Source of the DNA: Bacteroidales bacterium | Lineage (GTDB): Bacteria > Bacteroidota > Bacteroidia > Bacteroidales > P3 | Direction of reading: 5' to 3' | NCBI GenBank assembly: GCA_017449525.1 | Contig: JAFTFL010000012.1 | Span: 57,458-121,457, forward strand | DNA: 64,000 bases | Shown here: positions 1-64,000 of the stretch, piece by piece | How positions within the stretch are numbered: the first letter of the stretch is position 1 | How the letters are laid out: every line of letters begins with the position of its first letter | Notes under the pieces: generated by a model | The model's input: only the letters and a program-made list of their open reading frames with translations | The model's database searches: none | Told to the model about the DNA's origin: nothing | Made by a program: the position numbers and the translations under genes

Positions 1-476
1 CCATTACGAACTGTACTGAAAATGCTCTATTGCTAAACAGTGGAACAGCACGTCATCGTCTCATATAAAAGGTCTGTCTTGTTCACCAGCCAGTGCATAA
101 AGTTGCTTTACTACATATACTTTTTGCTTTGTGCAGCCTTTCGACTGTCTGGAGCCAGCGTTTTGCACTTCCATGTTGAACGTCTTCTCGGTCACCTTTA
201 CCATTGTCTCGTAAAAGGCGGCACTCATCTGCTCGTCGTAGAGTTGCTGCTTCAAACGGTGGACTTCCTTGCGCAGAGCCTTATGATCTTCCACTTGAGA
301 GTGGTTATGGGTTTGTTCTTCATCAATAGCACACTATTGTTTTTTTGTGGCTGCAAAATTGCTGATAATGCGGCTTACCGTCGGCTGGGAGTACCCATAC
401 TTCTTCGCACCTGGCCTTGACTCACCTGTTCAACATAGTGTTCGTGAGTAATCTCCTCCCACTCTGATTGACTCAA
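1..476 (-). pseudogene. Decayed IS3-family transposase (orfA with start of orfB)
   Basis: Read on the minus strand from a TTG at 476, the sequence encodes a helix-turn-helix transposase N-terminus (HYVEQVSQGQV). A frameshift then leads into AKKYGYSQPTVSRIISNFA, an in-frame TAG follows at about residue 50, and the frame resumes in a leucine-zipper stretch (DHKALRKEVHRLKQQLYDEQ) ending in TFNMEVQNAGSRQS. This layout is typical of IS3-family OrfA. Past about position 95, fragments such as CLAIEHF in shifted frames look like the start of OrfB. At least one frameshift and two stops rule out a functional product. The element is cut by the window edge, so its far end is unknown. No clear terminal inverted repeat was found. 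Confidence 0.6.
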
Positions 477-750
477 ATGAGAGCCCCTTTCGTTTTCTCT
501 TTTTTCTCATCTTTGTTGGTCGTTATGTCAACTCTTTTCGGCGCAAGACACTTTTCTTGCCCATTATTTGTAGGGCTGGGGGTGTATAGTACACACAGTA
601 CTACGGGGTGGCTGATGTACAGCCGCATAATAAATAGGGTGCGGTTACGTTACGTTGTCTATAACTGCGAGCAGGGTAAAGAACTGATACTGGAGGATAA
701 ACTGCTTTGGCAATAGAGGACAACGCTGTATTAAAAAGGTAGGGAAAATA
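477..750. other. Gene-free gap upstream of tamB
   Basis: No convincing coding frame. It holds a small inverted repeat around 589-605 (TAGTAC...GTACTA) and a purine-rich stretch (aggtaggg) just before 751 that could serve as ribosome binding site for tamB. No full TAnnTTTG box was found on the plus strand; the nearest is CATCTTTG near 508. The gap lies between an IS relic and tamB, so the native tamB promoter may have been altered by the insertion. Confidence 0.4.
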
Positions 751-3700
751 TTGTTGAGAAGCCTCTTGTGGTTGGTGCTGGTGGTGTATGTGCTGCTGGC
801 TCTGCTCAATTATTCTGTGGTACAATCGTTGGTGGGTTCTGCTGCAAGTCGCTATTTGACGGAGCGATGTGGCGGTTCGGTCCAGGTCAGTGGTATCGGT
901 GCAAATCTACTGGGTAGTGTTGTGGTTCGAGGAGTGGAAATGATAACTCCAGAGGGAGATACGGTTGCAACCTCGCGGCGCATTATATGCAGGTTCAAGA
1001 AGTTTCCATTTCATGACCACCGATTGGAGTTCGATCGGGTCTACATCAGCTACACCTATTTCCATCTTACCACGTCTCCCGATGGTATTTCCTTGCAGTA
1101 TCTTATCAAGGGGCTGCAGAGTCAGCGTGAACAGCCTAAGGATGAAACGCCTGGGGGGCGGTTTATTGTCAATGTGGGCAGGCTCACGTTGAATCATGTG
1201 CGATACAAGATGGACCTTGCGATAGATGATACGACTTACCGCACGGCGGAGCATGGAGTTGATGTGCGGCGCATGGATTTCTCTGATATCCGTGCGCGTT
1301 TTAACAACGTGCGCGTCGATGCCGATCATGTAACGTGTAGGATGGATCGCTTCTCTGCTCACGAGCGGTCTGGCCTAAATGTGCGTAATATCCGCATGAA
1401 TGTTTTTGTTTCGCAGAAGGGCATCAGTGCGACAGATATGGAGTTGATCACAGACAGCACAACACTGCGTGGTGACGTCTTGTTGCACTATGGCTCGTGG
1501 GACAATATGAAGCACTTCATCGACAGTACGTACATTTTTGCGAAGTTCCTCCCTGGTACATCTGCCTGCATGACGGATGCGGCCTACTGGGCGCACACCT
1601 TGTGGGGTATGGATGAACGGGTGGATATGAGCGGTACTGTGCATGGGCCCGTGGCGGACATGCATGTGGCGGACTTCACCGCTTCATTCGGTAAGCAAAG
1701 TTCATTGCATTTCGACGGCAGTATTATTGGCTTGCCCAGAATGGATAGTACCGTCATCAGTGTCAATATGCACGAGCTTAATACCACTTATGCTGACTTG
1801 AAGGCCGTGCGGCACCCAGGGAGTATCAAGATGAAGGCCGAGCATTTGGTACAACAATTAGACGATATACATCTTTCTGCAACATTCTCTGGTACCATTC
1901 GCAACTTCTTTGCTACGGTTGACATGCTGAGTCGGCCTGGGAGGATTACGGCAGATTTGGTGATGCGTTACGACCCTCAGTCGCACGACTATACCTATGT
2001 GGGAGAGGTCTCTTCTCCAGGGTTGCAGGTGTCCCGCTTGTTGCCGAACGATTGGGTAAGCCGTACGGCGATGAACCTTTCTTTTGAGGGGCAAGGGCTC
2101 ACCCCCCAAACCATGAATGCTGCTCTTGATGGCACATTGCATCACACGATGTTGCGTGGCAACAACATTGCATCCACTCAAGTGTTCGTAGATGCAAAGG
2201 ACGGTCGACTGAAGGGCGATGTGCGTATTGTCGATACGCTATTGAATGTAGACATGACGGCCGAGGCCGACTTAAACGACAGTGTGTGGAAGTACCAACT
2301 GGGAGCTGCTGTACGCAACATTGATGTTGGTAGATTACATCTGTTGACTTCGGTCGATTCTTCTCTTCCTATTCAGACCCGACTGCAGGCACAAGCCTTT
2401 GGCAATGACTTGGAGAGCCTCTATGGAACCCTCCTGCTTGACGACACCCGTATTGGGCTGTCTGGCGGAGGCTTCTACCTCACCTCCATGTCTGCCGGAG
2501 TGCGGTCTATGCAAGGTTATAAGACCATCGATCTCAACTGCGATGTCCTTTCGGCCGTTTTGCGTGGTCGTTTTCAATATAGCGACTTGCCTACGGTGAT
2601 GCAACAGTGGTGCAATGATTATCTTCCTGCGTACTACAAGCAATCTTGGGCTGTTCAACCCACGGATGAACAGACTGATTCTTGCCTATCCAATGTGTTG
2701 TTTGATGTAGACCTCCGATGGCACGACACGGCACAGCGCATTTCGGCTTTTCTCCCTCAGTTGCACGTAGCAGAAGGTAGTTATCTGCGAGCTACGTACA
2801 ATGTCACCGATAGACTTCGATTTGTTTTGCGCTCCGATTCGCTCCGATTCGGTGGCTTCCAGTTTACCGACATAGGGGCTGGGGGAATAGGAAGGAACGG
2901 ACAGTATTTTGTCAACCTTGATGTGGAGCAGGTTAGTACTTCGGCACAAAAGTTGTTTAATGAATTACGTCTGAACCTCAATATGTCAGAGCAGAACAAC
3001 GATGTCGTGCTGAGGTGGGATAACCATGCTGACAAGCCGTCGCGCGGCAATCTGCAGATTGGCATGCTGAGCAGCGAAACAGGTAATACGTTCGAACTGC
3101 GACAAGGCGACTTCTTCGTCTATGGTGCGCCGTGGCAGGCAGAACTACAAACTCCTGTTGAAATGAGGAAAGGATTGTTTCTTGTGAAGGATCTTAAACT
3201 CATGAGTGAAGACCAGTTGATGCAGGTGAACGTATTGATGGATGAGGAAGTTGAAGATGTGGCAGAAGTGGAATTCAGAGATTTCGATATTGGCCAGTTA
3301 TCCTTTCTTACGCAGCCAGTAGGATTGTATCCTGCAGGTCGCATTGACGGGCAATTGACGGCGCGCGGATTCGAGCAGACTCCCTATGTGAACGCCAACC
3401 TTTCCATTGCGAGTCTCTCCATGAATAATCAACTGCTGGGGGATGCATCGGTGCATACCGATTGGGATGCGACACTGAACCATCTGAATCTCCAGTTTAC
3501 AACGCAAAAGGGCAATGACACTGTTTCTATAGTGCCCATCTCGGCAGGAGGCTATATGGACATGTCCTCTGGAGTGGCCGATGCTGCACTTCACTTCAAT
3601 GCCAAGTTCGACGGTTTCGATTTGGCCGTTCTTTCACCGTTAGTGCAATCATTCTCCTCTTCGTTCGGCGGTTTGCTTCACGGTACCTTCGAAATTGGGG

Positions 3701-5214
3701 GAACATTGAGCAAACCCTCGTTGCTCGGCATGGCTTATGTTGAGGGGGGCAATGTGCTTGTGGACTTCTTGGGAGTGCCAATTCTCTTTAGCGACAGCAT
3801 TGCATTTACCGAGAAAAGTATCATGCTTACCAACTTTATATTGCATGACAGACAAGGCAACACCGCCTTTGTGTCGGGCAGCGTAAATCACAACCACTTG
3901 AAAGATTTTGCCCTCGATATAGCATTACACAGCAACAATTTCTTGTTTCTAAACACGAAGCCTCAGGCTGATGGTTTCTATGGCACTGTGTATGCTGCGG
4001 CCAATGGACGGGTGCAAGGACCCCTCTCCAACTTGAATGTCAACATCGATGCACGTACCAATTCAGGTAGTTCTTTCGCAGTACCCATCAATAATAGGAA
4101 ACAGGTCAAGGAGGCCGACTTTATAGAATTTGTATCGGATTCGTACGAAGAAAAACCATCAACGCAGGTGATGGCTCGCAGTGGCAGTTCCAATAAATAC
4201 CGATTGACGCTCAACCTCTCGGTTACACCCGATGTGAAGGTCTCCCTACCTATGGATTTTTCGCCCATAACGGCCAACATCAAAGCTTCGGGGACTGGCG
4301 ACCTCCAAGTGGGACTATCCTCCAACAGCAACCTTTTTATTCTGGGCAATTACGAAATAGGTGGTGGCACCGTGGGTGTATCAATGCCGCTGAAGAGTCT
4401 TAACTTTGCCATTGATGAGGGCAGTACTATCAACTTCCCAGGTAGCGTTTCCGATGTTGTGTTCGACATCAATGCTGCATATTCGCAGCGTGTAAACATG
4501 TCTTCGCTCACAGGTTCACTTGGGGCAGACAACTCTCAGAAGAGCATTCAAGTGGAGAACGTTGTTGCACTCAAGGGAACAATGCAGAACCCTACAATCG
4601 ATTTTGACCTGCGACTGCCTAATGCCGACCAAAGTGTGCAGGATGAGGTGTTCGCCTATATTGACCGCAATAACGAGCGCGACATGCTCAACCAGACCTT
4701 CTCCTTGTTGCTTTTTAATCGTTTCTATTCGAATGCAAATACTGCTACAGCCACCTCTTCGGGTGGTCTGATGGAGAGTGGTCTTTCTGGGGGCTACAGC
4801 GTGATGGCCAACACGCTGGGCTCTTTTGTTAGTAGTATGGTGGATTTTGTAGACGTGAACTTTGACTACAAGTCTGCTACGGAATTGACTCGTGAGCAGT
4901 TCGAGGTAGACATCAGCAAAGAGTGGAACAAGTTCTATATTGAGACCACCTTTGGTATGGGGGGCGAGGCTCGCGAAATGAACAGCGTCAGCAACACGAC
5001 CCTTACTGGCGATATGCTGATGGGCTACCGCTTCAGTCCTCGATTCCACATGTACGTCTTCAATCGCAGCAATACCAATGACTACACCCGTTATGACCTG
5101 CCCTACAAGCAGGGGGTTGGACTGAAGTATACACGCGATTTCAATAGGTGGGGAGAACTCTTTCGCCACCGCAAGGAGGCCGCAGCCGACACACTAACTA
5201 TCGAACGCCCGTGA
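751..5214 (+). CDS. tamB: TamB, inner-membrane component of the translocation and assembly module
   Basis: A 1487-residue AsmA/TamB-like protein. It has one N-terminal membrane anchor (about residues 4-24, LLWLVLVVYVLLALLNYSVV), a very long body of repetitive beta-strand sequence, and a C-terminal DUF490/TamB domain (about 1030-1450) followed by a short basic tail. TamB spans the periplasm as a hydrophobic beta-taco groove; it partners a BamA-family outer membrane protein and is implicated in barrel assembly and lipid transport. An in-frame TAG at 739-741 limits the start to TTG 751 or the next TTG. TTG is unusual, but aggtaggg lies just upstream. The gene ends in a GTGA overlap with the next gene, indicating co-transcription. 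Its likely partner, tamL, is in this window but 52 kb away. Confidence 0.93.
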   Translation: MLRSLLWLVLVVYVLLALLNYSVVQSLVGSAASRYLTERCGGSVQVSGIGANLLGSVVVRGVEMITPEGDTVATSRRIICRFKKFPFHDHRLEFDRVYISYTYFHLTTSPDGISLQYLIKGLQSQREQPKDETPGGRFIVNVGRLTLNHVRYKMDLAIDDTTYRTAEHGVDVRRMDFSDIRARFNNVRVDADHVTCRMDRFSAHERSGLNVRNIRMNVFVSQKGISATDMELITDSTTLRGDVLLHYGSWDNMKHFIDSTYIFAKFLPGTSACMTDAAYWAHTLWGMDERVDMSGTVHGPVADMHVADFTASFGKQSSLHFDGSIIGLPRMDSTVISVNMHELNTTYADLKAVRHPGSIKMKAEHLVQQLDDIHLSATFSGTIRNFFATVDMLSRPGRITADLVMRYDPQSHDYTYVGEVSSPGLQVSRLLPNDWVSRTAMNLSFEGQGLTPQTMNAALDGTLHHTMLRGNNIASTQVFVDAKDGRLKGDVRIVDTLLNVDMTAEADLNDSVWKYQLGAAVRNIDVGRLHLLTSVDSSLPIQTRLQAQAFGNDLESLYGTLLLDDTRIGLSGGGFYLTSMSAGVRSMQGYKTIDLNCDVLSAVLRGRFQYSDLPTVMQQWCNDYLPAYYKQSWAVQPTDEQTDSCLSNVLFDVDLRWHDTAQRISAFLPQLHVAEGSYLRATYNVTDRLRFVLRSDSLRFGGFQFTDIGAGGIGRNGQYFVNLDVEQVSTSAQKLFNELRLNLNMSEQNNDVVLRWDNHADKPSRGNLQIGMLSSETGNTFELRQGDFFVYGAPWQAELQTPVEMRKGLFLVKDLKLMSEDQLMQVNVLMDEEVEDVAEVEFRDFDIGQLSFLTQPVGLYPAGRIDGQLTARGFEQTPYVNANLSIASLSMNNQLLGDASVHTDWDATLNHLNLQFTTQKGNDTVSIVPISAGGYMDMSSGVADAALHFNAKFDGFDLAVLSPLVQSFSSSFGGLLHGTFEIGGTLSKPSLLGMAYVEGGNVLVDFLGVPILFSDSIAFTEKSIMLTNFILHDRQGNTAFVSGSVNHNHLKDFALDIALHSNNFLFLNTKPQADGFYGTVYAAANGRVQGPLSNLNVNIDARTNSGSSFAVPINNRKQVKEADFIEFVSDSYEEKPSTQVMARSGSSNKYRLTLNLSVTPDVKVSLPMDFSPITANIKASGTGDLQVGLSSNSNLFILGNYEIGGGTVGVSMPLKSLNFAIDEGSTINFPGSVSDVVFDINAAYSQRVNMSSLTGSLGADNSQKSIQVENVVALKGTMQNPTIDFDLRLPNADQSVQDEVFAYIDRNNERDMLNQTFSLLLFNRFYSNANTATATSSGGLMESGLSGGYSVMANTLGSFVSSMVDFVDVNFDYKSATELTREQFEVDISKEWNKFYIETTFGMGGEAREMNSVSNTTLTGDMLMGYRFSPRFHMYVFNRSNTNDYTRYDLPYKQGVGLKYTRDFNRWGELFRHRKEAAADTLTIERP

Positions 5215-6209
5215 AAATTCTGATTATACGTTTCAGTTCCATAGGCGACATCGTGTTGACTTCGGCGGTGGTGCGAGGTGTGAAGCAACAGGTCCCCAGT
5301 GCTGAACTGCACTTTTTAACCAAGCCCAGTTTCGCCCCATTGCTACAGCATAACCCGTATGTTGACAAACTCTATACACTGCAATCCTCTTTGTGGGGAA
5401 CGGCACAGTTATTGAGGCGAGAGCATTATGATCAAGTGGTCGACCTGCATTGCAATTTGAGGTCTCACGTACTTCGTTTGCTGCTTTGCTGTAAGTCTAC
5501 TGGTTTTGACAAGGAGGATGGTGCACGTCGTCGGTATGTTCGTACTAAGCTGTTCGCTGGCACAGGACTGCATGTGGTCGACCGCTACTTTGGGGCTGTA
5601 CGTTCGTTGCAGGTGCGTAACGATGGTCGTGGACTTGATCTTTTTATGCCCACGGCTGCGGATAAGACAGCATTGGAACAACTGCTACCAGGTGCCCCCT
5701 ACGTGGCTATTGTGTGTGGTGCGCAGCATTACACTAAGCAAATCCCTATAGACAGGTTGCATTTCTTGTGCGAGAATCTGCATCTTCCTGTAGTGTTGGT
5801 GGGGGGCAAGACAGAACAAGAACTGTTGCAGCAGGAGGACTGGACGGCGCAGGGGCAGGTTTTCAATCTCTGTGGTTGCACAGGACTGAGCGATTCGGCA
5901 CGGATAATAGGCCGTGCTGCTGTTGTCATTACGCCCGATACTGGCATGATGCACATCGCTGCAGCGTTGCGCCGTCCAGTGATAGCCATTTGGGGATGCA
6001 CCACTCCGCAAATGGGGTTCGCCCCGTATGGCACTGAGGCTGTCAATTTGGAAGTGCAGGCCTTAAAGTGTCGACCTTGTAGCCGCTTCGGCTTAGAACG
6101 TTGCCCGTTGCAGCACTACGACTGCATGCAAAAGCAGGACTGGGCGCATGTTGTGACGCTTTGTCGTAGCATGTATGCCCAATCTGTTGAGGCGACGCAG
6201 AATAGGTAG
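5211..6209 (+). CDS. Glycosyltransferase family 9 (heptosyltransferase-like)
   Basis: 332 residues. The N-terminus VKILIIRFSSIGDIVLTSAV is the Rossmann-fold start of ADP-heptose:LPS heptosyltransferases. The C-terminal half carries the family nucleotide-sugar signature TPDTGMMHIAAAL followed by RRPVIAIWG at about residues 243-262. It should add a sugar to lipid A core oligosaccharide on the cytoplasmic face; the exact sugar cannot be told. The chosen start is the GTG overlapping the tamB stop (GTGA), because upstream in-frame codons lie inside tamB and lack family similarity. Translational coupling to tamB is likely. The substrate could be a hexose rather than heptose, as many Bacteroidales have a reduced core. 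Confidence 0.88.
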   Translation: MKILIIRFSSIGDIVLTSAVVRGVKQQVPSAELHFLTKPSFAPLLQHNPYVDKLYTLQSSLWGTAQLLRREHYDQVVDLHCNLRSHVLRLLLCCKSTGFDKEDGARRRYVRTKLFAGTGLHVVDRYFGAVRSLQVRNDGRGLDLFMPTAADKTALEQLLPGAPYVAIVCGAQHYTKQIPIDRLHFLCENLHLPVVLVGGKTEQELLQQEDWTAQGQVFNLCGCTGLSDSARIIGRAAVVITPDTGMMHIAAALRRPVIAIWGCTTPQMGFAPYGTEAVNLEVQALKCRPCSRFGLERCPLQHYDCMQKQDWAHVVTLCRSMYAQSVEATQNR

Positions 6210-6249
6210 TCAGGGATAAAGCATTGCGAGTACAGGAAAAGAAACAACT

Positions 6250-7143
6250 ATGACGAGAATAAACGACAATAAATCAGAAGCAGAATTCGACCAGAATTTG
6301 GCGGAAATCGTCAGTACCCCCAAGTACATGGCCACGTTCGTCCTGCTGATACCTATATATATAATAGTGTTCGCCGTGTTCTATAACCCAACGTTTGGCC
6401 TCGGAGCCGATGCGCTGCGTGTGTGGGACGAGGCTTCCTCCATGACCATTCCCTTGCTGGCCTCCATTTCGCTACTTGTACTGCTGTTGAGTCGTGGAGG
6501 GCTGTTCGTGATGTCTCGCCGTGCTCGGCTGACGGATTTGCATTACTTGGTTTGGCAGGTCGCCGAATGGGCGCTGATATCACTTTTCGCTTCGCTCTAT
6601 ATTTCCCTTTACTTCCATATTCCCTATTTCAGAGCAGTTCCTACGGCCTCGCTCTATTCGATCATGGTACTCGTGTTCCCATACGTTTTGTTGTGGATGT
6701 CAGCTAAACATTGTCAGCAGCGGCATGCTTTGACTCGACTGACCGAACAGTTGGAGGAGTTGCAGCGTGGTATGCCTCGGTCGGACGAGCGCATCGTCAG
6801 CTTTGTTGACGAGCGAGGCAATGAGAAAATCGCTATTGGAAGCGATAGCATTATCTACATTGAGTCGGCTGGCAATTATGTGGATATTGTCTATGAGAGT
6901 GGTGATAAGGTGGATCGCTACTGTCTGCGTAACACGCTCAAGAGTATAGAGGCTACCTGTACGCAGAACGGTTTGGTGCGATGCCACCGTTCGTACTTGG
7001 TCAATTTGCGCAAGGTGAAGATGCTTCGACACGAGTCTGACGGGGTCTATGCTGTGCTACATGTGCACAGCCTGGCTGACATACCTGTGTCGAAGACCTA
7101 CGCTGCCGAGGTGGCACGTCTCTATTCTCAAATCGAGATGTAG
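6250..7143 (+). CDS. Membrane-anchored LytTR-family DNA-binding regulator
   Basis: 297 residues. Four predicted membrane segments lie at roughly 30-50, 66-90, 105-125 and 138-158. A short coiled linker (LTRLTEQLEELQRG) follows, then a LytTR domain (about 190-295) with the typical core YIESAGNYVDIVY and RCHRSYLVNLRKV. LytTR proteins bind DNA with beta-strand loops. Here the receiver domain is replaced by a membrane module, so the protein is probably a one-component membrane regulator; its signal is unknown. It starts 40 bp after the GT9 gene and ends 35 bp before the phosphodiester glycosidase gene, so it may be part of the same transcript. This TM-LytTR arrangement is common in Bacteroidetes. 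Confidence 0.85.
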   Translation: MTRINDNKSEAEFDQNLAEIVSTPKYMATFVLLIPIYIIVFAVFYNPTFGLGADALRVWDEASSMTIPLLASISLLVLLLSRGGLFVMSRRARLTDLHYLVWQVAEWALISLFASLYISLYFHIPYFRAVPTASLYSIMVLVFPYVLLWMSAKHCQQRHALTRLTEQLEELQRGMPRSDERIVSFVDERGNEKIAIGSDSIIYIESAGNYVDIVYESGDKVDRYCLRNTLKSIEATCTQNGLVRCHRSYLVNLRKVKMLRHESDGVYAVLHVHSLADIPVSKTYAAEVARLYSQIEM

Positions 7144-7178
7144 AGGAGAAGTCGTATTTAAATGTAACAGTTGGGTGT

Positions 7179-8159
7179 ATGAATACACATGAAGGTAAGC
7201 ATAGCAATCGACCTCACTGGTGGATGGTTCTCTGCGTGTTTTCGGTCGGACTCTTGGTGTATGGTTTCGTATGGCGTTCGTCGCAGTCCCGATGGACGGT
7301 GGGGGAGACCGTCTCTGCTCCTGGACAGGGTGGCTCTCACGCCACGAAATCGAACCTCGACGACTCGGCATCATTCGTCAATGCCTCATGGACGGTCGAC
7401 TCCATAGAGGGGACTGTTCTCAAGAGGTTGGTGCTACGTGCGGGTCAACATCGTTTGGCTCCACAGCGGGTGTTCGTGCTGGAAGTGCCGAAGGATGCAC
7501 CCTATCGGTTTTCTTTCTCTTACGAACCTGTGCGTACGGTCGTGTCCAAGCATGCTGATAGACATGGGGCTTTTGCCGCCATCAATGGGTCATTCTTTGA
7601 CATGGACAAGCACAACCCCATTTGCTTCCTGCGTATTGACGGGGTGCAGCTTGGTGAGAACACGCCTGGAGTGGACACCATAAACCGCAAATACTATCAG
7701 TATGGTTGCCTGGTGCTTCGTGAGGGTCGCCCTGTACTCTTACACACCGACAGCTCGCGCGTCTGGGAGCAGTCGCTTCCCGACAGCAATGTGATGACGG
7801 CAGGCCCACTGCTGATGCTTGATGGGCGTGCATTCCCCATGCGCAACGACCGCACTTTTGTTACCCAGCGTCATAATCGTACTGCCTTAGGCATCAGGGC
7901 GGATGGTACCGTTTTGCTTGTTGTGGTCGACGGACGCATGAGGGAGTCGGCAGGCCTGTCGTTGACTGAGTTGATTGATGTCATGCGCTGGTTGGGTTGC
8001 CGCGATGCAATAAATCTTGACGGAGGCGGCTCCACTACCATGTACATGCAGGGACAGCCGTGGCAGGGTGTGCTGAACTATCCGACCGACAACGGTCGTT
8101 TCGACCACCTTGGACAGCGCGGCGTGAGCAATTGTGTGCTGCTTCAGAAGGTGCAGTAA
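7179..8159 (+). CDS. Phosphodiester glycosidase (NAGPA-domain) membrane-anchored protein
   Basis: 326 residues. An N-terminal membrane anchor (about 14-33, WMVLCVFSVGLLVYGFVW) is followed by an exported NAGPA domain. Family landmarks are AAINGSFFDM (about 130), MTAGPLLMLDG (about 207), RTALGIRADG and the strongly conserved NLDGGGSTTMY (about 282). The family includes the mammalian uncovering enzyme that removes GlcNAc from phosphodiesters and bacterial exopolysaccharide-linked YoeB/YngK-type proteins. Activity on a sugar phosphodiester in the cell envelope is the best guess; the substrate is not known. It is followed after 30 bp by the helicase-nuclease gene. Confidence 0.85.
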   Translation: MNTHEGKHSNRPHWWMVLCVFSVGLLVYGFVWRSSQSRWTVGETVSAPGQGGSHATKSNLDDSASFVNASWTVDSIEGTVLKRLVLRAGQHRLAPQRVFVLEVPKDAPYRFSFSYEPVRTVVSKHADRHGAFAAINGSFFDMDKHNPICFLRIDGVQLGENTPGVDTINRKYYQYGCLVLREGRPVLLHTDSSRVWEQSLPDSNVMTAGPLLMLDGRAFPMRNDRTFVTQRHNRTALGIRADGTVLLVVVDGRMRESAGLSLTELIDVMRWLGCRDAINLDGGGSTTMYMQGQPWQGVLNYPTDNGRFDHLGQRGVSNCVLLQKVQ

Positions 8160-8189
8160 GTCTTCGAAACCTTGTCAATCCCTCTTGCT

Positions 8190-11100
8190 ATGTCTACACT
8201 CAATAGTGCTCCCTATTTCTATGTTTACAAGGCCGCCGCAGGCTCGGGCAAGACATATACGCTGGTCAAACAGTACCTGCTGATGGCCTTCGATGTGCCG
8301 AATGCCTCTTCGCAGACCACGATAGATCATGCGCTGGAGTACGCTTTTAGCCGTATATTGGCCATCACCTTCACCAATAAGGCTGCTGGAGAAATGAAGC
8401 AGCGCATCCTCCATTACTTGGATTGCATTGAGCAGCAAGGCGAAGGGTTCGCGCTGGGACGTGAGTTGTGCCACGAGCTCGACCTGTCCATGGAGCAGCT
8501 GCAGCACCGTGCTCGCGTGGTGCGGTCGGCCATCTTGCACCACTATTCGGACTTTGCCGTGTGCACGATAGATAGTTTTGTGCACCGTGTGGTGCGTACG
8601 TTTGCACACGATTTGCACCTCTCCTCAGGGTTCGACTTGCAGTTGGACACCGACGACATTGTGCAGCATGCAGTCTCCGAACTAATGGCTGAGGTGGGAG
8701 CCGTGGGTAATGCCGACCTGACGGAAGCGGTATGCCGTTTTGCCGAGAAACTGATGGAGGACGGTCGCAGTTTTGATGTGGAGCAGCGGTTGGTGGAGAT
8801 GGCTGCACGTATATTCGACGAAGACTCGCCCATCTATCTCGACAGCCTGCGGGAAATACCCATATCGCGTTTTATCGAGGAGGCACGGCGCATGGTAGAG
8901 GCCAACAAGCAGCTGGAGCAGGAGGTGCAACGACGTGGTGAGACAATGCTGAAACTCTTCGCCGAGCAGGGATTTGTTGCAGACGATTTCGCTGGCAAGA
9001 GTCGAGGCATCGTCCCTTTCTTCAAGGCGGTGGCCGAAGGTAACGTGGACAAGGCTTCCTCGCCCTCAGATACCATGCGCGGCTACTTCCAGTCGGGGAA
9101 CATCGCCAACAAGCAGGCCTCTCCCGATAGGCGCGCTGCCATCGAGGCGCTGTCTCCGACTATTTGTCAGGCTTTCGAGGAACTGATGGCGTTGGACTAT
9201 CGTTCGTATGTGTCGCGCAAGTTGATGTTAGACCAGCATTTCACCCTGGCGCTACTCAATAAGCTGAACCAGTTGGCAACCGACTATTCACGAGACAACG
9301 AGGTACTGCATATCTCCGAGACCAACAAGCGCATTGCAGAGGTGGTGCAGCGCGAGCCTATGCCTTTTATCTACGAGCGCTTGGGCAGCCGCTACACGCA
9401 CTACATGATTGACGAGTTTCAAGACACATCGCGCATGCAGTGGCAGAACCTCATCCCCCTCTTGGAAAATGGGGTGGACCAGTTTCACCGTTCGTTAGTG
9501 GTGGGCGATGCCAAACAGGCTATTTATCGCTTTCGGCAGGGCAATGTGGAACAATTTGTGCAGTTGCCGCATGTCGACAGCGAGCTGCATGCCGATGCGT
9601 TCTCCGCTGCAGGCAAGAGTAGTGTTGAGATACTGCGCAACAATTACCGTTCATTAGGACGCATTGTCGACTTCAATAACACCTTTTTTCAATGGGTGGC
9701 AGAAGGGCCCTGTGTGGCCAATCAGCTCATTCACGACGTCTACATAGGTACGCCCACTGCGGACTATCCTCATCCCGACTTGTGGCAGCAGTGTGGCCGC
9801 GAAGGGGGCTATGTTGAGGTGCAGTTCGTGGCGAAGGACGAGAACTATGGGCATATCTACGAGACTATACGTCAACTCGTAGAGGAACAGGGCTGGTGCT
9901 TTGGTGATATTCTGGTGCTGGCAGAGACCAACCAGCAGTTGGCCGCCATAGCAGGCGAACTCGGTTCGCGTCGGGTGGCAGGGAAGGCCATCCCCATTGT
10001 CTCGTCCGAGTCTTTTTTGCTGCAAGGCAGCGTGGTGGTGCTGTTGTTGCGCACACTGATGCTTCTTGTGGTACGACCCAATGACCGCACGTTGTCGGCG
10101 CAGGCTGTGGAATGTCTGCATCTGCTCCACCGCATTAGGACTCCGCTGTCTGAAGCCTGCTTGAGCCGACGCAGTGTGTGGGAGGTGCTGGAGGCCGAAG
10201 GCTACGAGGTGCGGCCTGCTTTGCTGCGGGGCATGTCGCTCTACGACATGTGCGAATACCTCCTGTCTGCGCTCTCCCTACAGGGAGTGGAGACGGCTTA
10301 TGTGGCCAAACTGCTTGGCACGGTGGCCTCTTTCTCACGGCTGCATCCGCAGGATCCGCTGCTTTTTGTGGAATATCTCGATGTGAAGCTTGGCAAACTC
10401 TCTGCCAGTGCTGAGGGCGAGCACGACGCGGTGCGCTTGCTCACCGTGCACAAGGCCAAGGGGCTGGAGTCGCCCGTGGTCATCATGCCTGTGCATGCTG
10501 CTCGGGGACATGGCTCGGCCATGTGGATAGACCGCAAGCGTCCTGTGATGCCTTTCGAGGTGTCGTATGTCAGCCTGCCTTCCGAGACGAAGGCGCGCCC
10601 CTCGTGGTTCGACGAGGAGTTTGCAGACGAGCGCGCCCATCAGGAGTTGGACATGATGAATAAGTTCTATGTGGCTTTCACGCGGCCTCGCGAACAGTTG
10701 TACCTCTTTTGCGACTGTGTGGAGAACGGCTTTGCCGGCTACCTGTACGATTTCGTTGCGCAGGGTGCTCAGTCTGGCAGATGGCAAAAGCGGTCGGAGC
10801 CCAGCGCCGAGCAGGAAGGGGTGCAGGTGGCAACAAAGAGCCGCGGTTCAAAGAAAGCGGCCGACCGCTGCGGACAGGTGTTCACTTTCGGTCGGCAGGA
10901 GAGCCGACAGGGACGGGAGGAAAGGGTGGATGCCCAGCGCATCGAACTGCTGACCGACCTGGTGTATCCTGCTTGGCAGCCGCGTATAGCCGTGGCAACT
11001 GGTGAGCGCCGGCAGCAATCCTCGCGAGACAGGGGCAACAGGCTCCACGCCATGTTGGAACAGGTGCGTACGGTGGAGGATGTGGAGGCTGCGGTCGCGG

Positions 11101-11444
11101 CCTATTTTCACCAGTATGAGTGTGCCGAAGCTCAAGAGGATTACGTTGGCATGCTTACGGCCATGCTCTCCCAGCCCGAGGTGGCACCCTTCTTTGCCCA
11201 TGATGCTAAGGTGCTGGCCGAGCAGTCGCTCATCTACCATGGTGAGACATTGCGCCCCGACCGCATCGTTATCAGTGGTGGAGATGTAAGTGTGGTGGAC
11301 TTCAAGACGGGCGCACCGTCGGCCGCCCACCAACGGCAGGTTGAGACCTATGTCAGTGCACTGCGTGAAGCAGGCTACGACCGCGTAAGAGGTTTTCTGC
11401 TCTACGTGGGTAGCCCCGCCAGGGTGGTTCCTGTCGAAATGTAG
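8190..11444 (+). CDS. AddA-like UvrD helicase with C-terminal RecB-type nuclease
   Basis: 1084 residues from ATG 8190; a TTG at 8172 is also in frame but less likely. Superfamily 1A helicase motifs are in order: Walker A AAAGSGKTYTL (about 12-22), ITFTNKAAGEMKQRI, MIDEFQDTS (motif II), LVVGDAKQAIYRFRQG (III), RNNYRS (IV), LLTVHKAKGLESPVV (V) and YVAFTRPREQLYLF (VI). The C-terminus carries the PD-(D/E)XK nuclease signature PDRIVISGGDVSVVDFKTG followed by QRQVETY, with catalytic D, D and K all present. The expected role is end resection for recombination repair as half of an AddAB enzyme. The usual AddB partner is not adjacent; upstream is the phosphodiester glycosidase and downstream genes face the other way. 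Confidence 0.88.
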   Translation: MSTLNSAPYFYVYKAAAGSGKTYTLVKQYLLMAFDVPNASSQTTIDHALEYAFSRILAITFTNKAAGEMKQRILHYLDCIEQQGEGFALGRELCHELDLSMEQLQHRARVVRSAILHHYSDFAVCTIDSFVHRVVRTFAHDLHLSSGFDLQLDTDDIVQHAVSELMAEVGAVGNADLTEAVCRFAEKLMEDGRSFDVEQRLVEMAARIFDEDSPIYLDSLREIPISRFIEEARRMVEANKQLEQEVQRRGETMLKLFAEQGFVADDFAGKSRGIVPFFKAVAEGNVDKASSPSDTMRGYFQSGNIANKQASPDRRAAIEALSPTICQAFEELMALDYRSYVSRKLMLDQHFTLALLNKLNQLATDYSRDNEVLHISETNKRIAEVVQREPMPFIYERLGSRYTHYMIDEFQDTSRMQWQNLIPLLENGVDQFHRSLVVGDAKQAIYRFRQGNVEQFVQLPHVDSELHADAFSAAGKSSVEILRNNYRSLGRIVDFNNTFFQWVAEGPCVANQLIHDVYIGTPTADYPHPDLWQQCGREGGYVEVQFVAKDENYGHIYETIRQLVEEQGWCFGDILVLAETNQQLAAIAGELGSRRVAGKAIPIVSSESFLLQGSVVVLLLRTLMLLVVRPNDRTLSAQAVECLHLLHRIRTPLSEACLSRRSVWEVLEAEGYEVRPALLRGMSLYDMCEYLLSALSLQGVETAYVAKLLGTVASFSRLHPQDPLLFVEYLDVKLGKLSASAEGEHDAVRLLTVHKAKGLESPVVIMPVHAARGHGSAMWIDRKRPVMPFEVSYVSLPSETKARPSWFDEEFADERAHQELDMMNKFYVAFTRPREQLYLFCDCVENGFAGYLYDFVAQGAQSGRWQKRSEPSAEQEGVQVATKSRGSKKAADRCGQVFTFGRQESRQGREERVDAQRIELLTDLVYPAWQPRIAVATGERRQQSSRDRGNRLHAMLEQVRTVEDVEAAVAAYFHQYECAEAQEDYVGMLTAMLSQPEVAPFFAHDAKVLAEQSLIYHGETLRPDRIVISGGDVSVVDFKTGAPSAAHQRQVETYVSALREAGYDRVRGFLLYVGSPARVVPVEM

Positions 11445-11480
11445 GTCGGCGTGCCCAAGAGGGGCACAGATAAGGGATTT

Positions 11481-11726
11481 TTATTTCTTGTAGACCAACC
11501 GGCTGGGGTCTATACGTTCGTTGCTTTCCACGCAGACCCGCGAGCCCGGGTTACCAGCGGTGCCGCGGTTGATAGCCTGGCAGGCTTGGTCGCTGCCCAC
11601 GTACTCTTGCGACTCGGTGGGGGCGTAGCCTACCGAGGAATAGTTGTAGCAGTAGCAGGTTTTCGTGTCGCATGCGGCCATTAGCAGTGCGCCGGCAAGC
11701 AGAGTGGGGAACAATATCTTTTTCAT
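11481..11726 (-). CDS. Small cysteine-containing lipoprotein, unknown function
   Basis: 81 residues from ATG at 11726. It has a lipoprotein signal peptide (KKILFPTLLAGALLMAAC, lipobox MAAC), then a short mature part with CYCYNYSS and further cysteines at DQACQ and RVCVE. The longer reading frame extending upstream through the ROK gene is a shadow; the methionine before KKILFP is the only start that gives a signal peptide. I do not recognise a named domain. It lies 50 bp downstream of the ROK kinase gene on the same strand and may share its transcript. It is convergent with the helicase gene. Confidence 0.7.
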   Translation of the reverse strand: MKKILFPTLLAGALLMAACDTKTCYCYNYSSVGYAPTESQEYVGSDQACQAINRGTAGNPGSRVCVESNERIDPSRLVYKK

Positions 11727-11776
11727 ACGCTTGGATGTGTGATATGGGGTGTCGTTGTGTACGTTGGTGTGGTTTT

Positions 11777-12703
11777 CTATCGGACAGGCTGTTGTGTCAG
11801 GGCGGCCGCGCCCAGCAGAGCGGCGTCGCCATGGGGCAGTTGCGAGAGTTCTATGGTGCAGGTGCCCCGCAGGATGTGCAGCAGGTTCTTTTCGAACGTG
11901 GCGCGCAGAGGGAGCATCAGCAGGTCGCCAGCCCCGGTGGGACCACCCGATAGGAAGATGGCTTGAGGAGAGAACAGCGCAGCGGCATTGGCCAAAGCCA
12001 GTCCGAGCATGTCGGCTGTGCGCAAGTAGGTCTCTATGGCTATTGGGTCGCCATCGGCGGCTCGGGCGTCGAGGTCTTTGCAGGTGAGTGTTGCGCCGTC
12101 GCGGCCACCCAGTTCGCGGTAGGTCTGCACGATGCCTCCAGCCGAGCAGTAGGTCTCTAAGCAACCCTGCCGTCCGCAGCCGCACGTGCGCCCTTCGAGC
12201 CTTACGATGCAGTGTCCCAACTCGCCAGCTGCGCCTGTGGTGCCCAACAGCAAGCGGCCATCGCTGATGATGCCGCACCCTACGCCCGTGCCGAGGGTAA
12301 CCATCATGATGTTGTCTAAGCCGCGTCCGCCGCCGTAGAGCCATTCGCCCAGCACGGCGGCATTGGCATCGTTGCCGACCGTTACGGGGATAGAGGTCAT
12401 ACGCCCCAACTCGGCACGGAGGTCTATAGAACCCTCCATGTGGATGTTGGCGGCGTGCGATATGCAACTGGTGCGAGCATCCACGTTCGGGGCACCAATG
12501 CCGATGCCGGTGAGGACAGGCACTTGATGCTCAGTGGTGAGCGAGCGCACAGCTTCATACATGTCGGCTGCCATCTGGGGCGCAGTGGTGTAGTCGGTGG
12601 TGTGGAGACGTCGGCGTCCTACCACCACCGCATCGCTCCGCACCAGTCCGATGTCGGTATTGGTGCCACCGATGTCTATGCCTATAGCAAATGTCGGGTT
12701 CAT
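11777..12703 (-). CDS. ROK-family sugar kinase (probable glucokinase)
   Basis: 308 residues. The N-terminal phosphate-binding motif GIDIGGTNTDIGLV is followed by the sugar-binding segment GNDANAAVLGEW, then GTGVGCGII and the ROK zinc site GELGH plus CGCGRQGCLE. All catalytic landmarks are intact: the Asp of GNDAN, and the Glu and His of GELGH. It should phosphorylate glucose or a related hexose with ATP in the cytoplasm. Some family members are repressors, but those carry an N-terminal helix-turn-helix, which is absent here. A -7 box (TATCTTTG) sits about 40 bp upstream of the start codon. Confidence 0.9.
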   Translation of the reverse strand: MNPTFAIGIDIGGTNTDIGLVRSDAVVVGRRRLHTTDYTTAPQMAADMYEAVRSLTTEHQVPVLTGIGIGAPNVDARTSCISHAANIHMEGSIDLRAELGRMTSIPVTVGNDANAAVLGEWLYGGGRGLDNIMMVTLGTGVGCGIISDGRLLLGTTGAAGELGHCIVRLEGRTCGCGRQGCLETYCSAGGIVQTYRELGGRDGATLTCKDLDARAADGDPIAIETYLRTADMLGLALANAAALFSPQAIFLSGGPTGAGDLLMLPLRATFEKNLLHILRGTCTIELSQLPHGDAALLGAAALTQQPVR

Positions 12704-12742
12704 AGCCTGTTAGTTTGACGTGAAACTACTGCTTCAGAAGTG

Positions 12743-12750
12743 CAAAGATA
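12743..12750 (-). promoter_or_regulatory. Bacteroidetes -7 box for the ROK kinase gene
   Basis: On the minus strand this reads TATCTTTG, a perfect match to the TAnnTTTG consensus, followed by CA. It gives a leader of roughly 30 bases before the ATG at 12703. No strong -33 TTTG was found at the usual spacing. Confidence 0.6.
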
Positions 12751-13212
12751 CGACAATTCTTGCAACTCACCACCTCGTCAGTGGGGGCATGTCTCTCGCG
12801 GCTTGTGCTACGCTGCTGTACGAAGGCGGTGGCTATGCCGTACGACAGTGCGCACCACGTCGTGGGGCGCAGACCTTCATGCCGTACGGCATAAATCCTC
12901 CACAACAAGGTGGGGCGCAGCGCGGTGGCGCAAAAGAGGGATGGGCACCGTACGGCAAGAGGGGTGGATGCCGTACGACTTCACCCGTCGTGCACTATTG
13001 CACCAAGAGTAAATGTGAAACAAAGGACCTGCTGAAAGCCCTGTGTATGGGCGAGACGCTCCTTGAATGCGGGAACGCGACTGCAAAGGTACGAACATTT
13101 CCCGACTGGGGCAAAGGGTGGCCTCCACTTGAAACCTAACCGCTTGGCAGAGGGGGGCAATCTTCGACAGTCATCGCTTCAATGGGATGGCGCAGAGGGG
13201 CGCGTGGCCGTG
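12751..13212. other. Gene-free gap with palindromic GCCGTACGGC motifs
   Basis: No frame here looks coding. It contains four copies of a GTAC-centred motif: around 12837 (TGCCGTACGA), 12879-12892 (a perfect 14-base palindrome), 12948-12955 (CACCGTACGGC core) and 12969-12978 (TGCCGTACGA). The sequence is G+C-rich compared with other gaps. A second minus-strand TAnnTTTG box at 13084-13091 points into the gap. It may encode an RNA or be a repeat element; see findings. Confidence 0.45.
13084..13091 (-). promoter_or_regulatory. Second minus-strand -7 box, no gene directly downstream
   Basis: Minus strand TTCGTACCTTTGCAGTC contains TACCTTTG. About 340 bases separate it from the other box in front of the ROK gene. 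The same string TTCGTACCTTTGCAGTC occurs on the plus strand at 37290-37304, also pointing into a gene-free palindrome-rich gap. Confidence 0.45.
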
Positions 13213-14019
13213 CTACTGTTGCAGCCGCTTCACTAATTGCGTAAGCTCTTCAATCTGTGCCTCCAATCGTCGCTGGTTCTCATCGGCCTGCTGCTGCATG
13301 GTGGCCAGTTGAGCCTTCACGTCATCGTTGTTGTCGGCTGCCAGTGCATCGACAAAGATAGAATTGATGAGAGACATACCGATGATGCCCCCACCTATCA
13401 ACAGGAGGCAGAAATAGAGGCGTACCACGTGGGTCCACACGGGCGACATGTTGCCCACTACAGCATTGGGAATCTCGTACCAGCCCTCCACGGTAAACAT
13501 CTGGAACATGGCGTAAACCGCGTTGAGCGGTGTGTCGAAATAGTCGGGGGCAGCCTTGGCGAAGAGGGTGCTGTTGAACAGGGCAACCACTACGATGACG
13601 ATGAGGTAGCCCACCAGAAAGCCTGCAGATTGGCGTAATGCCAACTTGAACCCACCCCATATTTCACCGATGTTGGGAAAATGGCGCGCAGCGCGAAACG
13701 CCTTGAACACCCGCAGCGCCCTCAGCACCACCAGCACTTTCAAGCCGCCGGTGGGGGGCAAAAGGTAGACCAGGAGCGAAGGGAGCGTAACGATAGTTAC
13801 AACGCCGTCGAGCACATTCCAGCCGTCGTGCCAGTAGTTGTGCAGTCCCATGCGACGTTGCTTGGACATCATCTCGAGGACAAAAAGCAAAGTGCAGACA
13901 ATGTCGATGGCAGACATCATGCCGTTGTCTAATCCGTATCCTTGCAGGAAAATGACAACGACATTTACCAGCGTAACCCACAACATGGTGCGCTCGCTGA
14001 ACAGCTTGTGGTTTCTCAT
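13213..14019 (-). CDS. Voltage-gated-type cation channel (single-domain, BacNav-like)
   Basis: 268 residues from ATG 14019; the longer frame upstream lacks family similarity. It has six membrane segments with an S4-like helix bearing repeated arginines (LRALRVFKAFRAARHF), a pore segment with filter FTVEGW (about residue 185), and S6 (LYFCLLLIGGGIIGMSLINSIF). A C-terminal coiled coil (about 230-268, QQQADENQRRLEAQIEELTQ) suits tetramerisation, as in bacterial sodium channels. Known BacNav filters are of the TLESW type; here the glutamate is kept but the serine is replaced by glycine, so ion selectivity cannot be assumed. It is probably monocistronic. Confidence 0.85.
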   Translation of the reverse strand: MRNHKLFSERTMLWVTLVNVVVIFLQGYGLDNGMMSAIDIVCTLLFVLEMMSKQRRMGLHNYWHDGWNVLDGVVTIVTLPSLLVYLLPPTGGLKVLVVLRALRVFKAFRAARHFPNIGEIWGGFKLALRQSAGFLVGYLIVIVVVALFNSTLFAKAAPDYFDTPLNAVYAMFQMFTVEGWYEIPNAVVGNMSPVWTHVVRLYFCLLLIGGGIIGMSLINSIFVDALAADNNDDVKAQLATMQQQADENQRRLEAQIEELTQLVKRLQQ

Positions 14020-14238
14020 AGTAGGTCTCCTAACATTCGTTGTGTTGGGGTAAACGCAGAAAAGGCAGCGGATAGTATCTGTGTGATGTCCGGCTGAAGG
14101 CGCGCTGCTTGAACAGCACGGTTGTGGCATGCCGCCGTACGGCCTTGTTTGTGGTCTGGTGAACTGCAGGCAGTGCGCTTACGGCAGCGTATCGATGGGC
14201 GGTGCGAATGGAGGAAAAGGATGTGAGATAAAATGATT

Positions 14239-14246
14239 ATCTTTGC
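14239..14246 (+). promoter_or_regulatory. -7 box for the aldo/keto reductase-tatAC operon
   Basis: TATCTTTG followed by CA, matching TAnnTTTG. Transcription would begin near 14253, about 50 bases before the ATG at 14302, which argues against the upstream in-frame ATG at 14233. Confidence 0.6.
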
Positions 14247-14301
14247 ACCGCATAGTGCTTGGAATAGTGCGAGTATAACTATCACATACATACAACGTAC
14301 G

Positions 14302-15729
14302 ATGACAGATGATACGATGAATCGACGTCGTTTCCTTCGCCGTTTGGGCGGAGGGATGGCGGCAGCAGCCTTGGTGCCTGTGGCCTGCGGCGAGTCGTCT
14401 ACTGCTGGAGAGAAGAGCGCGCAGCAGAACAACCAGCCTAATGGCCAGATGACCTACCGCAAGGATACGCACGGCGACGAGGTTTCGCTCATAGGCTACG
14501 GCTGCATGCGCCTACCGACAGTTACGGGGGGGAGCGCACGGCGCGATACCGACGAGATTGACCAAGAAGAACTCAATCGCCACGTGGATTACCTCTTGGA
14601 ACATGGGGTGAACTACTTCGACACTTCGCCAGTCTACTGCCAGGGCCGCTCCGAAACGGTCATGGGCAAAGCACTGTGCCGCCATCCGCGTAAGAACTAC
14701 AAGGTGGCTACCAAACTGAGCAACTTCTCCAACTGGACGCGCGAGAACTCGCTGGCGATGTATCAAGCCTCGATGCGCAATCTGCAGGTGGACTACATAG
14801 ACTACTACCTGCTCCATTCCATCGGAGGGGGAGACGACCCGATGCAGTTGTTTCGCGACCGTTTTATCGACAACGGCATGCTCGACTTTCTGCTCGAGGA
14901 ACGCGCCGCTGGTCGCATACGCAACCTCGGATTTTCTTTTCATGGCGCTCAAGAAGTGTACGACTACGCGCTCTCGATGCATCAGGATGTGCATTGGGAC
15001 TTTGTGCAAATACAGATGAACTACGTGGACTGGCACTTCGCTCGCGAAGTGAATCCGCGCAACGTGAATGCAGAATATCTCTACGGAGAGTTGGCCTCGC
15101 GCGACATTCCCGTAGTGATTATGGAACCCTTGTTAGGAGGACGACTGGCCGGAGGCGACGGCTCGCTCACCGACCGCATGGTGCAGATGCTCAAAGAGCG
15201 TGCACCCGAGGAGTCGTTGGCCTCGTGGGCATTCCGCTTTTGTGGCACGTATCCCAAGGTGCTCACTTCGCTTAGTGGCATGACCTACATGGACAACATA
15301 GTGGACAACGTGCGAACCCACAGTCCGCTGCGTCCGCTCAGCGACGAGGAGCTGGTGATGCTGGAGAGCATTGCCATGCTGCTGGTGTCGCAACCCACAG
15401 TGCCCTGCACCGCCTGCCAGTACTGTATGCCCTGTCCATTCGGTATTGATATACCTGGCATCTTCGCGCACTACAACAAAAGTCTCGCGGCGGGCAACGT
15501 GGAACCCAATAGGCAAAGTCCCGAATACCGCAAGGCTCGGCGCGCCTTCTTGGTGGACTACGACCGCGCCGTCCCCACGCTGCGACAGGCTGACCACTGC
15601 ATACACTGCGGCACTTGCCTGAGCCATTGCCCCCAAAGCATTGACATCCCAGCACAGTTGCAGCGCATTGACCGCTATGCAGAGGCCTTGAAGTTGGATG
15701 GCGTAGACCTTGGATCGGCATCGGCATAG
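14302..15729 (+). CDS. Tat-exported aldo/keto reductase with C-terminal ferredoxin domain
   Basis: 475 residues from ATG 14302; ATG 14317 is an alternative. A twin-arginine signal (NRRRFLRRLGGGMAAAALV) comes first. An AKR barrel follows, with YGCMRLP, DTSPVYCQGRSE (catalytic Asp and Tyr region) and DYIDYYLLHS. At the end are two cysteine clusters, CTACQYCMPCPFGI (about 368) and CIHCGTCLSHCPQSI (about 432), of 4Fe-4S type. AKR-ferredoxin fusions of this form are common in Bacteroidetes; the substrate is unknown. The gene is followed after 58 bp by tatA and tatC, the machinery its signal would need. A lipid anchor at the AC-G of the signal is possible but the lipobox is poor. Confidence 0.88.
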   Translation: MTDDTMNRRRFLRRLGGGMAAAALVPVACGESSTAGEKSAQQNNQPNGQMTYRKDTHGDEVSLIGYGCMRLPTVTGGSARRDTDEIDQEELNRHVDYLLEHGVNYFDTSPVYCQGRSETVMGKALCRHPRKNYKVATKLSNFSNWTRENSLAMYQASMRNLQVDYIDYYLLHSIGGGDDPMQLFRDRFIDNGMLDFLLEERAAGRIRNLGFSFHGAQEVYDYALSMHQDVHWDFVQIQMNYVDWHFAREVNPRNVNAEYLYGELASRDIPVVIMEPLLGGRLAGGDGSLTDRMVQMLKERAPEESLASWAFRFCGTYPKVLTSLSGMTYMDNIVDNVRTHSPLRPLSDEELVMLESIAMLLVSQPTVPCTACQYCMPCPFGIDIPGIFAHYNKSLAAGNVEPNRQSPEYRKARRAFLVDYDRAVPTLRQADHCIHCGTCLSHCPQSIDIPAQLQRIDRYAEALKLDGVDLGSASA

Positions 15730-15787
15730 CCATCCGCACTATAATCCATGGCGTACCCCAAGTTACACCACATAGAACAACAAAAAG

Positions 15788-15997
15788 ATGAACACACTGA
15801 TGATTGGCACCCAAGAGATAATAATAATAGCACTGATAGTGTTGCTTCTCTTTGGTGGTAAAAAGATACCTGAGCTCATGCGCGGTTTGGGCAAAGGAGT
15901 GAAGAACTTCAAGGAGGGAATGAACGACGTGGGGGAGAACAGCCTCGACAGCAAGTCCGCCCAGCCCAAAGGAGAACACGACGAAGCGGCGCAGTAA
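15788..15997 (+). CDS. tatA: Sec-independent translocase subunit TatA
   Basis: 69 residues. A short N-terminal membrane helix ([19 protein letters not shown]) is followed by the conserved [20 protein letters not shown] amphipathic helix and an acidic tail. The FG at the helix hinge and the P-E-L are the TatA/B landmarks. The length fits TatA rather than TatB. It assembles into the variable-size pore of the twin-arginine system in the inner membrane. It lies between a Tat-signal oxidoreductase and tatC and is almost certainly in the same operon. No separate tatB is seen, as in minimal TatAC systems. Confidence 0.94.
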
Positions 15998-16016
15998 ACT
16001 GCGTCGACGAGCATAG

Positions 16017-16796
16017 ATGGCGGAAGAATACAAAAGCTTCTGGGAACATCTTGACGACTTGCGCTCCAGCCTGCTGCGTATACTGGCGGTGGTGGGAGTG
16101 TGTGCTGTGGTGGCATTCTTTTTCAAGTCAACGCTGTTTGAGGTGGTGCTCGCGCCCCGCAGTAGCGATTTCGTTACCTACCGCTGGCTGCTGCCCGCAA
16201 GCAGTGCACCATTTCGCATTGAACTTGTCAACATCGAGTTGACGCAGCAGTTCATGATACACCTGAAAGTATCGCTACTGGCTGGTCTGCTTGTGGCTAT
16301 GCCCTATGTGGTATTTGAGTCGATGCGCTACATATCGCCAGCTCTTTACGAACGGGAGCGTCGTCCCACCATTAGGGCAGTGGTGGCGGGCTACGTGATG
16401 TTCATGCTGGGAGTGGTACTGACCTACTACGTCCTCTTCCCGTTTACGCTCCGTTTTCTGGGCACCTACCAGGTTGATGCTGCAGTGCCCAATGTGGTGT
16501 CGATCACATCGTACGTCTCTACGCTGTTGTTACTCTGCATTGTGATGGGAGTGCTGTTTGAGATGCCGGTGTTGGGCTGGCTGATGGCCAGAATAGGCAT
16601 GCTGCGGTCGGAGCCGATGAGCCGCTACCGTCGCCACGCCGTGGTTGTTATCCTCTGCCTGTCGGCAGTCATCACGCCGTCGGGCGACGCATTTACGCTG
16701 TGTCTTGTGGCTGTACCTATTTATGCTTTATATGAGTTGACGATTCTGACCGTGAAGCGCACTGAGCGACATCGGCACAAGGAGGCAATCGGATGA
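16017..16796 (+). CDS. tatC: Sec-independent translocase subunit TatC
   Basis: 259 residues and six predicted membrane helices. The N-terminus MAEEYKSFWEHLDDLRSSLL carries the conserved F-W-E-H-L-D-E/D-L-R signature that binds the twin-arginine motif. PYVVFESMRYISPALYERER is the conserved first cytoplasmic loop, and the late SAVITPSGD motif is present. It recognises Tat signal peptides and recruits TatA. It starts 19 bp after the tatA stop. Confidence 0.95.
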   Translation: MAEEYKSFWEHLDDLRSSLLRILAVVGVCAVVAFFFKSTLFEVVLAPRSSDFVTYRWLLPASSAPFRIELVNIELTQQFMIHLKVSLLAGLLVAMPYVVFESMRYISPALYERERRPTIRAVVAGYVMFMLGVVLTYYVLFPFTLRFLGTYQVDAAVPNVVSITSYVSTLLLLCIVMGVLFEMPVLGWLMARIGMLRSEPMSRYRRHAVVVILCLSAVITPSGDAFTLCLVAVPIYALYELTILTVKRTERHRHKEAIG

Positions 16797-16889
16797 GCCC
16801 CGACTGCCCCACAGCGCGACGGAAAGATTAGAAAACAGAAACCTTACTGAACAAAACTGAACGATAAAACTAAGAACACTGAGAGAACT

Positions 16890-17507
16890 ATGAAGAAGAT
16901 GAAGACGGTATGGTGGGTGGCTCTTGTAGGAGTGGCCGTGCTGGGCACCAGTTGCCACCGCAAGGTGGAGTTGCGCACGTGGTCGGCGACTGACTATCTG
17001 CGCACCTACAAGTCGGCGACATTGCAAGACTTGTACAAGTACTCGTTTCAAGATTATTTTGGGGTGGGACATCTCATCACCGATTCAGTAGCCTGCGCAG
17101 CCTACATCCGTAGAGAACTGCAACAAGCAGAAGAGTTGGGAGGGCCAATGTGGGAACCCTTGCAGGCCTGTGGGCAATATGTGCGAGTGAACCTGCGTGC
17201 GGTGGCCGAACACCGAGTGTCGGAGGAGCAGTTGTGCAGTGCCTTGCTACGAAGTACCGAGGTGCCGAACCCCATCACCGTACAGCAATGGGAGGGAAAA
17301 TGGGCTGAAATAATGGGCACGCTGAGCAAGCGCGACCGCCGTATGCCCACTTTTGAGGCAGATAGCACCCACATTGCCCAGACTCTGGCCGAAGGACATT
17401 ACATGATGCACCACAGCAAATCGTTCAACGAGGCGTATCACTACCACTATCGGCTCATAAGAGCCGACATCTTCGAGCAGGAGTTGTTGCCACTGCTGGA
17501 TGAGTGA
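16890..17507 (+). CDS. Conserved Bacteroidales lipoprotein, function unknown
   Basis: 205 residues. The N-terminus is a lipoprotein signal (VWWVALVGVAVLGTSC). The mature part contains DLYKYSFQDYFGVGHLITD, a pattern I recall from uncharacterised Bacteroides proteins, together with FEADSTHIAQTL and HHSKSFNEAYHYHYRLI near the C-terminus. The clustered His residues there could bind metal, but this is a guess. It lies 93 bp downstream of tatC on the same strand and is convergent with the HATPase gene. No operon partner is certain. Confidence 0.72.
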   Translation: MKKMKTVWWVALVGVAVLGTSCHRKVELRTWSATDYLRTYKSATLQDLYKYSFQDYFGVGHLITDSVACAAYIRRELQQAEELGGPMWEPLQACGQYVRVNLRAVAEHRVSEEQLCSALLRSTEVPNPITVQQWEGKWAEIMGTLSKRDRRMPTFEADSTHIAQTLAEGHYMMHHSKSFNEAYHYHYRLIRADIFEQELLPLLDE

Positions 17508-17539
17508 GCACGGGTGGGCCTGCAGAAGTGCAGTGATGG

Positions 17540-18088
17540 TCAGCGAGAGGCACCGATGAGTTCGAGATGCTCGCTGACCATCTCTTTTATGTACTGATAG
17601 GAGGTGTGGTCGGTGCGGAAGTCGAAGCCGAGCTGCTGAATGGTTGCTTCGCTGTCGAAGAGGTAGTGTCCCTGGTCGGTTTGATGACGATAGATGAGGT
17701 GAAGGGCGGGATTGGTGAGGCAGGTCAGCATGAGGGTGCCTGCAATATCGCCCATGGGCGGCCGGTCAAGGTGACTGTGCTGCATGCTGAGGCGAAGTGT
17801 GGTGCCGATGCAGGGGGCGCTCTCCAAATGCAGTGCGCCTCCGCATCGTACGCAGAGCTCGTTGGCCAATGGTAGTCCGAGCCCGACGCGGCGAGTGCGA
17901 CGTGAGGTGAAGAACGGATTGAGGGCTTGGGCAGCGACGGTTGCTGTCATGCCACGTCCATTGTCGGCAATGATGACTTCAAAGCAGTTGCGCTCGACAC
18001 TCTCGAACACGGAGAGTTCGATGCGCGAGGCTTGGGCTTCAAGGCTGTTGCCGAGCAGGTCGAGTATGAGCAGCGAAAGCTCTCGCAT
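17540..18088 (-). CDS. Stand-alone HATPase (GHKL) ATP-binding protein
   Basis: 182 residues. The first 110 form a histidine-kinase-type ATPase: N box LLILDLLGNSLEAQA, G1 box IADNGRGM and lid/G2 NPFFTSRRTRRVGLGLPLAN. There is no dimerisation/phosphoacceptor domain, sensor or membrane segment. The remaining 70 residues begin SHLDRPPMGDIAGTL, a tail I recall from ATP-binding proteins encoded near bifurcating [FeFe]-hydrogenase or NADH-dehydrogenase-like gene clusters in Firmicutes and Thermotogae. That context is missing here. Its start overlaps the stop of the phosphoesterase gene (TGATG), so the two are translationally coupled. It could be an anti-sigma-like kinase or an isolated regulatory ATPase. 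Confidence 0.8.
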   Translation of the reverse strand: MRELSLLILDLLGNSLEAQASRIELSVFESVERNCFEVIIADNGRGMTATVAAQALNPFFTSRRTRRVGLGLPLANELCVRCGGALHLESAPCIGTTLRLSMQHSHLDRPPMGDIAGTLMLTCLTNPALHLIYRHQTDQGHYLFDSEATIQQLGFDFRTDHTSYQYIKEMVSEHLELIGASR

Positions 18089-18588
18089 CAGGTGGCGGAG
18101 GGAAACTTGGGAAATTCCTTTATCTCTAACTGCTTCGGTTCACCGTCTATCACGAAGCGAACCAATGTGCAGACTCGGTGGAAGCCTTCGCGTCCGGCAG
18201 CACCGGGGTTGATGTGGAGCAGATTGAGTGTGCGGTCGTACATAACACGCAGAATGTGGGAATGCCCAGCGATGAAGATGTTGGGGCGCTCGCTTTGCAG
18301 GAGAGGCCGAATGGAGGCGTCGTAGTGGCCAGGGTAGCCCCCGATGTGGGTCATCAGCACCTTCTGGCCATCGCATGTGAAGAGCTGGGTGCGAGGAGCA
18401 CGGTCGCGCACATCCCAACCGTCGGTGTTGCCGTAGACAGCCTTTACAGGTTTGAAGGCTTCCAGCTGTTCCAGTACGCCTGGGCCGATGTCGCCGGCGT
18501 GCCACAACTGGTCGCATGAAGCAAAGAAATCGTAAACTTGAGGGGAAACAACCCCGTGAGTGTCGGATAGGAGGCCGATACGTGTCAT
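18088..18588 (-). CDS. YfcE/MJ0936-type metallophosphoesterase
   Basis: 166 residues from ATG 18588; the 53 extra upstream codons in the longer frame run across a promoter and lack similarity. The calcineurin-like motif set is complete: LLSDTHG, WHAGDIG, YGNTDGWD, MTHIGGYPG and IAGHSHILR with INPGA. Two metal ions are held by these Asp/His/Asn residues. The family hydrolyses phosphodiesters or phosphomonoesters; the natural substrate is usually unknown. It overlaps the HATPase gene by one base (TGATG). Confidence 0.9.
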   Translation of the reverse strand: MTRIGLLSDTHGVVSPQVYDFFASCDQLWHAGDIGPGVLEQLEAFKPVKAVYGNTDGWDVRDRAPRTQLFTCDGQKVLMTHIGGYPGHYDASIRPLLQSERPNIFIAGHSHILRVMYDRTLNLLHINPGAAGREGFHRVCTLVRFVIDGEPKQLEIKEFPKFPSAT

Positions 18589-18668
18589 CTTTTTTGTGTA
18601 TTTTTGCTGCACCTTGCCGCTACGAAACAGCGCGGTAGTAGGTTGTAGATCTACTGTCGGTGGCGGTG

Positions 18669-18676
18669 CAAAGGTA
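18669..18676 (-). promoter_or_regulatory. -7 box for the phosphoesterase-HATPase operon
   Basis: Minus strand TACCTTTG followed by CA, perfect to TAnnTTTG. The start codon at 18588 lies about 80 bases downstream. The box lies just outside the divergent EamA gene. Confidence 0.6.
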
Positions 18677-18735
18677 CGCTTTTTGATACAAATATGGGCA
18701 GAACTCACGGTCAAACGCAAGGGCACGGTGGCAAA

Positions 18736-19620
18736 ATGTGGCCACACTTGTTCCTGATTGCCTCGTCGGCACTATGGGGTGCCTCCTCAATAGTCATTAA
18801 AGACCTGCTCCTGACGGAGCCTATTACTCCTTTTGTACTGATATTGGGTAGACTGCTGGTGGCAACGGTCTGTACGTGGCCAGTTTTGGCTATGTCGAAG
18901 AACATCGAACGCCTATGTCGCGAGGATGTGCTCTTTTTGATGCTCTTTGCATTTGTGGAACCCTTTATGTACAGCATCTTCGAGACGTATGGACTGCAAT
19001 TGGTTTCGGGCAGCCTGTCGTCCATTATCGTGGCGACGATACCCCTTTTTGTCCCATTCGGTATGGCGGCGTGCTACGGCGAGAAGCTGAACTGGCAACT
19101 GATAGTGAGTATAGTGATTTCGATGGCGGGGTTGGCTATCATGGTGCTGGGGCCTCATTTCTCGCTCACGGCAAGCCCTAAGGGGTTGTTGTTAATGGCG
19201 GCGGCCGTGGTGGTGGCGGTGGTTTACAACCTGATGTTGGTGCGGTTGCTGAAGAAGTATCGCCCATTCACGATAACGGCTTATCAGAACATGTTCGCCA
19301 TGTTGTACTTCATTCCGCTGGTGGCGGTGTTCGACCGTGGTACGCTGGGCGAGTTGTCCTACTCGCCTCGGATGTGGATGCTGATAGCATTTCTGGGCAT
19401 CTTGTGCTCTACGGTGGCTCACGTGATGTACAACGCAGGTTTGAAGGTCGTTGGAGCTACGCGAGGCTCATTGTACAACAACCTCATACCAGTATTCTCG
19501 CTGGTGTGTGCGCTTGCTGTTGGACAGGAGCAGTTCTCGTGGCGCGCCACGGTCGGCATGGCAGTGGTCATCGTGGGCCTGGTGTTGGCCAGCGTGTGGA
19601 AACACAATAAAAGGGGGTGA
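18736..19620 (+). CDS. EamA/DMT-family membrane transporter
   Basis: 294 residues with ten predicted membrane helices in two EamA repeats. Helix 1 reads LFLIASSALWGASSIVIKDLL; the second repeat contains LLMAAAVVVAVVYNLMLVRLL and the conserved late LYNNLIPVFSLVCALAVGQE. The family exports metabolites or amino acids; the substrate cannot be assigned. Two ATGs are possible: 18694 would add 14 polar residues, whereas 18736 has a ggtgg stretch upstream and begins at the usual family position. It is divergent from the phosphoesterase gene. Confidence 0.86.
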   Translation: MWPHLFLIASSALWGASSIVIKDLLLTEPITPFVLILGRLLVATVCTWPVLAMSKNIERLCREDVLFLMLFAFVEPFMYSIFETYGLQLVSGSLSSIIVATIPLFVPFGMAACYGEKLNWQLIVSIVISMAGLAIMVLGPHFSLTASPKGLLLMAAAVVVAVVYNLMLVRLLKKYRPFTITAYQNMFAMLYFIPLVAVFDRGTLGELSYSPRMWMLIAFLGILCSTVAHVMYNAGLKVVGATRGSLYNNLIPVFSLVCALAVGQEQFSWRATVGMAVVIVGLVLASVWKHNKRG

Positions 19621-19678
19621 GGGTCGTTTATGCGCAGCACTGCATTATATAAATAAGGTATAGAACTAAAGTGTGGAT

Positions 19679-20590
19679 ATGAAACTCAGACATTGGTTGA
19701 GCTGCATGGTGGTTTCGGTAGCGGGCCTGATGATGTGGGCCTGCGACGACTACGAGGGCGAGCAGCACGTACCAGCATATATTTCACTTGATGCCATCAC
19801 AGTAGAGGACGTGGCCACCGACTCGTGGAGCACAGAGGATGGTTTTTTCTCGTCGGCGATAGACGCGGCACAGTTACTGCTCTATTTCGACGGCGACACA
19901 GCAGAGACGGTGCTCGGCACGTTCCAGTTGCCTTGCAAGGTGCCTGTGCTTCGGCAGGGGAAACCGCGGCGCTTGACGGTGGTACCAGTGGTGATACAAA
20001 ACGGCATTACGGGCACTCGTATCTACTATCCGTACTACAAGACCATCGATGATACCAGCGTGGTGTTGGTTCCTGGCCAGGTGTCGTCGCTCGGTACTCT
20101 GACGACGAATTACCAACCTCGTTCGCAAATGCAGGTGCTGTGGAAGGAGTTTTTTGAACCGGGCGCGCAGAGTATCAGCCTCGACACAGTCGTTTCGCGC
20201 ATCGAGCTGCAGCCCGACACGGTGTGTAGCGGGCTTGGCTGCGGTGTGATTCGGGTCAATTCAAGCCAGAAGTCGCTCAGTTTTTGGTATGACACCTTTG
20301 TGTATGTGCCCAATTCGGGCGCGTATGTCTATTTGGAGCTGGACTATTGGTCGGACTTCAACTTCAGTATCGGCTTCAACAACCCGATGACTCAAGGAGG
20401 AGCAAACCAAATCTACTCGGCGCTGGTGCTGAAGCCCAACAAGCATTGGGACAAAATCTATGTGAACCTGGGTCGTTTGTGGACCGAGTACAATCACTAT
20501 CCGCTGCTGCGCCCCTACTTCACGATTCTCAACGACGAGGGCAGGTCTGGCAGGCTGATGCTTGACAATATCAAACTGGTGGTGATGTGA
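19679..20590 (+). CDS. Bacteroidales lipoprotein, function unknown
   Basis: 303 residues from ATG 19679; a GTG two codons earlier is also open. Its lipoprotein signal is WLSCMVVSVAGLMMWAC, with Cys followed by DDYEGE, an acidic start that may act as surface-export signal in Bacteroidetes. The mature protein is rich in beta-strand-type sequence (LTVVPVVIQNGITGTRIYYP; VYVPNSGAYVYLELDYWSD) and ends with a jellyroll-like LMLDNIKLVV. I do not recognise a named domain; a carbohydrate-binding fold is possible. It lies before the sugar transferase gene, with a short duplication spanning its stop codon. Confidence 0.72.
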   Translation: MKLRHWLSCMVVSVAGLMMWACDDYEGEQHVPAYISLDAITVEDVATDSWSTEDGFFSSAIDAAQLLLYFDGDTAETVLGTFQLPCKVPVLRQGKPRRLTVVPVVIQNGITGTRIYYPYYKTIDDTSVVLVPGQVSSLGTLTTNYQPRSQMQVLWKEFFEPGAQSISLDTVVSRIELQPDTVCSGLGCGVIRVNSSQKSLSFWYDTFVYVPNSGAYVYLELDYWSDFNFSIGFNNPMTQGGANQIYSALVLKPNKHWDKIYVNLGRLWTEYNHYPLLRPYFTILNDEGRSGRLMLDNIKLVVM

Positions 20591-20677
20591 TGCGTTCGGG
20601 GTCGGACGGCTGCGTCATGAAAGAGATTTTGTTGGAGAAATACGGTGGTGATGTGATGCGTTCGGGGGCGGACGGCT
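20578..20677 (+). repeat. 34-bp direct repeat, two copies 66 bp apart
   Basis: Copies at 20578-20611 and 20644-20677 differ at one position. Each contains GATGTGATGCGTTCGGGG and a following CGGACGGCT. The first copy includes the stop codon of the lipoprotein gene; the second ends 13 bp before the ATG at 20691. This looks like a recent local duplication of the gene end. Confidence 0.85.
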
Positions 20678-20690
20678 ACTCAATCGGGGT

Positions 20691-22106
20691 ATGAATAAAA
20701 CGAAGCAGCTTCTTAGGTACCTCTTGGCCGATGGGTTGGCTGCCATGCTGGCGTGGGGTTTGTTCTTTGTCTTCCGCAAGGTGGTGCTTGAGCAGGGCGG
20801 TTGGGACGCTACAGCGGAGGTGTTTGCCGATTCGAAATTTTGGTTGGGCATTGTGCTGGTGCCGGCTGGGTGGCTTTGCCTCTACGCTATGCAAGGCATG
20901 TACCGCAACGTGTACAGGCGTGCGCGTTTGAAGGAGTTGCAGCAGACGATGACGGCATCGCTGCTGGGCGTACTGGTGCTTTTCTTCCTGTTTTTGTTGG
21001 ACGACAATCTGCAGTCGTATCGCTCGTACTATTGGTCGTTTCTGTTTTTGCTGCTGGTACATTTCGTGTTGACCTACGTGCCTCGGCTGCTCATCACTAC
21101 TCGTACAGTGAAGCGGGTGCACAATCGCGAGATTGGTTTCCCAACGCTGTTGGTGGGCAGCGGCGCGAAGGCGTGGCGGGTCTACGAGGAGTTGCAGCGG
21201 CAGGAGGTCTATTCGGGCAATCTGTTCGTGGGCTGTGTGAGCATGGATGGCGATGTGGATGAGCGGTTGGCTGCGTCAATGCCCTGCTTGGGTGGGTTGG
21301 CCGATTTGCGCAGGGTGGTGGAGGTGTATGCTGTGGAGGAGGCCATAATGGCTTTCGAGGGTGATGACAAGGTGTGGCGCGAGGTGTTGATGGAATTGAA
21401 CCGGTGCGATGAGCTGATAGTCAAGATAGCTCCCAGTTTGCGCGACATTTTGTTCGGTTCGGTTACGGCCAGTTCAATCTTTCAGTCGCCTCTGATTACG
21501 ATAAATCCCCGTGGCATGGAGCCGTGGCAGTACGCCACGAAGCGGCTGTTCGACGTGGTGTTGTCGTTTGTTGCCATGGTGGTGCTGCTGCCGGTGTACG
21601 CGTTTACGGCACTGATGGTGAAGTTGTCGTCGCCTGGCCCCGTGTTTTATACGCAGGAGCGTGTCGGAAAGGGTGGAAAACCGTTTCGGATGCACAAGTT
21701 CAGGTCGATGTATGTCGATGCCGAGCAGGCTGGGCCGGCGCTGTCGTCGGATGGCGACCCGCGTATTACGCCGTGGGGCAGGTTCATGCGCAAGGTTCGT
21801 TTGGATGAGATACCGCAGTTCTACAATGTGCTGCGCGGTACGATGTCGCTTGTCGGGCCGCGTCCTGAGCGCCAGTATTTCATTGACCGCATTGTGGAGC
21901 GCGCACCAGAATATCTGTTGTTGCAGAAGGTGAAGCCGGGCATCACGTCGTGGGGGCAGGTCAAGTACGGTTATGCCGAGAATGTAGATGAGATGGTGGA
22001 GCGTTTGCGCTTCGATTTGCTCTATTTGGACAATATGTCTTTGGCCACCGACATCAAGATTTTGCTCTATACTGCTATTATTATTGTGCAAGGGAGGGGT
22101 AAGTAG
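20691..22106 (+). CDS. Undecaprenyl-phosphate sugar phosphotransferase (WcaJ/WbaP-like)
   Basis: 471 residues. Four N-terminal membrane helices (within about 10-130) are followed by a Rossmann-like CoA-binding-type domain (about 140-250, TLLVGSGAKAWRVYEEL). A membrane re-entrant helix precedes the catalytic bacterial sugar transferase domain (about 280-471): KRLFDVVLSF, SPGPVFYTQERVGKGGKPF, MHKFRSM, DEIPQFYNVLRGTMSLVGPRPE. It transfers a sugar-1-phosphate, often glucose-1-P, to undecaprenyl phosphate to start exopolysaccharide or O-antigen repeat units at the inner membrane. The other polysaccharide genes expected with it are not in the immediate neighbourhood. Its stop overlaps the next start. 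Confidence 0.92.
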   Translation: MNKTKQLLRYLLADGLAAMLAWGLFFVFRKVVLEQGGWDATAEVFADSKFWLGIVLVPAGWLCLYAMQGMYRNVYRRARLKELQQTMTASLLGVLVLFFLFLLDDNLQSYRSYYWSFLFLLLVHFVLTYVPRLLITTRTVKRVHNREIGFPTLLVGSGAKAWRVYEELQRQEVYSGNLFVGCVSMDGDVDERLAASMPCLGGLADLRRVVEVYAVEEAIMAFEGDDKVWREVLMELNRCDELIVKIAPSLRDILFGSVTASSIFQSPLITINPRGMEPWQYATKRLFDVVLSFVAMVVLLPVYAFTALMVKLSSPGPVFYTQERVGKGGKPFRMHKFRSMYVDAEQAGPALSSDGDPRITPWGRFMRKVRLDEIPQFYNVLRGTMSLVGPRPERQYFIDRIVERAPEYLLLQKVKPGITSWGQVKYGYAENVDEMVERLRFDLLYLDNMSLATDIKILLYTAIIIVQGRGK

Positions 22107-22882
22107 TGAGGACTGATGGGCACCAGGTGGGAAGCCGTCTTGGTCGGTGGCGAGGAGTGTGGCTGTCGCTGTGGGCGGTGGTCGCGCTGAGTGGGTGTGT
22201 CGACAGTGTCGGCATGCTCGACGGGCCAGGGTCGGTGGTGGAGGAGCCGAAGACTGTGGTGACGTTGAGCTCGGGCGATGAGGTGGCGCTTTTCGAGGGC
22301 GACCTGCTTTTCGAGTGCGACACGGCTGGCATGGGTGCTGCGGTGGAGGCTTCCACGGGGCGGTTCACTCATGTGGCTGTGGTGGTGCGTCAAGGAGATC
22401 AGCTGCTGGTGGCCGAGGCCACGCCTCGCCGAGGGGTGGCGCTGCGGTCGGTCGAGGAGTTTATGGCGGAGGGGGGCTGGGTGCAGCCTATGTGGGTGGC
22501 GGTCGAGTACGAGCGCGATTCGGTGTCGCCACGTGTGTTGCGACTGGTGGGGCGTCCGTATGATTTCTATTTCGCGGTGGGCACGGAGCGTCTGTACTGC
22601 AGTGAGCTGGTTGTGGAGTGCTACCGCCTCAAGGGGGGCGCACCGCTGTTCGAGCAGCAGCCGATGAATTTTCTCGATGCCGACGGCCAGTTGCCGCGCT
22701 ATTGGGCGCGGCTGTTCGATTCGTTGGGGTGCGCCGTGCCGCAGGGGCAGTTGGGTAGCAATCCCGATGCGCTGGCTCACAGCGCCTGCTTGCGGCCGGT
22801 GGGGGGACCGATAGCGGTCGGGGAGCGCGCCGAGGGTGGCCGCCAGCATGCCGAGGGTGCTGAGTTTGACAATAACAAATGA
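22106..22882 (+). CDS. YiiX/YebB-like permuted NlpC/P60 lipoprotein hydrolase
   Basis: 258 residues from a GTG that overlaps the TAG of the transferase gene by one base. A signal peptide ending in VVALSGC suggests a lipoprotein. The papain-like fold is recognised by GDLLFECD, the His motif RFTHVAVVV (about 90) and the Cys motif ERLYCSELVVECYR (about 172), i.e. the circularly permuted His-then-Cys order of YiiX/YebB proteins. Activity is likely amidase or peptidase in the envelope. Its stop overlaps the ATG of the CorC-like gene (ATGA), giving a tightly coupled three-gene operon. Confidence 0.8.
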   Translation: MRTDGHQVGSRLGRWRGVWLSLWAVVALSGCVDSVGMLDGPGSVVEEPKTVVTLSSGDEVALFEGDLLFECDTAGMGAAVEASTGRFTHVAVVVRQGDQLLVAEATPRRGVALRSVEEFMAEGGWVQPMWVAVEYERDSVSPRVLRLVGRPYDFYFAVGTERLYCSELVVECYRLKGGAPLFEQQPMNFLDADGQLPRYWARLFDSLGCAVPQGQLGSNPDALAHSACLRPVGGPIAVGERAEGGRQHAEGAEFDNNK

Positions 22883-24183
22883 CCAATAGTATGATAGGTG
22901 TCGTAGTAATAGTGCTTTTGATACTGCTCAATGGCGTGTTGTCGATGTCGGAAACGGCGCTGGTGTCGGTGCGCAAGAGCAAGCTGGAGGCCGATGCCAA
23001 GCGGGGAGACAAGACGGCCGAGGCGCTGCTGCGCATGCTGGCCAATCCCGACCGCTTCCTTTCGATGATTCAAATCGGCATTACGCTCATCGGCATCGTC
23101 AACGGCCTCTTTTCGGGCAAGGCCTATGCCGACTCGTTGGCGTCGCTTTTCGTGCGCTGGGGCATGAATGCAGGGGTGGCTGCGGCGTTGTCGCCGGTTC
23201 TCATCGTGCTGGCGGTAACCTACTTCACCATTGTGCTGGGCGAGTTGGTACCCAAGATGATTGGGCTCAACAAGGCCGAGCGGGTGGCGCGCATCGTGAT
23301 GCGGCCAGTGCAGGTGTGTGCCGTGCTGGCCACGCCCTTGGTGTGGGCCTTGTCGCAGGGCACACGGGCGGTGGTGAAGCTGCTGGGCGTCAAGAACGAG
23401 GAGGGCAAGGTTACCGAGGAGGAGATTAAGGCCATGGTCAACGAAGGCTACGAGGGGGGAGAGGTGATGGCTATGGAACGCGACATGGTGGAGAATGTCT
23501 TTGTGTTGGACAATGTGAACGTGGCCTCGGTCATGACGCATCGCAGCGACTATGTGTGGCTCGACATTGCCGAGCCGCGCGAGCAGATGATGCAGCGCGT
23601 GCGCCAATCGCTCTGCAGCGTCTATCCGCTCTGTTCCCACTCGTCCGACAATGTGTTGGGGGTGCTCTACCTCAAGGACTTCCCTCTGTTGGAGCCCTCG
23701 TGGCAGCAGTTCGACCCGCTCAAGCGCATGCGTGCGGCTCATTTCGTGCCCGAAAGCATGTCGCTCTACCGTGCCTTGGAGGCTTTCAAGCGCACCAAGT
23801 CGGAATACGCGCTGGTCATCGATGAATATGGCACCGTGCAGGGCATCGTTACGCTGCACGACATTGTGGAGGTGCTGGTGGGCGAGCTCTCGCCCGACGA
23901 GGCCAGTAGCCAACGCATCGTGCGCCGGTCGGACGATAGCTTCGTGGTCGACGGTCAACTCTCGTTCTACGAGCTGCTTGAGGCTCTCGACTTGGACCTT
24001 GCCACCGACGACTTGCCCTACCAAACGGTGGCTGGACTCGTGCTGGACATCCTGGAGCACATCCCCGCCGTGGGCGAACAGGTGGAGTGGCATGGCTACC
24101 GCATCGAGGTGGTGCAGATGGACGGTGCGCGCATCGACCGTCTGCTGCTCACGCGGCTGCCGCAGCCGGCCGACGAGGCGTAG
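22879..24183 (+). CDS. CNNM/CorC (HlyC family) transporter-like protein
   Basis: 434 residues. The DUF21/CNNM membrane domain (about 1-190) starts VVVIVLLILLNGVLSMSETALV, with the family S-E-T-A-L motif. A pair of CBS domains follows (about 205-330, VASVMTHRSDYVWLD and EYALVIDEYGTVQGIVTLHDIVE), then a CorC_HlyC C-terminal domain (about 345-425). Family members are implicated in magnesium or sodium-coupled ion efflux in the inner membrane; the name hemolysin is historical. ATGA overlap with the upstream hydrolase gene. A tandem hairpin array begins 35 bp after its stop. Confidence 0.92.
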   Translation: MTNSMIGVVVIVLLILLNGVLSMSETALVSVRKSKLEADAKRGDKTAEALLRMLANPDRFLSMIQIGITLIGIVNGLFSGKAYADSLASLFVRWGMNAGVAAALSPVLIVLAVTYFTIVLGELVPKMIGLNKAERVARIVMRPVQVCAVLATPLVWALSQGTRAVVKLLGVKNEEGKVTEEEIKAMVNEGYEGGEVMAMERDMVENVFVLDNVNVASVMTHRSDYVWLDIAEPREQMMQRVRQSLCSVYPLCSHSSDNVLGVLYLKDFPLLEPSWQQFDPLKRMRAAHFVPESMSLYRALEAFKRTKSEYALVIDEYGTVQGIVTLHDIVEVLVGELSPDEASSQRIVRRSDDSFVVDGQLSFYELLEALDLDLATDDLPYQTVAGLVLDILEHIPAVGEQVEWHGYRIEVVQMDGARIDRLLLTRLPQPADEA

Positions 24184-24218
24184 TTTTTTTCCGAAAAATC
24201 AGAGGTGCTTTTTTCAAT

Positions 24219-24496
24219 CGACCGTGGTCGATTGCCGAACCGACCGTGGTCGATTGCGAAACTGACCGTGGTCGATTGCGAAACCGACCGTGGTCGATTG
24301 TTGAACCGACCGTGGTCGATTGCGAAACTGACCGTGGTCGATTGCCGAACCGACCGTGGTCGATTGCGAAACCGACCGTGGTCGATTGTTGAACCGACCG
24401 TGGTCGATTGCTAAACTGACCGTGGTCGATTGCTAAACCGACCGTGGTCGATTGTTGAATCGACCGTGGTCGATTGCGAAACTGACCGTGGTCGAT
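24219..24496. repeat. Tandem array, 13 units of 22 bp, each with an inverted repeat
   Basis: Units start every 22 bp from 24219; the last (24483-24496) is partial. The first 16 bases, [C/T]GACCGTGGTCGATTG, are nearly invariant, and the last six vary among CCGAAC, CGAAAC, TTGAAC and CTAAAC, ending C or T. Within each unit CGACC and GGTCG form inverted arms around GT; at 24215-24234 the palindrome extends to nine-base arms. There are no spacers, so this is not CRISPR. The last-six pattern repeats in blocks ending with TTGAAC, suggesting growth by multi-unit duplication. The array lies between the CorC-like gene and the Gre-like gene. Confidence 0.97.
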
Positions 24497-24534
24497 GGGT
24501 ACACTAAACCTGGGCACCTGCCGTTATGGGCAGC

Positions 24535-24999
24535 ATGAATAGCAAAGCCGATATGCGCCGACGCGTCATTCAAGCCTGCATGGCTCGCCAACAGGCTGTG
24601 GCCGATGTGGCGCGCAGCGAAATGGATTCCGCCCAGCAGCAAAGCAATGATTACGGTCAGAATGTGGACCGCTACGACTCGTTCCGAACCAAGATGATGC
24701 GCTCGCGCGACATGCACGCCCGCCGCCTCGCCGAGGCCGCCGAAGGGCTGCGCGTGCTCGAGGCACTGCTACGTCAGCCGCCCCACTCGGTGGCCGACCA
24801 CGGCGCGGTGGTCATTACCACCGGGTTGCGCCTCTTCCTCGCCATCGGGCTTGGCAAGTTCGCCCCCGACGATGCCCCCGACGAGGAGTACTACGCCGTC
24901 AGCGCCGCGGTGCCACTCTACGCCGCCGTGCACGGCAAGCGGGTGGGCGACACCGTCGTCATAGCTGGTCGCCTGCACACGATCACCGACATCTTTTAA
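24535..24999 (+). CDS. GreA/GreB-like transcription factor family protein
   Basis: 154 residues from ATG 24535; ATG 24526 adds three residues. The first 80 form a long helical hairpin (ARSEMDSAQQQSNDYGQNVD; RYDSFRTKMMRSRDM) and the C-terminus is a small beta domain ending GDTVVIAGRLHTITDIF, resembling the Gre-factor FKBP-like domain. Homologues are widespread in Bacteroidetes and often misnamed 3-oxoacyl-ACP synthase. A role at RNA polymerase's secondary channel is plausible but unproven. It begins 39 bp after the tandem array, so the array lies in its 5' region. Confidence 0.72.
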   Translation: MNSKADMRRRVIQACMARQQAVADVARSEMDSAQQQSNDYGQNVDRYDSFRTKMMRSRDMHARRLAEAAEGLRVLEALLRQPPHSVADHGAVVITTGLRLFLAIGLGKFAPDDAPDEEYYAVSAAVPLYAAVHGKRVGDTVVIAGRLHTITDIF

Positions 25000-25009
25000 C
25001 CCGCCGCCC

Positions 25010-25783
25010 ATGCTCCGCATTCGTCATCTCCTGCTCCTGTGCGCCGCCCTGTGCTGTGCTTCGTGCACTGCGCCACAGTTGATTCCCGAACCGACAGCCG
25101 ACCTCTCCCTTCCCGAAGCCGACAGCAGCGAGCACCTGCTGCGCTACACCGGTTTCACCTCCTCCTACAACCACACCACCCTCGTGCCCAACTGGGTGAG
25201 CTACACCCTCACTGCCGAGCAGGCACGCGGCACCTATGTCGCCACCGCCTCGTTCAGTCGCGACCCGCAGCTGCGCGGCCGGCAAGCTTCGCGCGAAGAC
25301 TACTCGCGTTCGGGCTGGGACAAGGGGCACATGGCACCGCGCGCCGACATGAAGTGGGACCCCCAGGCCTACTACGAAAGCTACTACTTTACCAACATCT
25401 GCCCCCAGGCTCACGCCCTCAACGCAGGTGCATGGAACGCGCTGGAGCAGCATGTGCGCCTGCTGGCCGAACGCTACGGCGCGGTGCACGTGGTGTGCGG
25501 CCCCATCTTTCACAGCCCCACGCCCCGCACCATAGGAGCAGCCCGTGTGTGGGTGCCCGACGCCTTCTTCAAAGCCCTGCTGCTGCCCCGAGGGGGAAGC
25601 TACTCGGCCGTAGCCTTCGTCATGCCCGCCGACATGGAGCGCGGCTCCTTCCGCCAATGCGCCCTCACCGTCGACTCGCTCGAGGCGCTCCTCGGCCGCA
25701 ACCTATTCGCCGCCCTGCCCGACAGCACCCAGCAGCGCATCGAAAGCCGCTACCGCCTATCCGACTTCGACCTGCGACGGTAG
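25010..25783 (+). CDS. DNA/RNA non-specific endonuclease (NUC1/EndA type), lipoprotein
   Basis: 257 residues. Its lipoprotein signal peptide is LLLLCAALCCASC. The beta-beta-alpha-metal nuclease core has the catalytic motif as DKGHMAPRADM (about 105; DRGH in most relatives), and the magnesium-binding asparagine lies in YYFTNICPQ/LNAGAWNALE (about 125-145). An exported nuclease on the cell surface or periplasm, possibly for nucleic-acid scavenging. It starts 11 bp after the Gre-like gene and is probably co-transcribed. Codon third positions are strongly G+C-biased here compared with genes beyond 55 kb. Confidence 0.9.
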   Translation: MLRIRHLLLLCAALCCASCTAPQLIPEPTADLSLPEADSSEHLLRYTGFTSSYNHTTLVPNWVSYTLTAEQARGTYVATASFSRDPQLRGRQASREDYSRSGWDKGHMAPRADMKWDPQAYYESYYFTNICPQAHALNAGAWNALEQHVRLLAERYGAVHVVCGPIFHSPTPRTIGAARVWVPDAFFKALLLPRGGSYSAVAFVMPADMERGSFRQCALTVDSLEALLGRNLFAALPDSTQQRIESRYRLSDFDLRR

Positions 25784-25869
25784 CCGCCCCGATCGGCCTC
25801 GGCGGTGGAACCGAGTGGCCACGCTTTCGATACTGATAGCGGCCCCTTTCCCAGCCGATCTGCCACAGC

Positions 25870-25913
25870 ACCAAAAACAACGAGGGGGCTGCCCAGTAGG
25901 CAGCCCCCTCGTT
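25870..25913 (-). terminator. Strong hairpin terminator of the SIMPL gene
   Basis: Perfect 15-base arms (25879-25893 and 25899-25913) around a five-base loop. On the minus strand the stem is followed by TTGTTTTTGG, as in an intrinsic terminator. It lies 70 bp past the stop of the minus-strand SIMPL gene and may also stop transcripts from the nuclease gene. Confidence 0.85.
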
Positions 25914-25982
25914 AGCATCATCGGGCGGCGCGCCGAAGAAAAACACCTTTCACCCTATTGCCGCCGCCCCACGCCGATGCGC

Positions 25983-26690
25983 TTACTTCAGGTAGTACTC
26001 CACCGTGGTAACCACGCGCACATTCTTCAGTTGAGGCGTGTTCTCATCGAGGTCGTCCACCGTGAAATAGCCCTGCGATGCCGTCCGCATTTTGCCGATA
26101 CGGCTGTGGCTGTTCTTGGCAAACTCCTCGGCCGACACGCGCGCATTCTCCAAACTCTCGGCAATCATGGACGGCTTGATATCGTTCAGCCCCCGATACT
26201 CATACGAGGCAAAAGCATTGACTATCACATCGTGGTTCAGCAGGTCGGACTCCAAACTGTTCTGCAACTGCTTCACAACATCCATCTTGGTGGTGAAGAC
26301 ATTGATGTTCTGCTCCGCGCCGTAGCGGTAGGAAATGTTGTCCGTATTGTAATAACCATTGTAGCGGTCCATGACCGATGCTGGCGTGTACTTAATCTCA
26401 TCCTCGTCGATGCCAGCTTTGCGCAGCAACTCCACAATCAGCGCATTGTTCTGGCGCAGCGTTTGGCGTATCTCGGTCAGCGAATTGCTTTGGCAACTGT
26501 AGTTGATGCGGTAGATAACGCGGTCGGCCGGCACCTCGCGTTCGCACAGGCCGCGCACCGTAACCGTGTTCTCGAACGACTTGTTGACCCGCACCGCGCT
26601 CACAATGCACAGCCCGACAACGAGAGCAGCCAGCACGATGCTGCCGCCTTGAATCATGTTCTTCTTGAATGGGACATTCCTTCCTTTCAT
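25983..26690 (-). CDS. SIMPL (DUF541) domain membrane-anchored protein
   Basis: 235 residues. One N-terminal membrane helix (about 13-33, MIQGGSIVLAALVVGLCIVS) is followed by a periplasmic SIMPL domain beginning NTVTVRGLCEREVPADRVIY and containing ALIVELLRKAGIDEDEIKYT and ARVSAEEFAKNS. The family forms oligomeric shells in other bacteria (BP26 of Brucella), but a biochemical role is not established. Divergent from the A2M-like gene, with a shared 250-bp upstream region. A strong terminator follows. Confidence 0.86.
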   Translation of the reverse strand: MKGRNVPFKKNMIQGGSIVLAALVVGLCIVSAVRVNKSFENTVTVRGLCEREVPADRVIYRINYSCQSNSLTEIRQTLRQNNALIVELLRKAGIDEDEIKYTPASVMDRYNGYYNTDNISYRYGAEQNINVFTTKMDVVKQLQNSLESDLLNHDVIVNAFASYEYRGLNDIKPSMIAESLENARVSAEEFAKNSHSRIGKMRTASQGYFTVDDLDENTPQLKNVRVVTTVEYYLK

Positions 26691-26939
26691 AGATCAGATG
26701 TTTTGATTGTTTATATATTATGTGTTGATGTCTATTCTGCTCACTGGGCGCGGTGCACAGCCCTTCCCAGCACGGCATCATAAACTGCAAATCGGCAGAA
26801 ATAGTATGTCCCACCCCCAAGCAACCACCTCATGAAGGCAATAATAGGCAGCCTCACGCCGTTATACGGCCGACTCCACGCGGCCAATCGCGCCACCGAC
26901 GCGTCCGCTGCGCAGCGCCCGACAAACACACATACCAAC

Positions 26940-29900
26940 ATGTTGCACAACCTCAAGCACACAATCCTCACCTTTGCTGCCATTGCGGCCGGCATAGGCG
27001 GCATGGGACAAAAGAGCGATACCCCATGGTCGCGCATAGACAAACTGATGGAGCGGGGCTCCTACCAGCAGGCAGACACCTCGGCGCAGCAACTCTTCGC
27101 CTCGGCTTCGGCAAGCGACGACACCCGCTCGCTACTTCTGGCCGCCTGCTATCTGGCCGACATCGAGGCCGCCTACAAAGAGAACGCCTCCGACAGCACC
27201 CAAGCGCGCTTCCGGCTCATCATGCCACGACTTGGCGGCATCGAACTGGCCATAGCCCATGCCCACATGGCGCGCTTCTATAAAAATTATCGCGACGCGA
27301 ACCGTTGGCGGCTCGCCGACAATCGTCCCACCGACGAGGCCGACCCAGACTACAAACTGTGGTCGCTCAGTCAATTCGACGACACCATTCGCCAACATGT
27401 CGCCCAAATGCTTGCCGACCTGCCCTTGCTGCAGCGCACCTCGGTGGCCGACGTGGAACCCTTCTGCACGAAGCTCGGCAGCAAAGGGCTCCTGCTTACG
27501 CCCACCCTCTTCGACGTGCTGACCGAAGTGGCCGTAGAATGCAGCTCCTCGACAGCAGAGTCCATTAGGCTGCGCACCAATCAGGTGAATTTTCACCGCA
27601 CCGACGCGCCCTGCCTGCGCATCCACTGGGAACACGAACTGTGCGATTTGCTGATAGACGACCAGCCACACAATGCGTTGGCCATCGTCCAAGACTGCAT
27701 CGACCGCAATGCCTCCCGCGATTGTCCAGAGGCAGCCTACTTCTACTACCGCAAGGCGTTGCTGCTTCGTGCTCAAAAGAATGATGTGGAAGCACGGCAA
27801 TGTTGCCTAAAGGTCGTCAAGAGTTTCGAAAAAGGCGAGTGGACAGCCGCCTGTCAGAACCTCATCAGCCAAATTGAGGCCAAAGAGATAGCCCTTTCGC
27901 TGAAGCAAACCTCCTCGGTGGGGCTCGACATCTTGGGAACGGCCACCTGCCGCAACCTCAACCACCTATATTTTCGCATCATTGAGCAGGGCGAATGGCA
28001 CAAAAGTTCCACGCCAGCCGCTTACTTGCGCTCGCAGCCGGTGCTGAAAGCGTGGGACCAGTCCGTTCCCGAGCGCGACGATTACCAGGCGCAGACCGTC
28101 TACATCTATCTGCCGTCGATGCCCGCTGGCAAATATGCCCTGCTGGCCTCGCCAACCAAGGACTTTGCCACGGCGCAGGGACTGGTGTGCACCGACTTTG
28201 TAGTGAGCGACGTGGTGTGGCTCGTGGCCGACGATCGCGCCGATGAGTTGTCGGGCTACGTGGTCGGCCGAGCTTCGGGCAAACCCCTCGCGGGGCAAAC
28301 GGTGCAGCTGTTCGTGGACACCTACCGCAACCGCAACCTGCTTTCGACCACGAAAACCGACCGCAACGGCTGGTTCAGCATCAAGAACATCGCCACCAAC
28401 CGCCGTGGTCTACTCCTCTCAACAACGTATAAAGGGCTGGAGTCCACCCAGCAGGTATACCTCCACACTGACTATCGGGACTCATCGGTCAAGTGGGCTT
28501 GTTTTCCCGACCGACCCGTCTACAAGCCGGGCGAGGAGGTGAACTACATGGTCGTGTGCTATCAGGTAAAGGGGCTGGATGATGGCCGCACCTTGCAAGG
28601 GCGGAAGGCGCGCATGAGGCTCGTTGATGTGAACAATCGCGAACTGGCTGAGGACACACTGCGCACCGATGCGTACGGCACAGCCAGTAGCAGTTTCCAT
28701 CTGCCCGCCGACGCGCTGCCAGGCAACTACCACCTGCGGATGGATGGCCACGGTTACTTGGCCACCCTACGGGTAGAAGCCTACAAGCAGCCCAAGTTCA
28801 CCGTTGAACTCCCTGCCGATAACTCGCTTCACCAGTTGGGACGTTCGGCCGAAGTGGGCGGAAGTGCCGTCTCATACACTGGCGTGCCACTGTCGGGGGG
28901 GCAAGTGGAATACACAGTGGAGCGCGAGGAAATGCGCCCCTGGTGGCGCTGGTGGTGGAATACCGACGACGTGTCGGAACGCAAGGTGGTGGCATCGGGA
29001 CGGTTGTCGACCAGCAACGAGGGCGCATTCCACTTTCAATTCATGCTGACACCAGACAGTTCGGTGAGCAAACCGAACGAGCGCATCTACCGTTTCCGCA
29101 TCACAGCTAAAGTAACCGACCTCAACGGCGAGACACACGAGGCCCATCGTACCATCGTGGTGGGCAGAACGAACAGCTATCTGACTGTGGAACTGCAAGA
29201 CGAGATGTCGACCCTTGACACATTGGCTTTCGCCTACAACAACCTTGAGGGTGCCCCGATAGAGGGACGGGTGCGTTTGCAGGTGGAACGGCTTCGTCAA
29301 CCCGAGCATCCGCGGCTGTCGCATCCGCTCATGAGCGCCGACGGTTGGCATGCACTGGACGAGAAGACGTTTGCAGAGCGTTACCCTGTATATGCTTACC
29401 GCGATGACTACAACAAGGCGGCGTCGTGGCCTGTGGTGCAGACCATGATGGATACCTATATTAATATAGGCAGGGAGGCACAGCACTGCGTTGCCCTACC
29501 CAAACTGCCGTCTGGCACCTATCGTATCACGTTGCACGCCGATGACGGCCACGGCGACACTACGTCGACCTACCGCGTCGTAACGCTTACTTTGCCAGTT
29601 GAGAAGAAAGTGCAGTCCCAGCGACTGCTGTGGACATCGCTCAGCACCACTCGAGCCTACGTGGGCGAAAAGGTGCATTTGCGCTACGGAAGCCGTCATT
29701 CCAACACGACGATGTACTACACCTGTGTAGTGAATGGACAGGCTACCGAGCATCGGGTGCTCAACGCATCCGACAAGGTGGGGGAACTCTCGGTCGAGGT
29801 TACTGATCAGATGCTTGGTGGGTTTACTATCAATGTGTGTGCAGTGCACGATGCGGTCGTGGAGCACGAGACGTTTTATGTGGATGTACCGCGCAAACAT

Positions 29901-32696
29901 AAGCAATTGCAGCTGGAATGGCACACGTTCCGCAACAAACTTGAGCCCGGTGGCGACGAGCAGTGGACAGTGCGTGTGGTCAGCCCGACGGACTCTTCGG
30001 CCAGTCTCTTGATGACGATGTATGATGCGGCACTCGAAGAGTTGGGCACTTTGGCATGGACTTTCGCGCCGTGGCACAGCAATGGGTCGAAGGAGCAGTT
30101 GCGTCATGTGGTGTATGATGCGTCGAGTTTAGACTTCCTCGTACGCCCCAAATGGGTAGACGGCAAGACCGCCAGCACTATTGTCTGGTCGCTACGTTCC
30201 TATGGCCAGAGTGGTCGCATGCCGAGGGGACGGGTTATGTTCAAAACGGCCACAGTCAATATGTCGCGGTCGGTGGCAGTCGAAAAGGAAGTCCTTTTGG
30301 CTACTGTTTCAGAGGAGGATGCTGAAGAAGAGGTGGTGTACATGGTTGCGGAACCTGCAAACACCGATGCGGGAACGGGAGCAAAGAAAGAGGAAGTAGC
30401 GCTGCGCAGCAACTTGAATCCACTGGCCTTCTTCCGCCCAAGCATGACGACCGATGACAGTGGCCGCGTCTCTTTCTCCTTCACTATTCCAGAACTCCTT
30501 ACCAAATGGAGCATCCGAGGATTGGCTTTGACGCAGGATTTGCAGTTCGGGACGCTTGCAGATGCAGCTATTACGATGAAGAGGTTGATGGTCGTACCCA
30601 ATGTGCCGCGCTTCATACGCTGTGGCGACACGGCCGACTTCCTGACCAAGGTCGTCAACAGCACCGACAGTGTGCAAGTGGTGGCGGTGAAACTCGATAT
30701 GTACGATGCCGAAACGGGGCAGCCGCTGCTGCTGGTGCAGGATGAGGCCGAACAATATTTGACACTCGGGCCGCGAGAGAACTGCTCGGTCAGGTTCAGA
30801 CTGCATGTTGGCGACGATGCCCGTGTGGCTCGATACCGCATAGTGGCACGGGGCGAGAACTGCAGCGATGGAGAACAGGGCGAGATACCAGTGCTGAGCA
30901 ACCGAACACTCATCACAGAGAGCATGGCTATGTACATCAACGGCAAGGGAGAGAAGCAATTCACCTTGTCCTCGCTCGCAACGGTCAACTCATCCACCCT
31001 GAAGCATCACGCCCTCGCGGTTGAGGCAACAGCCAACCCAATATGGTACGCCATCCAGGCACTTCCCTATATGGCCGAACTCGAGAATCCGAGCAACATC
31101 TACTTGGTCAACAGTGTCTACGTGAATACGCTGGCTCAGGCTATCGTTCGTGCCAATCCGCAAATAGAACAAGTGTTTCGCACGTGGCAAACCGAACAAC
31201 CCGAGGCGTTGCAATCGGCATTGGAGAAGAACGAACAGTTGAAGCAGACACTGCTGCACGAGACTCCCTGGTTGCGCGATGCCAACAACGAGGCACAGCG
31301 TAAGACTCAACTGGCCACATTTTTCGATGAGACGCGCATCAAGACCGCCATTGAGGGTGCTGCATCCAAGTTGTTTGCCGACCAACATGCCGATGGCTCC
31401 TGGGGTTGGATGCCACAGTGTCGGTGGGGCAGCGTCTACATTACCCAATATGTCCTAAAGGCCTTTGGTCGTATGGTTCGACTGCTGGGTACTGATGTGT
31501 CATCGGCCATGACGCGTGCGCTCGACTACGTGGACAGCAAGAACTACGAGGCCTACTTGTGGTACTTGAATCACCCCAGTTGTGGAACTACTGATGTCGA
31601 TTACCTGTACACGCGCAGTTTCTACAGCAAGGCTTCGCTCTCTTCGCAGTACAAGAAGGCCTACGACTATATGTACAACAACGCCAAACGCCGCTACACG
31701 GAGTTTACTTCGCTCTACACCCGCGCCCAATTGGCTCTCGTATTCCATCGGGCTGGCGACAAGCGGATAGCAGCCGACATAGTGCGCCGCCTCAAGTCAA
31801 GCAGCCTGCGCAGCGATGAGATGGGAATGTACTGGCGCGACAATCAGAGCGGCTTTCTGTGGAACGAACGTCCCATAGAGGTACAGTCGCTCCTCATCGA
31901 GGCTTTTGAAGAAATCACACCAGAAGATAAGGAAAGTGCTTCGCTTATGCGCCAGTGGCTGCTCAAGCAAAAGCAGACAACCCGTTGGAATAGCGATGTG
32001 GCCACCGTGAATGCTGTAACGGCTCTGATGGGCGGTAGCCCCAGCCTTGATGATGGGCAGACCCAGTCGCTCACCATGCGCGTAGCTGGCAAGCCCGTGG
32101 AAACGGCCAAGCAGGCTGGTACGGGTTATCAAACGCGACACTGGCCTTCGGACAGCATCACGGCAGACATGAGTCATGTGTCGCTGAGCAAGAGCACGGA
32201 CGGCATTGCATGGGCGGCCATGTACTGGCAGTACTTCGAGCAGATGGACAAAGTACAGGCCTCCTCCATGGGCCTTTCGATGAGCAAGCAATTGCTGCGC
32301 TACAACCAGGACGGTTCTCTTTCGACTCTTACCGAGCAGTCCAAACTGAAAGTGGGAGACAAGGTGAAGGTTCGCATCCTCATTGCTGCAGACCGCAATC
32401 TTGAATATGTGGAACTGCGCGATGGCCGTGCCTCGATTCTCGAACCTGTCAGTTCTCGCTCCGGTTGGCAATACGGAGCAGGCATGAGCTACTATGTGGC
32501 AGTGTACGATGCCTCTACTTCTTTCTTCATCGACCGTTTGGAGAAGGGCAACTATGTGTTGGAATATGATCTGTATGTGGCATCCTCGGGCGACTGCACG
32601 ATGGGGTTGACAACCATCCAATGCATGTACAGCCCAGAATTTCGAGCCACCTGTGCTGGTGTGCGGTTGCATGTGCCGCAGGTTGGCAACCAATGA
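26940..32696 (+). CDS. Alpha-2-macroglobulin-like protein (large secreted MG-domain protein)
   Basis: 1918 residues from ATG 26940, which gives a signal peptide (LKHTILTFAAIAAGIGGMGQ); the upstream ATG 26832 adds a polar stretch without a signal. The N-terminal 350 residues are helical and TPR-like. Macroglobulin domains follow, including PDRPVYKPGEEVNYMV (about 521). The A2M core carries SFTIPELLTKWSIRGLALTQ (about 1180) and an alpha/alpha barrel (ADGSWGWMPQCRWGSVYITQ, about 1484). At the position of the CxEQ thioester (about 1374) the sequence is LPYMAELENPSN, so no thioester can form. It may act as a proteinase trap or an envelope structural factor. No pbpC partner is adjacent. Confidence 0.88.
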   Translation: MLHNLKHTILTFAAIAAGIGGMGQKSDTPWSRIDKLMERGSYQQADTSAQQLFASASASDDTRSLLLAACYLADIEAAYKENASDSTQARFRLIMPRLGGIELAIAHAHMARFYKNYRDANRWRLADNRPTDEADPDYKLWSLSQFDDTIRQHVAQMLADLPLLQRTSVADVEPFCTKLGSKGLLLTPTLFDVLTEVAVECSSSTAESIRLRTNQVNFHRTDAPCLRIHWEHELCDLLIDDQPHNALAIVQDCIDRNASRDCPEAAYFYYRKALLLRAQKNDVEARQCCLKVVKSFEKGEWTAACQNLISQIEAKEIALSLKQTSSVGLDILGTATCRNLNHLYFRIIEQGEWHKSSTPAAYLRSQPVLKAWDQSVPERDDYQAQTVYIYLPSMPAGKYALLASPTKDFATAQGLVCTDFVVSDVVWLVADDRADELSGYVVGRASGKPLAGQTVQLFVDTYRNRNLLSTTKTDRNGWFSIKNIATNRRGLLLSTTYKGLESTQQVYLHTDYRDSSVKWACFPDRPVYKPGEEVNYMVVCYQVKGLDDGRTLQGRKARMRLVDVNNRELAEDTLRTDAYGTASSSFHLPADALPGNYHLRMDGHGYLATLRVEAYKQPKFTVELPADNSLHQLGRSAEVGGSAVSYTGVPLSGGQVEYTVEREEMRPWWRWWWNTDDVSERKVVASGRLSTSNEGAFHFQFMLTPDSSVSKPNERIYRFRITAKVTDLNGETHEAHRTIVVGRTNSYLTVELQDEMSTLDTLAFAYNNLEGAPIEGRVRLQVERLRQPEHPRLSHPLMSADGWHALDEKTFAERYPVYAYRDDYNKAASWPVVQTMMDTYINIGREAQHCVALPKLPSGTYRITLHADDGHGDTTSTYRVVTLTLPVEKKVQSQRLLWTSLSTTRAYVGEKVHLRYGSRHSNTTMYYTCVVNGQATEHRVLNASDKVGELSVEVTDQMLGGFTINVCAVHDAVVEHETFYVDVPRKHKQLQLEWHTFRNKLEPGGDEQWTVRVVSPTDSSASLLMTMYDAALEELGTLAWTFAPWHSNGSKEQLRHVVYDASSLDFLVRPKWVDGKTASTIVWSLRSYGQSGRMPRGRVMFKTATVNMSRSVAVEKEVLLATVSEEDAEEEVVYMVAEPANTDAGTGAKKEEVALRSNLNPLAFFRPSMTTDDSGRVSFSFTIPELLTKWSIRGLALTQDLQFGTLADAAITMKRLMVVPNVPRFIRCGDTADFLTKVVNSTDSVQVVAVKLDMYDAETGQPLLLVQDEAEQYLTLGPRENCSVRFRLHVGDDARVARYRIVARGENCSDGEQGEIPVLSNRTLITESMAMYINGKGEKQFTLSSLATVNSSTLKHHALAVEATANPIWYAIQALPYMAELENPSNIYLVNSVYVNTLAQAIVRANPQIEQVFRTWQTEQPEALQSALEKNEQLKQTLLHETPWLRDANNEAQRKTQLATFFDETRIKTAIEGAASKLFADQHADGSWGWMPQCRWGSVYITQYVLKAFGRMVRLLGTDVSSAMTRALDYVDSKNYEAYLWYLNHPSCGTTDVDYLYTRSFYSKASLSSQYKKAYDYMYNNAKRRYTEFTSLYTRAQLALVFHRAGDKRIAADIVRRLKSSSLRSDEMGMYWRDNQSGFLWNERPIEVQSLLIEAFEEITPEDKESASLMRQWLLKQKQTTRWNSDVATVNAVTALMGGSPSLDDGQTQSLTMRVAGKPVETAKQAGTGYQTRHWPSDSITADMSHVSLSKSTDGIAWAAMYWQYFEQMDKVQASSMGLSMSKQLLRYNQDGSLSTLTEQSKLKVGDKVKVRILIAADRNLEYVELRDGRASILEPVSSRSGWQYGAGMSYYVAVYDASTSFFIDRLEKGNYVLEYDLYVASSGDCTMGLTTIQCMYSPEFRATCAGVRLHVPQVGNQ

Positions 32697-32731
32697 TGCC
32701 GAACAGGTCTGTCGGTCGAAACTGATGAAAT

Positions 32732-32775
32732 AAGAGCTGCCGGCCGCAGCAGATGCTGCGGCCGGCGGCTCTTTT
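32732..32775. terminator. Bidirectional terminator between the A2M-like and sensor kinase genes
   Basis: A G+C-rich hairpin with arms of about 18 bases (AGAGC.GCCGGCCGCAGCA and its complement) around a three-base loop, followed by TTTT on the plus strand and TTATTTC on the minus strand. It separates two convergent genes. Confidence 0.9.
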
Positions 32776-32793
32776 ATGAGGTGTATGTTCTAT

Positions 32794-34320
32794 CTACAGG
32801 CAGGGCAGTGTAATGGTGAATGTGGTACCCACATTCAACTCGCTGTCCACTTTGATGGTGCCTTTGTGCATCCGCACTACCTCAGACACGTAGTTCAAGC
32901 CGATGCCAAAGCCCTTGATGTTGTGCACATCGCCTGTGGAGACGCGGTAGAATTTCTCGAAAATGTGTTTTTGGTCTTCCTTGCTGATGCCGATGCCTTT
33001 GTCTGATATGCTCAGCACCACATGGTTGTCATTGTCGCGGCGCGACGAGATAGTGATGTCTACAACCGAAGGGGAGTACTTGATGGCGTTGTCGATTAGG
33101 TTGTTTATCATGCTGCGCAGATGCATTTCGTCTCCTACCACGTGGGACTTGGCCTGTAGGTCTATGGTGAGGTGTCCGTTGTGGCTTTTCATGTACAGTG
33201 TGAAACTTTGGGCCGTTTTGGTGATGAGGGTATCCACATCCACCTCCTGCAGTTTCATCTTGTACTCTTTCTTTCCCATCTTGGCGCTGAGGAGGATGGT
33301 CTCGGCCAGCGTCTGCATGCGTGCATTCTCGGTGTGAATGATGTTGATGTAGGTGCGGCGTGAGGCTTCATCAGTCTCCACGTCGGGGTCTTCCAGCATT
33401 TCGCAGGCCAAAGCCACGGTGGCTATGGGGGTCTTCACCTCGTGAGTCATATTATTAATGAAGTCCGACTTCATATCGTCCAGTTTGCGTTGCGATACGA
33501 TGATGCGCACTGCCACCGCGAATGTCAGTGTGATGATGATGAGAAGGAATATGCTTAGGAAGAGATATTTGTTCAGCGTGTTCTCCAGTATCAAGGAACT
33601 GGTGGGAAAACGTAGTAGGATGTAGTACTTATCGGTCGTGGTGAGGGCGCTGGGTTTGAAGCTGAACCGGAAGGGGGCGTCGCGTATCAGCTCGGTGTTG
33701 ATAGGCTCACTGATGTGGAGAAAAGTGTCTTGTGTATTATTGTAGATGGCTATGGTGGGGCGGATGTCTATTCCACCCAGCACCAGTTGCTCCAGTATGA
33801 GAGAGTCTATCAGGGCGTAGTTGAATGTGGCTTGATGTATAAGGTTGTCCACCACATACTCTGAGATTTCGTCAATGAATTGGTCGTAGAAGGCATGGCT
33901 GTTCAGTAGTTTGTCGCGGCTCGACAACAAGGTGTTGTAGCGTTTAATTGTGGCCGAGTCCTCGTGGCTGATGTGGGCCACAATAACGGCAGGGTCTTGC
34001 ATTGAGGCACCAATGTGCACTCTTTTTTCGTCGTAGAACAGGGCAGAGTTGTTCTGAAGGATCTGCTGCATGTTCTGGTTCAACTCTTCGATGCGCTTGT
34101 ACTTGATGAGCTTGTATCGGTCGTTTTGACTTATGTAGTCCTCCACCTTCAGTCGGTTCAATTGGTCCATGACCTCGTCGAGCGAGTTGCTTACACTGAT
34201 GTTGAACAGGTTCTCGCTCACGACAGCAGCCCTTCGGGTCTGGCTCAGCTGTATGATGATAAGACTGATGGCGGCCGTGGTGAATACTGCGAGGAGAATA
34301 AGCAAGAAGTTCTTCTTCAT
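32794..34320 (-). CDS. Membrane sensor histidine kinase (RprX-like)
   Basis: 508 residues. TM1 (about 5-25) and TM2 (about 262-284) enclose a periplasmic sensor domain of about 235 residues. HisKA contains the phosphoacceptor in NNMTHEVKTPIA (about 300). The HATPase has N box MINNLIDNAIKYSP, G1 SISDKGIGIS, F box EKFYRV and G2 GFGIGLNYV. Size and layout match Bacteroides RprX, which is normally followed by its response regulator gene rprY. Here the gene is followed directly by a terminator and a convergent gene, so no cognate regulator is adjacent. It lies downstream of tRNA-Gly on the same strand. Confidence 0.88.
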   Translation of the reverse strand: MKKNFLLILLAVFTTAAISLIIIQLSQTRRAAVVSENLFNISVSNSLDEVMDQLNRLKVEDYISQNDRYKLIKYKRIEELNQNMQQILQNNSALFYDEKRVHIGASMQDPAVIVAHISHEDSATIKRYNTLLSSRDKLLNSHAFYDQFIDEISEYVVDNLIHQATFNYALIDSLILEQLVLGGIDIRPTIAIYNNTQDTFLHISEPINTELIRDAPFRFSFKPSALTTTDKYYILLRFPTSSLILENTLNKYLFLSIFLLIIITLTFAVAVRIIVSQRKLDDMKSDFINNMTHEVKTPIATVALACEMLEDPDVETDEASRRTYINIIHTENARMQTLAETILLSAKMGKKEYKMKLQEVDVDTLITKTAQSFTLYMKSHNGHLTIDLQAKSHVVGDEMHLRSMINNLIDNAIKYSPSVVDITISSRRDNDNHVVLSISDKGIGISKEDQKHIFEKFYRVSTGDVHNIKGFGIGLNYVSEVVRMHKGTIKVDSELNVGTTFTITLPCL

Positions 34321-34379
34321 GGCAATGCTTGCGGGTGGAGACTGTTGTAGTGCGCTGTGTTATGGGTTGGGTAACGCAA

Positions 34380-34411
34380 ACGACCCTCCACTGCACGGGG
34401 TGAAGGGTCGT
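34380..34411 (-). terminator. Hairpin downstream of tRNA-Gly
   Basis: Minus strand arms ACGACCCTTCAC and GTGGAGGGTCGT (12 pairs with one G-U) around an eight-base loop, followed by TTTGCGTT. It begins 17 bp past the tRNA 3' end and probably ends its transcript. Confidence 0.65.
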
Positions 34412-34427
34412 GTTCTGTACACCTTTG

Positions 34428-34500
34428 AGCGACAAACGGGGCTCGAACCCGCGACCTGCGGCTTGGGAAGCCGCCGCTCTACCAACTGAGCTATTGTCGC
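34428..34500 (-). tRNA. tRNA-Gly (anticodon CCC)
   Basis: On the minus strand a full cloverleaf can be drawn: acceptor GCGACAA/TTGTCGC, D arm GCTCAGTTGGTAGAGC, anticodon stem GCGGC/GCCGC with loop TTCCCAA, T arm GCGGG-TTCGAGC-CCCGT, discriminator T. Loop positions 34-36 read CCC, so it decodes GGG. CCA is not encoded. It stands alone, between YitT-type and sensor kinase genes on the same strand. Confidence 0.95.
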
Positions 34501-34589
34501 CTCTTGTCTGCTGTCAAGCTTCCTCATAACAGCAGTGTGGGTCTTTTATTGTGTGAGGGAGCAAATATTTTCTTGTTTTTGCACCTGTT

Positions 34590-35525
34590 TTATCTTGCGT
34601 CGGCGTGCTTACGCGCTTTTTTATTCTTGTGCCAGAAGCCGTACACTTCGCTCACGTTACCAGCGGTGATGAATGCATTCACCTGGTTGGTATTGATGTA
34701 GGTCATCAGTTTCGAAAATTCATCTTTGGTGAGGAGGGTCTCCAACTCAATGGATTTCTCGTTGGTGTAGCCGCCTATCACTTCGTAGAGCGTGCAGCCC
34801 CGTTGTAGGTCGCCGATGATGTATTGGCGTAGCCGCTCATAGTCTTTCGATACGATGCAGACGCGTTTGCGGTTGTGCAGACTGGCGGTGAAGTAGTCCA
34901 CCACTATGCCGTTTATCCAGGTTCCTATCAGGCCAATGACAACCATGTTGAAGGGGTTGATGGCAAAGGCGGTGCAGCAGATGATGCCTCCCGCTACGGT
35001 TACCGACTTGCCGATGTCGAAATGGAGGTATTTGTTGACTATCTTGGCCAGGATGTCCAGCCCGCCTGTGGAGGCGTTGATGGAGAATAACACGGCTTGT
35101 GCGGCACTGAGCAGTAGCACAAAGCATAGGAGGTCGAACCAGATGTCGCCCATGATGGAGGTGGTGCCTGGCTGGACGAAGTCCTCCCACGGTGCAAATT
35201 TCTCAAGTACGCGCGTCAGCGGCCCGAGTATGAGTGCTGTGTATACGGTCTTAATGCCAAATTCTTTACCGATGAGGAAGTAGGCCAGGACGAGTAGGAT
35301 GGCATTGATGATGAGTATCATCGTCGATACGGGCAGGGCCACGCCGAAGAGCTGGTCCGACACGGTGCTCAGCACGATGGAGAGGCCAGAGATGGTGCCG
35401 ATGATGAGCTTGCTTGGCACGAGAAAGTAGTACACAGCGCAGGCTGTGATGAACATGCCCACTGTCATGATGAGGAATTCACTCCAGAATTTCCTTGTCT
35501 TCAGTATGTCGAGTACTTTGCTCAT
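34590..35525 (-). CDS. YitT family membrane protein (DUF161-DUF2179)
   Basis: 311 residues. Five to six membrane helices occupy the first 215 residues, with family features VPSKLIIGTISGLSIVLS and FSINASTGGLDILAKIVNKY. A C-terminal cytoplasmic DUF2179 domain (about 225-300) contains RGCTLYEVIGGYTNEKSIELE and ITAGNVSEVYGFW. The function of the family is unknown; transport has been proposed. It starts 81 bp after the stop of the polyferredoxin gene on the same strand. Confidence 0.88.
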   Translation of the reverse strand: MSKVLDILKTRKFWSEFLIMTVGMFITACAVYYFLVPSKLIIGTISGLSIVLSTVSDQLFGVALPVSTMILIINAILLVLAYFLIGKEFGIKTVYTALILGPLTRVLEKFAPWEDFVQPGTTSIMGDIWFDLLCFVLLLSAAQAVLFSINASTGGLDILAKIVNKYLHFDIGKSVTVAGGIICCTAFAINPFNMVVIGLIGTWINGIVVDYFTASLHNRKRVCIVSKDYERLRQYIIGDLQRGCTLYEVIGGYTNEKSIELETLLTKDEFSKLMTYINTNQVNAFITAGNVSEVYGFWHKNKKARKHADAR

Positions 35526-35606
35526 AGTGTTGGGTAGTTGATGTTGTATTTCTGTGTAGTACGATTGAGCGTTCAGTATGTTTCGCTTTGAGGTGTAGGG
35601 GATTAC

Positions 35607-37103
35607 TCACGATTGCACGTGGGTTTCGCGTCCTTCTACGTAGATGGCGCTGATGGGGCGCGAGGGGCAGAGGTTCTCGCACGCTCCGCATCCTATGCAG
35701 CGGCTCTCGTCCACTGTGGGTATGGCCGCAGGGCTCCTGTGCTGGCTTTGCTTGTTGGGTACCATGATGATGGCACCGACGGGGCAGTGCCGCTCACAGT
35801 TGCCGCAGGCTATGTTGTCGGTGTTGGCGATGCAGTTCTCGGCTATCCACACGGCGTGGCCCCAGTGTATGTTGGTCTTTTCGGCGGGGGTGATGGGGCG
35901 TATGGCACCTGTCGGGCACACGGTGGAGCAGCGCGTGCACTCGGGTCGACAATAGCCTTGCTCGAAACTCATTTCGGGTTGCATCAAGGTGTCGAGGCGT
36001 TTCGAGGGACGCAACACGTGGTTGGGACACTCGGCCACGCACAGTTGACAGGCCGTGCAGTGGTGGGCGAAATGCTTCAGGCTGATGGAGCCAGCAGGTT
36101 TTACAGCAGTGTTGCGGGCCGGCACCTTCTTGTCGAGGATGACAGCCAGTCCGCCGTCCACCTTCATCTCCTGTGCGGCCAGTGCCGACGAGGTGGCTAC
36201 AGCCACGGTGGTGGTGATAAACTTGCGGCGCGATGTGTCGGTTGCGGTGGTGGCAGCTGCGGTGCTGCTGAGGTCGGCCTTTTCTGTCCTTTGCCGGCTG
36301 TAGTGCAGCGCATCCACCTTGCAACTGGTGGTGCAGTTCATGCAGGCCACACAGCGGCTGTGGTCTATGGTTTTGTGCTCAATGTCGATGCATCCTGCTT
36401 TGCAGCGTTTCTCGCAGCGATGGCATTGCACACATTTGTTCTGGTCAATGTGTGGTTTGAGCAGTGAGTATTTCGACAGCCATCCCAGCAGAGTGCCCAC
36501 TGGGCAGATGTTGTTGCACCAGGTGCGTCCCCCGACAAAAGCCATGATGCCCACGACGAGCAGCGTGGCGATGGCTACGATGAGAGTCAGCCCACCCTTG
36601 TGGAGGAGGGGTACGGTGTGAAAGACATAGCTGCCGTGTTCCTGTGCCACAGCGGCGGCCGCATTGTTTCCCCAAATGGCTAAGGGCTGCAGCAGTTGCG
36701 ATGCGATACGACCATAGGCACTGTATGGGGCTATGAGCAGTGCTATGCTGTTCAGCCCGAGGAGGAGCAACACCACGAATACGGCAAAGATGCCCCAGCG
36801 CAACCAGGGGTGAGACTGCGTGTAGCGGTAGGTGTGCCGCAACCGTTTGGGACTAAATCGTGCCACGAGGTCTTGCATGACACCAAGCGGACAGGCCACC
36901 GAGCAATACACTCGTCCAAACAGCAGCGTAACGGCCGCCACAATGATGATGGCCACTACGTTGCCTGCCAAGATGGCGGGCAGTAGCTGTATTTTGGCTG
37001 TCCACCCCAACCAGGCGGACGCAACGCCAGTAAGGTCTAAGAAGAGCAGCGTGATGCTGGCAAACATAAGCAATGCGAGTACAATGCGAACGGCTCTTAA
37101 CAT
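35607..37103 (-). CDS. NapH-NapG-like membrane polyferredoxin with internal Tat helix
   Basis: 498 residues. Four membrane helices (about 5-27, 41-63, 101-124, 174-196) carry the NapH-type motifs CSVACPLGV (about 68) and CNNICPVGT (about 200). Two 4Fe-4S motifs follow (CVQCHRCEKRC and CVACMNCTTSC). Then comes an internal twin-arginine segment, SRRKFITTTVAVATSSALAA (about 290-310). The C-terminal NapG-like domain has four more clusters: CTACQLCVAEC, CRPECTRCSTVC, CIANTDNIACGNCERHC and CIGCGACENLC. With an even number of preceding helices the RR pair is cytoplasmic, as Tat requires, and the last domain would be periplasmic. It probably takes electrons from quinol to an unknown acceptor. Confidence 0.85.
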   Translation of the reverse strand: MLRAVRIVLALLMFASITLLFLDLTGVASAWLGWTAKIQLLPAILAGNVVAIIIVAAVTLLFGRVYCSVACPLGVMQDLVARFSPKRLRHTYRYTQSHPWLRWGIFAVFVVLLLLGLNSIALLIAPYSAYGRIASQLLQPLAIWGNNAAAAVAQEHGSYVFHTVPLLHKGGLTLIVAIATLLVVGIMAFVGGRTWCNNICPVGTLLGWLSKYSLLKPHIDQNKCVQCHRCEKRCKAGCIDIEHKTIDHSRCVACMNCTTSCKVDALHYSRQRTEKADLSSTAAATTATDTSRRKFITTTVAVATSSALAAQEMKVDGGLAVILDKKVPARNTAVKPAGSISLKHFAHHCTACQLCVAECPNHVLRPSKRLDTLMQPEMSFEQGYCRPECTRCSTVCPTGAIRPITPAEKTNIHWGHAVWIAENCIANTDNIACGNCERHCPVGAIIMVPNKQSQHRSPAAIPTVDESRCIGCGACENLCPSRPISAIYVEGRETHVQS

Positions 37104-37151
37104 GTTGTGCTATGTGTATTTCTGTTCAACATCAATGTTCTAATAGGGATG

Positions 37152-37159
37152 CAAAGATA
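37152..37159 (-). promoter_or_regulatory. -7 box for the polyferredoxin gene
   Basis: Minus strand TATCTTTG followed by CA. It places the transcript start about 40 bases upstream of the ATG at 37103. Confidence 0.6.
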
Positions 37160-37292
37160 CATAAAATTCCGTCCTTTTGAATGGGAGTGGGACTGGCGGA
37201 GTACTGTAGGAAGAGGATTTTGTGAGCGGTTGGATGGCAAGATGGTATGCTCTTTTGTGGGTGTGGTGGTTCGACAGTACCTGTTTTATTCG

Positions 37293-37300
37293 TACCTTTG
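37293..37300 (+). promoter_or_regulatory. -7 box opening into a gene-free gap
   Basis: TACCTTTG in the context TTCGTACCTTTGCAGTC. No convincing coding frame starts within 390 bases downstream before another -7 box at 37697. The same 17-base context is found on the minus strand at 13079-13095. Confidence 0.5.
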
Positions 37301-37690
37301 CAGTCCGAACGGTCGTCCTATCCCTCGGTGCTTGCCGAGGAAGAGGGTGGCTTCAGCGGCTCAGCATCAGTTTTCTTTCTCCACGTACGCAGAGGCACAC
37401 AGCGTAGTGCATGGGCAGTGGTGCCGTACGACACCGCGTGTGATGTGCTGCAATTGCGCGTTCACTCAGCTTGTTGTAGCGGTTATATGTCGTACGGCAT
37501 AAAGGCTTCAGCTGTACGGTACGGCGGCGCATGCCGTGCGGCGTAGATGCATGACCTGTGCGGCAATGGGGACTATAAGAGTAGGCCACAAGTGGGGCGC
37601 GGTCAACCTGAGGAGCGGCTCCTGTGGTTGAAAACTGGTTTAAAAAACGGTGGGGAGAAGTCCCTCGGGGACAAGGGTAGTACATGGATT
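37301..37690 (+). other. Gene-free gap, possible non-coding RNA with GTAC palindromes
   Basis: The reading frames present have no family similarity and no ribosome site. It contains GTGCCGTACGA (37421), TGTCGTACGGCATAAAG (37489-37505), further GTAC/GCCGTGCGGC variants to 37545, and compact hairpins such as GGAGCGGCTCC (37612-37622) and GTCCCTCGGGGAC (37660-37672). Together with the upstream -7 box these could mark a structured RNA of 300-400 nt. No known RNA family was recognised. Confidence 0.35.
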
Positions 37691-37696
37691 TCTTCT

Positions 37697-37704
37697 TATC
37701 TTTG
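37697..37704 (+). promoter_or_regulatory. -7 box for the Na/Pi transporter gene
   Basis: TATCTTTG on the plus strand, about 65 bases upstream of the ATG at 37769. Confidence 0.6.
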
Positions 37705-37768
37705 TGCTGAAATTTTGCAATAACAGAGTGTTTATTTACGCTGAATATTACCCATTTATTCTACAATA

Positions 37769-39550
37769 ATGGTTTGGAGTTTACTCGTTATTCTGATTAA
37801 TTTTGCTGGAGCCCTTGCCATATTCCTGTTCGGAATGAAGCTGATGAGTGAGGGTTTGCAGAAGATTGCGGGCAGCAAGATGCGCACCGTGCTCGCCTCG
37901 GCCACAAGCAATCCGCTGAAGGGCATACTGGCTGGTACGGTAGTTACGACGGCCATCCAGTCCTCGTCGGCCACCACGGTGATGGTGGTCAGCTTCGTCA
38001 ATGCAGGACTGCTTTCGCTGGCCGGCGCCATTGCGGTTATCATGGGAGCCAACATTGGCACCACCGTTACAGCATGGATAATCACCCTCTTCGGTTTGGG
38101 AGAAGCCTCGGGGGCGTTCAGCTTTCCCCTCTTGGCCATGGCGGTGTCGCTTCCATTCATGTTTTCCAAACGCGACAAGCTGAAGTCTATAGGCGAATTT
38201 ATCATAGGACTGGCACTGCTACTCATCGGCATGGAGTTCCTACAGGGCGCAATGCCCAACCTGGAAGAGTACCCGAGGTTCTTGGAGGCTCTCGGGCAGC
38301 TGTCGGGGTACGGTTTCTGGAGCATCCTCATCTTTATTCTGATTGGCGCAGCACTCACCTGTGTGGTACAGGCCAGTGCGGCCATGATGGCCATCACACT
38401 TGTCATGTGCTACAAGGGTTGGATAGGGTTCGACGTGGCTGTGGCTCTCGTTATGGGACAGAACATTGGTACCACCATAACGGCCAACCTGGCGGCCATG
38501 GTAGCCAACAGCACTGCAAAGAAGGCGGCCCGAGCCCACTTCGTGTTCAACGTGCTGGCCGTGGTATTGTTCCTCCTATGCTTCCGTCCGTTGATGCAAT
38601 TCATCGCGCACCTAATGCTTTCGCTCAAGGGTATTAGCCCTTATGACCCAGACTCGGCACGCGCCTCGCAAGCAATACCGCTCGCGCTGTCCATCTTCCA
38701 CACCTTCTTCAATGTAGTGGGCACACTCGTCATGGTGTGGTTCATACCGCAAATTATCGCTATTGTGAACCGCATGGTCAAGACGACAGCCGAGGAGGGA
38801 GAGGACGAGTTCCGACTGAAATACATTGCGGGTGGCTACATGAACACTTCGGAAATCGGCATAGAAGCCGCCAAGCAGGAGATAGAAACCTTCTCGGAAC
38901 GGGTCTTGCGCATGTACACCTTCTTGCCTGGCCTGCGCACGGCAACTTCGGAGGAAGAGTTCTCCAACATCGTGAAACGTATTGAGAAGTACGAGGCAAT
39001 CACTGATAGAATGGAGCTTGAGATCACCAGATACCTCACGAAAATATCAGAGGGTGACCACTCACGCTATGCATCACAGCGCATTAGCTCCATGCTCCGC
39101 ATCATCGATAATCTGGAGAGCATAGGCGATGCCATCTACCAATTGGCCATGATACGCAAGAACAAGCGCGACACAGCCGTTCACTTTGACCAGACATTGA
39201 ATGAGAGATTGGCCCACATGAACGACTTGGTGCAGCGTTCGCTCGAGGTGATGGATGCCAACCTTCATGGGCATTACCACCTTATCAACCTCGACGCAGC
39301 TTATGATGCCGAGAAGGCTATCAATGCATATCGCGACGAATTGCGACAGAAGCACCTCAACGATTTGCGCGAAGGCGTATATGATTACTCCATCGGCTCA
39401 GTATATAGTGGGCTTTACTCGCTCTACGAGAAGCTGGGAGACTATGTGATTAATGTGTCGGAGGCAATAGATAGCAGCCGGAAAGAGGCCGCCACCGAGG
39501 AGGAAGAACGACTGCAGAAGGAACATGACATCACGGCCGACGCTCGGTGA
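37769..39550 (+). CDS. Na+/phosphate cotransporter family protein (NptA/PNaS with PhoU-like tail)
   Basis: 593 residues. Two inverted membrane repeats carry the family signatures GTVVTTAIQSSSATTVMVV (about 58) and a second GQNIGTTITANLAAM (about 230). The C-terminal third (about 365-575) is helical and PhoU-like (EIETFSERVLRMYTFL; RISSMLRIIDNLESIGDAIY). The protein should import phosphate with sodium across the inner membrane, with the PhoU-like part perhaps sensing phosphate state. It has its own promoter and is followed 60 bp later by the zinc peptidase gene. Confidence 0.92.
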   Translation: MVWSLLVILINFAGALAIFLFGMKLMSEGLQKIAGSKMRTVLASATSNPLKGILAGTVVTTAIQSSSATTVMVVSFVNAGLLSLAGAIAVIMGANIGTTVTAWIITLFGLGEASGAFSFPLLAMAVSLPFMFSKRDKLKSIGEFIIGLALLLIGMEFLQGAMPNLEEYPRFLEALGQLSGYGFWSILIFILIGAALTCVVQASAAMMAITLVMCYKGWIGFDVAVALVMGQNIGTTITANLAAMVANSTAKKAARAHFVFNVLAVVLFLLCFRPLMQFIAHLMLSLKGISPYDPDSARASQAIPLALSIFHTFFNVVGTLVMVWFIPQIIAIVNRMVKTTAEEGEDEFRLKYIAGGYMNTSEIGIEAAKQEIETFSERVLRMYTFLPGLRTATSEEEFSNIVKRIEKYEAITDRMELEITRYLTKISEGDHSRYASQRISSMLRIIDNLESIGDAIYQLAMIRKNKRDTAVHFDQTLNERLAHMNDLVQRSLEVMDANLHGHYHLINLDAAYDAEKAINAYRDELRQKHLNDLREGVYDYSIGSVYSGLYSLYEKLGDYVINVSEAIDSSRKEAATEEEERLQKEHDITADAR

Positions 39551-39611
39551 GCGGAGGACGGTGTAATCGGCAAGACTAACAAAGTATCGTACTACAGCAG
39601 AACAATAGAAT

Positions 39612-40463
39612 ATGGATTTATCAGGCAGAAGACAGAGTAGTAACGTGGAAGACCGGCGTTCGGGCGGCGGTGGAAAAATGGCAGGATTGGGCATAGGTGG
39701 TGCTATAGTGGTGGGGCTGATAGCCCTGCTCATGGGGCGCGACCCAGGCGAGGTAGTGCAACAGTTGAGTAGCACCACAGCGCAAACCGAGCAATACACC
39801 CCCACGGCGCAGGAGGAAGAGTTTAAGACATTTGCCCTACAGGTGTTGGCCAGCACCGAAGATGTATGGGCGGAAGTGTTTCGGCGGAGTGGACGTACGT
39901 ACCGTGCGCCCAAGTTGATATTGTTCCACGGCAGTGTGCAGAGTGCCTGCGGCGGAGCCACCTCGTCGGTGGGACCATTCTATTGTTCGGCCGACGAGCA
40001 GGTGTACCTTGACTTGGATTTCTTCAACGAAATGACGCGCAGCATTGGGGCATCGGGCGACTTTGCCTGCGCATACGTCATTGCACACGAGGTGGGACAC
40101 CATGTGCAGCACCTGTTGGGCACGCTCGATGACGCGCATGCCCAGATGGCACGCCAAAGTGAAACGGAAAAGAACAAGACCAGCGTCCGCATTGAATTGC
40201 AGGCCGATTACTACGCCGGCGTTTGGGGATACCATGAGAATCGCATGTTCGGCTCGCTTGAGGATGGAGACCTTGAGGAGGCTATCAATGCGGCGCAGAA
40301 GATAGGAGACGACTACTTGCAAAAGAAAGCTCGTGGCTATTCATCGCCCGAGAGTTTCACCCACGGCACCTCGGCACAACGCATGCGCTGGCTCAAGAAA
40401 GGGCTAAGTACGGGACGGCTGGAGGGTGGCGATACCTTCTCGCCTGCCTACAATGCACTGTAG
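39612..40463 (+). CDS. YpfJ-type neutral zinc metallopeptidase
   Basis: 283 residues. N-terminal polar region (ERRSGGGGKMAGLGIGG form, about 15-30), a single membrane helix (about 29-45, LGIGGAIVVGLIALLMG), then the peptidase domain with zincin motif IAHEVGHHVQHLLG (about 157). It continues with ELQADYYAGVWGYH (about 197), the third-ligand region typical of this family, and AQRMRWLKKGLSTG near the end. Function is poorly known; it is anchored in the inner membrane with the domain outside. Lies 61 bp after the transporter gene. Confidence 0.9.
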   Translation: MDLSGRRQSSNVEDRRSGGGGKMAGLGIGGAIVVGLIALLMGRDPGEVVQQLSSTTAQTEQYTPTAQEEEFKTFALQVLASTEDVWAEVFRRSGRTYRAPKLILFHGSVQSACGGATSSVGPFYCSADEQVYLDLDFFNEMTRSIGASGDFACAYVIAHEVGHHVQHLLGTLDDAHAQMARQSETEKNKTSVRIELQADYYAGVWGYHENRMFGSLEDGDLEEAINAAQKIGDDYLQKKARGYSSPESFTHGTSAQRMRWLKKGLSTGRLEGGDTFSPAYNAL

Positions 40464-40564
40464 CCCTCGAGTGGCAGCTGCTAAGCGCAGCTACGTGCTG
40501 TGAATGGTAGCAGACAAAGAGGCTCGGCGCGCGTGCGCCGTACGGGTGTGTGAACATTATTTCG

Positions 40565-40572
40565 TATCTTTG
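40565..40572 (+). promoter_or_regulatory. -7 box for secA
   Basis: TATCTTTG followed by CCG, about 75 bases before the secA ATG at 40652. It lies inside the longer frame that begins at 40550, which supports the downstream start. Confidence 0.6.
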
Positions 40573-40651
40573 CCGCCTTGTGCACTCAGACCTACTGGTG
40601 GGCAAGGCGTTGCATCAGAAAGTAGTAGATAATATAAAAATAGACAACAAT

Positions 40652-43600
40652 ATGCTTAGCTTTCTCACAAAGCTCTTTGGCAACAAGTCGCAGCGCGACT
40701 TGAAAGAAGTCAAACCCTATCTGGATGCCTGCTTAGCAGCATATCCAGCTATTCAACAACTCGACAACGACGCTCTTAGAGCAAAAACACTGGAGTTTAA
40801 GGAGACTATACGTCAACGTGTGGAAGCCGAGGAGACCGAATTGGCAACCCTTCGCGAACGAATAGAGACCGAATACGACATGCCAGTAGAGGAAAAGGAA
40901 TCTATCTACCGTCGGATTGACGAGCTGGAAAAGACGGCGTACGATAAGACTCAAGAGGTGCTTAACGACATTCTCCCCGAGGCATTTGCTGTAATGAAGG
41001 AGACTGCACGCCGGTTCGCTGAGAATGAGGAGGTGGAGGTGTCAGCTACCGACCGCGACCGCGACTTGGCTGCTACGCGTGAAAGCGTCAGCATCAGAGG
41101 CGACAAAGCCTACTTTAAGAGCACCTGGATGGCAGGTGGCAACATGATACGGTGGAACATGGTGCACTATGATGTTCAAATCATAGGTGGTGTGGTGCTC
41201 CACCAAGGCAAAATAGCCGAAATGGCGACAGGTGAGGGTAAGACCCTTGTGGCCACGCTACCAGTCTACCTCAATGCGCTACCAGGGAAAGGTGTGCATG
41301 TGGTTACGGTCAACGACTACTTGGCTAAGCGCGACTCGGAGTGGATGGGTATGCTCTTTGAGTTCCACGGGCTGAAGGTGGACTGCATTGACAAGTACGA
41401 ACCTCACAGCGAGGAACGCAAGGCTGCATATAATGCGGACATTACCTATGGCACCAACAATGAGTTCGGTTTTGACTACTTGCGCGACAACATGAGCCGC
41501 AACCCCTCGGAACTGGTGCAGCGGTCTCATAATTTCGCGATTGTCGACGAGGTGGACTCGGTGCTGATTGACGATGCCCGTACACCTCTTATTATATCTG
41601 GCCCCACAGGTAAAGGGGATGATGACCAGGAGTTCAATCGATTCAAGCCTGTGATAGAGAAGCTCTACAACGTGCAGCGCACCCTTGTGTCGCAGTCGTT
41701 GGCCGATGCCAAACGTCTGATAGCACAAAACCCCAATCCCAAGCCAGAAGAGGAGGGAGCGAAGGCCTTGTTGCGTGCCTACCGTGGATTGCCGAAGAAC
41801 AAGCCCCTCATAAAGTTCCTCTCGGAAACAGGTATCCGCTCTATTTTGCAGCACACCGAGAACTTCTATATGCAGGAGCAGAACAAATTCATGCATATCA
41901 TCGACGATGACTTGTACTTCGTCATCGACGAGAAGAACCGTACGGTGGAACTGACTGACAAGGGCATGGATTATTTGGCAAGCCTGGGTGAGAACCCCGA
42001 CTTCTACCAGTTGCCTGACATTGGTTCAAAACTGGCCGAGCTGGAGCAGCAAGGACTATCCCCAGAGGAAAAAGCAGCGAAGAAGGAACAGATATTGAGC
42101 GACTATGCTGTGCAGTCAGACCGGGTGCATACGGTGGATCAGTTGCTGAAAGCCTACACCTTATTTGAGAAGGATGTGGACTACATTGTAACTGAGGATC
42201 GTCAAGTCAAGATTGTCGATGAGCAGACTGGACGTATTATGGAAGGTCGCCGTTGGAGTGACGGATTGCATCAAGCAGTGGAGGCCAAGGAAAATGCAAA
42301 GATAGAGGCCGCCACGCAGACCTACGCCACCATCACGCTCCAGAACTACTTCCGTATGTATAAGAAGTTGTCTGGCATGACTGGTACTGCAGAAACAGAG
42401 GCTGGAGAGTTCTGGGATATCTACAAACTCGATGTGGTAGTCATACCTACGAACCGCCCCATCGCGCGTAAGGATATGGACGACATGATCTATAAGACCA
42501 AGCGCGAAAAGTTCAAGGCCGTTATTGATGAGATTGAACGTCTCATTCAAGAAGGGCGTCCAGTGTTGGTGGGTACTACTTCGGTTGAAACATCCGAGCT
42601 TCTGAGCAAGATGCTCAAGATGAAAAAAATTCCACACAATGTGCTCAATGCAAAGTTGCATAAACGTGAGGCAGACATTGTGGCGGAGGCAGGAGAGGCT
42701 GGTAAAGTTACCATCGCAACCAACATGGCAGGCCGTGGAACCGACATCAAGTTGGGTGAAGGCGTAAAGGAAAAGGGTGGCTTGGCCATCATCGGAACCG
42801 AGAGACACGAGAGCCGCCGTGTGGATAGACAACTACGTGGACGTGCCGGCCGTCAAGGTGATCCGGGTACGTCCCTCTTCTTTGTATCACTTGAAGACGA
42901 CTTAATGCGTCTTTTTGGTTCGGAACGCATAGCCCGCATCATGGACCAAATGGGTCTGCAAGAAGGTGAGGTGATCCAGCATTCCATGATTACAAAGCAG
43001 ATTGAGCGTGCGCAAAAGAAGGTGGAAGAGAACAATTTTGGCATGCGTAAACGACTGCTTGAGTACGACGACGTAATGAATAATCAGCGTACGGTCATCT
43101 ACAATAAGCGTCGTAATGCGCTCTATGGAGATCGACTCTCTATTGATGTGTCCAATATGTTCTACGACACCGTGGAATATTTGTACAACGAAGCGCTTCA
43201 GAATCGTGATTATGAAGGTTTCAGTCTGAACATGATTCGGGTGTTCACCGTGGAGCTCCCATATAATGAGCGTGAGCTTTTCAATGGGAAGGCTGATGAA
43301 ATGATTAAGCAGCTCTATACACTGGTGTATGACAACTTCCAGGAGCGGTTGCATCACATCGGTGAGTTGGCATTCCCATTCATCAAGAATATATATGAGA
43401 ATACCCGCTATGAAAACGTGGTCTTCCCAATAACCGATGGCAAAAAGGTGTTGAATGTCATAGCTCCTGTCAAGAAAAGTTACGAGACACACGGTAGGGA
43501 AGTAGAACTCTCCATCGAGAAAGGTATTACGCTTGCCGTTATCGACGACCTGTGGAAGGAGCACTTGCGTGAATTGGATGATCTGAAGACTTCGGTGCAG

Positions 43601-43960
43601 AATGCCAGCTACGAACAGAAGGATCCTCTGCTGATTTACAAGTTTGAGTCGTTCAACTTGTTCGAAAAGATGATGCTGGAGATTAATCGAGAGATTGCAT
43701 CATTCCTGTCGCGTGCTGCACTGAAGTTACGTGAGGACTCGGAAGTCAGAGAGGGACATGTGCCGCAGAGCAATGATAAAGGGTTGCGCACGTCGCGGAA
43801 CGAACAGCAGGCATCGGCCCAGTCGACCAATACGGCATCCAAGGAGAAGCCGCAGCCTGTGCATGTGGAAAAACGAGTGGGACGTAACGATCCCTGTCCG
43901 TGTGGGTCGGGCAAGAAGTACAAGAACTGCCACGGACGCGAGGATCAGGGAAACGAGTAG
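40652..43960 (+). CDS. secA: Preprotein translocase ATPase SecA
   Basis: 1102 residues from ATG 40652 ([19 protein letters not shown]); the GTG at 40550 would add 34 residues containing the promoter. Walker A is [17 protein letters not shown] (about 191) and Walker B region [16 protein letters not shown] (about 298). The helicase-like second nucleotide-binding fold contains [13 protein letters not shown] and [15 protein letters not shown]. The C-terminal zinc-binding SecB/ribosome site is [16 protein letters not shown] (about 1080). The protein is longer than E. coli SecA (901), as usual in Bacteroidetes because of insertions in the first nucleotide-binding domain. It drives Sec export and is monocistronic with a strong terminator. 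Confidence 0.97.
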
Positions 43961-44017
43961 TCCTGCTATGAGTTACAACTAACAGCTATGGCTGGAGAAT
44001 GGCCGTGGCAGTGAAAC

Positions 44018-44062
44018 GGGGTGATATATTCCTCTTTAGGAATGTATCACCCCTTGTTCATT
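44018..44062 (+). terminator. secA terminator
   Basis: Sixteen-base arms (44018-44033 and 44038-44053, one G-U pair) around a four-base loop, then TTGTTCATTCT. Located 58 bp after the secA stop. Confidence 0.8.
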
Positions 44063-44072
44063 CTGGCTCCAA

Positions 44073-44314
44073 AGAACTGAACGTATCTTCTCATGATGTT
44101 AAGCATGTGAACTCAAGACGTTTTGAGTATAGCATCATGATGCTGAATAGTATATTCTATGATGTTATAAATCTAATCTCGTGATGTTGAATATGAAACT
44201 CCAAGACGTTGTAAATCTAACTCCAAGACATTGTAAATATAACTTCATGACGTTGAATTTATAATCTTTAGATGTTATAAATGCAACCTCATGTCGCTAT
44301 ATAATTAATAGGTG
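44073..44314. repeat. Degenerate A+T-rich tandem array, 11 units of exactly 22 bp
   Basis: The core GAYGTT or a one-base variant begins at 44095, 44117, 44139, 44161, 44183, 44205, 44227, 44249, 44271 and 44293, a strict 22-bp spacing. A weaker unit starts at 44073. The consensus is roughly GAYGTTGTAAATCTAACTYC followed by AA or AT; the units at 44205 and 44227 are the most alike. Unlike the array at 24219, units have no strong internal palindrome. It fills the gap between the secA terminator and the convergent ribonuclease Z gene. Confidence 0.85.
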
Positions 44315-44400
44315 GTGGAACGGCTCAGCAGGACAATTTGCTGTATGCAAGAATAGGGGGCGTGCGCTTCGACAGGTAGTGCGGCTCGGCACAGGTTGGG

Positions 44401-45333
44401 TTAGACTGGTGCGTTGGTGATGGGAATCTCGAAGGAAGCGGCGTCAGCTGCAGCTTGTGTGTTCGGAAAGATTACTTGTGCTTCGGCTATCAACGTGGAT
44501 ATGTCTTTGTAGCGTGCTGAGAAGTGGGTTAATAGCAGTTGCTTCACGTTGCCTTCTTTGGCGATGGTGGCGGCCTGCGTCGTAGTAAGGTGGCGGCGTT
44601 GCTCTGCAAGGTCGCTTCGGCTGTTGTCGAAGGTGCTCTCAAGACACAGTAGGTCAACCCCTGCCACGGTGGGGGCTATGTCGTCGGCAAATGCTGTGTC
44701 GCAGCAGTAAGCATAGCGGCGTGCTGGCCTTCGAGGGTGTGTTAACTGACTGTTGGGCACAAGGGGCTGATTGGGGCGTTCCAAGTCTTTGCCCAGTTTT
44801 AAGAGTCGACATTCGTCGGCGGTAATGTTGTATTGCTGAATGGCTTCTTTACGGATGTTGAGGTAGGGAGTGGCCTCTTCGAATATAAATCCATAGGTGG
44901 GCACGCTGTGATGGAGAGGGAAGGCGACGACCGAACACTGGTCGTTTCGGAACACCTCCGTTGGGGAGGTCTGCTGTAGCTCATGGATGCGTAGCTCGTA
45001 GGCAAGGCGTGTGTCGGAAAGGTCGAACAGCATGTCGAGCAATGTCTTAAGACCTGGAGGGGCGAAGAGGTCGACTGGCTCGGTGCGTCCGCACAGGTGC
45101 ATCGAGGCAAGCATACCAGGCAAGCCCCACAGGTGGTCGCCGTGCAGGTGGGAAATGAAGATAAGTGAGAAAGATTGCAGTCGCTGACGGCAGTAGCGCA
45201 GTTGGGTTTGTGTGGATTCGCCGCAATCCAGCAGGATATGGAATCCACCGATGTTGATAGCCTGAGCGCTGCAGTGTCGACCCAATGTCGGGGTGGCTGC
45301 ACCCGAGCCGAGTATGGTAATTTCGAATTTCAT
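44401..45333 (-). CDS. rnz: Ribonuclease Z (tRNase Z)
   Basis: 310 residues, the usual short-form length. The metallo-beta-lactamase core begins ITILGSGAATPTLGRHCSAQ and contains the zinc motif FISHLHGDHLWGLPG (about 58-72). Later metal ligands are in YCCDTAFAD (about 212) and LLLTHFSARY (about 268). It trims the 3' trailer of tRNA precursors; this matters here because the window's tRNA-Gly does not encode CCA. It is the last gene of a likely three-gene minus-strand operon (SSS symporter, DUF4831, rnz), starting 47 bp after the DUF4831 stop. Confidence 0.95.
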   Translation of the reverse strand: MKFEITILGSGAATPTLGRHCSAQAINIGGFHILLDCGESTQTQLRYCRQRLQSFSLIFISHLHGDHLWGLPGMLASMHLCGRTEPVDLFAPPGLKTLLDMLFDLSDTRLAYELRIHELQQTSPTEVFRNDQCSVVAFPLHHSVPTYGFIFEEATPYLNIRKEAIQQYNITADECRLLKLGKDLERPNQPLVPNSQLTHPRRPARRYAYCCDTAFADDIAPTVAGVDLLCLESTFDNSRSDLAEQRRHLTTTQAATIAKEGNVKQLLLTHFSARYKDISTLIAEAQVIFPNTQAAADAASFEIPITNAPV

Positions 45334-45380
45334 GCTGAGTTATTGATGAGGAGGGTGTAGTGTGGAGAGTAAATGGTCGT

Positions 45381-46529
45381 TTATCGTGCCGAGTAAAACA
45401 GTAGGGTGCCTGTTTGTGGGTCGAACAATGCTTGTCGACATCTAATAGGGAGCCGCACCGTGGGGCCGTTCTGTAGGATATCTACTTGTTGTTCCCAAGT
45501 GTGGTCGCCAAACGTAAGACTGATGGTGGTTGGCTCAGGAATGCGATATTTTATGGAGTGCCGTTCGGTGTATCCCAGTCTGCTGCTTCGGGTTGCATGG
45601 TATTTGTGTATACGTGCCACAGTCTTCATCTCGCCACTTGGTTGCTGTGAGCACCACAGCGTGTCCACGTCGGTAGGCATTTGCTTCTGGTTGGACTGAA
45701 CTATGCCAATGCTGGGGGAGAATAGGAGTAGGGGGTACTCGTCCTCATTGTCCATTGAGGTGGGGTCTACCACGATGGTTACGGTATCCAAGTGGATTAC
45801 ACCACGAAAACGTGCTATGTATGCAGATAGTTCGGCCTCAATCTTGTCGAGTAGCAGGGTGAGTGTCCGAGGGTCGAGTGGTGTCTCTTCTTCACCGTTT
45901 AGCAGTTGCATCCTGCGATGCTGCAACTCTTCAATACGACGGGCTGCCTGCTGCGCTTGACTTCGCAGTGATCTGTGGTCGCGCATGGCCACAATTTTCG
46001 AGGGGCGGCCAGGTTGGTCGTGGCGTGTGTAGAAGGTGTCGGCGCGGTTGTACGTAGCATCAACGCTTCCTTTGAAGTCGGTGGTACCAGCGTGTGCAGA
46101 CCCCGCAGGCGCAGGTGAAACAGGGGAACTGGGTGCGGCATCGGTTCGGAAACCGATGGCTTGCAGCAGGTGCCTACTATTGGTCTGCATGCTGCTGCGA
46201 AGGGGGGTAACCCAATAGTAGCCCTTCGGGTCGGCTACGGTGGTGGTGGTTATCTTGATGTCGCGTATGCTGTTTGGAATTGGGGTGCTGTCTGTGTCGC
46301 CGAGCATCTCCTCGGCAAAGGCGGCGAAGTCGGCCTGCGAAAGGTCTTGACTTGCTGTGATGACGGTTATGCGCAGTTGGGTGAGTGGCAGTGCATAGAG
46401 CATGCCTCCCGACACAGACGCTTGCGATTGCTTGTTGATGGGCGTGACCTTGAATGAGGCGCAACTGCTGACGAGGAGTGTCAGCAGAAGACTGGCGGCT
46501 ATGTATCTCTTGTGTGGATGGGGGTGCAT
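45381..46529 (-). CDS. DUF4831 family lipoprotein
   Basis: 382 residues. The lipoprotein signal peptide ends LLTLLVSSC. The mature part contains MLYALPLTQLRITVITASQ, GYYWVTPLRS, FYTRHDQPGRPSKIV and a central helical stretch LRSQAQQAARRIEELQHRRM. The pattern fits DUF4831, a Bacteroidetes family of unknown function that I recall being found near rnz. The start lies 10 bp after the symporter stop, so the two are co-transcribed. A role in the envelope is implied only by the signal. Confidence 0.8.
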   Translation of the reverse strand: MHPHPHKRYIAASLLLTLLVSSCASFKVTPINKQSQASVSGGMLYALPLTQLRITVITASQDLSQADFAAFAEEMLGDTDSTPIPNSIRDIKITTTTVADPKGYYWVTPLRSSMQTNSRHLLQAIGFRTDAAPSSPVSPAPAGSAHAGTTDFKGSVDATYNRADTFYTRHDQPGRPSKIVAMRDHRSLRSQAQQAARRIEELQHRRMQLLNGEEETPLDPRTLTLLLDKIEAELSAYIARFRGVIHLDTVTIVVDPTSMDNEDEYPLLLFSPSIGIVQSNQKQMPTDVDTLWCSQQPSGEMKTVARIHKYHATRSSRLGYTERHSIKYRIPEPTTISLTFGDHTWEQQVDILQNGPTVRLPIRCRQALFDPQTGTLLFYSAR

Positions 46530-46539
46530 AGTGGTGGCT

Positions 46540-48036
46540 TTAATGATTAGGAGCGGAATCTGACGGTGGCATCGCTTGGGTGGTCGGTGTGCTACACAAG
46601 AGTAGGCCGATGTAGGTCAGTAGTCCGTTGATGAGCAATATCTCGAAACCTATCTGGTAGCCTGCAAACCAGTCGGGCGACTTCGCCTTCAGAATGTAGC
46701 ATAGCATTGGGCTGACAACGGCAATGAATGGTACGGCCTTGTCGTGCACAGTCCTCTTGGAAAAGAGGCCGAATGCGTAGAGGCCGAGCAGCGGCCCATA
46801 GGTGAAGCCTGCTACATCGAACAGTGTGTCGATGAGCGACTGTGTGTGAAAAGGCCGGAAGGCTATGATGACCAGTAGGTACAGCAGAGCGAAAGCGATG
46901 TGTGCTGTTTTGCGAATGCGAGTTTGACGCGCTTCGCTCCATCCACGCTTGTCGAAGTGTAGAAAGTCGAAACAGAAGGTGGTTGTGAGGGCGGTCAGTG
47001 TGCCGTCGGCACTGGAGTAGCCCGCTGCCACCATGCCCAGCACAAATACGATGGCTGTAAACTGGTTCAGCGAAAAGGCTATGGTTGGGAATATCTTATC
47101 GGCTTGCACCTGTCCAGCCGCATTGGTGGGCAACTGCATTCCCGTGTTGGCGGCATAGTATATGAGGGCGGCGCCAAGCGAAAGGAACAGCACGTTCACC
47201 ACAATGAACAGCAGGCTGGAGGTCATGACGTTCTTTTGCGCATCGCGAAGTGTTTTGCAGGTGAGGTTTTTTTGCATCATGTCCTGGTCGAGTCCCGTCA
47301 TGGTGATGGTGATGAAGGCACCAGCCAGTATTTGTTTCCAATAGTACTTGGGGTGCGCAAAGTCGGTCTCGAACATGCGGGTATAGCCACCTTCGGCTGC
47401 ATGTTTCATCAGTTCACCGAACGACATGTTCATATTGCGCAGCAGTGCCACCACCGTTACCACGGCCGCCAAAATGAGGAAGGTCGTTTGCAACATGTCG
47501 GTCCACACCACGGTTTTTAATCCCCCCTTGAGGGTGTAGAACAGGATGAGTACTATGAATATGACGGCGGGTATCCAGAACGGAATACCCCAACTGCTAA
47601 AGACAAATTCGTAGAGCACGTACACCACCAAATACATCCTCAGCGCAGAGCCCATGAGGCGCGACAGGACAAAAAACAAAGCCCCTGTACGCTCAGAATG
47701 AATGCCGAAGCGCTGTTGCAAGTAGGTGTAGATAGAGGTGAGTTGCAGTCGGTAGTAGAGAGGCAGCAGTAGCAGCGCAATGACGGCGTAGCCGATGACG
47801 TAGCCAAACACCAAGGGCATATAGGTGAATTGGCCGTAGTATACACCGCCAGGCACCGACATAAACGTGACGCCCGATAGTGATGCTCCAATCATGCCGT
47901 AGGCCACGACGAACCACGGTGAGCGTCGGTTGCCACGAAAAAATGAGTCGTTGTCTGCTTTGCGCGAGGTGAGCCACATGACGCCGAATAGCAGCGCCGT
48001 GTATGCAAGAAAACATAGCAGAATGCTTTGTTCCAT
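46540..48036 (-). CDS. Sodium:solute symporter (SSS/SLC5 family)
   Basis: 498 residues with about 13 membrane helices. Family landmarks: FRGNRRSPWFVVAYGMIGAS near the start, GVTFMSVPGGVYY, the central GLDQDMMQKNLTCKTLRDAQ (about 252) and VLGMVAAGYSSADGTLTALT (about 338) with the conserved sodium-site serines. The substrate is unknown; the family moves sugars, amino acids, vitamins or sialic acid with sodium. It heads the operon with the DUF4831 gene and rnz. A -7 box lies about 270 bp upstream, giving an unusually long leader. Confidence 0.9.
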   Translation of the reverse strand: MEQSILLCFLAYTALLFGVMWLTSRKADNDSFFRGNRRSPWFVVAYGMIGASLSGVTFMSVPGGVYYGQFTYMPLVFGYVIGYAVIALLLLPLYYRLQLTSIYTYLQQRFGIHSERTGALFFVLSRLMGSALRMYLVVYVLYEFVFSSWGIPFWIPAVIFIVLILFYTLKGGLKTVVWTDMLQTTFLILAAVVTVVALLRNMNMSFGELMKHAAEGGYTRMFETDFAHPKYYWKQILAGAFITITMTGLDQDMMQKNLTCKTLRDAQKNVMTSSLLFIVVNVLFLSLGAALIYYAANTGMQLPTNAAGQVQADKIFPTIAFSLNQFTAIVFVLGMVAAGYSSADGTLTALTTTFCFDFLHFDKRGWSEARQTRIRKTAHIAFALLYLLVIIAFRPFHTQSLIDTLFDVAGFTYGPLLGLYAFGLFSKRTVHDKAVPFIAVVSPMLCYILKAKSPDWFAGYQIGFEILLINGLLTYIGLLLCSTPTTQAMPPSDSAPNH

Positions 48037-48616
48037 GATATGGTATGGGAAATGAGGTTTTCGAACTTTGATTATGAGTCTATTGTCTGTGCAATCCCAA
48101 ATGAGAGTTGGCGGTGTAAATGCTCTTCGCTTGCTACGCTTCGCAGGGCGAACTGGCTCTTTTGTGGGGAGAAAGATGTGTGCTTACGTAGGGGACTTTC
48201 CTGGGTATATGAAGCGGTTTGCATAGTGAATGCGAGCGTTTGTAATGGGATTGTTGCCGTGTTTTTCTGCCGTTTTGGTGAGTAATATGTAGTACAATAC
48301 AGATGCAAAGGTACTAAAAAAAACAGAGTTTCATGGGGCTACGGGTATGGGTGGCGTGCTTCGGTATGCGATGGATTGCGGCGCGCACCGTTGCCTGAGG
48401 CTGTACGGGTGGTCGGAGGCTGAACTGTGGTGGCAGTGGGTGCTGCTGTGCATGTCAACTTGTGACTATCAGGAGTTGCAGCGCAATAAACTGTACTTTT
48501 TGTCGTTTTGTGCGCAAGTTTCGGTTCGAAAGAGTGGTGTGCGGGGGAATGCAAGGTGGAGCTCCGAACTTGAAATAGTAAGACAAGTGATCAATATATC
48601 AAACAAGTAATCAGCG
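48037..48616. other. Divergent intergenic region with a minus-strand -7 box
   Basis: No coding frame is convincing. On the minus strand TACCTTTGCA (box 48306-48313) would start a transcript near 48299, leaving about 260 nt of leader before the symporter ATG at 48036. No known riboswitch was recognised. No clear TAnnTTTG box was found for the plus-strand gene at 48617. Confidence 0.4.
48306..48313 (-). promoter_or_regulatory. -7 box for the symporter-DUF4831-rnz operon
   Basis: Minus strand TACCTTTG followed by CATC, perfect to TAnnTTTG; the closest downstream minus gene is the symporter. Confidence 0.5.
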
Positions 48617-49399
48617 ATGAAGACAAGGTACATAGCCATACTGGTGTTGGCCGTTGCGCTTGGGTCGGCAGTGTCGGCACAGAAATATTCAACCGATGCA
48701 CAGATTGACGGCTACCGTGGACAGGTGAAAATGGTGGAGCAGACCACCTACGAGGCATCGGTGTCTCAGGATGCCATGGTGCACGGCGATGTGCTGGAAC
48801 GTTTGCGCACGGAATACAATAGCAAAGGGCTGCGGCGCAACATGAGTTATCTATCAACTGAGGACAGCTTGATATTTCGCACCCGCTATAAACACGATGG
48901 GTTCGGATTGACCACGCTGGAGCAGATTGTAGACCCGGCCGAGAAGATAATAGGCCGCACCTATTATTTATATGACGCGAAGAATATTCTGACCGAAAGC
49001 TATGTGGAGGACGAGGAACGGCAAACGGAGAATCGCATCCTCGTGAAGTACGATGCTAAAGGGCGCGTAAGTGCACGGTCGTACAACGACGCCTTCAACA
49101 ATGTCTACAAACGTGAGTACTACACGTATGGTGCCGACGGCAATGTGAGCACCACCGTGGTCTATGATGCCGAGGGCACTAAGGTGCAAGAGTGGAGGTA
49201 CGAGTACGATGAGCATGCACAACCAGTGTCGCAGACTCTATATGATTATACAGAACAGGAGCCAGAGGTGTTCTTTAGCCTCTATAAATATCGGTATGAT
49301 GACCAGGGAAACTGGATTCAGAAGGTAGAATACGAACTGGAGGGGGCGAGTGCCCGTCCTACCTACATCACAGAGCGCCGCATCGAGTACTTCAAGTAG
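48617..49399 (+). CDS. Secreted protein with YD-like repeats
   Basis: 260 residues. Its Sec signal peptide (YIAILVLAVALGSAVSAQ) is followed by repeated short beta units: TRYKHDGFGLTTLEQIV, TYYLYDAKNILTESYVED, VKYDAKGRVSARSYND, YYTYGADGNVSTTVVYD, YEYDEHAQPVSQTLYD and YKYRYDDQGNWIQKVEYE. Each has the aromatic-x-Y-D/G-x-x-G-N/K pattern of YD/RHS repeats, but there is no RHS core or toxin domain. It may be a small beta-solenoid at the cell surface; the function is unknown. It is monocistronic, with a good terminator. Confidence 0.75.
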   Translation: MKTRYIAILVLAVALGSAVSAQKYSTDAQIDGYRGQVKMVEQTTYEASVSQDAMVHGDVLERLRTEYNSKGLRRNMSYLSTEDSLIFRTRYKHDGFGLTTLEQIVDPAEKIIGRTYYLYDAKNILTESYVEDEERQTENRILVKYDAKGRVSARSYNDAFNNVYKREYYTYGADGNVSTTVVYDAEGTKVQEWRYEYDEHAQPVSQTLYDYTEQEPEVFFSLYKYRYDDQGNWIQKVEYELEGASARPTYITERRIEYFK

Positions 49400-49422
49400 A
49401 GAGGTGGTGATGCAGTAATTAT

Positions 49423-49467
49423 ACTCCGGACTGGCAGTCTTCATCTGTCAGTCCGGAGTTTCTTTTT
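49423..49467 (+). terminator. Terminator of the YD-repeat gene
   Basis: Fifteen-base arms (49423-49437 and 49445-49459, one G-U pair) around TCTTCAT, followed by TTCTTTTTG. Confidence 0.9.
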
Positions 49468-49747
49468 GTGCAGTGTTCGGAGATGGCTTCAAGTGAGGGA
49501 ATATGTCGAATGCTGCTGAAATGTGATTTATTTTCTTGATTAGTAGTTGTTTATTTTGTTCTGTCGGAATTGCTGCTTTCAAGGGGTGAAAATTCGATGG
49601 AAAACGACTCTTATAGCCGTACGGAACAATGTAGTACGGCATGGTGTACGATAAGAGAGTTTGATGTATCTGCATATAAAATAGGTCTTTGTGGGATTGT
49701 GATGAAAATAATGAGTGTGTCTGCTTGGTTGTGCAGAAGAAAAGATG
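49468..49747. other. Gene-free gap before the ferredoxin gene
   Basis: Nothing coding is seen. It contains two GTAC-type motifs, AGCCGTACGGAAC (49616-49628) and GTAGTACGGCATGG (49631-49644), related to those in other gaps. It also carries a TTGG at 49725-49728 that fits as -33 element for the -7 box at 49748. Confidence 0.4.
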
Positions 49748-49755
49748 TACTTTTG
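49748..49755 (+). promoter_or_regulatory. Promoter of the ferredoxin gene
   Basis: TACTTTTG matches TAnnTTTG, with TTGG 19 bases upstream as a -33 element. Leader about 25-30 bases. Confidence 0.65.
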
Positions 49756-49786
49756 CAGCGTAATTAATCTATAAAACATCAAGAAA

Positions 49787-49954
49787 ATGGCTTACAAAAT
49801 TTCTGATTCCTGCGTTGCATGCGGTACTTGCATTGACCAATGTCCTGTTGGAGCAATCTCTGAGGGCGACATCTACAAGATAGATGCTGATGCATGTGTT
49901 AGCTGTGGCACATGTGCAGGTGCATGCCCCATGGGTGCAATTGCAGAAGAATAA
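49787..49954 (+). CDS. 2[4Fe-4S] ferredoxin
   Basis: 55 residues, MAYKISDSCVACGTC to the end PMGAIAEE. Two complete cluster motifs are present: CVACGTCIDQCPVGAI and CVSCGTCAGACPMGAI, each CxxCxxCxxxCP, related by internal duplication. This is a bacterial (clostridial-type) ferredoxin carrying electrons in the cytoplasm, for example for pyruvate:ferredoxin oxidoreductase or hydrogenase. It has its own promoter and terminator. Codon use looks like that of a highly expressed gene (few rare codons, A/T-ending), and the leader is short. Confidence 0.96.
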   Translation: MAYKISDSCVACGTCIDQCPVGAISEGDIYKIDADACVSCGTCAGACPMGAIAEE

Positions 49955-50000
49955 ATGAACAGGTAAACAGGGAGCGATTCGCTTCTCTATCGACCCAGCA

Positions 50001-50039
50001 AGGGCTTCGTCATCGATGGCGAAGCCCTTTTTGTTTTTG
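50001..50039 (+). terminator. Ferredoxin terminator
   Basis: Arms AGGGCTTCG and CGAAGCCCT (50001-50009, 50020-50028) around a ten-base partly self-complementary loop, followed by TTTTGTTTTTG. Confidence 0.92.
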
Positions 50040-50261
50040 AATTAATTCCTGAGTGGAGGGTTTAAGATGCCCTGCGACAGGGGGTGAGATGCAGTGCTGT
50101 AGGAGGTCTTATGCCGTACGGAAGAGCCTGTTGTGCTCCACGGCAGTGAAGCCTAAGGCGTACAGCATAGCGAAGTTATAACTGCACGATTTGCTCATTG
50201 GTTGTGCGAGGTGCCATTTTCTGTAGTACGGCTTTGGGGGAGATGCTGTACTGCATTGGAT
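50040..50261. other. Gap between ferredoxin and aquaporin genes
   Basis: No gene seen. It contains TTATGCCGTACGGAAG (50109-50124) and looser relatives near 50157 and 50224, the same motif family as in the gaps at 12.8 and 37.4 kb. Confidence 0.35.
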
Positions 50262-50298
50262 CAAAAGAAGAGGGCAGATTCGTCAGAACCTGCCCTCT
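50262..50298 (-). terminator. Aquaporin gene terminator
   Basis: Minus strand arms AGAGGGCAG and CTGCCCTCT around a 12-base loop, followed by TCTTTTGA. It starts 31 bp past the stop of the aquaporin gene. Confidence 0.8.
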
Positions 50299-50328
50299 AT
50301 GTGTTGAACTACGGTAGAGCGAATACGG

Positions 50329-51042
50329 TTACTTCTCTTTGGGAGCAACGCATTTGTAGCACAGGCCTGCCACGCCAGCACCTACGAGAGGAGCCACGAT
50401 GAAGAGCCACAGCTGGCCACAAGGACTCCAGCCTCCCATAGGAGTGGCGAAGAGAGCTTGGCTGATGGAGCGTGCGGGATTGACGCTGGTGTTGGTCAGC
50501 GGAATGCTAATGAGATGAATGAGTGTCAGCGTCAAGCCTATGGCTAAACCAGCAAACTTGTTGTTGCTGCGCTCGTCGGTTGCACCCAATATCACCATGA
50601 GGAACACGAAAGTGAGCAGTGCTTCCACCAAGAATGCACCGCCTGCACTAATGCTGAGATAGTTCTCGTTGCCCGTAGCGGCTGCAAATTCTGAGCCCCA
50701 TCCGTTGGCAGCGAATACGCCAGTAGAACCCAGTCCTGCAGCATTCCAGATGACGAGCAGCAACGCCGCAGCGATGATGGCACCCACGATTTGGGCAGCC
50801 CAGTAGAGCAGCATTTCGCCCGTTTTCATACGTCCGTTGACCCACACGCCGAACGATACGGCGGGGTTGAGGTGCGCGCCACTGACGTGGCCAATGCCGT
50901 AGGCCATAGCCACTACCGTGAGACCGAAGGCCAAAGCCACACCGAGAAAACCTACGTGGCCGAACAGTGCAGTGCCGCAGCCACCGAGAACCAGCCAAAA
51001 TGTGCCTAAGCATTCGGCCATCAGTTTGTTCTGAATTTTCAT
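50329..51042 (-). CDS. aqpZ: Aquaporin Z (MIP family water channel)
   Basis: 237 residues from ATG 51042; the longer frame adds a polar leader with no similarity. Six helices and both NPA boxes are present: SGAHLNPAVSFG (about 62) and TNTSVNPARSI (about 185). The second box is followed by Arg, as required in the selectivity filter. The filter His is likely in LTLIHLISIPL (about 172), with Phe in AECLGTFWLV, so this is a water-selective aquaporin rather than a glycerol facilitator. It is monocistronic or follows proS, which ends 80 bp upstream on the same strand. Confidence 0.93.
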   Translation of the reverse strand: MKIQNKLMAECLGTFWLVLGGCGTALFGHVGFLGVALAFGLTVVAMAYGIGHVSGAHLNPAVSFGVWVNGRMKTGEMLLYWAAQIVGAIIAAALLLVIWNAAGLGSTGVFAANGWGSEFAAATGNENYLSISAGGAFLVEALLTFVFLMVILGATDERSNNKFAGLAIGLTLTLIHLISIPLTNTSVNPARSISQALFATPMGGWSPCGQLWLFIVAPLVGAGVAGLCYKCVAPKEK

Positions 51043-51121
51043 AGTTGTACCTGTTTTTGTGTTTAAATGATGTGTGTGATTGAATTGAATTGTCGTTGCT
51101 ATAGGTAATAGAGCGTACTTG

Positions 51122-52594
51122 TCAATAAGCTCGAGCAAAGAGGACGCGCTGCTTCGATGGCCTACCTGTCAGGATGCACTTGCCTTCTTCGGGAGCCGAA
51201 TCGAAGGGGATGCAGCGGATGGTGGCCTTGGTGAGTTCCTTGATTTTCTCCTCGGTCTCGGTGGTGCCATCCCAGTGGCAAAGGAGGAAGCCCCCTTTCT
51301 CAATCTCCTCAGTGAACTGCTCCCAAGTGTCGACTTTCCGTGTGTTTTGACGACGGAACTCGTCGGCACGACGGAAGAGAGCGTTCTGAATGTCGTCCAG
51401 TAGTTGAACTATATGGTTTACAATGCCCTCGATAGGTAGGGTTGCCTTATCCAGCGTGTCGCGCCGACACACCTCGCACGTGCCGTTCTCGATATCACGC
51501 TGTCCGATGGCCAAGCGTACGGGAACCCCCTTGAACTCGTACTCGTTGAACTTCCAACCTGGCTTGTACTCTGGACGGTTGTCGTAGGTTACGCTGATGC
51601 CACGTGCTTTGAGCTCGTTGATGATGGGTTCGACCTTGGCGTTAATATGGTTCATCTGCTCCTCGTTTTTTGCAATGGGCACGATGGCTACCTGTATGGG
51701 AGCCAAGCGTGGAGGCAACACTAAGCCGTTGTCGTCGCTATGGGTCATGATGAGAGCCCCAATGAGACGGGTGGATACACCCCATGAGGTTGCCCACACA
51801 TACTCCAGTTGGTTCTCCTTGTTTAGGAACTGCACCCCGAAGGCTTTCGCGAAGTTTTGACCCAGAAAGTGTGATGTACCTGCCTGTAGAGCCTTGCCGT
51901 CTTGCATCATTGCCTCGATGCTGTAGGTGTCAACCGCACCGGCAAAACGCTCGTTGGCCGACTTTACACCCCTTACGACGGGCATTGCCATCCATTGTTC
52001 TGCAAAGGTGGCATACACTTCCTGCATGCGTTTGGTCTCAATCTCGGCCTCTTCGCGGGTGGCATGCGCAGTGTGTCCCTCCTGCCACAGAAATTCTGCT
52101 GTGCGCAGAAACATGCGCGTACGCATTTCCCAGCGTACCACGTTAGCCCACTGGTTGCAAAGAATGGGTAGGTCGCGATAGGACTTGACCCAGTTCTTGT
52201 AGGTGCTCCAGATGATGGTTTCTGAGGTGGGACGCACGATGAGTTCTTCTTCCAGACGGGCTTCGGGGTCAACTACAACCCCACTACCATCAGGGTTGGT
52301 CTTGAGTCTATAGTGGGTAACCACGGCGCATTCCTTGGCGAAGCCTTCCACATGGTCAGCCTCCCGGCTCAGAAACGACTTGGGTATGAAGAGGGGGAAA
52401 TAGGCATTCTGATGGCCAGTGTCCTTGAACATTTGGTCCAGTTGGTGTTGCATTTTCTCCCACAGGGCGTAGCCGTATGGTTTGATAACCATACAGCCTC
52501 TGACGGCAGAGTTTTCGGCAAGCCCGGCTCGAGAGACGAGTTCGTTATACCATTCCGAATAGTTTTCGGAACGCTTTACAAAATCTTTTGCCAT
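51122..52594 (-). CDS. proS: Prolyl-tRNA synthetase (archaeal/eukaryotic-type ProS)
   Basis: 490 residues, the short type without the bacterial editing insertion. Class II motifs: [14 protein letters not shown], motif 2 [20 protein letters not shown] and motif 3 [20 protein letters not shown] (about 280). An anticodon-binding domain follows (about 310-405), then the extra C-terminal zinc-like domain with a CRR near 375 and the terminal LFARAY typical of this type. It charges tRNA-Pro in the cytoplasm. No partner genes share its strand immediately upstream. Confidence 0.95.
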
Positions 52595-52726
52595 TCGTCT
52601 TATACTTTTTGTTGTGATGTGTCGTTATGTATCGCAATAGAAGCACAACTGTGCCGATATCAAAATGCAAAATTAGAAAAAAAAAGCCACACGGCGTATT
52701 GACGCTTACTTCAAAGGGAATCTCTT

Positions 52727-54001
52727 ATGGTAAAGAAGAACTACAAAAGGGCTTGTGTGTGTGCATTGTTTGCTGCATTCGGGTGCACGTCTATGGCAGG
52801 CTCTTTGGCTTTGGTGGGTAGTGTACGGGATACGAACAAGACTGTAGTTGCTGCCCCAAAACTCGACACTATTATTTCTAAGTCGGAAGATATTGTAGTG
52901 GTAATACAAGGCGAACGGGCGGACACCACCGTTCGCGATACAACGAAGAAAGCCCAGTTGAGCAAGGGCTATTCCGATTTTGAGTATTCGGCTCGTATTA
53001 ATAGATTTCATCGCCCAAGTGGGTACAGTTACTACGACGATTGTTATACTAATATGTATTGGTATACCCACGACCCGTATTGGTGGGGCTCAAGCATTGT
53101 GTCGTTTGGATGGCCGTATTATTACCCCTATGGCTATTGGAGTGTGGGCTTCCATGTGGGTATGTGGGACCCGTTCTGGTATTCTGTGTCATGGGATCCG
53201 TTCTGGGGTTGGTATAGTCCCTACTGGGGCATTGGCTATGGGTGGCCAGTGTATTATGGTTACTATGGCTCTTGTTATGGCTACGGGAGGTTTTCCTATG
53301 GTGGTGGTCCGTGGCAACAAAATACGGGCGGAAGGCCTTTTGACTCGAGAGTGGCTCAGCGTGGTGCGGCAAACACCAGACTTGGATCCCCAGGCTCAAG
53401 TGCACCTCGCCCAGTGCGAGGAGGGAATGTGAATGGTTCGGAAATAGGGCGACGTGGTGGATCGTATGCTGTGCCAGAACGTGGTCAACGCAATGGTGCG
53501 ACAGGGATAGCCGTTGGACGACAAAGTAATAGTGGGGCGGGACGTTATGTAAAGCCTACGGCAGTTCAGAATTTGCGTGAGGCGCAACTGAGCGGACGGA
53601 GCGCGTCGAACCGTGCAGTGTATTCACGCCAGGATGGTTCCAGTCGAGCTATACAGGGATATGTTCAGCCGTCGCACGATGTACGTTCACAAGGCAATGC
53701 CAGTCCATATCGTGTATCTCGTGCGGTTGATAATCAGCGCACTGGTACTATGGCGGTACCCTCTGAAAGAGGCACCATTGGGCGTGGAAGCTCATCGTTC
53801 CGTCAGCCGACATCACCATCTCAGTCATATCGACCCAGTAGTGAGCGGTCCTCCTATGGTGGAAGTTCGCGCACCAGTTCGTCATCACGTTCATCTTTTG
53901 GTGGCGGTGGCGGACGCAGTGGTGGTTTCTCGGGTGGTGGCTCGCACTCCTCTTCGGGTGGTTTCTCGGGCGGCAGTCGTTCGTCAGGAGGCCGTCGATA
54001 G
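52727..54001 (+). CDS. Aromatic- and glycine-rich secreted protein, unknown function
   Basis: 424 residues. The N-terminus is a probable signal peptide or lipoprotein signal (ACVCALFAAFGCTSMAG). A normal-looking stretch to about residue 95 includes TTVRDTTKKAQLSKGYSDFE. A remarkable segment (about 98-200) made mostly of Tyr, Trp, Gly and Phe follows (YWYTHDPYWWGSSIVSFGWP). The rest is a disordered region rich in Ser, Arg, Gly, Gln and Asn, ending in FSGG/GGRSGG repeats. I recall similar proteins of unknown function near proS in Bacteroidetes. It is divergent from proS with about 130 bp between starts. Confidence 0.8.
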   Translation: MVKKNYKRACVCALFAAFGCTSMAGSLALVGSVRDTNKTVVAAPKLDTIISKSEDIVVVIQGERADTTVRDTTKKAQLSKGYSDFEYSARINRFHRPSGYSYYDDCYTNMYWYTHDPYWWGSSIVSFGWPYYYPYGYWSVGFHVGMWDPFWYSVSWDPFWGWYSPYWGIGYGWPVYYGYYGSCYGYGRFSYGGGPWQQNTGGRPFDSRVAQRGAANTRLGSPGSSAPRPVRGGNVNGSEIGRRGGSYAVPERGQRNGATGIAVGRQSNSGAGRYVKPTAVQNLREAQLSGRSASNRAVYSRQDGSSRAIQGYVQPSHDVRSQGNASPYRVSRAVDNQRTGTMAVPSERGTIGRGSSSFRQPTSPSQSYRPSSERSSYGGSSRTSSSSRSSFGGGGGRSGGFSGGGSHSSSGGFSGGSRSSGGRR

Positions 54002-54081
54002 GTGTGAAGTGAAGAAAGATTTGTTTGAATAAGCGCTTTAATTAGATGCGATTGTGGCATATTCGCTACAGTGTAGGATGA

Positions 54082-55236
54082 ATGATGAAGATGCAAAAAA
54101 GATGCTTCTCTGCGTTGGCCTGTGTGGTGCTGTGTTTGCAATTAGGACCTTGTCGTAGTGTAGCAAGTAACACCGATGGTGAACCCCGAGGACAGATACA
54201 CACCCATTCCAGTGAGACAGGAGGCAAGGCCAAAAACCTTATTATTGTGATTGGTGATGGTATGGGGACAGCACAAGTGTATAGTTCTATCGTTGTCAAT
54301 GGAGAACGGAGTGCTTTTCTACGCTTCCCATACAGCGGCTTCTCCATTACAAATTCTGCAGACAAGTATACGACTGATTCTGGGGCTGGTGGATCGGCTA
54401 TTCTTACGGGGCACAAGGTGAATAATAAGTCTATAGCCCGTTCGCCGCAGGGGAAAGAATATGAATCGGTGCTCAGTATGGCAGCACGACAGGGACGACA
54501 CACGGGCATCATTGTTACGAGTAGCATCCTCGATGCCACACCCGCCAGCGCATATGCCCATGTGGAGAACCGTAAAATGTTCGACGAAATTAGTCTGCAA
54601 CTGGCTCAGTCGAACATTGATTTTTTTATAGGAGGAGATCGGCTCCACTTCAACCCACAAAACCGCAAAGATGGAAGAAATCCACTCGACACGTTGCGAC
54701 GAAGAGGTTACGAAGTAGTATACAAAATAGAAGACGTTAGAGGTAAGGGAGGGGACAAGCTCTGTGCACTTCTATCTGATGGGGAGTGCCCTGCCTGGCC
54801 TGCATCAAAGCGAGGTTATTGGTTGAGGGATGGTTTGCAAGCCTTTCTCTCGGCTCAGAGTAAGGAAGGTAGCGGCTTTGTGCTTCTTGTTGAAGGTTCA
54901 CAGATTGATTGGGCTTGTCATAACAATGACACAGCCTATTTGCGCGAGGAGATGAATGAACTGGATGCGGCTTTGCATCAAGTGCTGGATTTCGCAGAGA
55001 CTAATGGAGAGACGCTTGTGGTCGTCACTGCCGACCATGAGACAGGGGGGCTGACCCTCGTAGATGGAAGTATAGATGAGCAGAGGAACGACAAGGTACG
55101 TTTCATTAGTGGGAACCATACTGGCATAATGGTGCCAGTATTCGCCTATGGCCCTGGGGCGTCGGCTTTCTCGGGTGTGCAACAAAATGTCGATTTGTTT
55201 TACAAAATGATGCAGGCTCTTTCGCTAAAGCAATAA
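54082..55236 (+). CDS. Alkaline phosphatase (PhoA family)
   Basis: 384 residues. After an N-terminal signal peptide (ALACVVLCLQLGPC), the metal and nucleophile sites are intact: IVIGDGMGTAQV (first Asp), TTDSGAGGSAILTGHKVNN with the catalytic Ser (about 97), VEGSQIDWACHNND (about 270), VVTADHETGGLTL (about 315) and GNHTGIMVPVFAYGPGA with the late His. It releases phosphate from monoesters in the periplasm or at the surface. An upstream Na/Pi transporter gene elsewhere in the window could use the product. It starts 80 bp after the aromatic-rich gene and is followed 13 bp later by the outer membrane protein gene. Confidence 0.92.
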   Translation: MMKMQKRCFSALACVVLCLQLGPCRSVASNTDGEPRGQIHTHSSETGGKAKNLIIVIGDGMGTAQVYSSIVVNGERSAFLRFPYSGFSITNSADKYTTDSGAGGSAILTGHKVNNKSIARSPQGKEYESVLSMAARQGRHTGIIVTSSILDATPASAYAHVENRKMFDEISLQLAQSNIDFFIGGDRLHFNPQNRKDGRNPLDTLRRRGYEVVYKIEDVRGKGGDKLCALLSDGECPAWPASKRGYWLRDGLQAFLSAQSKEGSGFVLLVEGSQIDWACHNNDTAYLREEMNELDAALHQVLDFAETNGETLVVVTADHETGGLTLVDGSIDEQRNDKVRFISGNHTGIMVPVFAYGPGASAFSGVQQNVDLFYKMMQALSLKQ

Positions 55237-55249
55237 TCACGCGAAGCAA

Positions 55250-56095
55250 ATGCAAAAAAAAATATGTAGTGTACTGGCCGTCCTAATGTTGTGTGTGGGG
55301 ATGCGTACTCCACTTTTGGCACAAGACGGCAAAGCGGAAAGGGATACTTTTGCCTGTCCCATTATAGGATTTAATGTGGGGGTGATTCACCCAATGTCGT
55401 CGCTGTCGTTTGCTAAGGGTGGGGATATTCCTATGGATAAGAAAGCAGGTACAATTGCCGACCTCTACGATTCCCCCTTTCTGAATTTTGGGGTCGATGC
55501 CATGTACTTGTCTCATAGTGGTTGGCTATATTCTGCCGATTTCAACTTTTTCTTTGGCAATGATAACCTGACAGACCGAGTGGGGCGGATGCCCAACGTG
55601 TTCACACGCGACAGCATTATCGTTGGAACAAATGGAGTAGATGCTGTCGTAACGTGTTACAATAGAGGACTATTTTTCGGCGGCGGTTTTGGCCGTCTGT
55701 TTCGAATTTCGAGGGATATGCCAAACAGTGGCCCATTTGCGAAGGTCAACGTGGGTTGGTTTCAGCACAAGACGGTGTTCATGAAAAATGAGGTGAATGC
55801 ACCGCAGGTGGACGGCGACTATGCAAGACTGTATGACCATCGGAGAAGAGGATTGATGCTGAGTGAAGACATTGGATTCTGGTACATGAATGATAGAGTG
55901 AATTTGGTCAACCTCTACGTGGCTCTTGAATTTAGCCAGTGCTGGACGGTCTCAGCACGAGACTATGTGATAGACGACAAAATAGGGCTTCGCGGACCAG
56001 ACAATCGGCACTACTTTGATTTCATGGTTTCGCTCAAGGTGAGCTGGATGTTCCCCCTTAAGCGTAAAATGTCGCACGAATACTACTACTATTAA
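55250..56095 (+). CDS. Outer membrane beta-barrel-like protein
   Basis: 281 residues. Its Sec signal is LAVLMLCVGMRTPLLAQ. The mature sequence alternates hydrophobic and polar residues with aromatic girdles (FLNFGVDAMYLSHSGWLYSA; FFFGNDNLTDR; LFFGGGFGRLF; FDFMVSLKVSWMFPL) as in 8-10-stranded barrels, and ends HEYYYY. I recall a conserved uncharacterised protein just before waaA in Bacteroidales; its position 25 bp before waaA fits. The function is unknown. Confidence 0.75.
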   Translation: MQKKICSVLAVLMLCVGMRTPLLAQDGKAERDTFACPIIGFNVGVIHPMSSLSFAKGGDIPMDKKAGTIADLYDSPFLNFGVDAMYLSHSGWLYSADFNFFFGNDNLTDRVGRMPNVFTRDSIIVGTNGVDAVVTCYNRGLFFGGGFGRLFRISRDMPNSGPFAKVNVGWFQHKTVFMKNEVNAPQVDGDYARLYDHRRRGLMLSEDIGFWYMNDRVNLVNLYVALEFSQCWTVSARDYVIDDKIGLRGPDNRHYFDFMVSLKVSWMFPLKRKMSHEYYYY

Positions 56096-56120
56096 TCAGA
56101 TACCAGACTGGACATAGGGT

Positions 56121-57359
56121 ATGATGCGCCTTCTGTATTCGATAGGTATTTGGTTGTATGGAGCTGCAGTAACGTTGGCGTCAATATGGAATGTGCGAGC
56201 CAAGAAGTTGCTGCATGGCTGGCGCAGTGTTTGGGATGTCCTACCAAAACGAATAGATAACGATTCTGTGGCTTGGTTTCATGCCTCGTCGCTTGGAGAA
56301 TTTGAGCAGGCACGTCCCGTGATTGAACAGTACAAGAAGCGATATCCCAACGTATTCATTGTTCTTACTTTTTTCTCGCCATCGGGTTATGATGTGCGGA
56401 AAAACTACGATATGGCCGATGTGGTGTCCTATTTGCCTCTTGATACACCCCATCACGCGCGCCGCTTTGTAGAGGCCCTACACCCTCAGGTGGCGTTCTT
56501 CGTGAAGTATGATTTTTGGTTCAACTTTTTGCATTACTTGAACAAGAATCAAGTACCCACGTATCTTTTTAGTGCCATATTCAGGAAGAATCAGTACTTC
56601 TTTCATTCGTATGGGCATTGGTTTTGCAAGCAATTGCGTAAATATGACCACATTTTTGTGCAGAATGAAGAGTCGGTTTCTCTATTGCAGCAGCATGGAG
56701 TGAGTTCGGTTTCGATGGCTGGAGATACGCGTTTTGACCGTGTATATCAAATAGCTCATGCTGCCGAGACCGATGATGTGGTAGAAAGATTTAAGGCAAA
56801 CGACGAGATTGTCGTAGCGGGGAGTACATGGCCTGAGGATGAAATGCTACTTCAATCCTTCATGCAAAGACATCAAGATGTTCGCATGGTGATTGCTCCG
56901 CACATGATAGGGGAGGATCATCTACAGGATATAGAGAGGTTATTTAGCCTGGAACAAACGGTGCGGTATACGCAAGTGGGGAAGCAGCAGACAACGATGA
57001 CTGGATGTAGAGTGTTGATTGTAGACTGTATAGGTCGTCTTTCGTCTATGTATAGATATGCGAAGGTGGCTTATGTGGGGGGCGGTTTTGGGAAAGGTAT
57101 ACATAATATATTGGAGGTGTCTGCCAACGGATCCCCAGTTTGTTTTGGGCCGAATTACCATAAATTCCAGGAGGCTGTAGATTTGAAGAATCAGGGTGGA
57201 GCTTGGTCGGTGGAGAACGATGTGGAACTTGACAATGTCTTGACAGACCTGCTTGATAATGATGAAAAATGGTGTCGTGCTTCAAGTGTTTGTTTAGAAT
57301 ATATGAAGTCTCATCTGGGAGCAACTGATGTTATATTGAGCCACGTATGCGGTTGGTGA
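56121..57359 (+). CDS. waaA: 3-deoxy-D-manno-octulosonic acid (Kdo) transferase
   Basis: 412 residues, normal length. An N-terminal membrane-anchor helix (LLYSIGIWLYGAAVTLASIW) precedes the glycosyltransferase-N domain with the general-base Glu in FHASSLGEFEQARPVIE (about 55). The second domain has VAGSTWPEDE (about 233), VIAPHMIGEDHL and the nucleotide-sugar site YVGGGFGKGIHNILEVSANG (about 315-334). It adds Kdo to lipid IVA on the cytoplasmic face of the inner membrane. Its end overlaps the start of tamL by 13 bases, so the two are coupled. Confidence 0.95.
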   Translation: MMRLLYSIGIWLYGAAVTLASIWNVRAKKLLHGWRSVWDVLPKRIDNDSVAWFHASSLGEFEQARPVIEQYKKRYPNVFIVLTFFSPSGYDVRKNYDMADVVSYLPLDTPHHARRFVEALHPQVAFFVKYDFWFNFLHYLNKNQVPTYLFSAIFRKNQYFFHSYGHWFCKQLRKYDHIFVQNEESVSLLQQHGVSSVSMAGDTRFDRVYQIAHAAETDDVVERFKANDEIVVAGSTWPEDEMLLQSFMQRHQDVRMVIAPHMIGEDHLQDIERLFSLEQTVRYTQVGKQQTTMTGCRVLIVDCIGRLSSMYRYAKVAYVGGGFGKGIHNILEVSANGSPVCFGPNYHKFQEAVDLKNQGGAWSVENDVELDNVLTDLLDNDEKWCRASSVCLEYMKSHLGATDVILSHVCGW

Positions 57360-59794
57360 GAATATTTTTGCGGCGGCATTTGGGTGGGATGCAAAAGCCA
57401 GTGTGGAATATTTGCATGGCACTTTGGATAGTCACCACTGCAGCATCCTGCAGTACGCAGAAATTTCTACTGCCCGGACAATCAGTGCTGAACTCTAATA
57501 TGATAGAGGTTGAGCTGACTCCGGAGTTGTCTGCATCAGCCAATGAAATAAGTGGTGTATTGAAAGACAGTAAGAACTTTTACTCTCAAATACCGAACTC
57601 TCGGTTCTTGGCTCTCTTTCGATTTTCAATGAGGATGTACTGTCTCTCGTCTCCAGCCGATTCGAATTGGGTGAACCGATATTTACGAAAACAAGGAGAG
57701 GCACCAGTGGTGTATGATGAGGGGCTTGCATTAAGGACGGCAGAGCAGTTGAGAGGCATGATGGAAAGCAAGGGCTGTTTTCGTTCGCAAGTAACATTTG
57801 ATACTGTTAGGTGGAAGAAAAATGAGGTGAGAGTAGTATATCATGTCAAGCCTCAGCATAGATATAGAATAAGAGAAGTAAACTATGCTGCGGAAACAGA
57901 GGAGGTGCACCGATTTATGCAATCAATGCATGAATCCTCACTGTTGCGCGTGGGTGATTTTTATAGTCAAGATGCAATAGTGAGTGAGCGTAGTCGTATC
58001 GCACAATTGTTACAGAATGCAGGGTATTATAGAGCAAATGAATCTCTGCTGACAGTTCGCGTAGATACCTCTTTTCTTAGCAATGAACTACGTATTGACG
58101 TGCTCGTTCACAACCCTGTTGTGCAAGAAAGAGATAATGAGGGGATACACTCCATATTACTTCAGAAATATAGGATAGGTAATGTTTATATTCAGCCTAT
58201 TAACACTTCAATACGGCAAGAAAAGATAGGCTTTGATACATTGCTATACCCATACAAGTTACGGTCGAGGATCGTGGATTACCGTTTTGTGTTCAATGGG
58301 ACGATGGATATGAAGCCACAGACGGTGGTCCGCAACCTATTTTTGTTTCCAGGTGCAACCTATAGACCGCGCATGGCACAGCAGACCTATAATTCCCTAT
58401 TGAGTTTGCGAACCTTCAAGTACGTAGATGTTGAATTTGTGGAATCGCCTCGAAGTTGTGATACTTTGCCTCTTGTAGATGCGAAATTGAGGCTCATATC
58501 TCTGCCTAAGCATAGACTATCAACTTCGTTGGAATTGAATAATGCCAGTCCATTCGGGTCTCAGCAACTTGGCTTTTGGGGTGGTAATCTTGGTTTAGAA
58601 ACAGGCGTGGAGTATCAAAATAAGAACCTTTTCGGTGGTGCGGAATTGCTGAAAGTGAAGGGGTCTTTGCTCTTTGAACTTCCAATGTTGGTGTTTAGGG
58701 ACACCACTTTTAATGAGTTTCGTGACTACTTTTCCTCTTTTGATGCGGGTTTAGAAGTGTCATTGGATTTGCCCGCATTCCTGGCTCCCTTTGCAAAAAA
58801 TATTGTCTGGCAGCGAGTGAAGCCGCATACGCAGTTTAGTCTGGGTGCAAACTACCAGTACAAAAGTTATTTCGAACGGGTGCTGTCGAATGCGTCATTC
58901 GGTTATCTGTGGTCAAGAAATAGTAAGGTGCAACACCGCCTCACTCCGGTAGAGTTGACCTATGTCCGTTTCCTGAGTGTGGATTCTGCGTTCATGTCTC
59001 GTATTTTAGGATTTAGTGATGCCAGATTGAAGTACCAGTACAGCGACCATTTCATCATGGATCTTAAATATGAATTGCTTTATAGTTCGCAGCAGTACAA
59101 TGAGAGAAGCAATTTCTCATACGTTTTGTTGATGGCAGAATCGGCAGGTAACGTGCTTGATGTTGTGTCAAGATTGACGGGTGTTGGTGTTGATGAAAAT
59201 GGTGTAAGACGTATTTTGGGGGTTCCGTATTCGCAGTATGTACGTTTCTCGGCTGAAGGAAAGCAGTATTTCTATTATGGTGCGAAGTCGGTTTTTGTGG
59301 CGCGGATGTTGTTGGGTGTAGGTGTGCCTTATTCCAACTCTATTAGTTTGCCGTATGAGAAAAGCTTCTTTGGAGGTGGGCCTACCACTATCAGGGCATG
59401 GCAACTTCGTCATCTGGGGCCTGGTACATATTCTACGGTGGGGACAATTGATGTGGAGCGTACAGGCGATTTGTTACTGGTGCTAAATATGGAAAATCGT
59501 TTTCCGCTGTTCAGTATATTCGAAGGTGCGGTATTTTTCGATGCAGGCAATGTGTGGCTATTCCGAAATAGTGAGGAATACCCAGGGGGCGAGTTCTCGT
59601 TGAAAACACTACCTCAAAGTTTGGCACTTGGTGGAGGACTTGGTGTTCGAATCAATGCCTCAATTATTACAGTACGGCTCGACTTTGCTATCCCCTTTTA
59701 CGACCCAGGACAAGAGACTGCGCTACGTTGGCGATTACCTCATTGGAAATTCAATCAAATTGTTACCAATATAGGGATAGATTTTCCATTTTAG
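57347..59794 (+). CDS. tamL: TamL, lipoprotein-type BamA/TamA-family outer membrane protein
   Basis: 815 residues; an internal ATG at 57389 gives a tighter signal peptide. The N-terminus has a lipobox (IVTTAASC) then STQKFLLPGQ, a start typical of the lipidated TamA variant of Bacteroidetes. POTRA-type domains lie at about 35-370 (ADSNWVNRYLRKQGEAPVVY is a family landmark), followed by an Omp85 barrel with conserved lid-loop region FFGGGPTTIRAWQLRHLGPG (about 674). The C-terminal strand ends IGIDFPF, with terminal Phe as needed for Bam recognition. It should partner TamB, encoded at 751-5214. The gene is A+T-richer than the first half of the window. Confidence 0.9.
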   Translation: MRLVRIFLRRHLGGMQKPVWNICMALWIVTTAASCSTQKFLLPGQSVLNSNMIEVELTPELSASANEISGVLKDSKNFYSQIPNSRFLALFRFSMRMYCLSSPADSNWVNRYLRKQGEAPVVYDEGLALRTAEQLRGMMESKGCFRSQVTFDTVRWKKNEVRVVYHVKPQHRYRIREVNYAAETEEVHRFMQSMHESSLLRVGDFYSQDAIVSERSRIAQLLQNAGYYRANESLLTVRVDTSFLSNELRIDVLVHNPVVQERDNEGIHSILLQKYRIGNVYIQPINTSIRQEKIGFDTLLYPYKLRSRIVDYRFVFNGTMDMKPQTVVRNLFLFPGATYRPRMAQQTYNSLLSLRTFKYVDVEFVESPRSCDTLPLVDAKLRLISLPKHRLSTSLELNNASPFGSQQLGFWGGNLGLETGVEYQNKNLFGGAELLKVKGSLLFELPMLVFRDTTFNEFRDYFSSFDAGLEVSLDLPAFLAPFAKNIVWQRVKPHTQFSLGANYQYKSYFERVLSNASFGYLWSRNSKVQHRLTPVELTYVRFLSVDSAFMSRILGFSDARLKYQYSDHFIMDLKYELLYSSQQYNERSNFSYVLLMAESAGNVLDVVSRLTGVGVDENGVRRILGVPYSQYVRFSAEGKQYFYYGAKSVFVARMLLGVGVPYSNSISLPYEKSFFGGGPTTIRAWQLRHLGPGTYSTVGTIDVERTGDLLLVLNMENRFPLFSIFEGAVFFDAGNVWLFRNSEEYPGGEFSLKTLPQSLALGGGLGVRINASIITVRLDFAIPFYDPGQETALRWRLPHWKFNQIVTNIGIDFPF

Positions 59795-59815
59795 AGAACC
59801 GTATTTTTAATACAA

Positions 59816-60793
59816 ATGAATATGAACTTCAAGGAGATTATTGCACTTGCTCAGGACGTGATAGACAAATGTGGTTTTCTGTATAGCCCGAATAATTTGT
59901 ATGAACCTATAGATTATGCAATGCGAATGGGTGGAAAACGGTTGCGCCCCTCTCTGCTGTTACTTGCTGCAGACATGTATGGTGCCCCATTGCAAGACGT
60001 GAAGGACGTGGCTATAGCGGTTGAGTTGTATCATAATTTCACTTTGTTGCATGACGATTTGATGGATCAGTCGCTTGTTAGGCGTGGCAAAACAACTGTG
60101 TATAGAAAGTGGAATAGCAACACAGCAGTATTGTCAGGTGATGCAATGTTTGCGTTATCGGTGAAACAATTGGTATCAGCTCACGTGGCGAATAAAGATC
60201 GTGTTCTTGAGGTGTTCTCTCGTGTCGCGTTAGAAGTTTGCGAGGGTCAGCAACTTGATATGGATTTCGAACAAAGAGATATGGTCCTGATGGAGGAGTA
60301 TAAGGAGATGATTCGACTGAAGACGGCCGTGTTGTTGGTCGGTGCTTTAGAAATGGGGGCATTCTGTGGTAATGCTCCTGCTGAAGACGTTGAATTACTA
60401 CAAGCTATAGGTACGCATTTAGGGTACGCTTTTCAAATGCAAGATGACCTACTTGATGTATATGGAAACTTTGATAAGTTTGGTAAGAGGCAGGGGCAAG
60501 ACATAGTAGACAGAAAAAAGACCTATATGCTACTCAAGGCGGCAGAAATGTTACCAGAGAAGGATGGGCGTGCCTTATCTGACATGTATAGTTCGCATGT
60601 GTTAAGTGATGATGTTCGTGTTGAAAGGATAATGGGACTATATGACAAGTTAAACCTCCGCAGTGTTGTTGAATCTGATATTGATTCATGTTTAGTCCAA
60701 ATTTTGCCGCAGGTCGATAAGTTACATGCTTCAGCAGAAGGGAAAACAGCCTTGTCAGAGTTTATTACATCTATGCGTCACCGAGAAGTATAG
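59816..60793 (+). CDS. Polyprenyl (farnesyl/octaprenyl-type) diphosphate synthase
   Basis: 325 residues. The all-helical prenyl transferase fold shows GGKRLRPSLLLLAA, the first aspartate-rich motif LLHDDLMDQS (about 80) with RRGKTTVYRKW following, and the second motif FQMQDDLLDVYG (about 212). The length and the small residues before the first motif suit a long-chain trans-polyprenyl synthase, which would supply menaquinone side chains. It lies 21 bp after tamL and ends about 170 bp before the Exb operon. Confidence 0.93.
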   Translation: MNMNFKEIIALAQDVIDKCGFLYSPNNLYEPIDYAMRMGGKRLRPSLLLLAADMYGAPLQDVKDVAIAVELYHNFTLLHDDLMDQSLVRRGKTTVYRKWNSNTAVLSGDAMFALSVKQLVSAHVANKDRVLEVFSRVALEVCEGQQLDMDFEQRDMVLMEEYKEMIRLKTAVLLVGALEMGAFCGNAPAEDVELLQAIGTHLGYAFQMQDDLLDVYGNFDKFGKRQGQDIVDRKKTYMLLKAAEMLPEKDGRALSDMYSSHVLSDDVRVERIMGLYDKLNLRSVVESDIDSCLVQILPQVDKLHASAEGKTALSEFITSMRHREV

Positions 60794-60892
60794 TCTTTAT
60801 GTTGCTCAGAAAGTCGTCCAGCGTAGATTGCCGTTGGGGAGGCATGTGTAGAAAAAAACAACTCCAGTACGGCTTGTATCAAAACTTCTTGC

Positions 60893-60900
60893 TAAATTTG
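60893..60900 (+). promoter_or_regulatory. -7 box for the Exb operon
   Basis: TAAATTTG matches TAnnTTTG and lies about 60 bases before the exbB ATG. TTGT at 60874 is a possible, slightly close -33 element. Confidence 0.55.
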
Positions 60901-60961
60901 CAAATCAGTAAAGCATTAATAGAACAATTAAACTAATTAATTATTAATAACTAAAAGCATT

Positions 60962-61762
60962 ATGAAAAAGGTGATTGCACTGATGTCAATAGTAGGTCTA
61001 TTGGCATTTACGAACTTCAATGGTGTGTATGCACAGGAAGTAACTACTACGGATTCTGTAGCAACGGAGCAAGTTGAAGAGGATGAGGCTGTGGTGGAGG
61101 ATGTCGTTGCTACGGCTGACACTCAGGTGGAGAAGACTTTCCATCAGGTGTTAAAAGAAAAATATATACAGGGTGGTGCAGGCTGGATGACCCCAGTGTT
61201 GCTGTGCCTTATCCTTGGCATGGCATTGGTGATAGAACGCATCCTCTACTTGAACCTTGCTACTGTAAATGTGGACAAGTTGCTTGATAAGGTGAAAGTT
61301 TACGTAGAGAAAGGCGACTATGCTGGTGCTCGTGAACTCTGCAAAAACACTCGTGGTCCTGTGGCTGGTATTTTCGTTCAGGGTTTGGATCGTATCGAAG
61401 AAGGTTTGGATAATGTTGAGAAGGCCGTTACCTCCTATGGTGGTGTGATGCAGGCTCGTTTGGAAGCAAACTTGACATGGATATCCTTGTTCATAGCTCT
61501 TGCTCCTTCTTTCGGATTCCTCGGTACAGTGGTTGGTATGGTGCAGGCTTTCGATGACATTGAGGCAGCTGGTGATATCAGCCCGACCGTTGTGGCTGGT
61601 GGTATGAAGGTCGCTCTGTTGACGACTGTGTTCGGTCTTATCGTGGCCATTATTCTCCAGATTTTCTACAACTATATTCTTACCAAAATAGAGAGCATCA
61701 CCACACAGATGGAGGATGGTTCTATATCTTTCATGGATATCCTTGTAAAGAATAAGAAGTAA
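60962..61762 (+). CDS. exbB: ExbB/TolQ/MotA-family proton channel protein
   Basis: 266 residues. It starts with a cleavable-looking signal (LMSIVGLLAFTNFNGVYAQ), then an acidic periplasmic stretch (about 25-55). The three-helix MotA/TolQ/ExbB core has TM around 73-95, 170-195 (LFIALAPSFGFLGTVVGMVQA with the signature P-x-x-G-x-L-G-T-V) and 208-235 (GMKVALLTTVFGLIVAIILQ). It forms the pentameric channel that harvests proton motive force for TonB. The N-terminal signal plus acidic extension is usual for Bacteroidetes versions. First gene of a four-gene operon. Confidence 0.92.
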   Translation: MKKVIALMSIVGLLAFTNFNGVYAQEVTTTDSVATEQVEEDEAVVEDVVATADTQVEKTFHQVLKEKYIQGGAGWMTPVLLCLILGMALVIERILYLNLATVNVDKLLDKVKVYVEKGDYAGARELCKNTRGPVAGIFVQGLDRIEEGLDNVEKAVTSYGGVMQARLEANLTWISLFIALAPSFGFLGTVVGMVQAFDDIEAAGDISPTVVAGGMKVALLTTVFGLIVAIILQIFYNYILTKIESITTQMEDGSISFMDILVKNKK

Positions 61763-61840
61763 ACAGCGTCTTTTGTCGTATTCTCGTTTCTTGACGTTAG
61801 AGGTCGTTATGACCCCAAGCGCCTGTAAATAACTTGAATT

Positions 61841-62332
61841 ATGGAAGAGAAAGTAAGGAAAATATCGACTTGGGTCGGCCTTGCTGTGGCTATTGTGGGA
61901 GCGTTCTTCGCTGTCATTCATGCTACAGGCTCCGACTCCAAGCATGAACTTCAAGCAGGAACAATGCTTGAAATTGGTAATAAGTTTTCTGGGATGTACG
62001 ATGTGGTGTATGGCATTTTGCTTTGCTTTATGGCCGTTGCCATTATTGGCATCCTTGTTTTTGTTGTTGTTAACTATATTCAGCTCTTCAAGGATTCTCC
62101 CAAATCGGCTGTTCGTAGTTTGCTGGCCATAGGTTTGCTGGTTGCCTTGGGACTGGTAACTTATCTTATCTCGAATCCTGCAGATGTGAGTCCAGTATTG
62201 CTTGAAAGTAACCATCTGTCAGCAAACGCATCGAAGTGGATAGGTGCGGCATGCTATAGCGTGTATGCGTTGGTGATAGTTGCTGTTCTTGCCATTATTT
62301 ATGTGGAGGTTTCCAAGGCCTTCAAAAAATAA
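61841..62332 (+). CDS. Four-helix membrane protein of the Exb operon, unknown function
   Basis: 163 residues with four predicted membrane helices (about 10-28, 52-77, 90-110, 132-158). The first loop contains ATGSDSKHELQAGTMLEIGN, and a second loop lies between helices 3 and 4. No named domain recognised. It sits between exbB (78 bp upstream) and exbD (9 bp downstream), an arrangement I recall as conserved in Bacteroidetes, which implies a part in the same energising complex. Short basic C-terminus SKAFKK. Confidence 0.78.
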   Translation: MEEKVRKISTWVGLAVAIVGAFFAVIHATGSDSKHELQAGTMLEIGNKFSGMYDVVYGILLCFMAVAIIGILVFVVVNYIQLFKDSPKSAVRSLLAIGLLVALGLVTYLISNPADVSPVLLESNHLSANASKWIGAACYSVYALVIVAVLAIIYVEVSKAFKK

Positions 62333-62341
62333 GTCTTTGCA

Positions 62342-62923
62342 ATGAGTAAGAGAAAAACACCAGGTTTAAACACGAGTTCGATGTCCGATATCTCGTTTTT
62401 GCTTTTGACGTTCTTTCTTATGACTTCAAGCATCAATACAGATATGGGTATCGCGCGTCGTTTGCCGCCACCATTGCCACCCAGTGTGGAGAAGCCGCCT
62501 GAAGTAAAGAAGCGTAATATCTTTGTTGTGAAGATTAACAGCAAAGACCGTATTCTGTACAATGGCGAGATCGGTGATGTAAGTCTTTTGAAGGATAGAG
62601 CTAAAGAGTTCTTGGGTAATCCCAATAATGATCCAGACCTTCCCGAAAAGCTTGACACCTATATCGAGGCATTTGGTACTACGTATCCCGTGTCAAAGGG
62701 CGTTATTTCGCTTCAAAATGACCGTGGTACATCGTATAATATGTATCTTCAGGTTCAGAACGAGTTGGCTGCAGCCATCAACGAAATGCGAGACGAACTT
62801 TCCGTTGAGCGTTTTGGAAAGAAGTATGCTGACTTGGATAAAACGCAAAGTGGAGCTATTGATAAAGCCATCCCCGTCGCTATATCCGAAGCTGAACCCA
62901 CAAAGGTAGGAGGGAACAAATAA
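62342..62923 (+). CDS. exbD: ExbD/TolR-family protein 1
   Basis: 193 residues. A cytoplasmic N-terminus RKTPGLNTSSMSDISFLLLT leads into one membrane helix in which the Asp of MSDISF is the conserved proton-carrying residue. The periplasmic domain is longer than usual (about 40-193), with a proline-rich linker PPPLPPSVEKPPEVKK. It pairs with ExbB. Its stop overlaps the second exbD start by one base (TAATG). Confidence 0.9.
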   Translation: MSKRKTPGLNTSSMSDISFLLLTFFLMTSSINTDMGIARRLPPPLPPSVEKPPEVKKRNIFVVKINSKDRILYNGEIGDVSLLKDRAKEFLGNPNNDPDLPEKLDTYIEAFGTTYPVSKGVISLQNDRGTSYNMYLQVQNELAAAINEMRDELSVERFGKKYADLDKTQSGAIDKAIPVAISEAEPTKVGGNK

Positions 62924-63393
62924 TGGCAAGATTCACAGGAAAGAAACCTAAGGAGACGCCCGAGTTGAATATGGGATCTATGTCTGACATTATCTTCATG
63001 TTGCTCTTCTTCTTCATGGTGATTACCACGATGCGTGAGAGCACCCTCTTCGTGAAGATTTCTGTGCCACAAGGGACTGAGGTTAGCAAATTGGAACGTA
63101 AAAGTCTTGTGAGTTACATTAATGTTGGTGTGCCTCAGCAGAATTTTCAATCCAAGTTTGGTACCGAGCCTCGTATCCAGTTGGACGATCAGATTTCTGA
63201 TGTGTCGCAGATTGGCCAGTTTGTAGAGAGAGAGAGAACTGCTCGCGTAGAAGCAGACCGTCCTTTCATCACGACGGCTATTAAGGCAGACATGGATGTT
63301 CGCATGGGATTGATTAGCGACATTAAGCAAGAACTGCGCAACAACGGAGCTTTCAAAATCTTCTACAATGCTCGCAATGCAGGGAAGAAGTAA
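62923..63393 (+). CDS. exbD: ExbD/TolR-family protein 2
   Basis: 156 residues. Same plan as its neighbour: KKPKETPELNMGSMSDIIFM with the conserved Asp in the single helix (IIFMLLFFFMVITTMR), then a periplasmic domain with IQLDDQISDVSQIGQFVER and the terminal IKQELRNNGAFKIFYNARN typical of ExbD/TolR. It is not a recent copy of the first, since the periplasmic domains differ greatly. Two non-identical ExbD subunits could form a heterodimer inside the ExbB pentamer. Confidence 0.9.
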   Translation: MARFTGKKPKETPELNMGSMSDIIFMLLFFFMVITTMRESTLFVKISVPQGTEVSKLERKSLVSYINVGVPQQNFQSKFGTEPRIQLDDQISDVSQIGQFVERERTARVEADRPFITTAIKADMDVRMGLISDIKQELRNNGAFKIFYNARNAGKK

Positions 63394-63415
63394 GTGACGT
63401 CGTTGATTTCTTGAT

Positions 63416-63466
63416 ACTGGTATGGATGGGTAGTTCCGGTGGACGACATCCATACCAGTTCTTTTT
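63416..63466 (+). terminator. Exb operon terminator
   Basis: Thirteen-base perfect arms (63416-63428, 63447-63459) around an 18-base loop, then TCTTTTT. It begins 22 bp after the last stop. Confidence 0.85.
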
Positions 63467-63758
63467 ATGTAGAATATTAGATTGTGTAGATTATTGCGAC
63501 ACAAAGTCGATTGCTCTGGGACGAAATCCTGCATCTACAAGTACATAGAGAAATAGGAACAGGTTAGAGCAATATTCAGAACGGAATAATAGGCGTTTTT
63601 GCTTCGATGGTGTGTCTGAAATCTGCATATTTCACTCACACTATTATTCAGTTTAGAGCGAGAAGCTCGCGGAAGTCGCGAGTTTTTTTGTTGAGTAATA
63701 GGTGGTAATGCAGTACCTCGGACTTCACAAAAGTTCACAGTTCTTTTTTATTTGTACA
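63467..63758. other. Gene-free gap, possibly holding a small RNA
   Basis: No coding frame is convincing. The main feature is an intrinsic terminator at 63666-63689 that follows no recognisable gene; the preceding 190 bases may be transcribed as a small RNA. No clear TAnnTTTG box was found. Confidence 0.35.
63666..63689 (+). terminator. Orphan intrinsic terminator
   Basis: Arms CTCGCG and CGCGAG around GAAGT, followed directly by seven T. Compact and G+C-rich, as in small-RNA terminators. No coding gene ends just upstream; the Exb operon already has its own terminator 200 bp earlier. Confidence 0.75.
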
Positions 63759-64000
63759 GTGGATCATATTCATACCGCATCATACATACACTCTCTTTGT
63801 ATTGTAGTGGAACCGATACTTATGCTGTATCAGATGCACCCGACACCTTGTATCAGCAACATGACACAAGGTGCGTTTCCCTACTCTGTATATAGTATAA
63901 TCCTATTGCCAATACAGTATTGGATGTGTTCCTTATAAAGTATCAGTACTATAAAGCATACCACACTGTCCCAATGCGGATATAGTGTAGGATCATTATC
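63759..64000. repeat. Degenerate tandem array with 22-23 bp period, running off the window
   Basis: A GTATCAG-like core recurs at 63827, 63850 and 63940, with variants at 63759, 63804, 63895, 63917 and 63985. Weaker units fill 63781, 63872 and 63963. The 11 starts are spaced 22, 23, 23, 23, 22, 23, 22, 23, 23 and 22 bp. Units often end in ATAC/ATACC or ACACCT. Identity between units is low, so this is a judgement by eye. The array is cut by the window end. Confidence 0.5.

Follow-up and report, generated by a model that had tools for sequence, protein, structure and literature searches.

What a row of thirteen evenly spaced 22-bp palindromes does between a membrane protein gene and a small gene on the same strand is the question raised by one intergenic region of a Bacteroidales genome, which we analysed within a stretch of 64,000 nt (hereafter the window). 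An earlier note on this DNA had described 13 units with a strict 22-bp period, and this description stood: TRF delimited the array at 24219-24496 with a period of 22 and 12.6 copies, and the core occurs 13 times, first at 24219, with 12 of 12 spacings being exactly 22 bp (Table 1). The inverted repeat that the note had seen is present as well, and in the first unit it extends to a longer dyad. The core is nearly invariant across the 13 units, its first base being C in nine of them and T in four. As for the variable tail, the three bases that follow ATTG do differ (CCG, CGA, TTG or CTA), but the TTGAAC ending ascribed to it is found in just two of the 13 tails, and TTGAA[CT] in only three; the last unit diverges after CGAT. 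These linkers follow one another in the order CCG, CGA, CGA, TTG, CGA, CCG, CGA, TTG, CTA, CTA, TTG, CGA, and the recurrence of the same types suggests that the array grew by blocks of units.

Table 1. Features of the array region in the window, and units of related arrays elsewhere
Feature	Position in window	Strand	Basis or sequence
Array of 13 units of 22 bp	24219..24496	+	TRF and core spacing; core [CT]GACCGTGGTCGAT, dyad CGACC-GT-GGTCG
Extended 20-bp dyad of first unit	24215..24234	+	Sequence, CAATCGACC-GT-GGTCGATTG
CNNM/CorC-type membrane protein gene, 5' of array	22879..24183	+	Pfam CNNM, CBS, CorC_HlyC
157-aa gene, 3' of array	24526..24999	+	Without Pfam family
Array unit, Bacteroides finegoldii HU-HIG protein WP_022275594.1			TGTCACCCTATAAGGTGCCGTT
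Array unit, WP_237923596.1, relative of WP_022275594.1			TCGTCTGACAGTTGTTATACTT
Example palindromic units of HU-HIG arrays			CCACTCGAGTGG, AAACCCGGGTTT, GAGTCTATAGACTC, ATCATACGTATGAT, CACACCATGGTGTG

The gene upstream of the array had been taken for a CNNM gene, in agreement with its Pfam match (PF01595, E 2.4e-48), and the label "Gre-like" for the 157-aa gene found no support, as a Pfam search with its product returned zero matches at E ≤ 1. The 157-aa gene is present in 107 of the 119 genomes of the genus that were searched, our own included, and in the loci of 29 relatives, inspected up to ~1.5 kb on each side, the CNNM gene never adjoins it, so that the comparison yielded no readable insertion or empty site.

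The earlier note had suggested a search of the complete genome for the core and had named absence of the unit elsewhere among the signs that would reduce the array to an inert minisatellite; the unit does recur outside the window. In 2.53 Mb of genome sequence the 12-base core was counted 22 times, compared with once for the reversed pattern, so the array is not a product of chance. The occurrences fall in four places: the window (contig C24), C5:134.3k, C8:6.8k and C15:156.5k. The array at C5:134.3k has eight units. C8 is identical (100%) to the end of C5 over 19,744 bp (G000 C5:121500-141295), a duplication that is probably assembly redundancy, and the copies on these two identical contigs were counted once. 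At C15, 3.2 copies of the unit lie 71 bp before the ATG of a gene for an HU-HIG protein, and TTTTTCAATCGACCGTGGTCGATT, which covers most of the 20-bp dyad of the first window unit, is present in front of this gene too.

The gene behind the C15 array is an open frame of 167 aa, whose product (P0001) belongs to the HU-HIG family (Pfam PF18291, HU/IHF superfamily) with 44.2 bits against a curated cut-off of 26.2; against NCBIfam TIGR01201 HU_rel it scores 33.1 bits, under the cut-off of 68.6. An AlphaFold2 model built from 36 sequences reached a pLDDT of 86.4, superseding an earlier one from six sequences (54.4). Its best fold match in the PDB is 4fmr, a putative DNA-binding protein of Bacteroides vulgatus (E 9e-7), followed by HU and IHF chains. 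Behind the HU/IHF-superfamily domain the sequence carries a Gly/Ser-rich acidic tail, and P0001 thus shows the combination by which HU-HIG proteins are recognized, an HU/IHF fold plus a tail (wHTH, Ig or Gly-rich). A search for P0001 in plasmids and phages gave zero matches. The expansion of the HU-HIG family in Bacteroidetes was reportedly described by Burroughs and colleagues in 2017.

The window array shares with HU-HIG-linked arrays a tandem unit of 20-25 bp with dyad symmetry, and differs from them in having no HU-HIG gene directly downstream. Contig C24 has zero PF18291 matches at E ≤ 0.01, and positions 21001-28000 of the window hold no HU-HIG remnant at E ≤ 0.05. The likeness of the window and C5:134k copies to the C15 locus is confined to the array, and a flank shared by these two copies was absent by eye. 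Because the window array has the unit of the C15 home array without an HU-HIG gene of its own, we call it a dispersed copy. The window holds one more 22-bp array, built from imperfect palindromes of a different unit (AACTCCAAGACGTTGTAAATAT), at 44186-44264 between a plus-strand and a minus-strand frame, its imperfect units being visible by eye from ~44081 to 44300; no HU-HIG match was found around it (42001-47000).

We then turned to other genomes. An exact scan of a genome-contig collection (84,980 species by its description) found the window unit at three other loci, in assemblies named Bacteroidaceae or Bacteroidales: one from buffalo rumen, one from sheep reticulum and one called RUG14675, a designation from a rumen series. 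Each of these assemblies carries one array, which in all three ends 34-35 bp before a related HU-HIG gene; the two proteins compared are 49-51% identical to P0001. A second cluster of the unit was not found in these three genomes with up to 2 mismatches. Within the genus, an exact tandem pair of the unit is present in one of 120 genomes, our own, and P0001-like proteins are rare too, with 4/120 genomes at E ≤ 0.001, own included. Viral contigs contained 0 stretches of the unit.

We favour, with a probability of about 0.62, a reading in which the C15 HU-HIG home array has a dispersed copy in the window, predicted to be bound by P0001 as a set of helically phased dimer sites. The earlier suggestion of a likeness to iterons or operators, with a dimeric protein as the ligand, gains from the same unit standing in front of an HU-HIG gene both here and in the three ruminant assemblies. 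The window array would then be either a second target or a relic. Several observations count against the favoured reading: the home array is shorter and more degenerate than its presumed copy (3.2 units, compared with 12.6 in the window), the orientation relative to the next gene is opposite in the window units and the ruminant home arrays, and the usual view of HU-superfamily proteins is that they bend DNA without selectivity.

To our knowledge, tandem palindrome arrays linked in cis to HU-HIG genes have not been described, and in the open-access literature, a scope outside which most subscription journals fall, we found no report of them. We scored an array when TRF reported, within 320 bp upstream of the gene, a repeat with a score ≥ 50, a period of 20-25 and ≥ 2.5 copies. 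By this rule 43 of 94 HU-HIG genes have an upstream array, and 51 of 94, which count against our reading, have none. The positives comprise 4/6 in our genome, 20/49 in the genus (9 of 29 loci as returned and 11 of 20 chosen mostly next in rank) and 19/39 in the order (7 of 19 as returned and 12 of 20 picked from HU-HIG-rich genomes, so that the rate for the order is not a fair one). One of the 43, at L129, is a 7-bp repeat, without which the count is 42/94. Dropped before counting were L056 and L185 (upstream too short), L055, L058 and L059 (the places of L066, L093 and L065) and L064, L067 and L113 (broken frames), and the three ruminant loci, having been found through their arrays, were kept outside the 94. 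Of the loci scored as negative, L057 visibly has ~2.5 copies of a 21-bp GACACGTGTC repeat, and L118 carries a single unit of the type found at L063. At the dropped locus L059 (C17, 1128-1666; the place of L065), three successive different 22-bp arrays lie upstream of an HU-HIG gene 67% like P0001.

The same rule was applied to other genes, in stretches chosen by hand away from HU-HIG matches. Results showed an array in 4/276 upstream windows of a 400-kb sample of our genome and in 0/71 in the loci of the 29 genus relatives. The four positives comprise a dispersed array of the L063 type, an array within a reading frame, and a single GCCGTACGGC array that was scored twice, once from each of its neighbouring genes. 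The window's own upstream regions, excluded from these 347, gave 2/41, both being the window array. The difference between 43/94 and 4/347 has a Fisher p of 1e-28, and own genome plus genus alone (24/55) give 1e-19. Short canonical-type HU genes, moved to the control (L068-L070 and L190-L198, 12 loci, one of them too short), had an array in 1/11. At L068 (C16, 1952-2242), such a gene and a frame on the opposite strand are separated by some thirteen units of 22 bp, whose palindromes are of the AATGCGCATT type.

In named records of a plasmid collection, an array of 21-22 bp was found at 7 of the 11 loci examined among the matches listed (17 rows, two records twice), where HU-HIG identity rests on tblastn plus annotation instead of Pfam. 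The loci with an array come from Bacteroides finegoldii, Phocaeicola massiliensis and Parabacteroides distasonis, and the array-less loci belong to Prevotella nigrescens, Segatella copri, one B. finegoldii and one Bacteroides sp. One of the named HU-HIG loci is annotated as a DsbA family protein. A gene for a 'smalltalk protein' is common to the array-less Prevotella and Segatella loci (L230, L232), and upstream of an HU-family gene on plasmid pCACC737_3 of Bacteroides sp. CACC 737 (L240:510-605) a long imperfect inverted repeat in ~22-bp steps, with no plain tandem array, was seen by eye.

The 42 arrays found by the rule and the ruminant three (45 in all) are built alike. The period is 22 bp in 25 of them, 23 in 10, 21 in 8, and 24 and 20 in one each, and the distance from the 3' end of the array to the ATG has a median of 71 bp and lies within 130 bp in 38/45. 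It is the longer proteins, those with a tail, that have arrays: 35 of 56 HU-HIG genes of at least 150 aa compared with 7 of 38 shorter ones, a short class that speaks against our reading. When 97 HU-HIG proteins are placed on a tree, the array label needs 18 changes, compared with 32.6 after shuffling (0/500 as low), and in one clade 20 of the 24 rows have arrays. Among the 45 arrays, a TAnnTTTG box was found 5' of six, only on the 3' side of eight and inside one, and was not seen in 30, a scatter that gives no general promoter rule. At the named loci, by eye, the box is just 5' in 6/7 arrays.

In the 45 arrays the consensus units had more dyad symmetry than shuffled versions of themselves (Stouffer z 10; z > 1 in 29/45), but a stricter, ungapped test per array reached p ≤ 0.05 in only 11/46, which weighs against the favoured reading. 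Paralogs within one genome mostly have different units, and a single shared regulator or binder is therefore unlikely; the exception is a pair of paralogs in one genome (G181: L199 and L202, 90% identical) with like units. Among 88 pairs with at least 45% protein identity, which include the ruminant trio found by its array, the mean unit score was 8.67 compared with 5.81 after permutation (0/2000 as high). Against a tight pairing, similarity of proteins and similarity of units are weakly rank-correlated when all pairs are taken (rho 0.07), and units are not alike in the 60-80% identity bin (11 pairs, mean 5.18). Pairs at ≥ 80% identity number 14; in 8 of them the units clearly resemble each other (score ≥ 17) and in 6 they do not (5-10), indicating that the code is able to shift quickly. 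The two half-sites of the L063 family vary in concert: the better units of our genome read TGT[AC]AAG/CTTGACA and those of genome G100 read TGTCGC[GA]/CGCGACA.

Arrays of one build but with differing units stand before many HU-HIG genes, so that each protein probably recognizes private sites and exerts its regulation through them. In the mechanism we propose, each HU-HIG protein would bind its own palindrome as a dimer. A step of 22 bp puts successive sites on one face of the DNA, and the protein could thus coat the phased array and repress its own promoter. A home array would spread by segmental duplication of array plus leader, after which the gene part of the duplicate would be lost and the units would expand or decay. 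At the window, the protein would coat the region between the CNNM and 157-aa genes and alter transcription through it. More tentatively, and with rather less confidence than we place in the reading of the window array, HU-HIG proteins may form a large class of self-addressed nucleoid proteins, with fast-changing palindromes private to each paralog, self-shutoff on at least three helically phased sites, recruitment to orphan arrays, several private pairs per genome, and codes that diverge between species. For the large expansion of HU-HIG genes in Bacteroidales, no experimentally tested function is known to us.

Units other than that of the window are dispersed in a similar way, and these copies bear on whether the window array is still in use. 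For L063, an HU-HIG gene of our genome (C15:94.7k), further copies of the unit lie at C5:127.4k, with the array and the first 40 codons of a truncated HU-HIG gene (348 bp, 88.5% identical), and at C3:36.7k, with array, leader and ~10 codons' worth of DNA (181 bp, 89%). In genome G084, the unit of the L125 gene recurs on C204 with the leader and ~3 codons, and on C97 in an array that is cut off by the end of the contig. In 3 of 4 dispersed copies of these two further units, array and leader are thus joined to the truncated beginning of an HU-HIG gene, which fits decay as well as function. The left half of the L063-type unit is worn in many own copies, most of all at C5. In genome G100 the single extra match to the unit is one site, and in genome G032 the unit is found at home only, a point against our reading. 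Two unlike arrays of the HU-HIG type lie ~7 kb apart on C5:121500-141295.

According to the strongest alternative, the window array is the 5' part of a duplicated HU-HIG locus that lost its gene, expanded as a minisatellite by slippage and is now functionless; its origin is the same as in the favoured reading and only present use differs. The three plainly truncated duplicates and the linker types recurring in blocks, as slippage would produce them, agree with such a relic. On the other side stand the near-invariance of the core in 13 units and a likeness to home that does not go beyond the array itself, with no HU-HIG remnant in 21001-28000 at E ≤ 0.05, and we consider a functionless relic unlikely, if well ahead of the alternatives that follow.

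The arrays might instead serve another process, such as recombination, replication or partition, with HU-HIG genes adjoining them as architectural partners and not as owners that read the sequence. Iterated sites before the gene of a DNA-binding protein also mark plasmid iterons and parC-type centromeres, copies of array plus leader with broken genes suggest recombination at arrays, and an ATPase gene is next downstream at two array-bearing B. finegoldii loci (L233, L235). However, units mostly differ between the paralogs of one genome, and no partner gene is common to all own, ruminant and named loci inspected (three of the named ones being unannotated there), so that we regard this explanation as improbable. 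Plasmid iterons and parC likewise place a phased row of repeats before the gene of the likely binding protein; unlike them, HU-HIG arrays are chromosomal, go with a protein of the HU superfamily and with many paralogs that mostly have their own unit, and have dispersed copies.

It is less probable still that the palindromes act as RNA, forming in a CNNM-157-aa transcript a chain of hairpins that would terminate, attenuate or stabilise it. The two neighbouring genes do share a strand, and the intergenic RNA folds far better than its shuffles (z -8.0), but any DNA palindrome folds, and several cores are perfect palindromes without a natural loop (CCACTCGAGTGG, AAACCCGGGTTT). In 21 HU-HIG arrays the non-Watson-Crick pairs in the sense of the gene were 21 G-T, 36 A-C and 45 others, so that the G-U excess expected of RNA stems is absent. 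A terminator finds no support either: no GC-rich stem followed by a T run occurs inside the array, and the sole terminator-like site in 24000-24700 lies outside the array and is at chance level.

The BrickBuilt elements of Porphyromonas gingivalis, to which the earlier note had likened the core, consist of 23-nt tandem direct repeats at many places in a Bacteroidales genome, with terminal inverted repeats like those of IS elements, the unit quoted being AGAYCATARTATCCTCTCRTRTG (PMC4596501). Although the window unit is likewise tandem and found at several intergenic places of one genome, a MITE-type mobile element of this kind is scarcely credible here, as the 120-bp flanks contain no inverted match ≥ 8 bp, all five inverted pairs reported are confined to the array with its edge (24210-24388), no flank common to the copies in the window and at C5 is visible by eye, and the unit differs from the 23-mer quoted.

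A partial precedent for the favoured reading, a bound array of HU-HIG sites, is offered by the HU protein PG0121 of P. gingivalis, which has been studied together with a 77-bp inverted repeat at the 5' end of the capsule locus (PMC3969353); the likeness is one of description, that system having a single long inverted repeat whereas HU-HIG loci have a tandem array. If the reading is right, a family thought to be unselective would be unexpectedly selective, and an array in cis with a unit of its own would give each HU-HIG protein a readable target. Private arrays would turn many orphan genes into testable pairs of protein and site, and would illustrate a way for a fold without sequence specificity to acquire one that evolves fast.

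Arrays of 22-23 bp make up 19 of 39 TRF rows (some overlapping) in the 400-kb sample of our genome, an excess for part of which HU-HIG arrays may account. The palindrome GCCGTACGGC occurs in 22-23 bp units at L074:7649-7708, L083:17892-18014 and L219:1322-1384, with ACCGTACGGC at 12934-12977 of the window; other units make up the best arrays upstream of the six intact HU-HIG genes in our genome.
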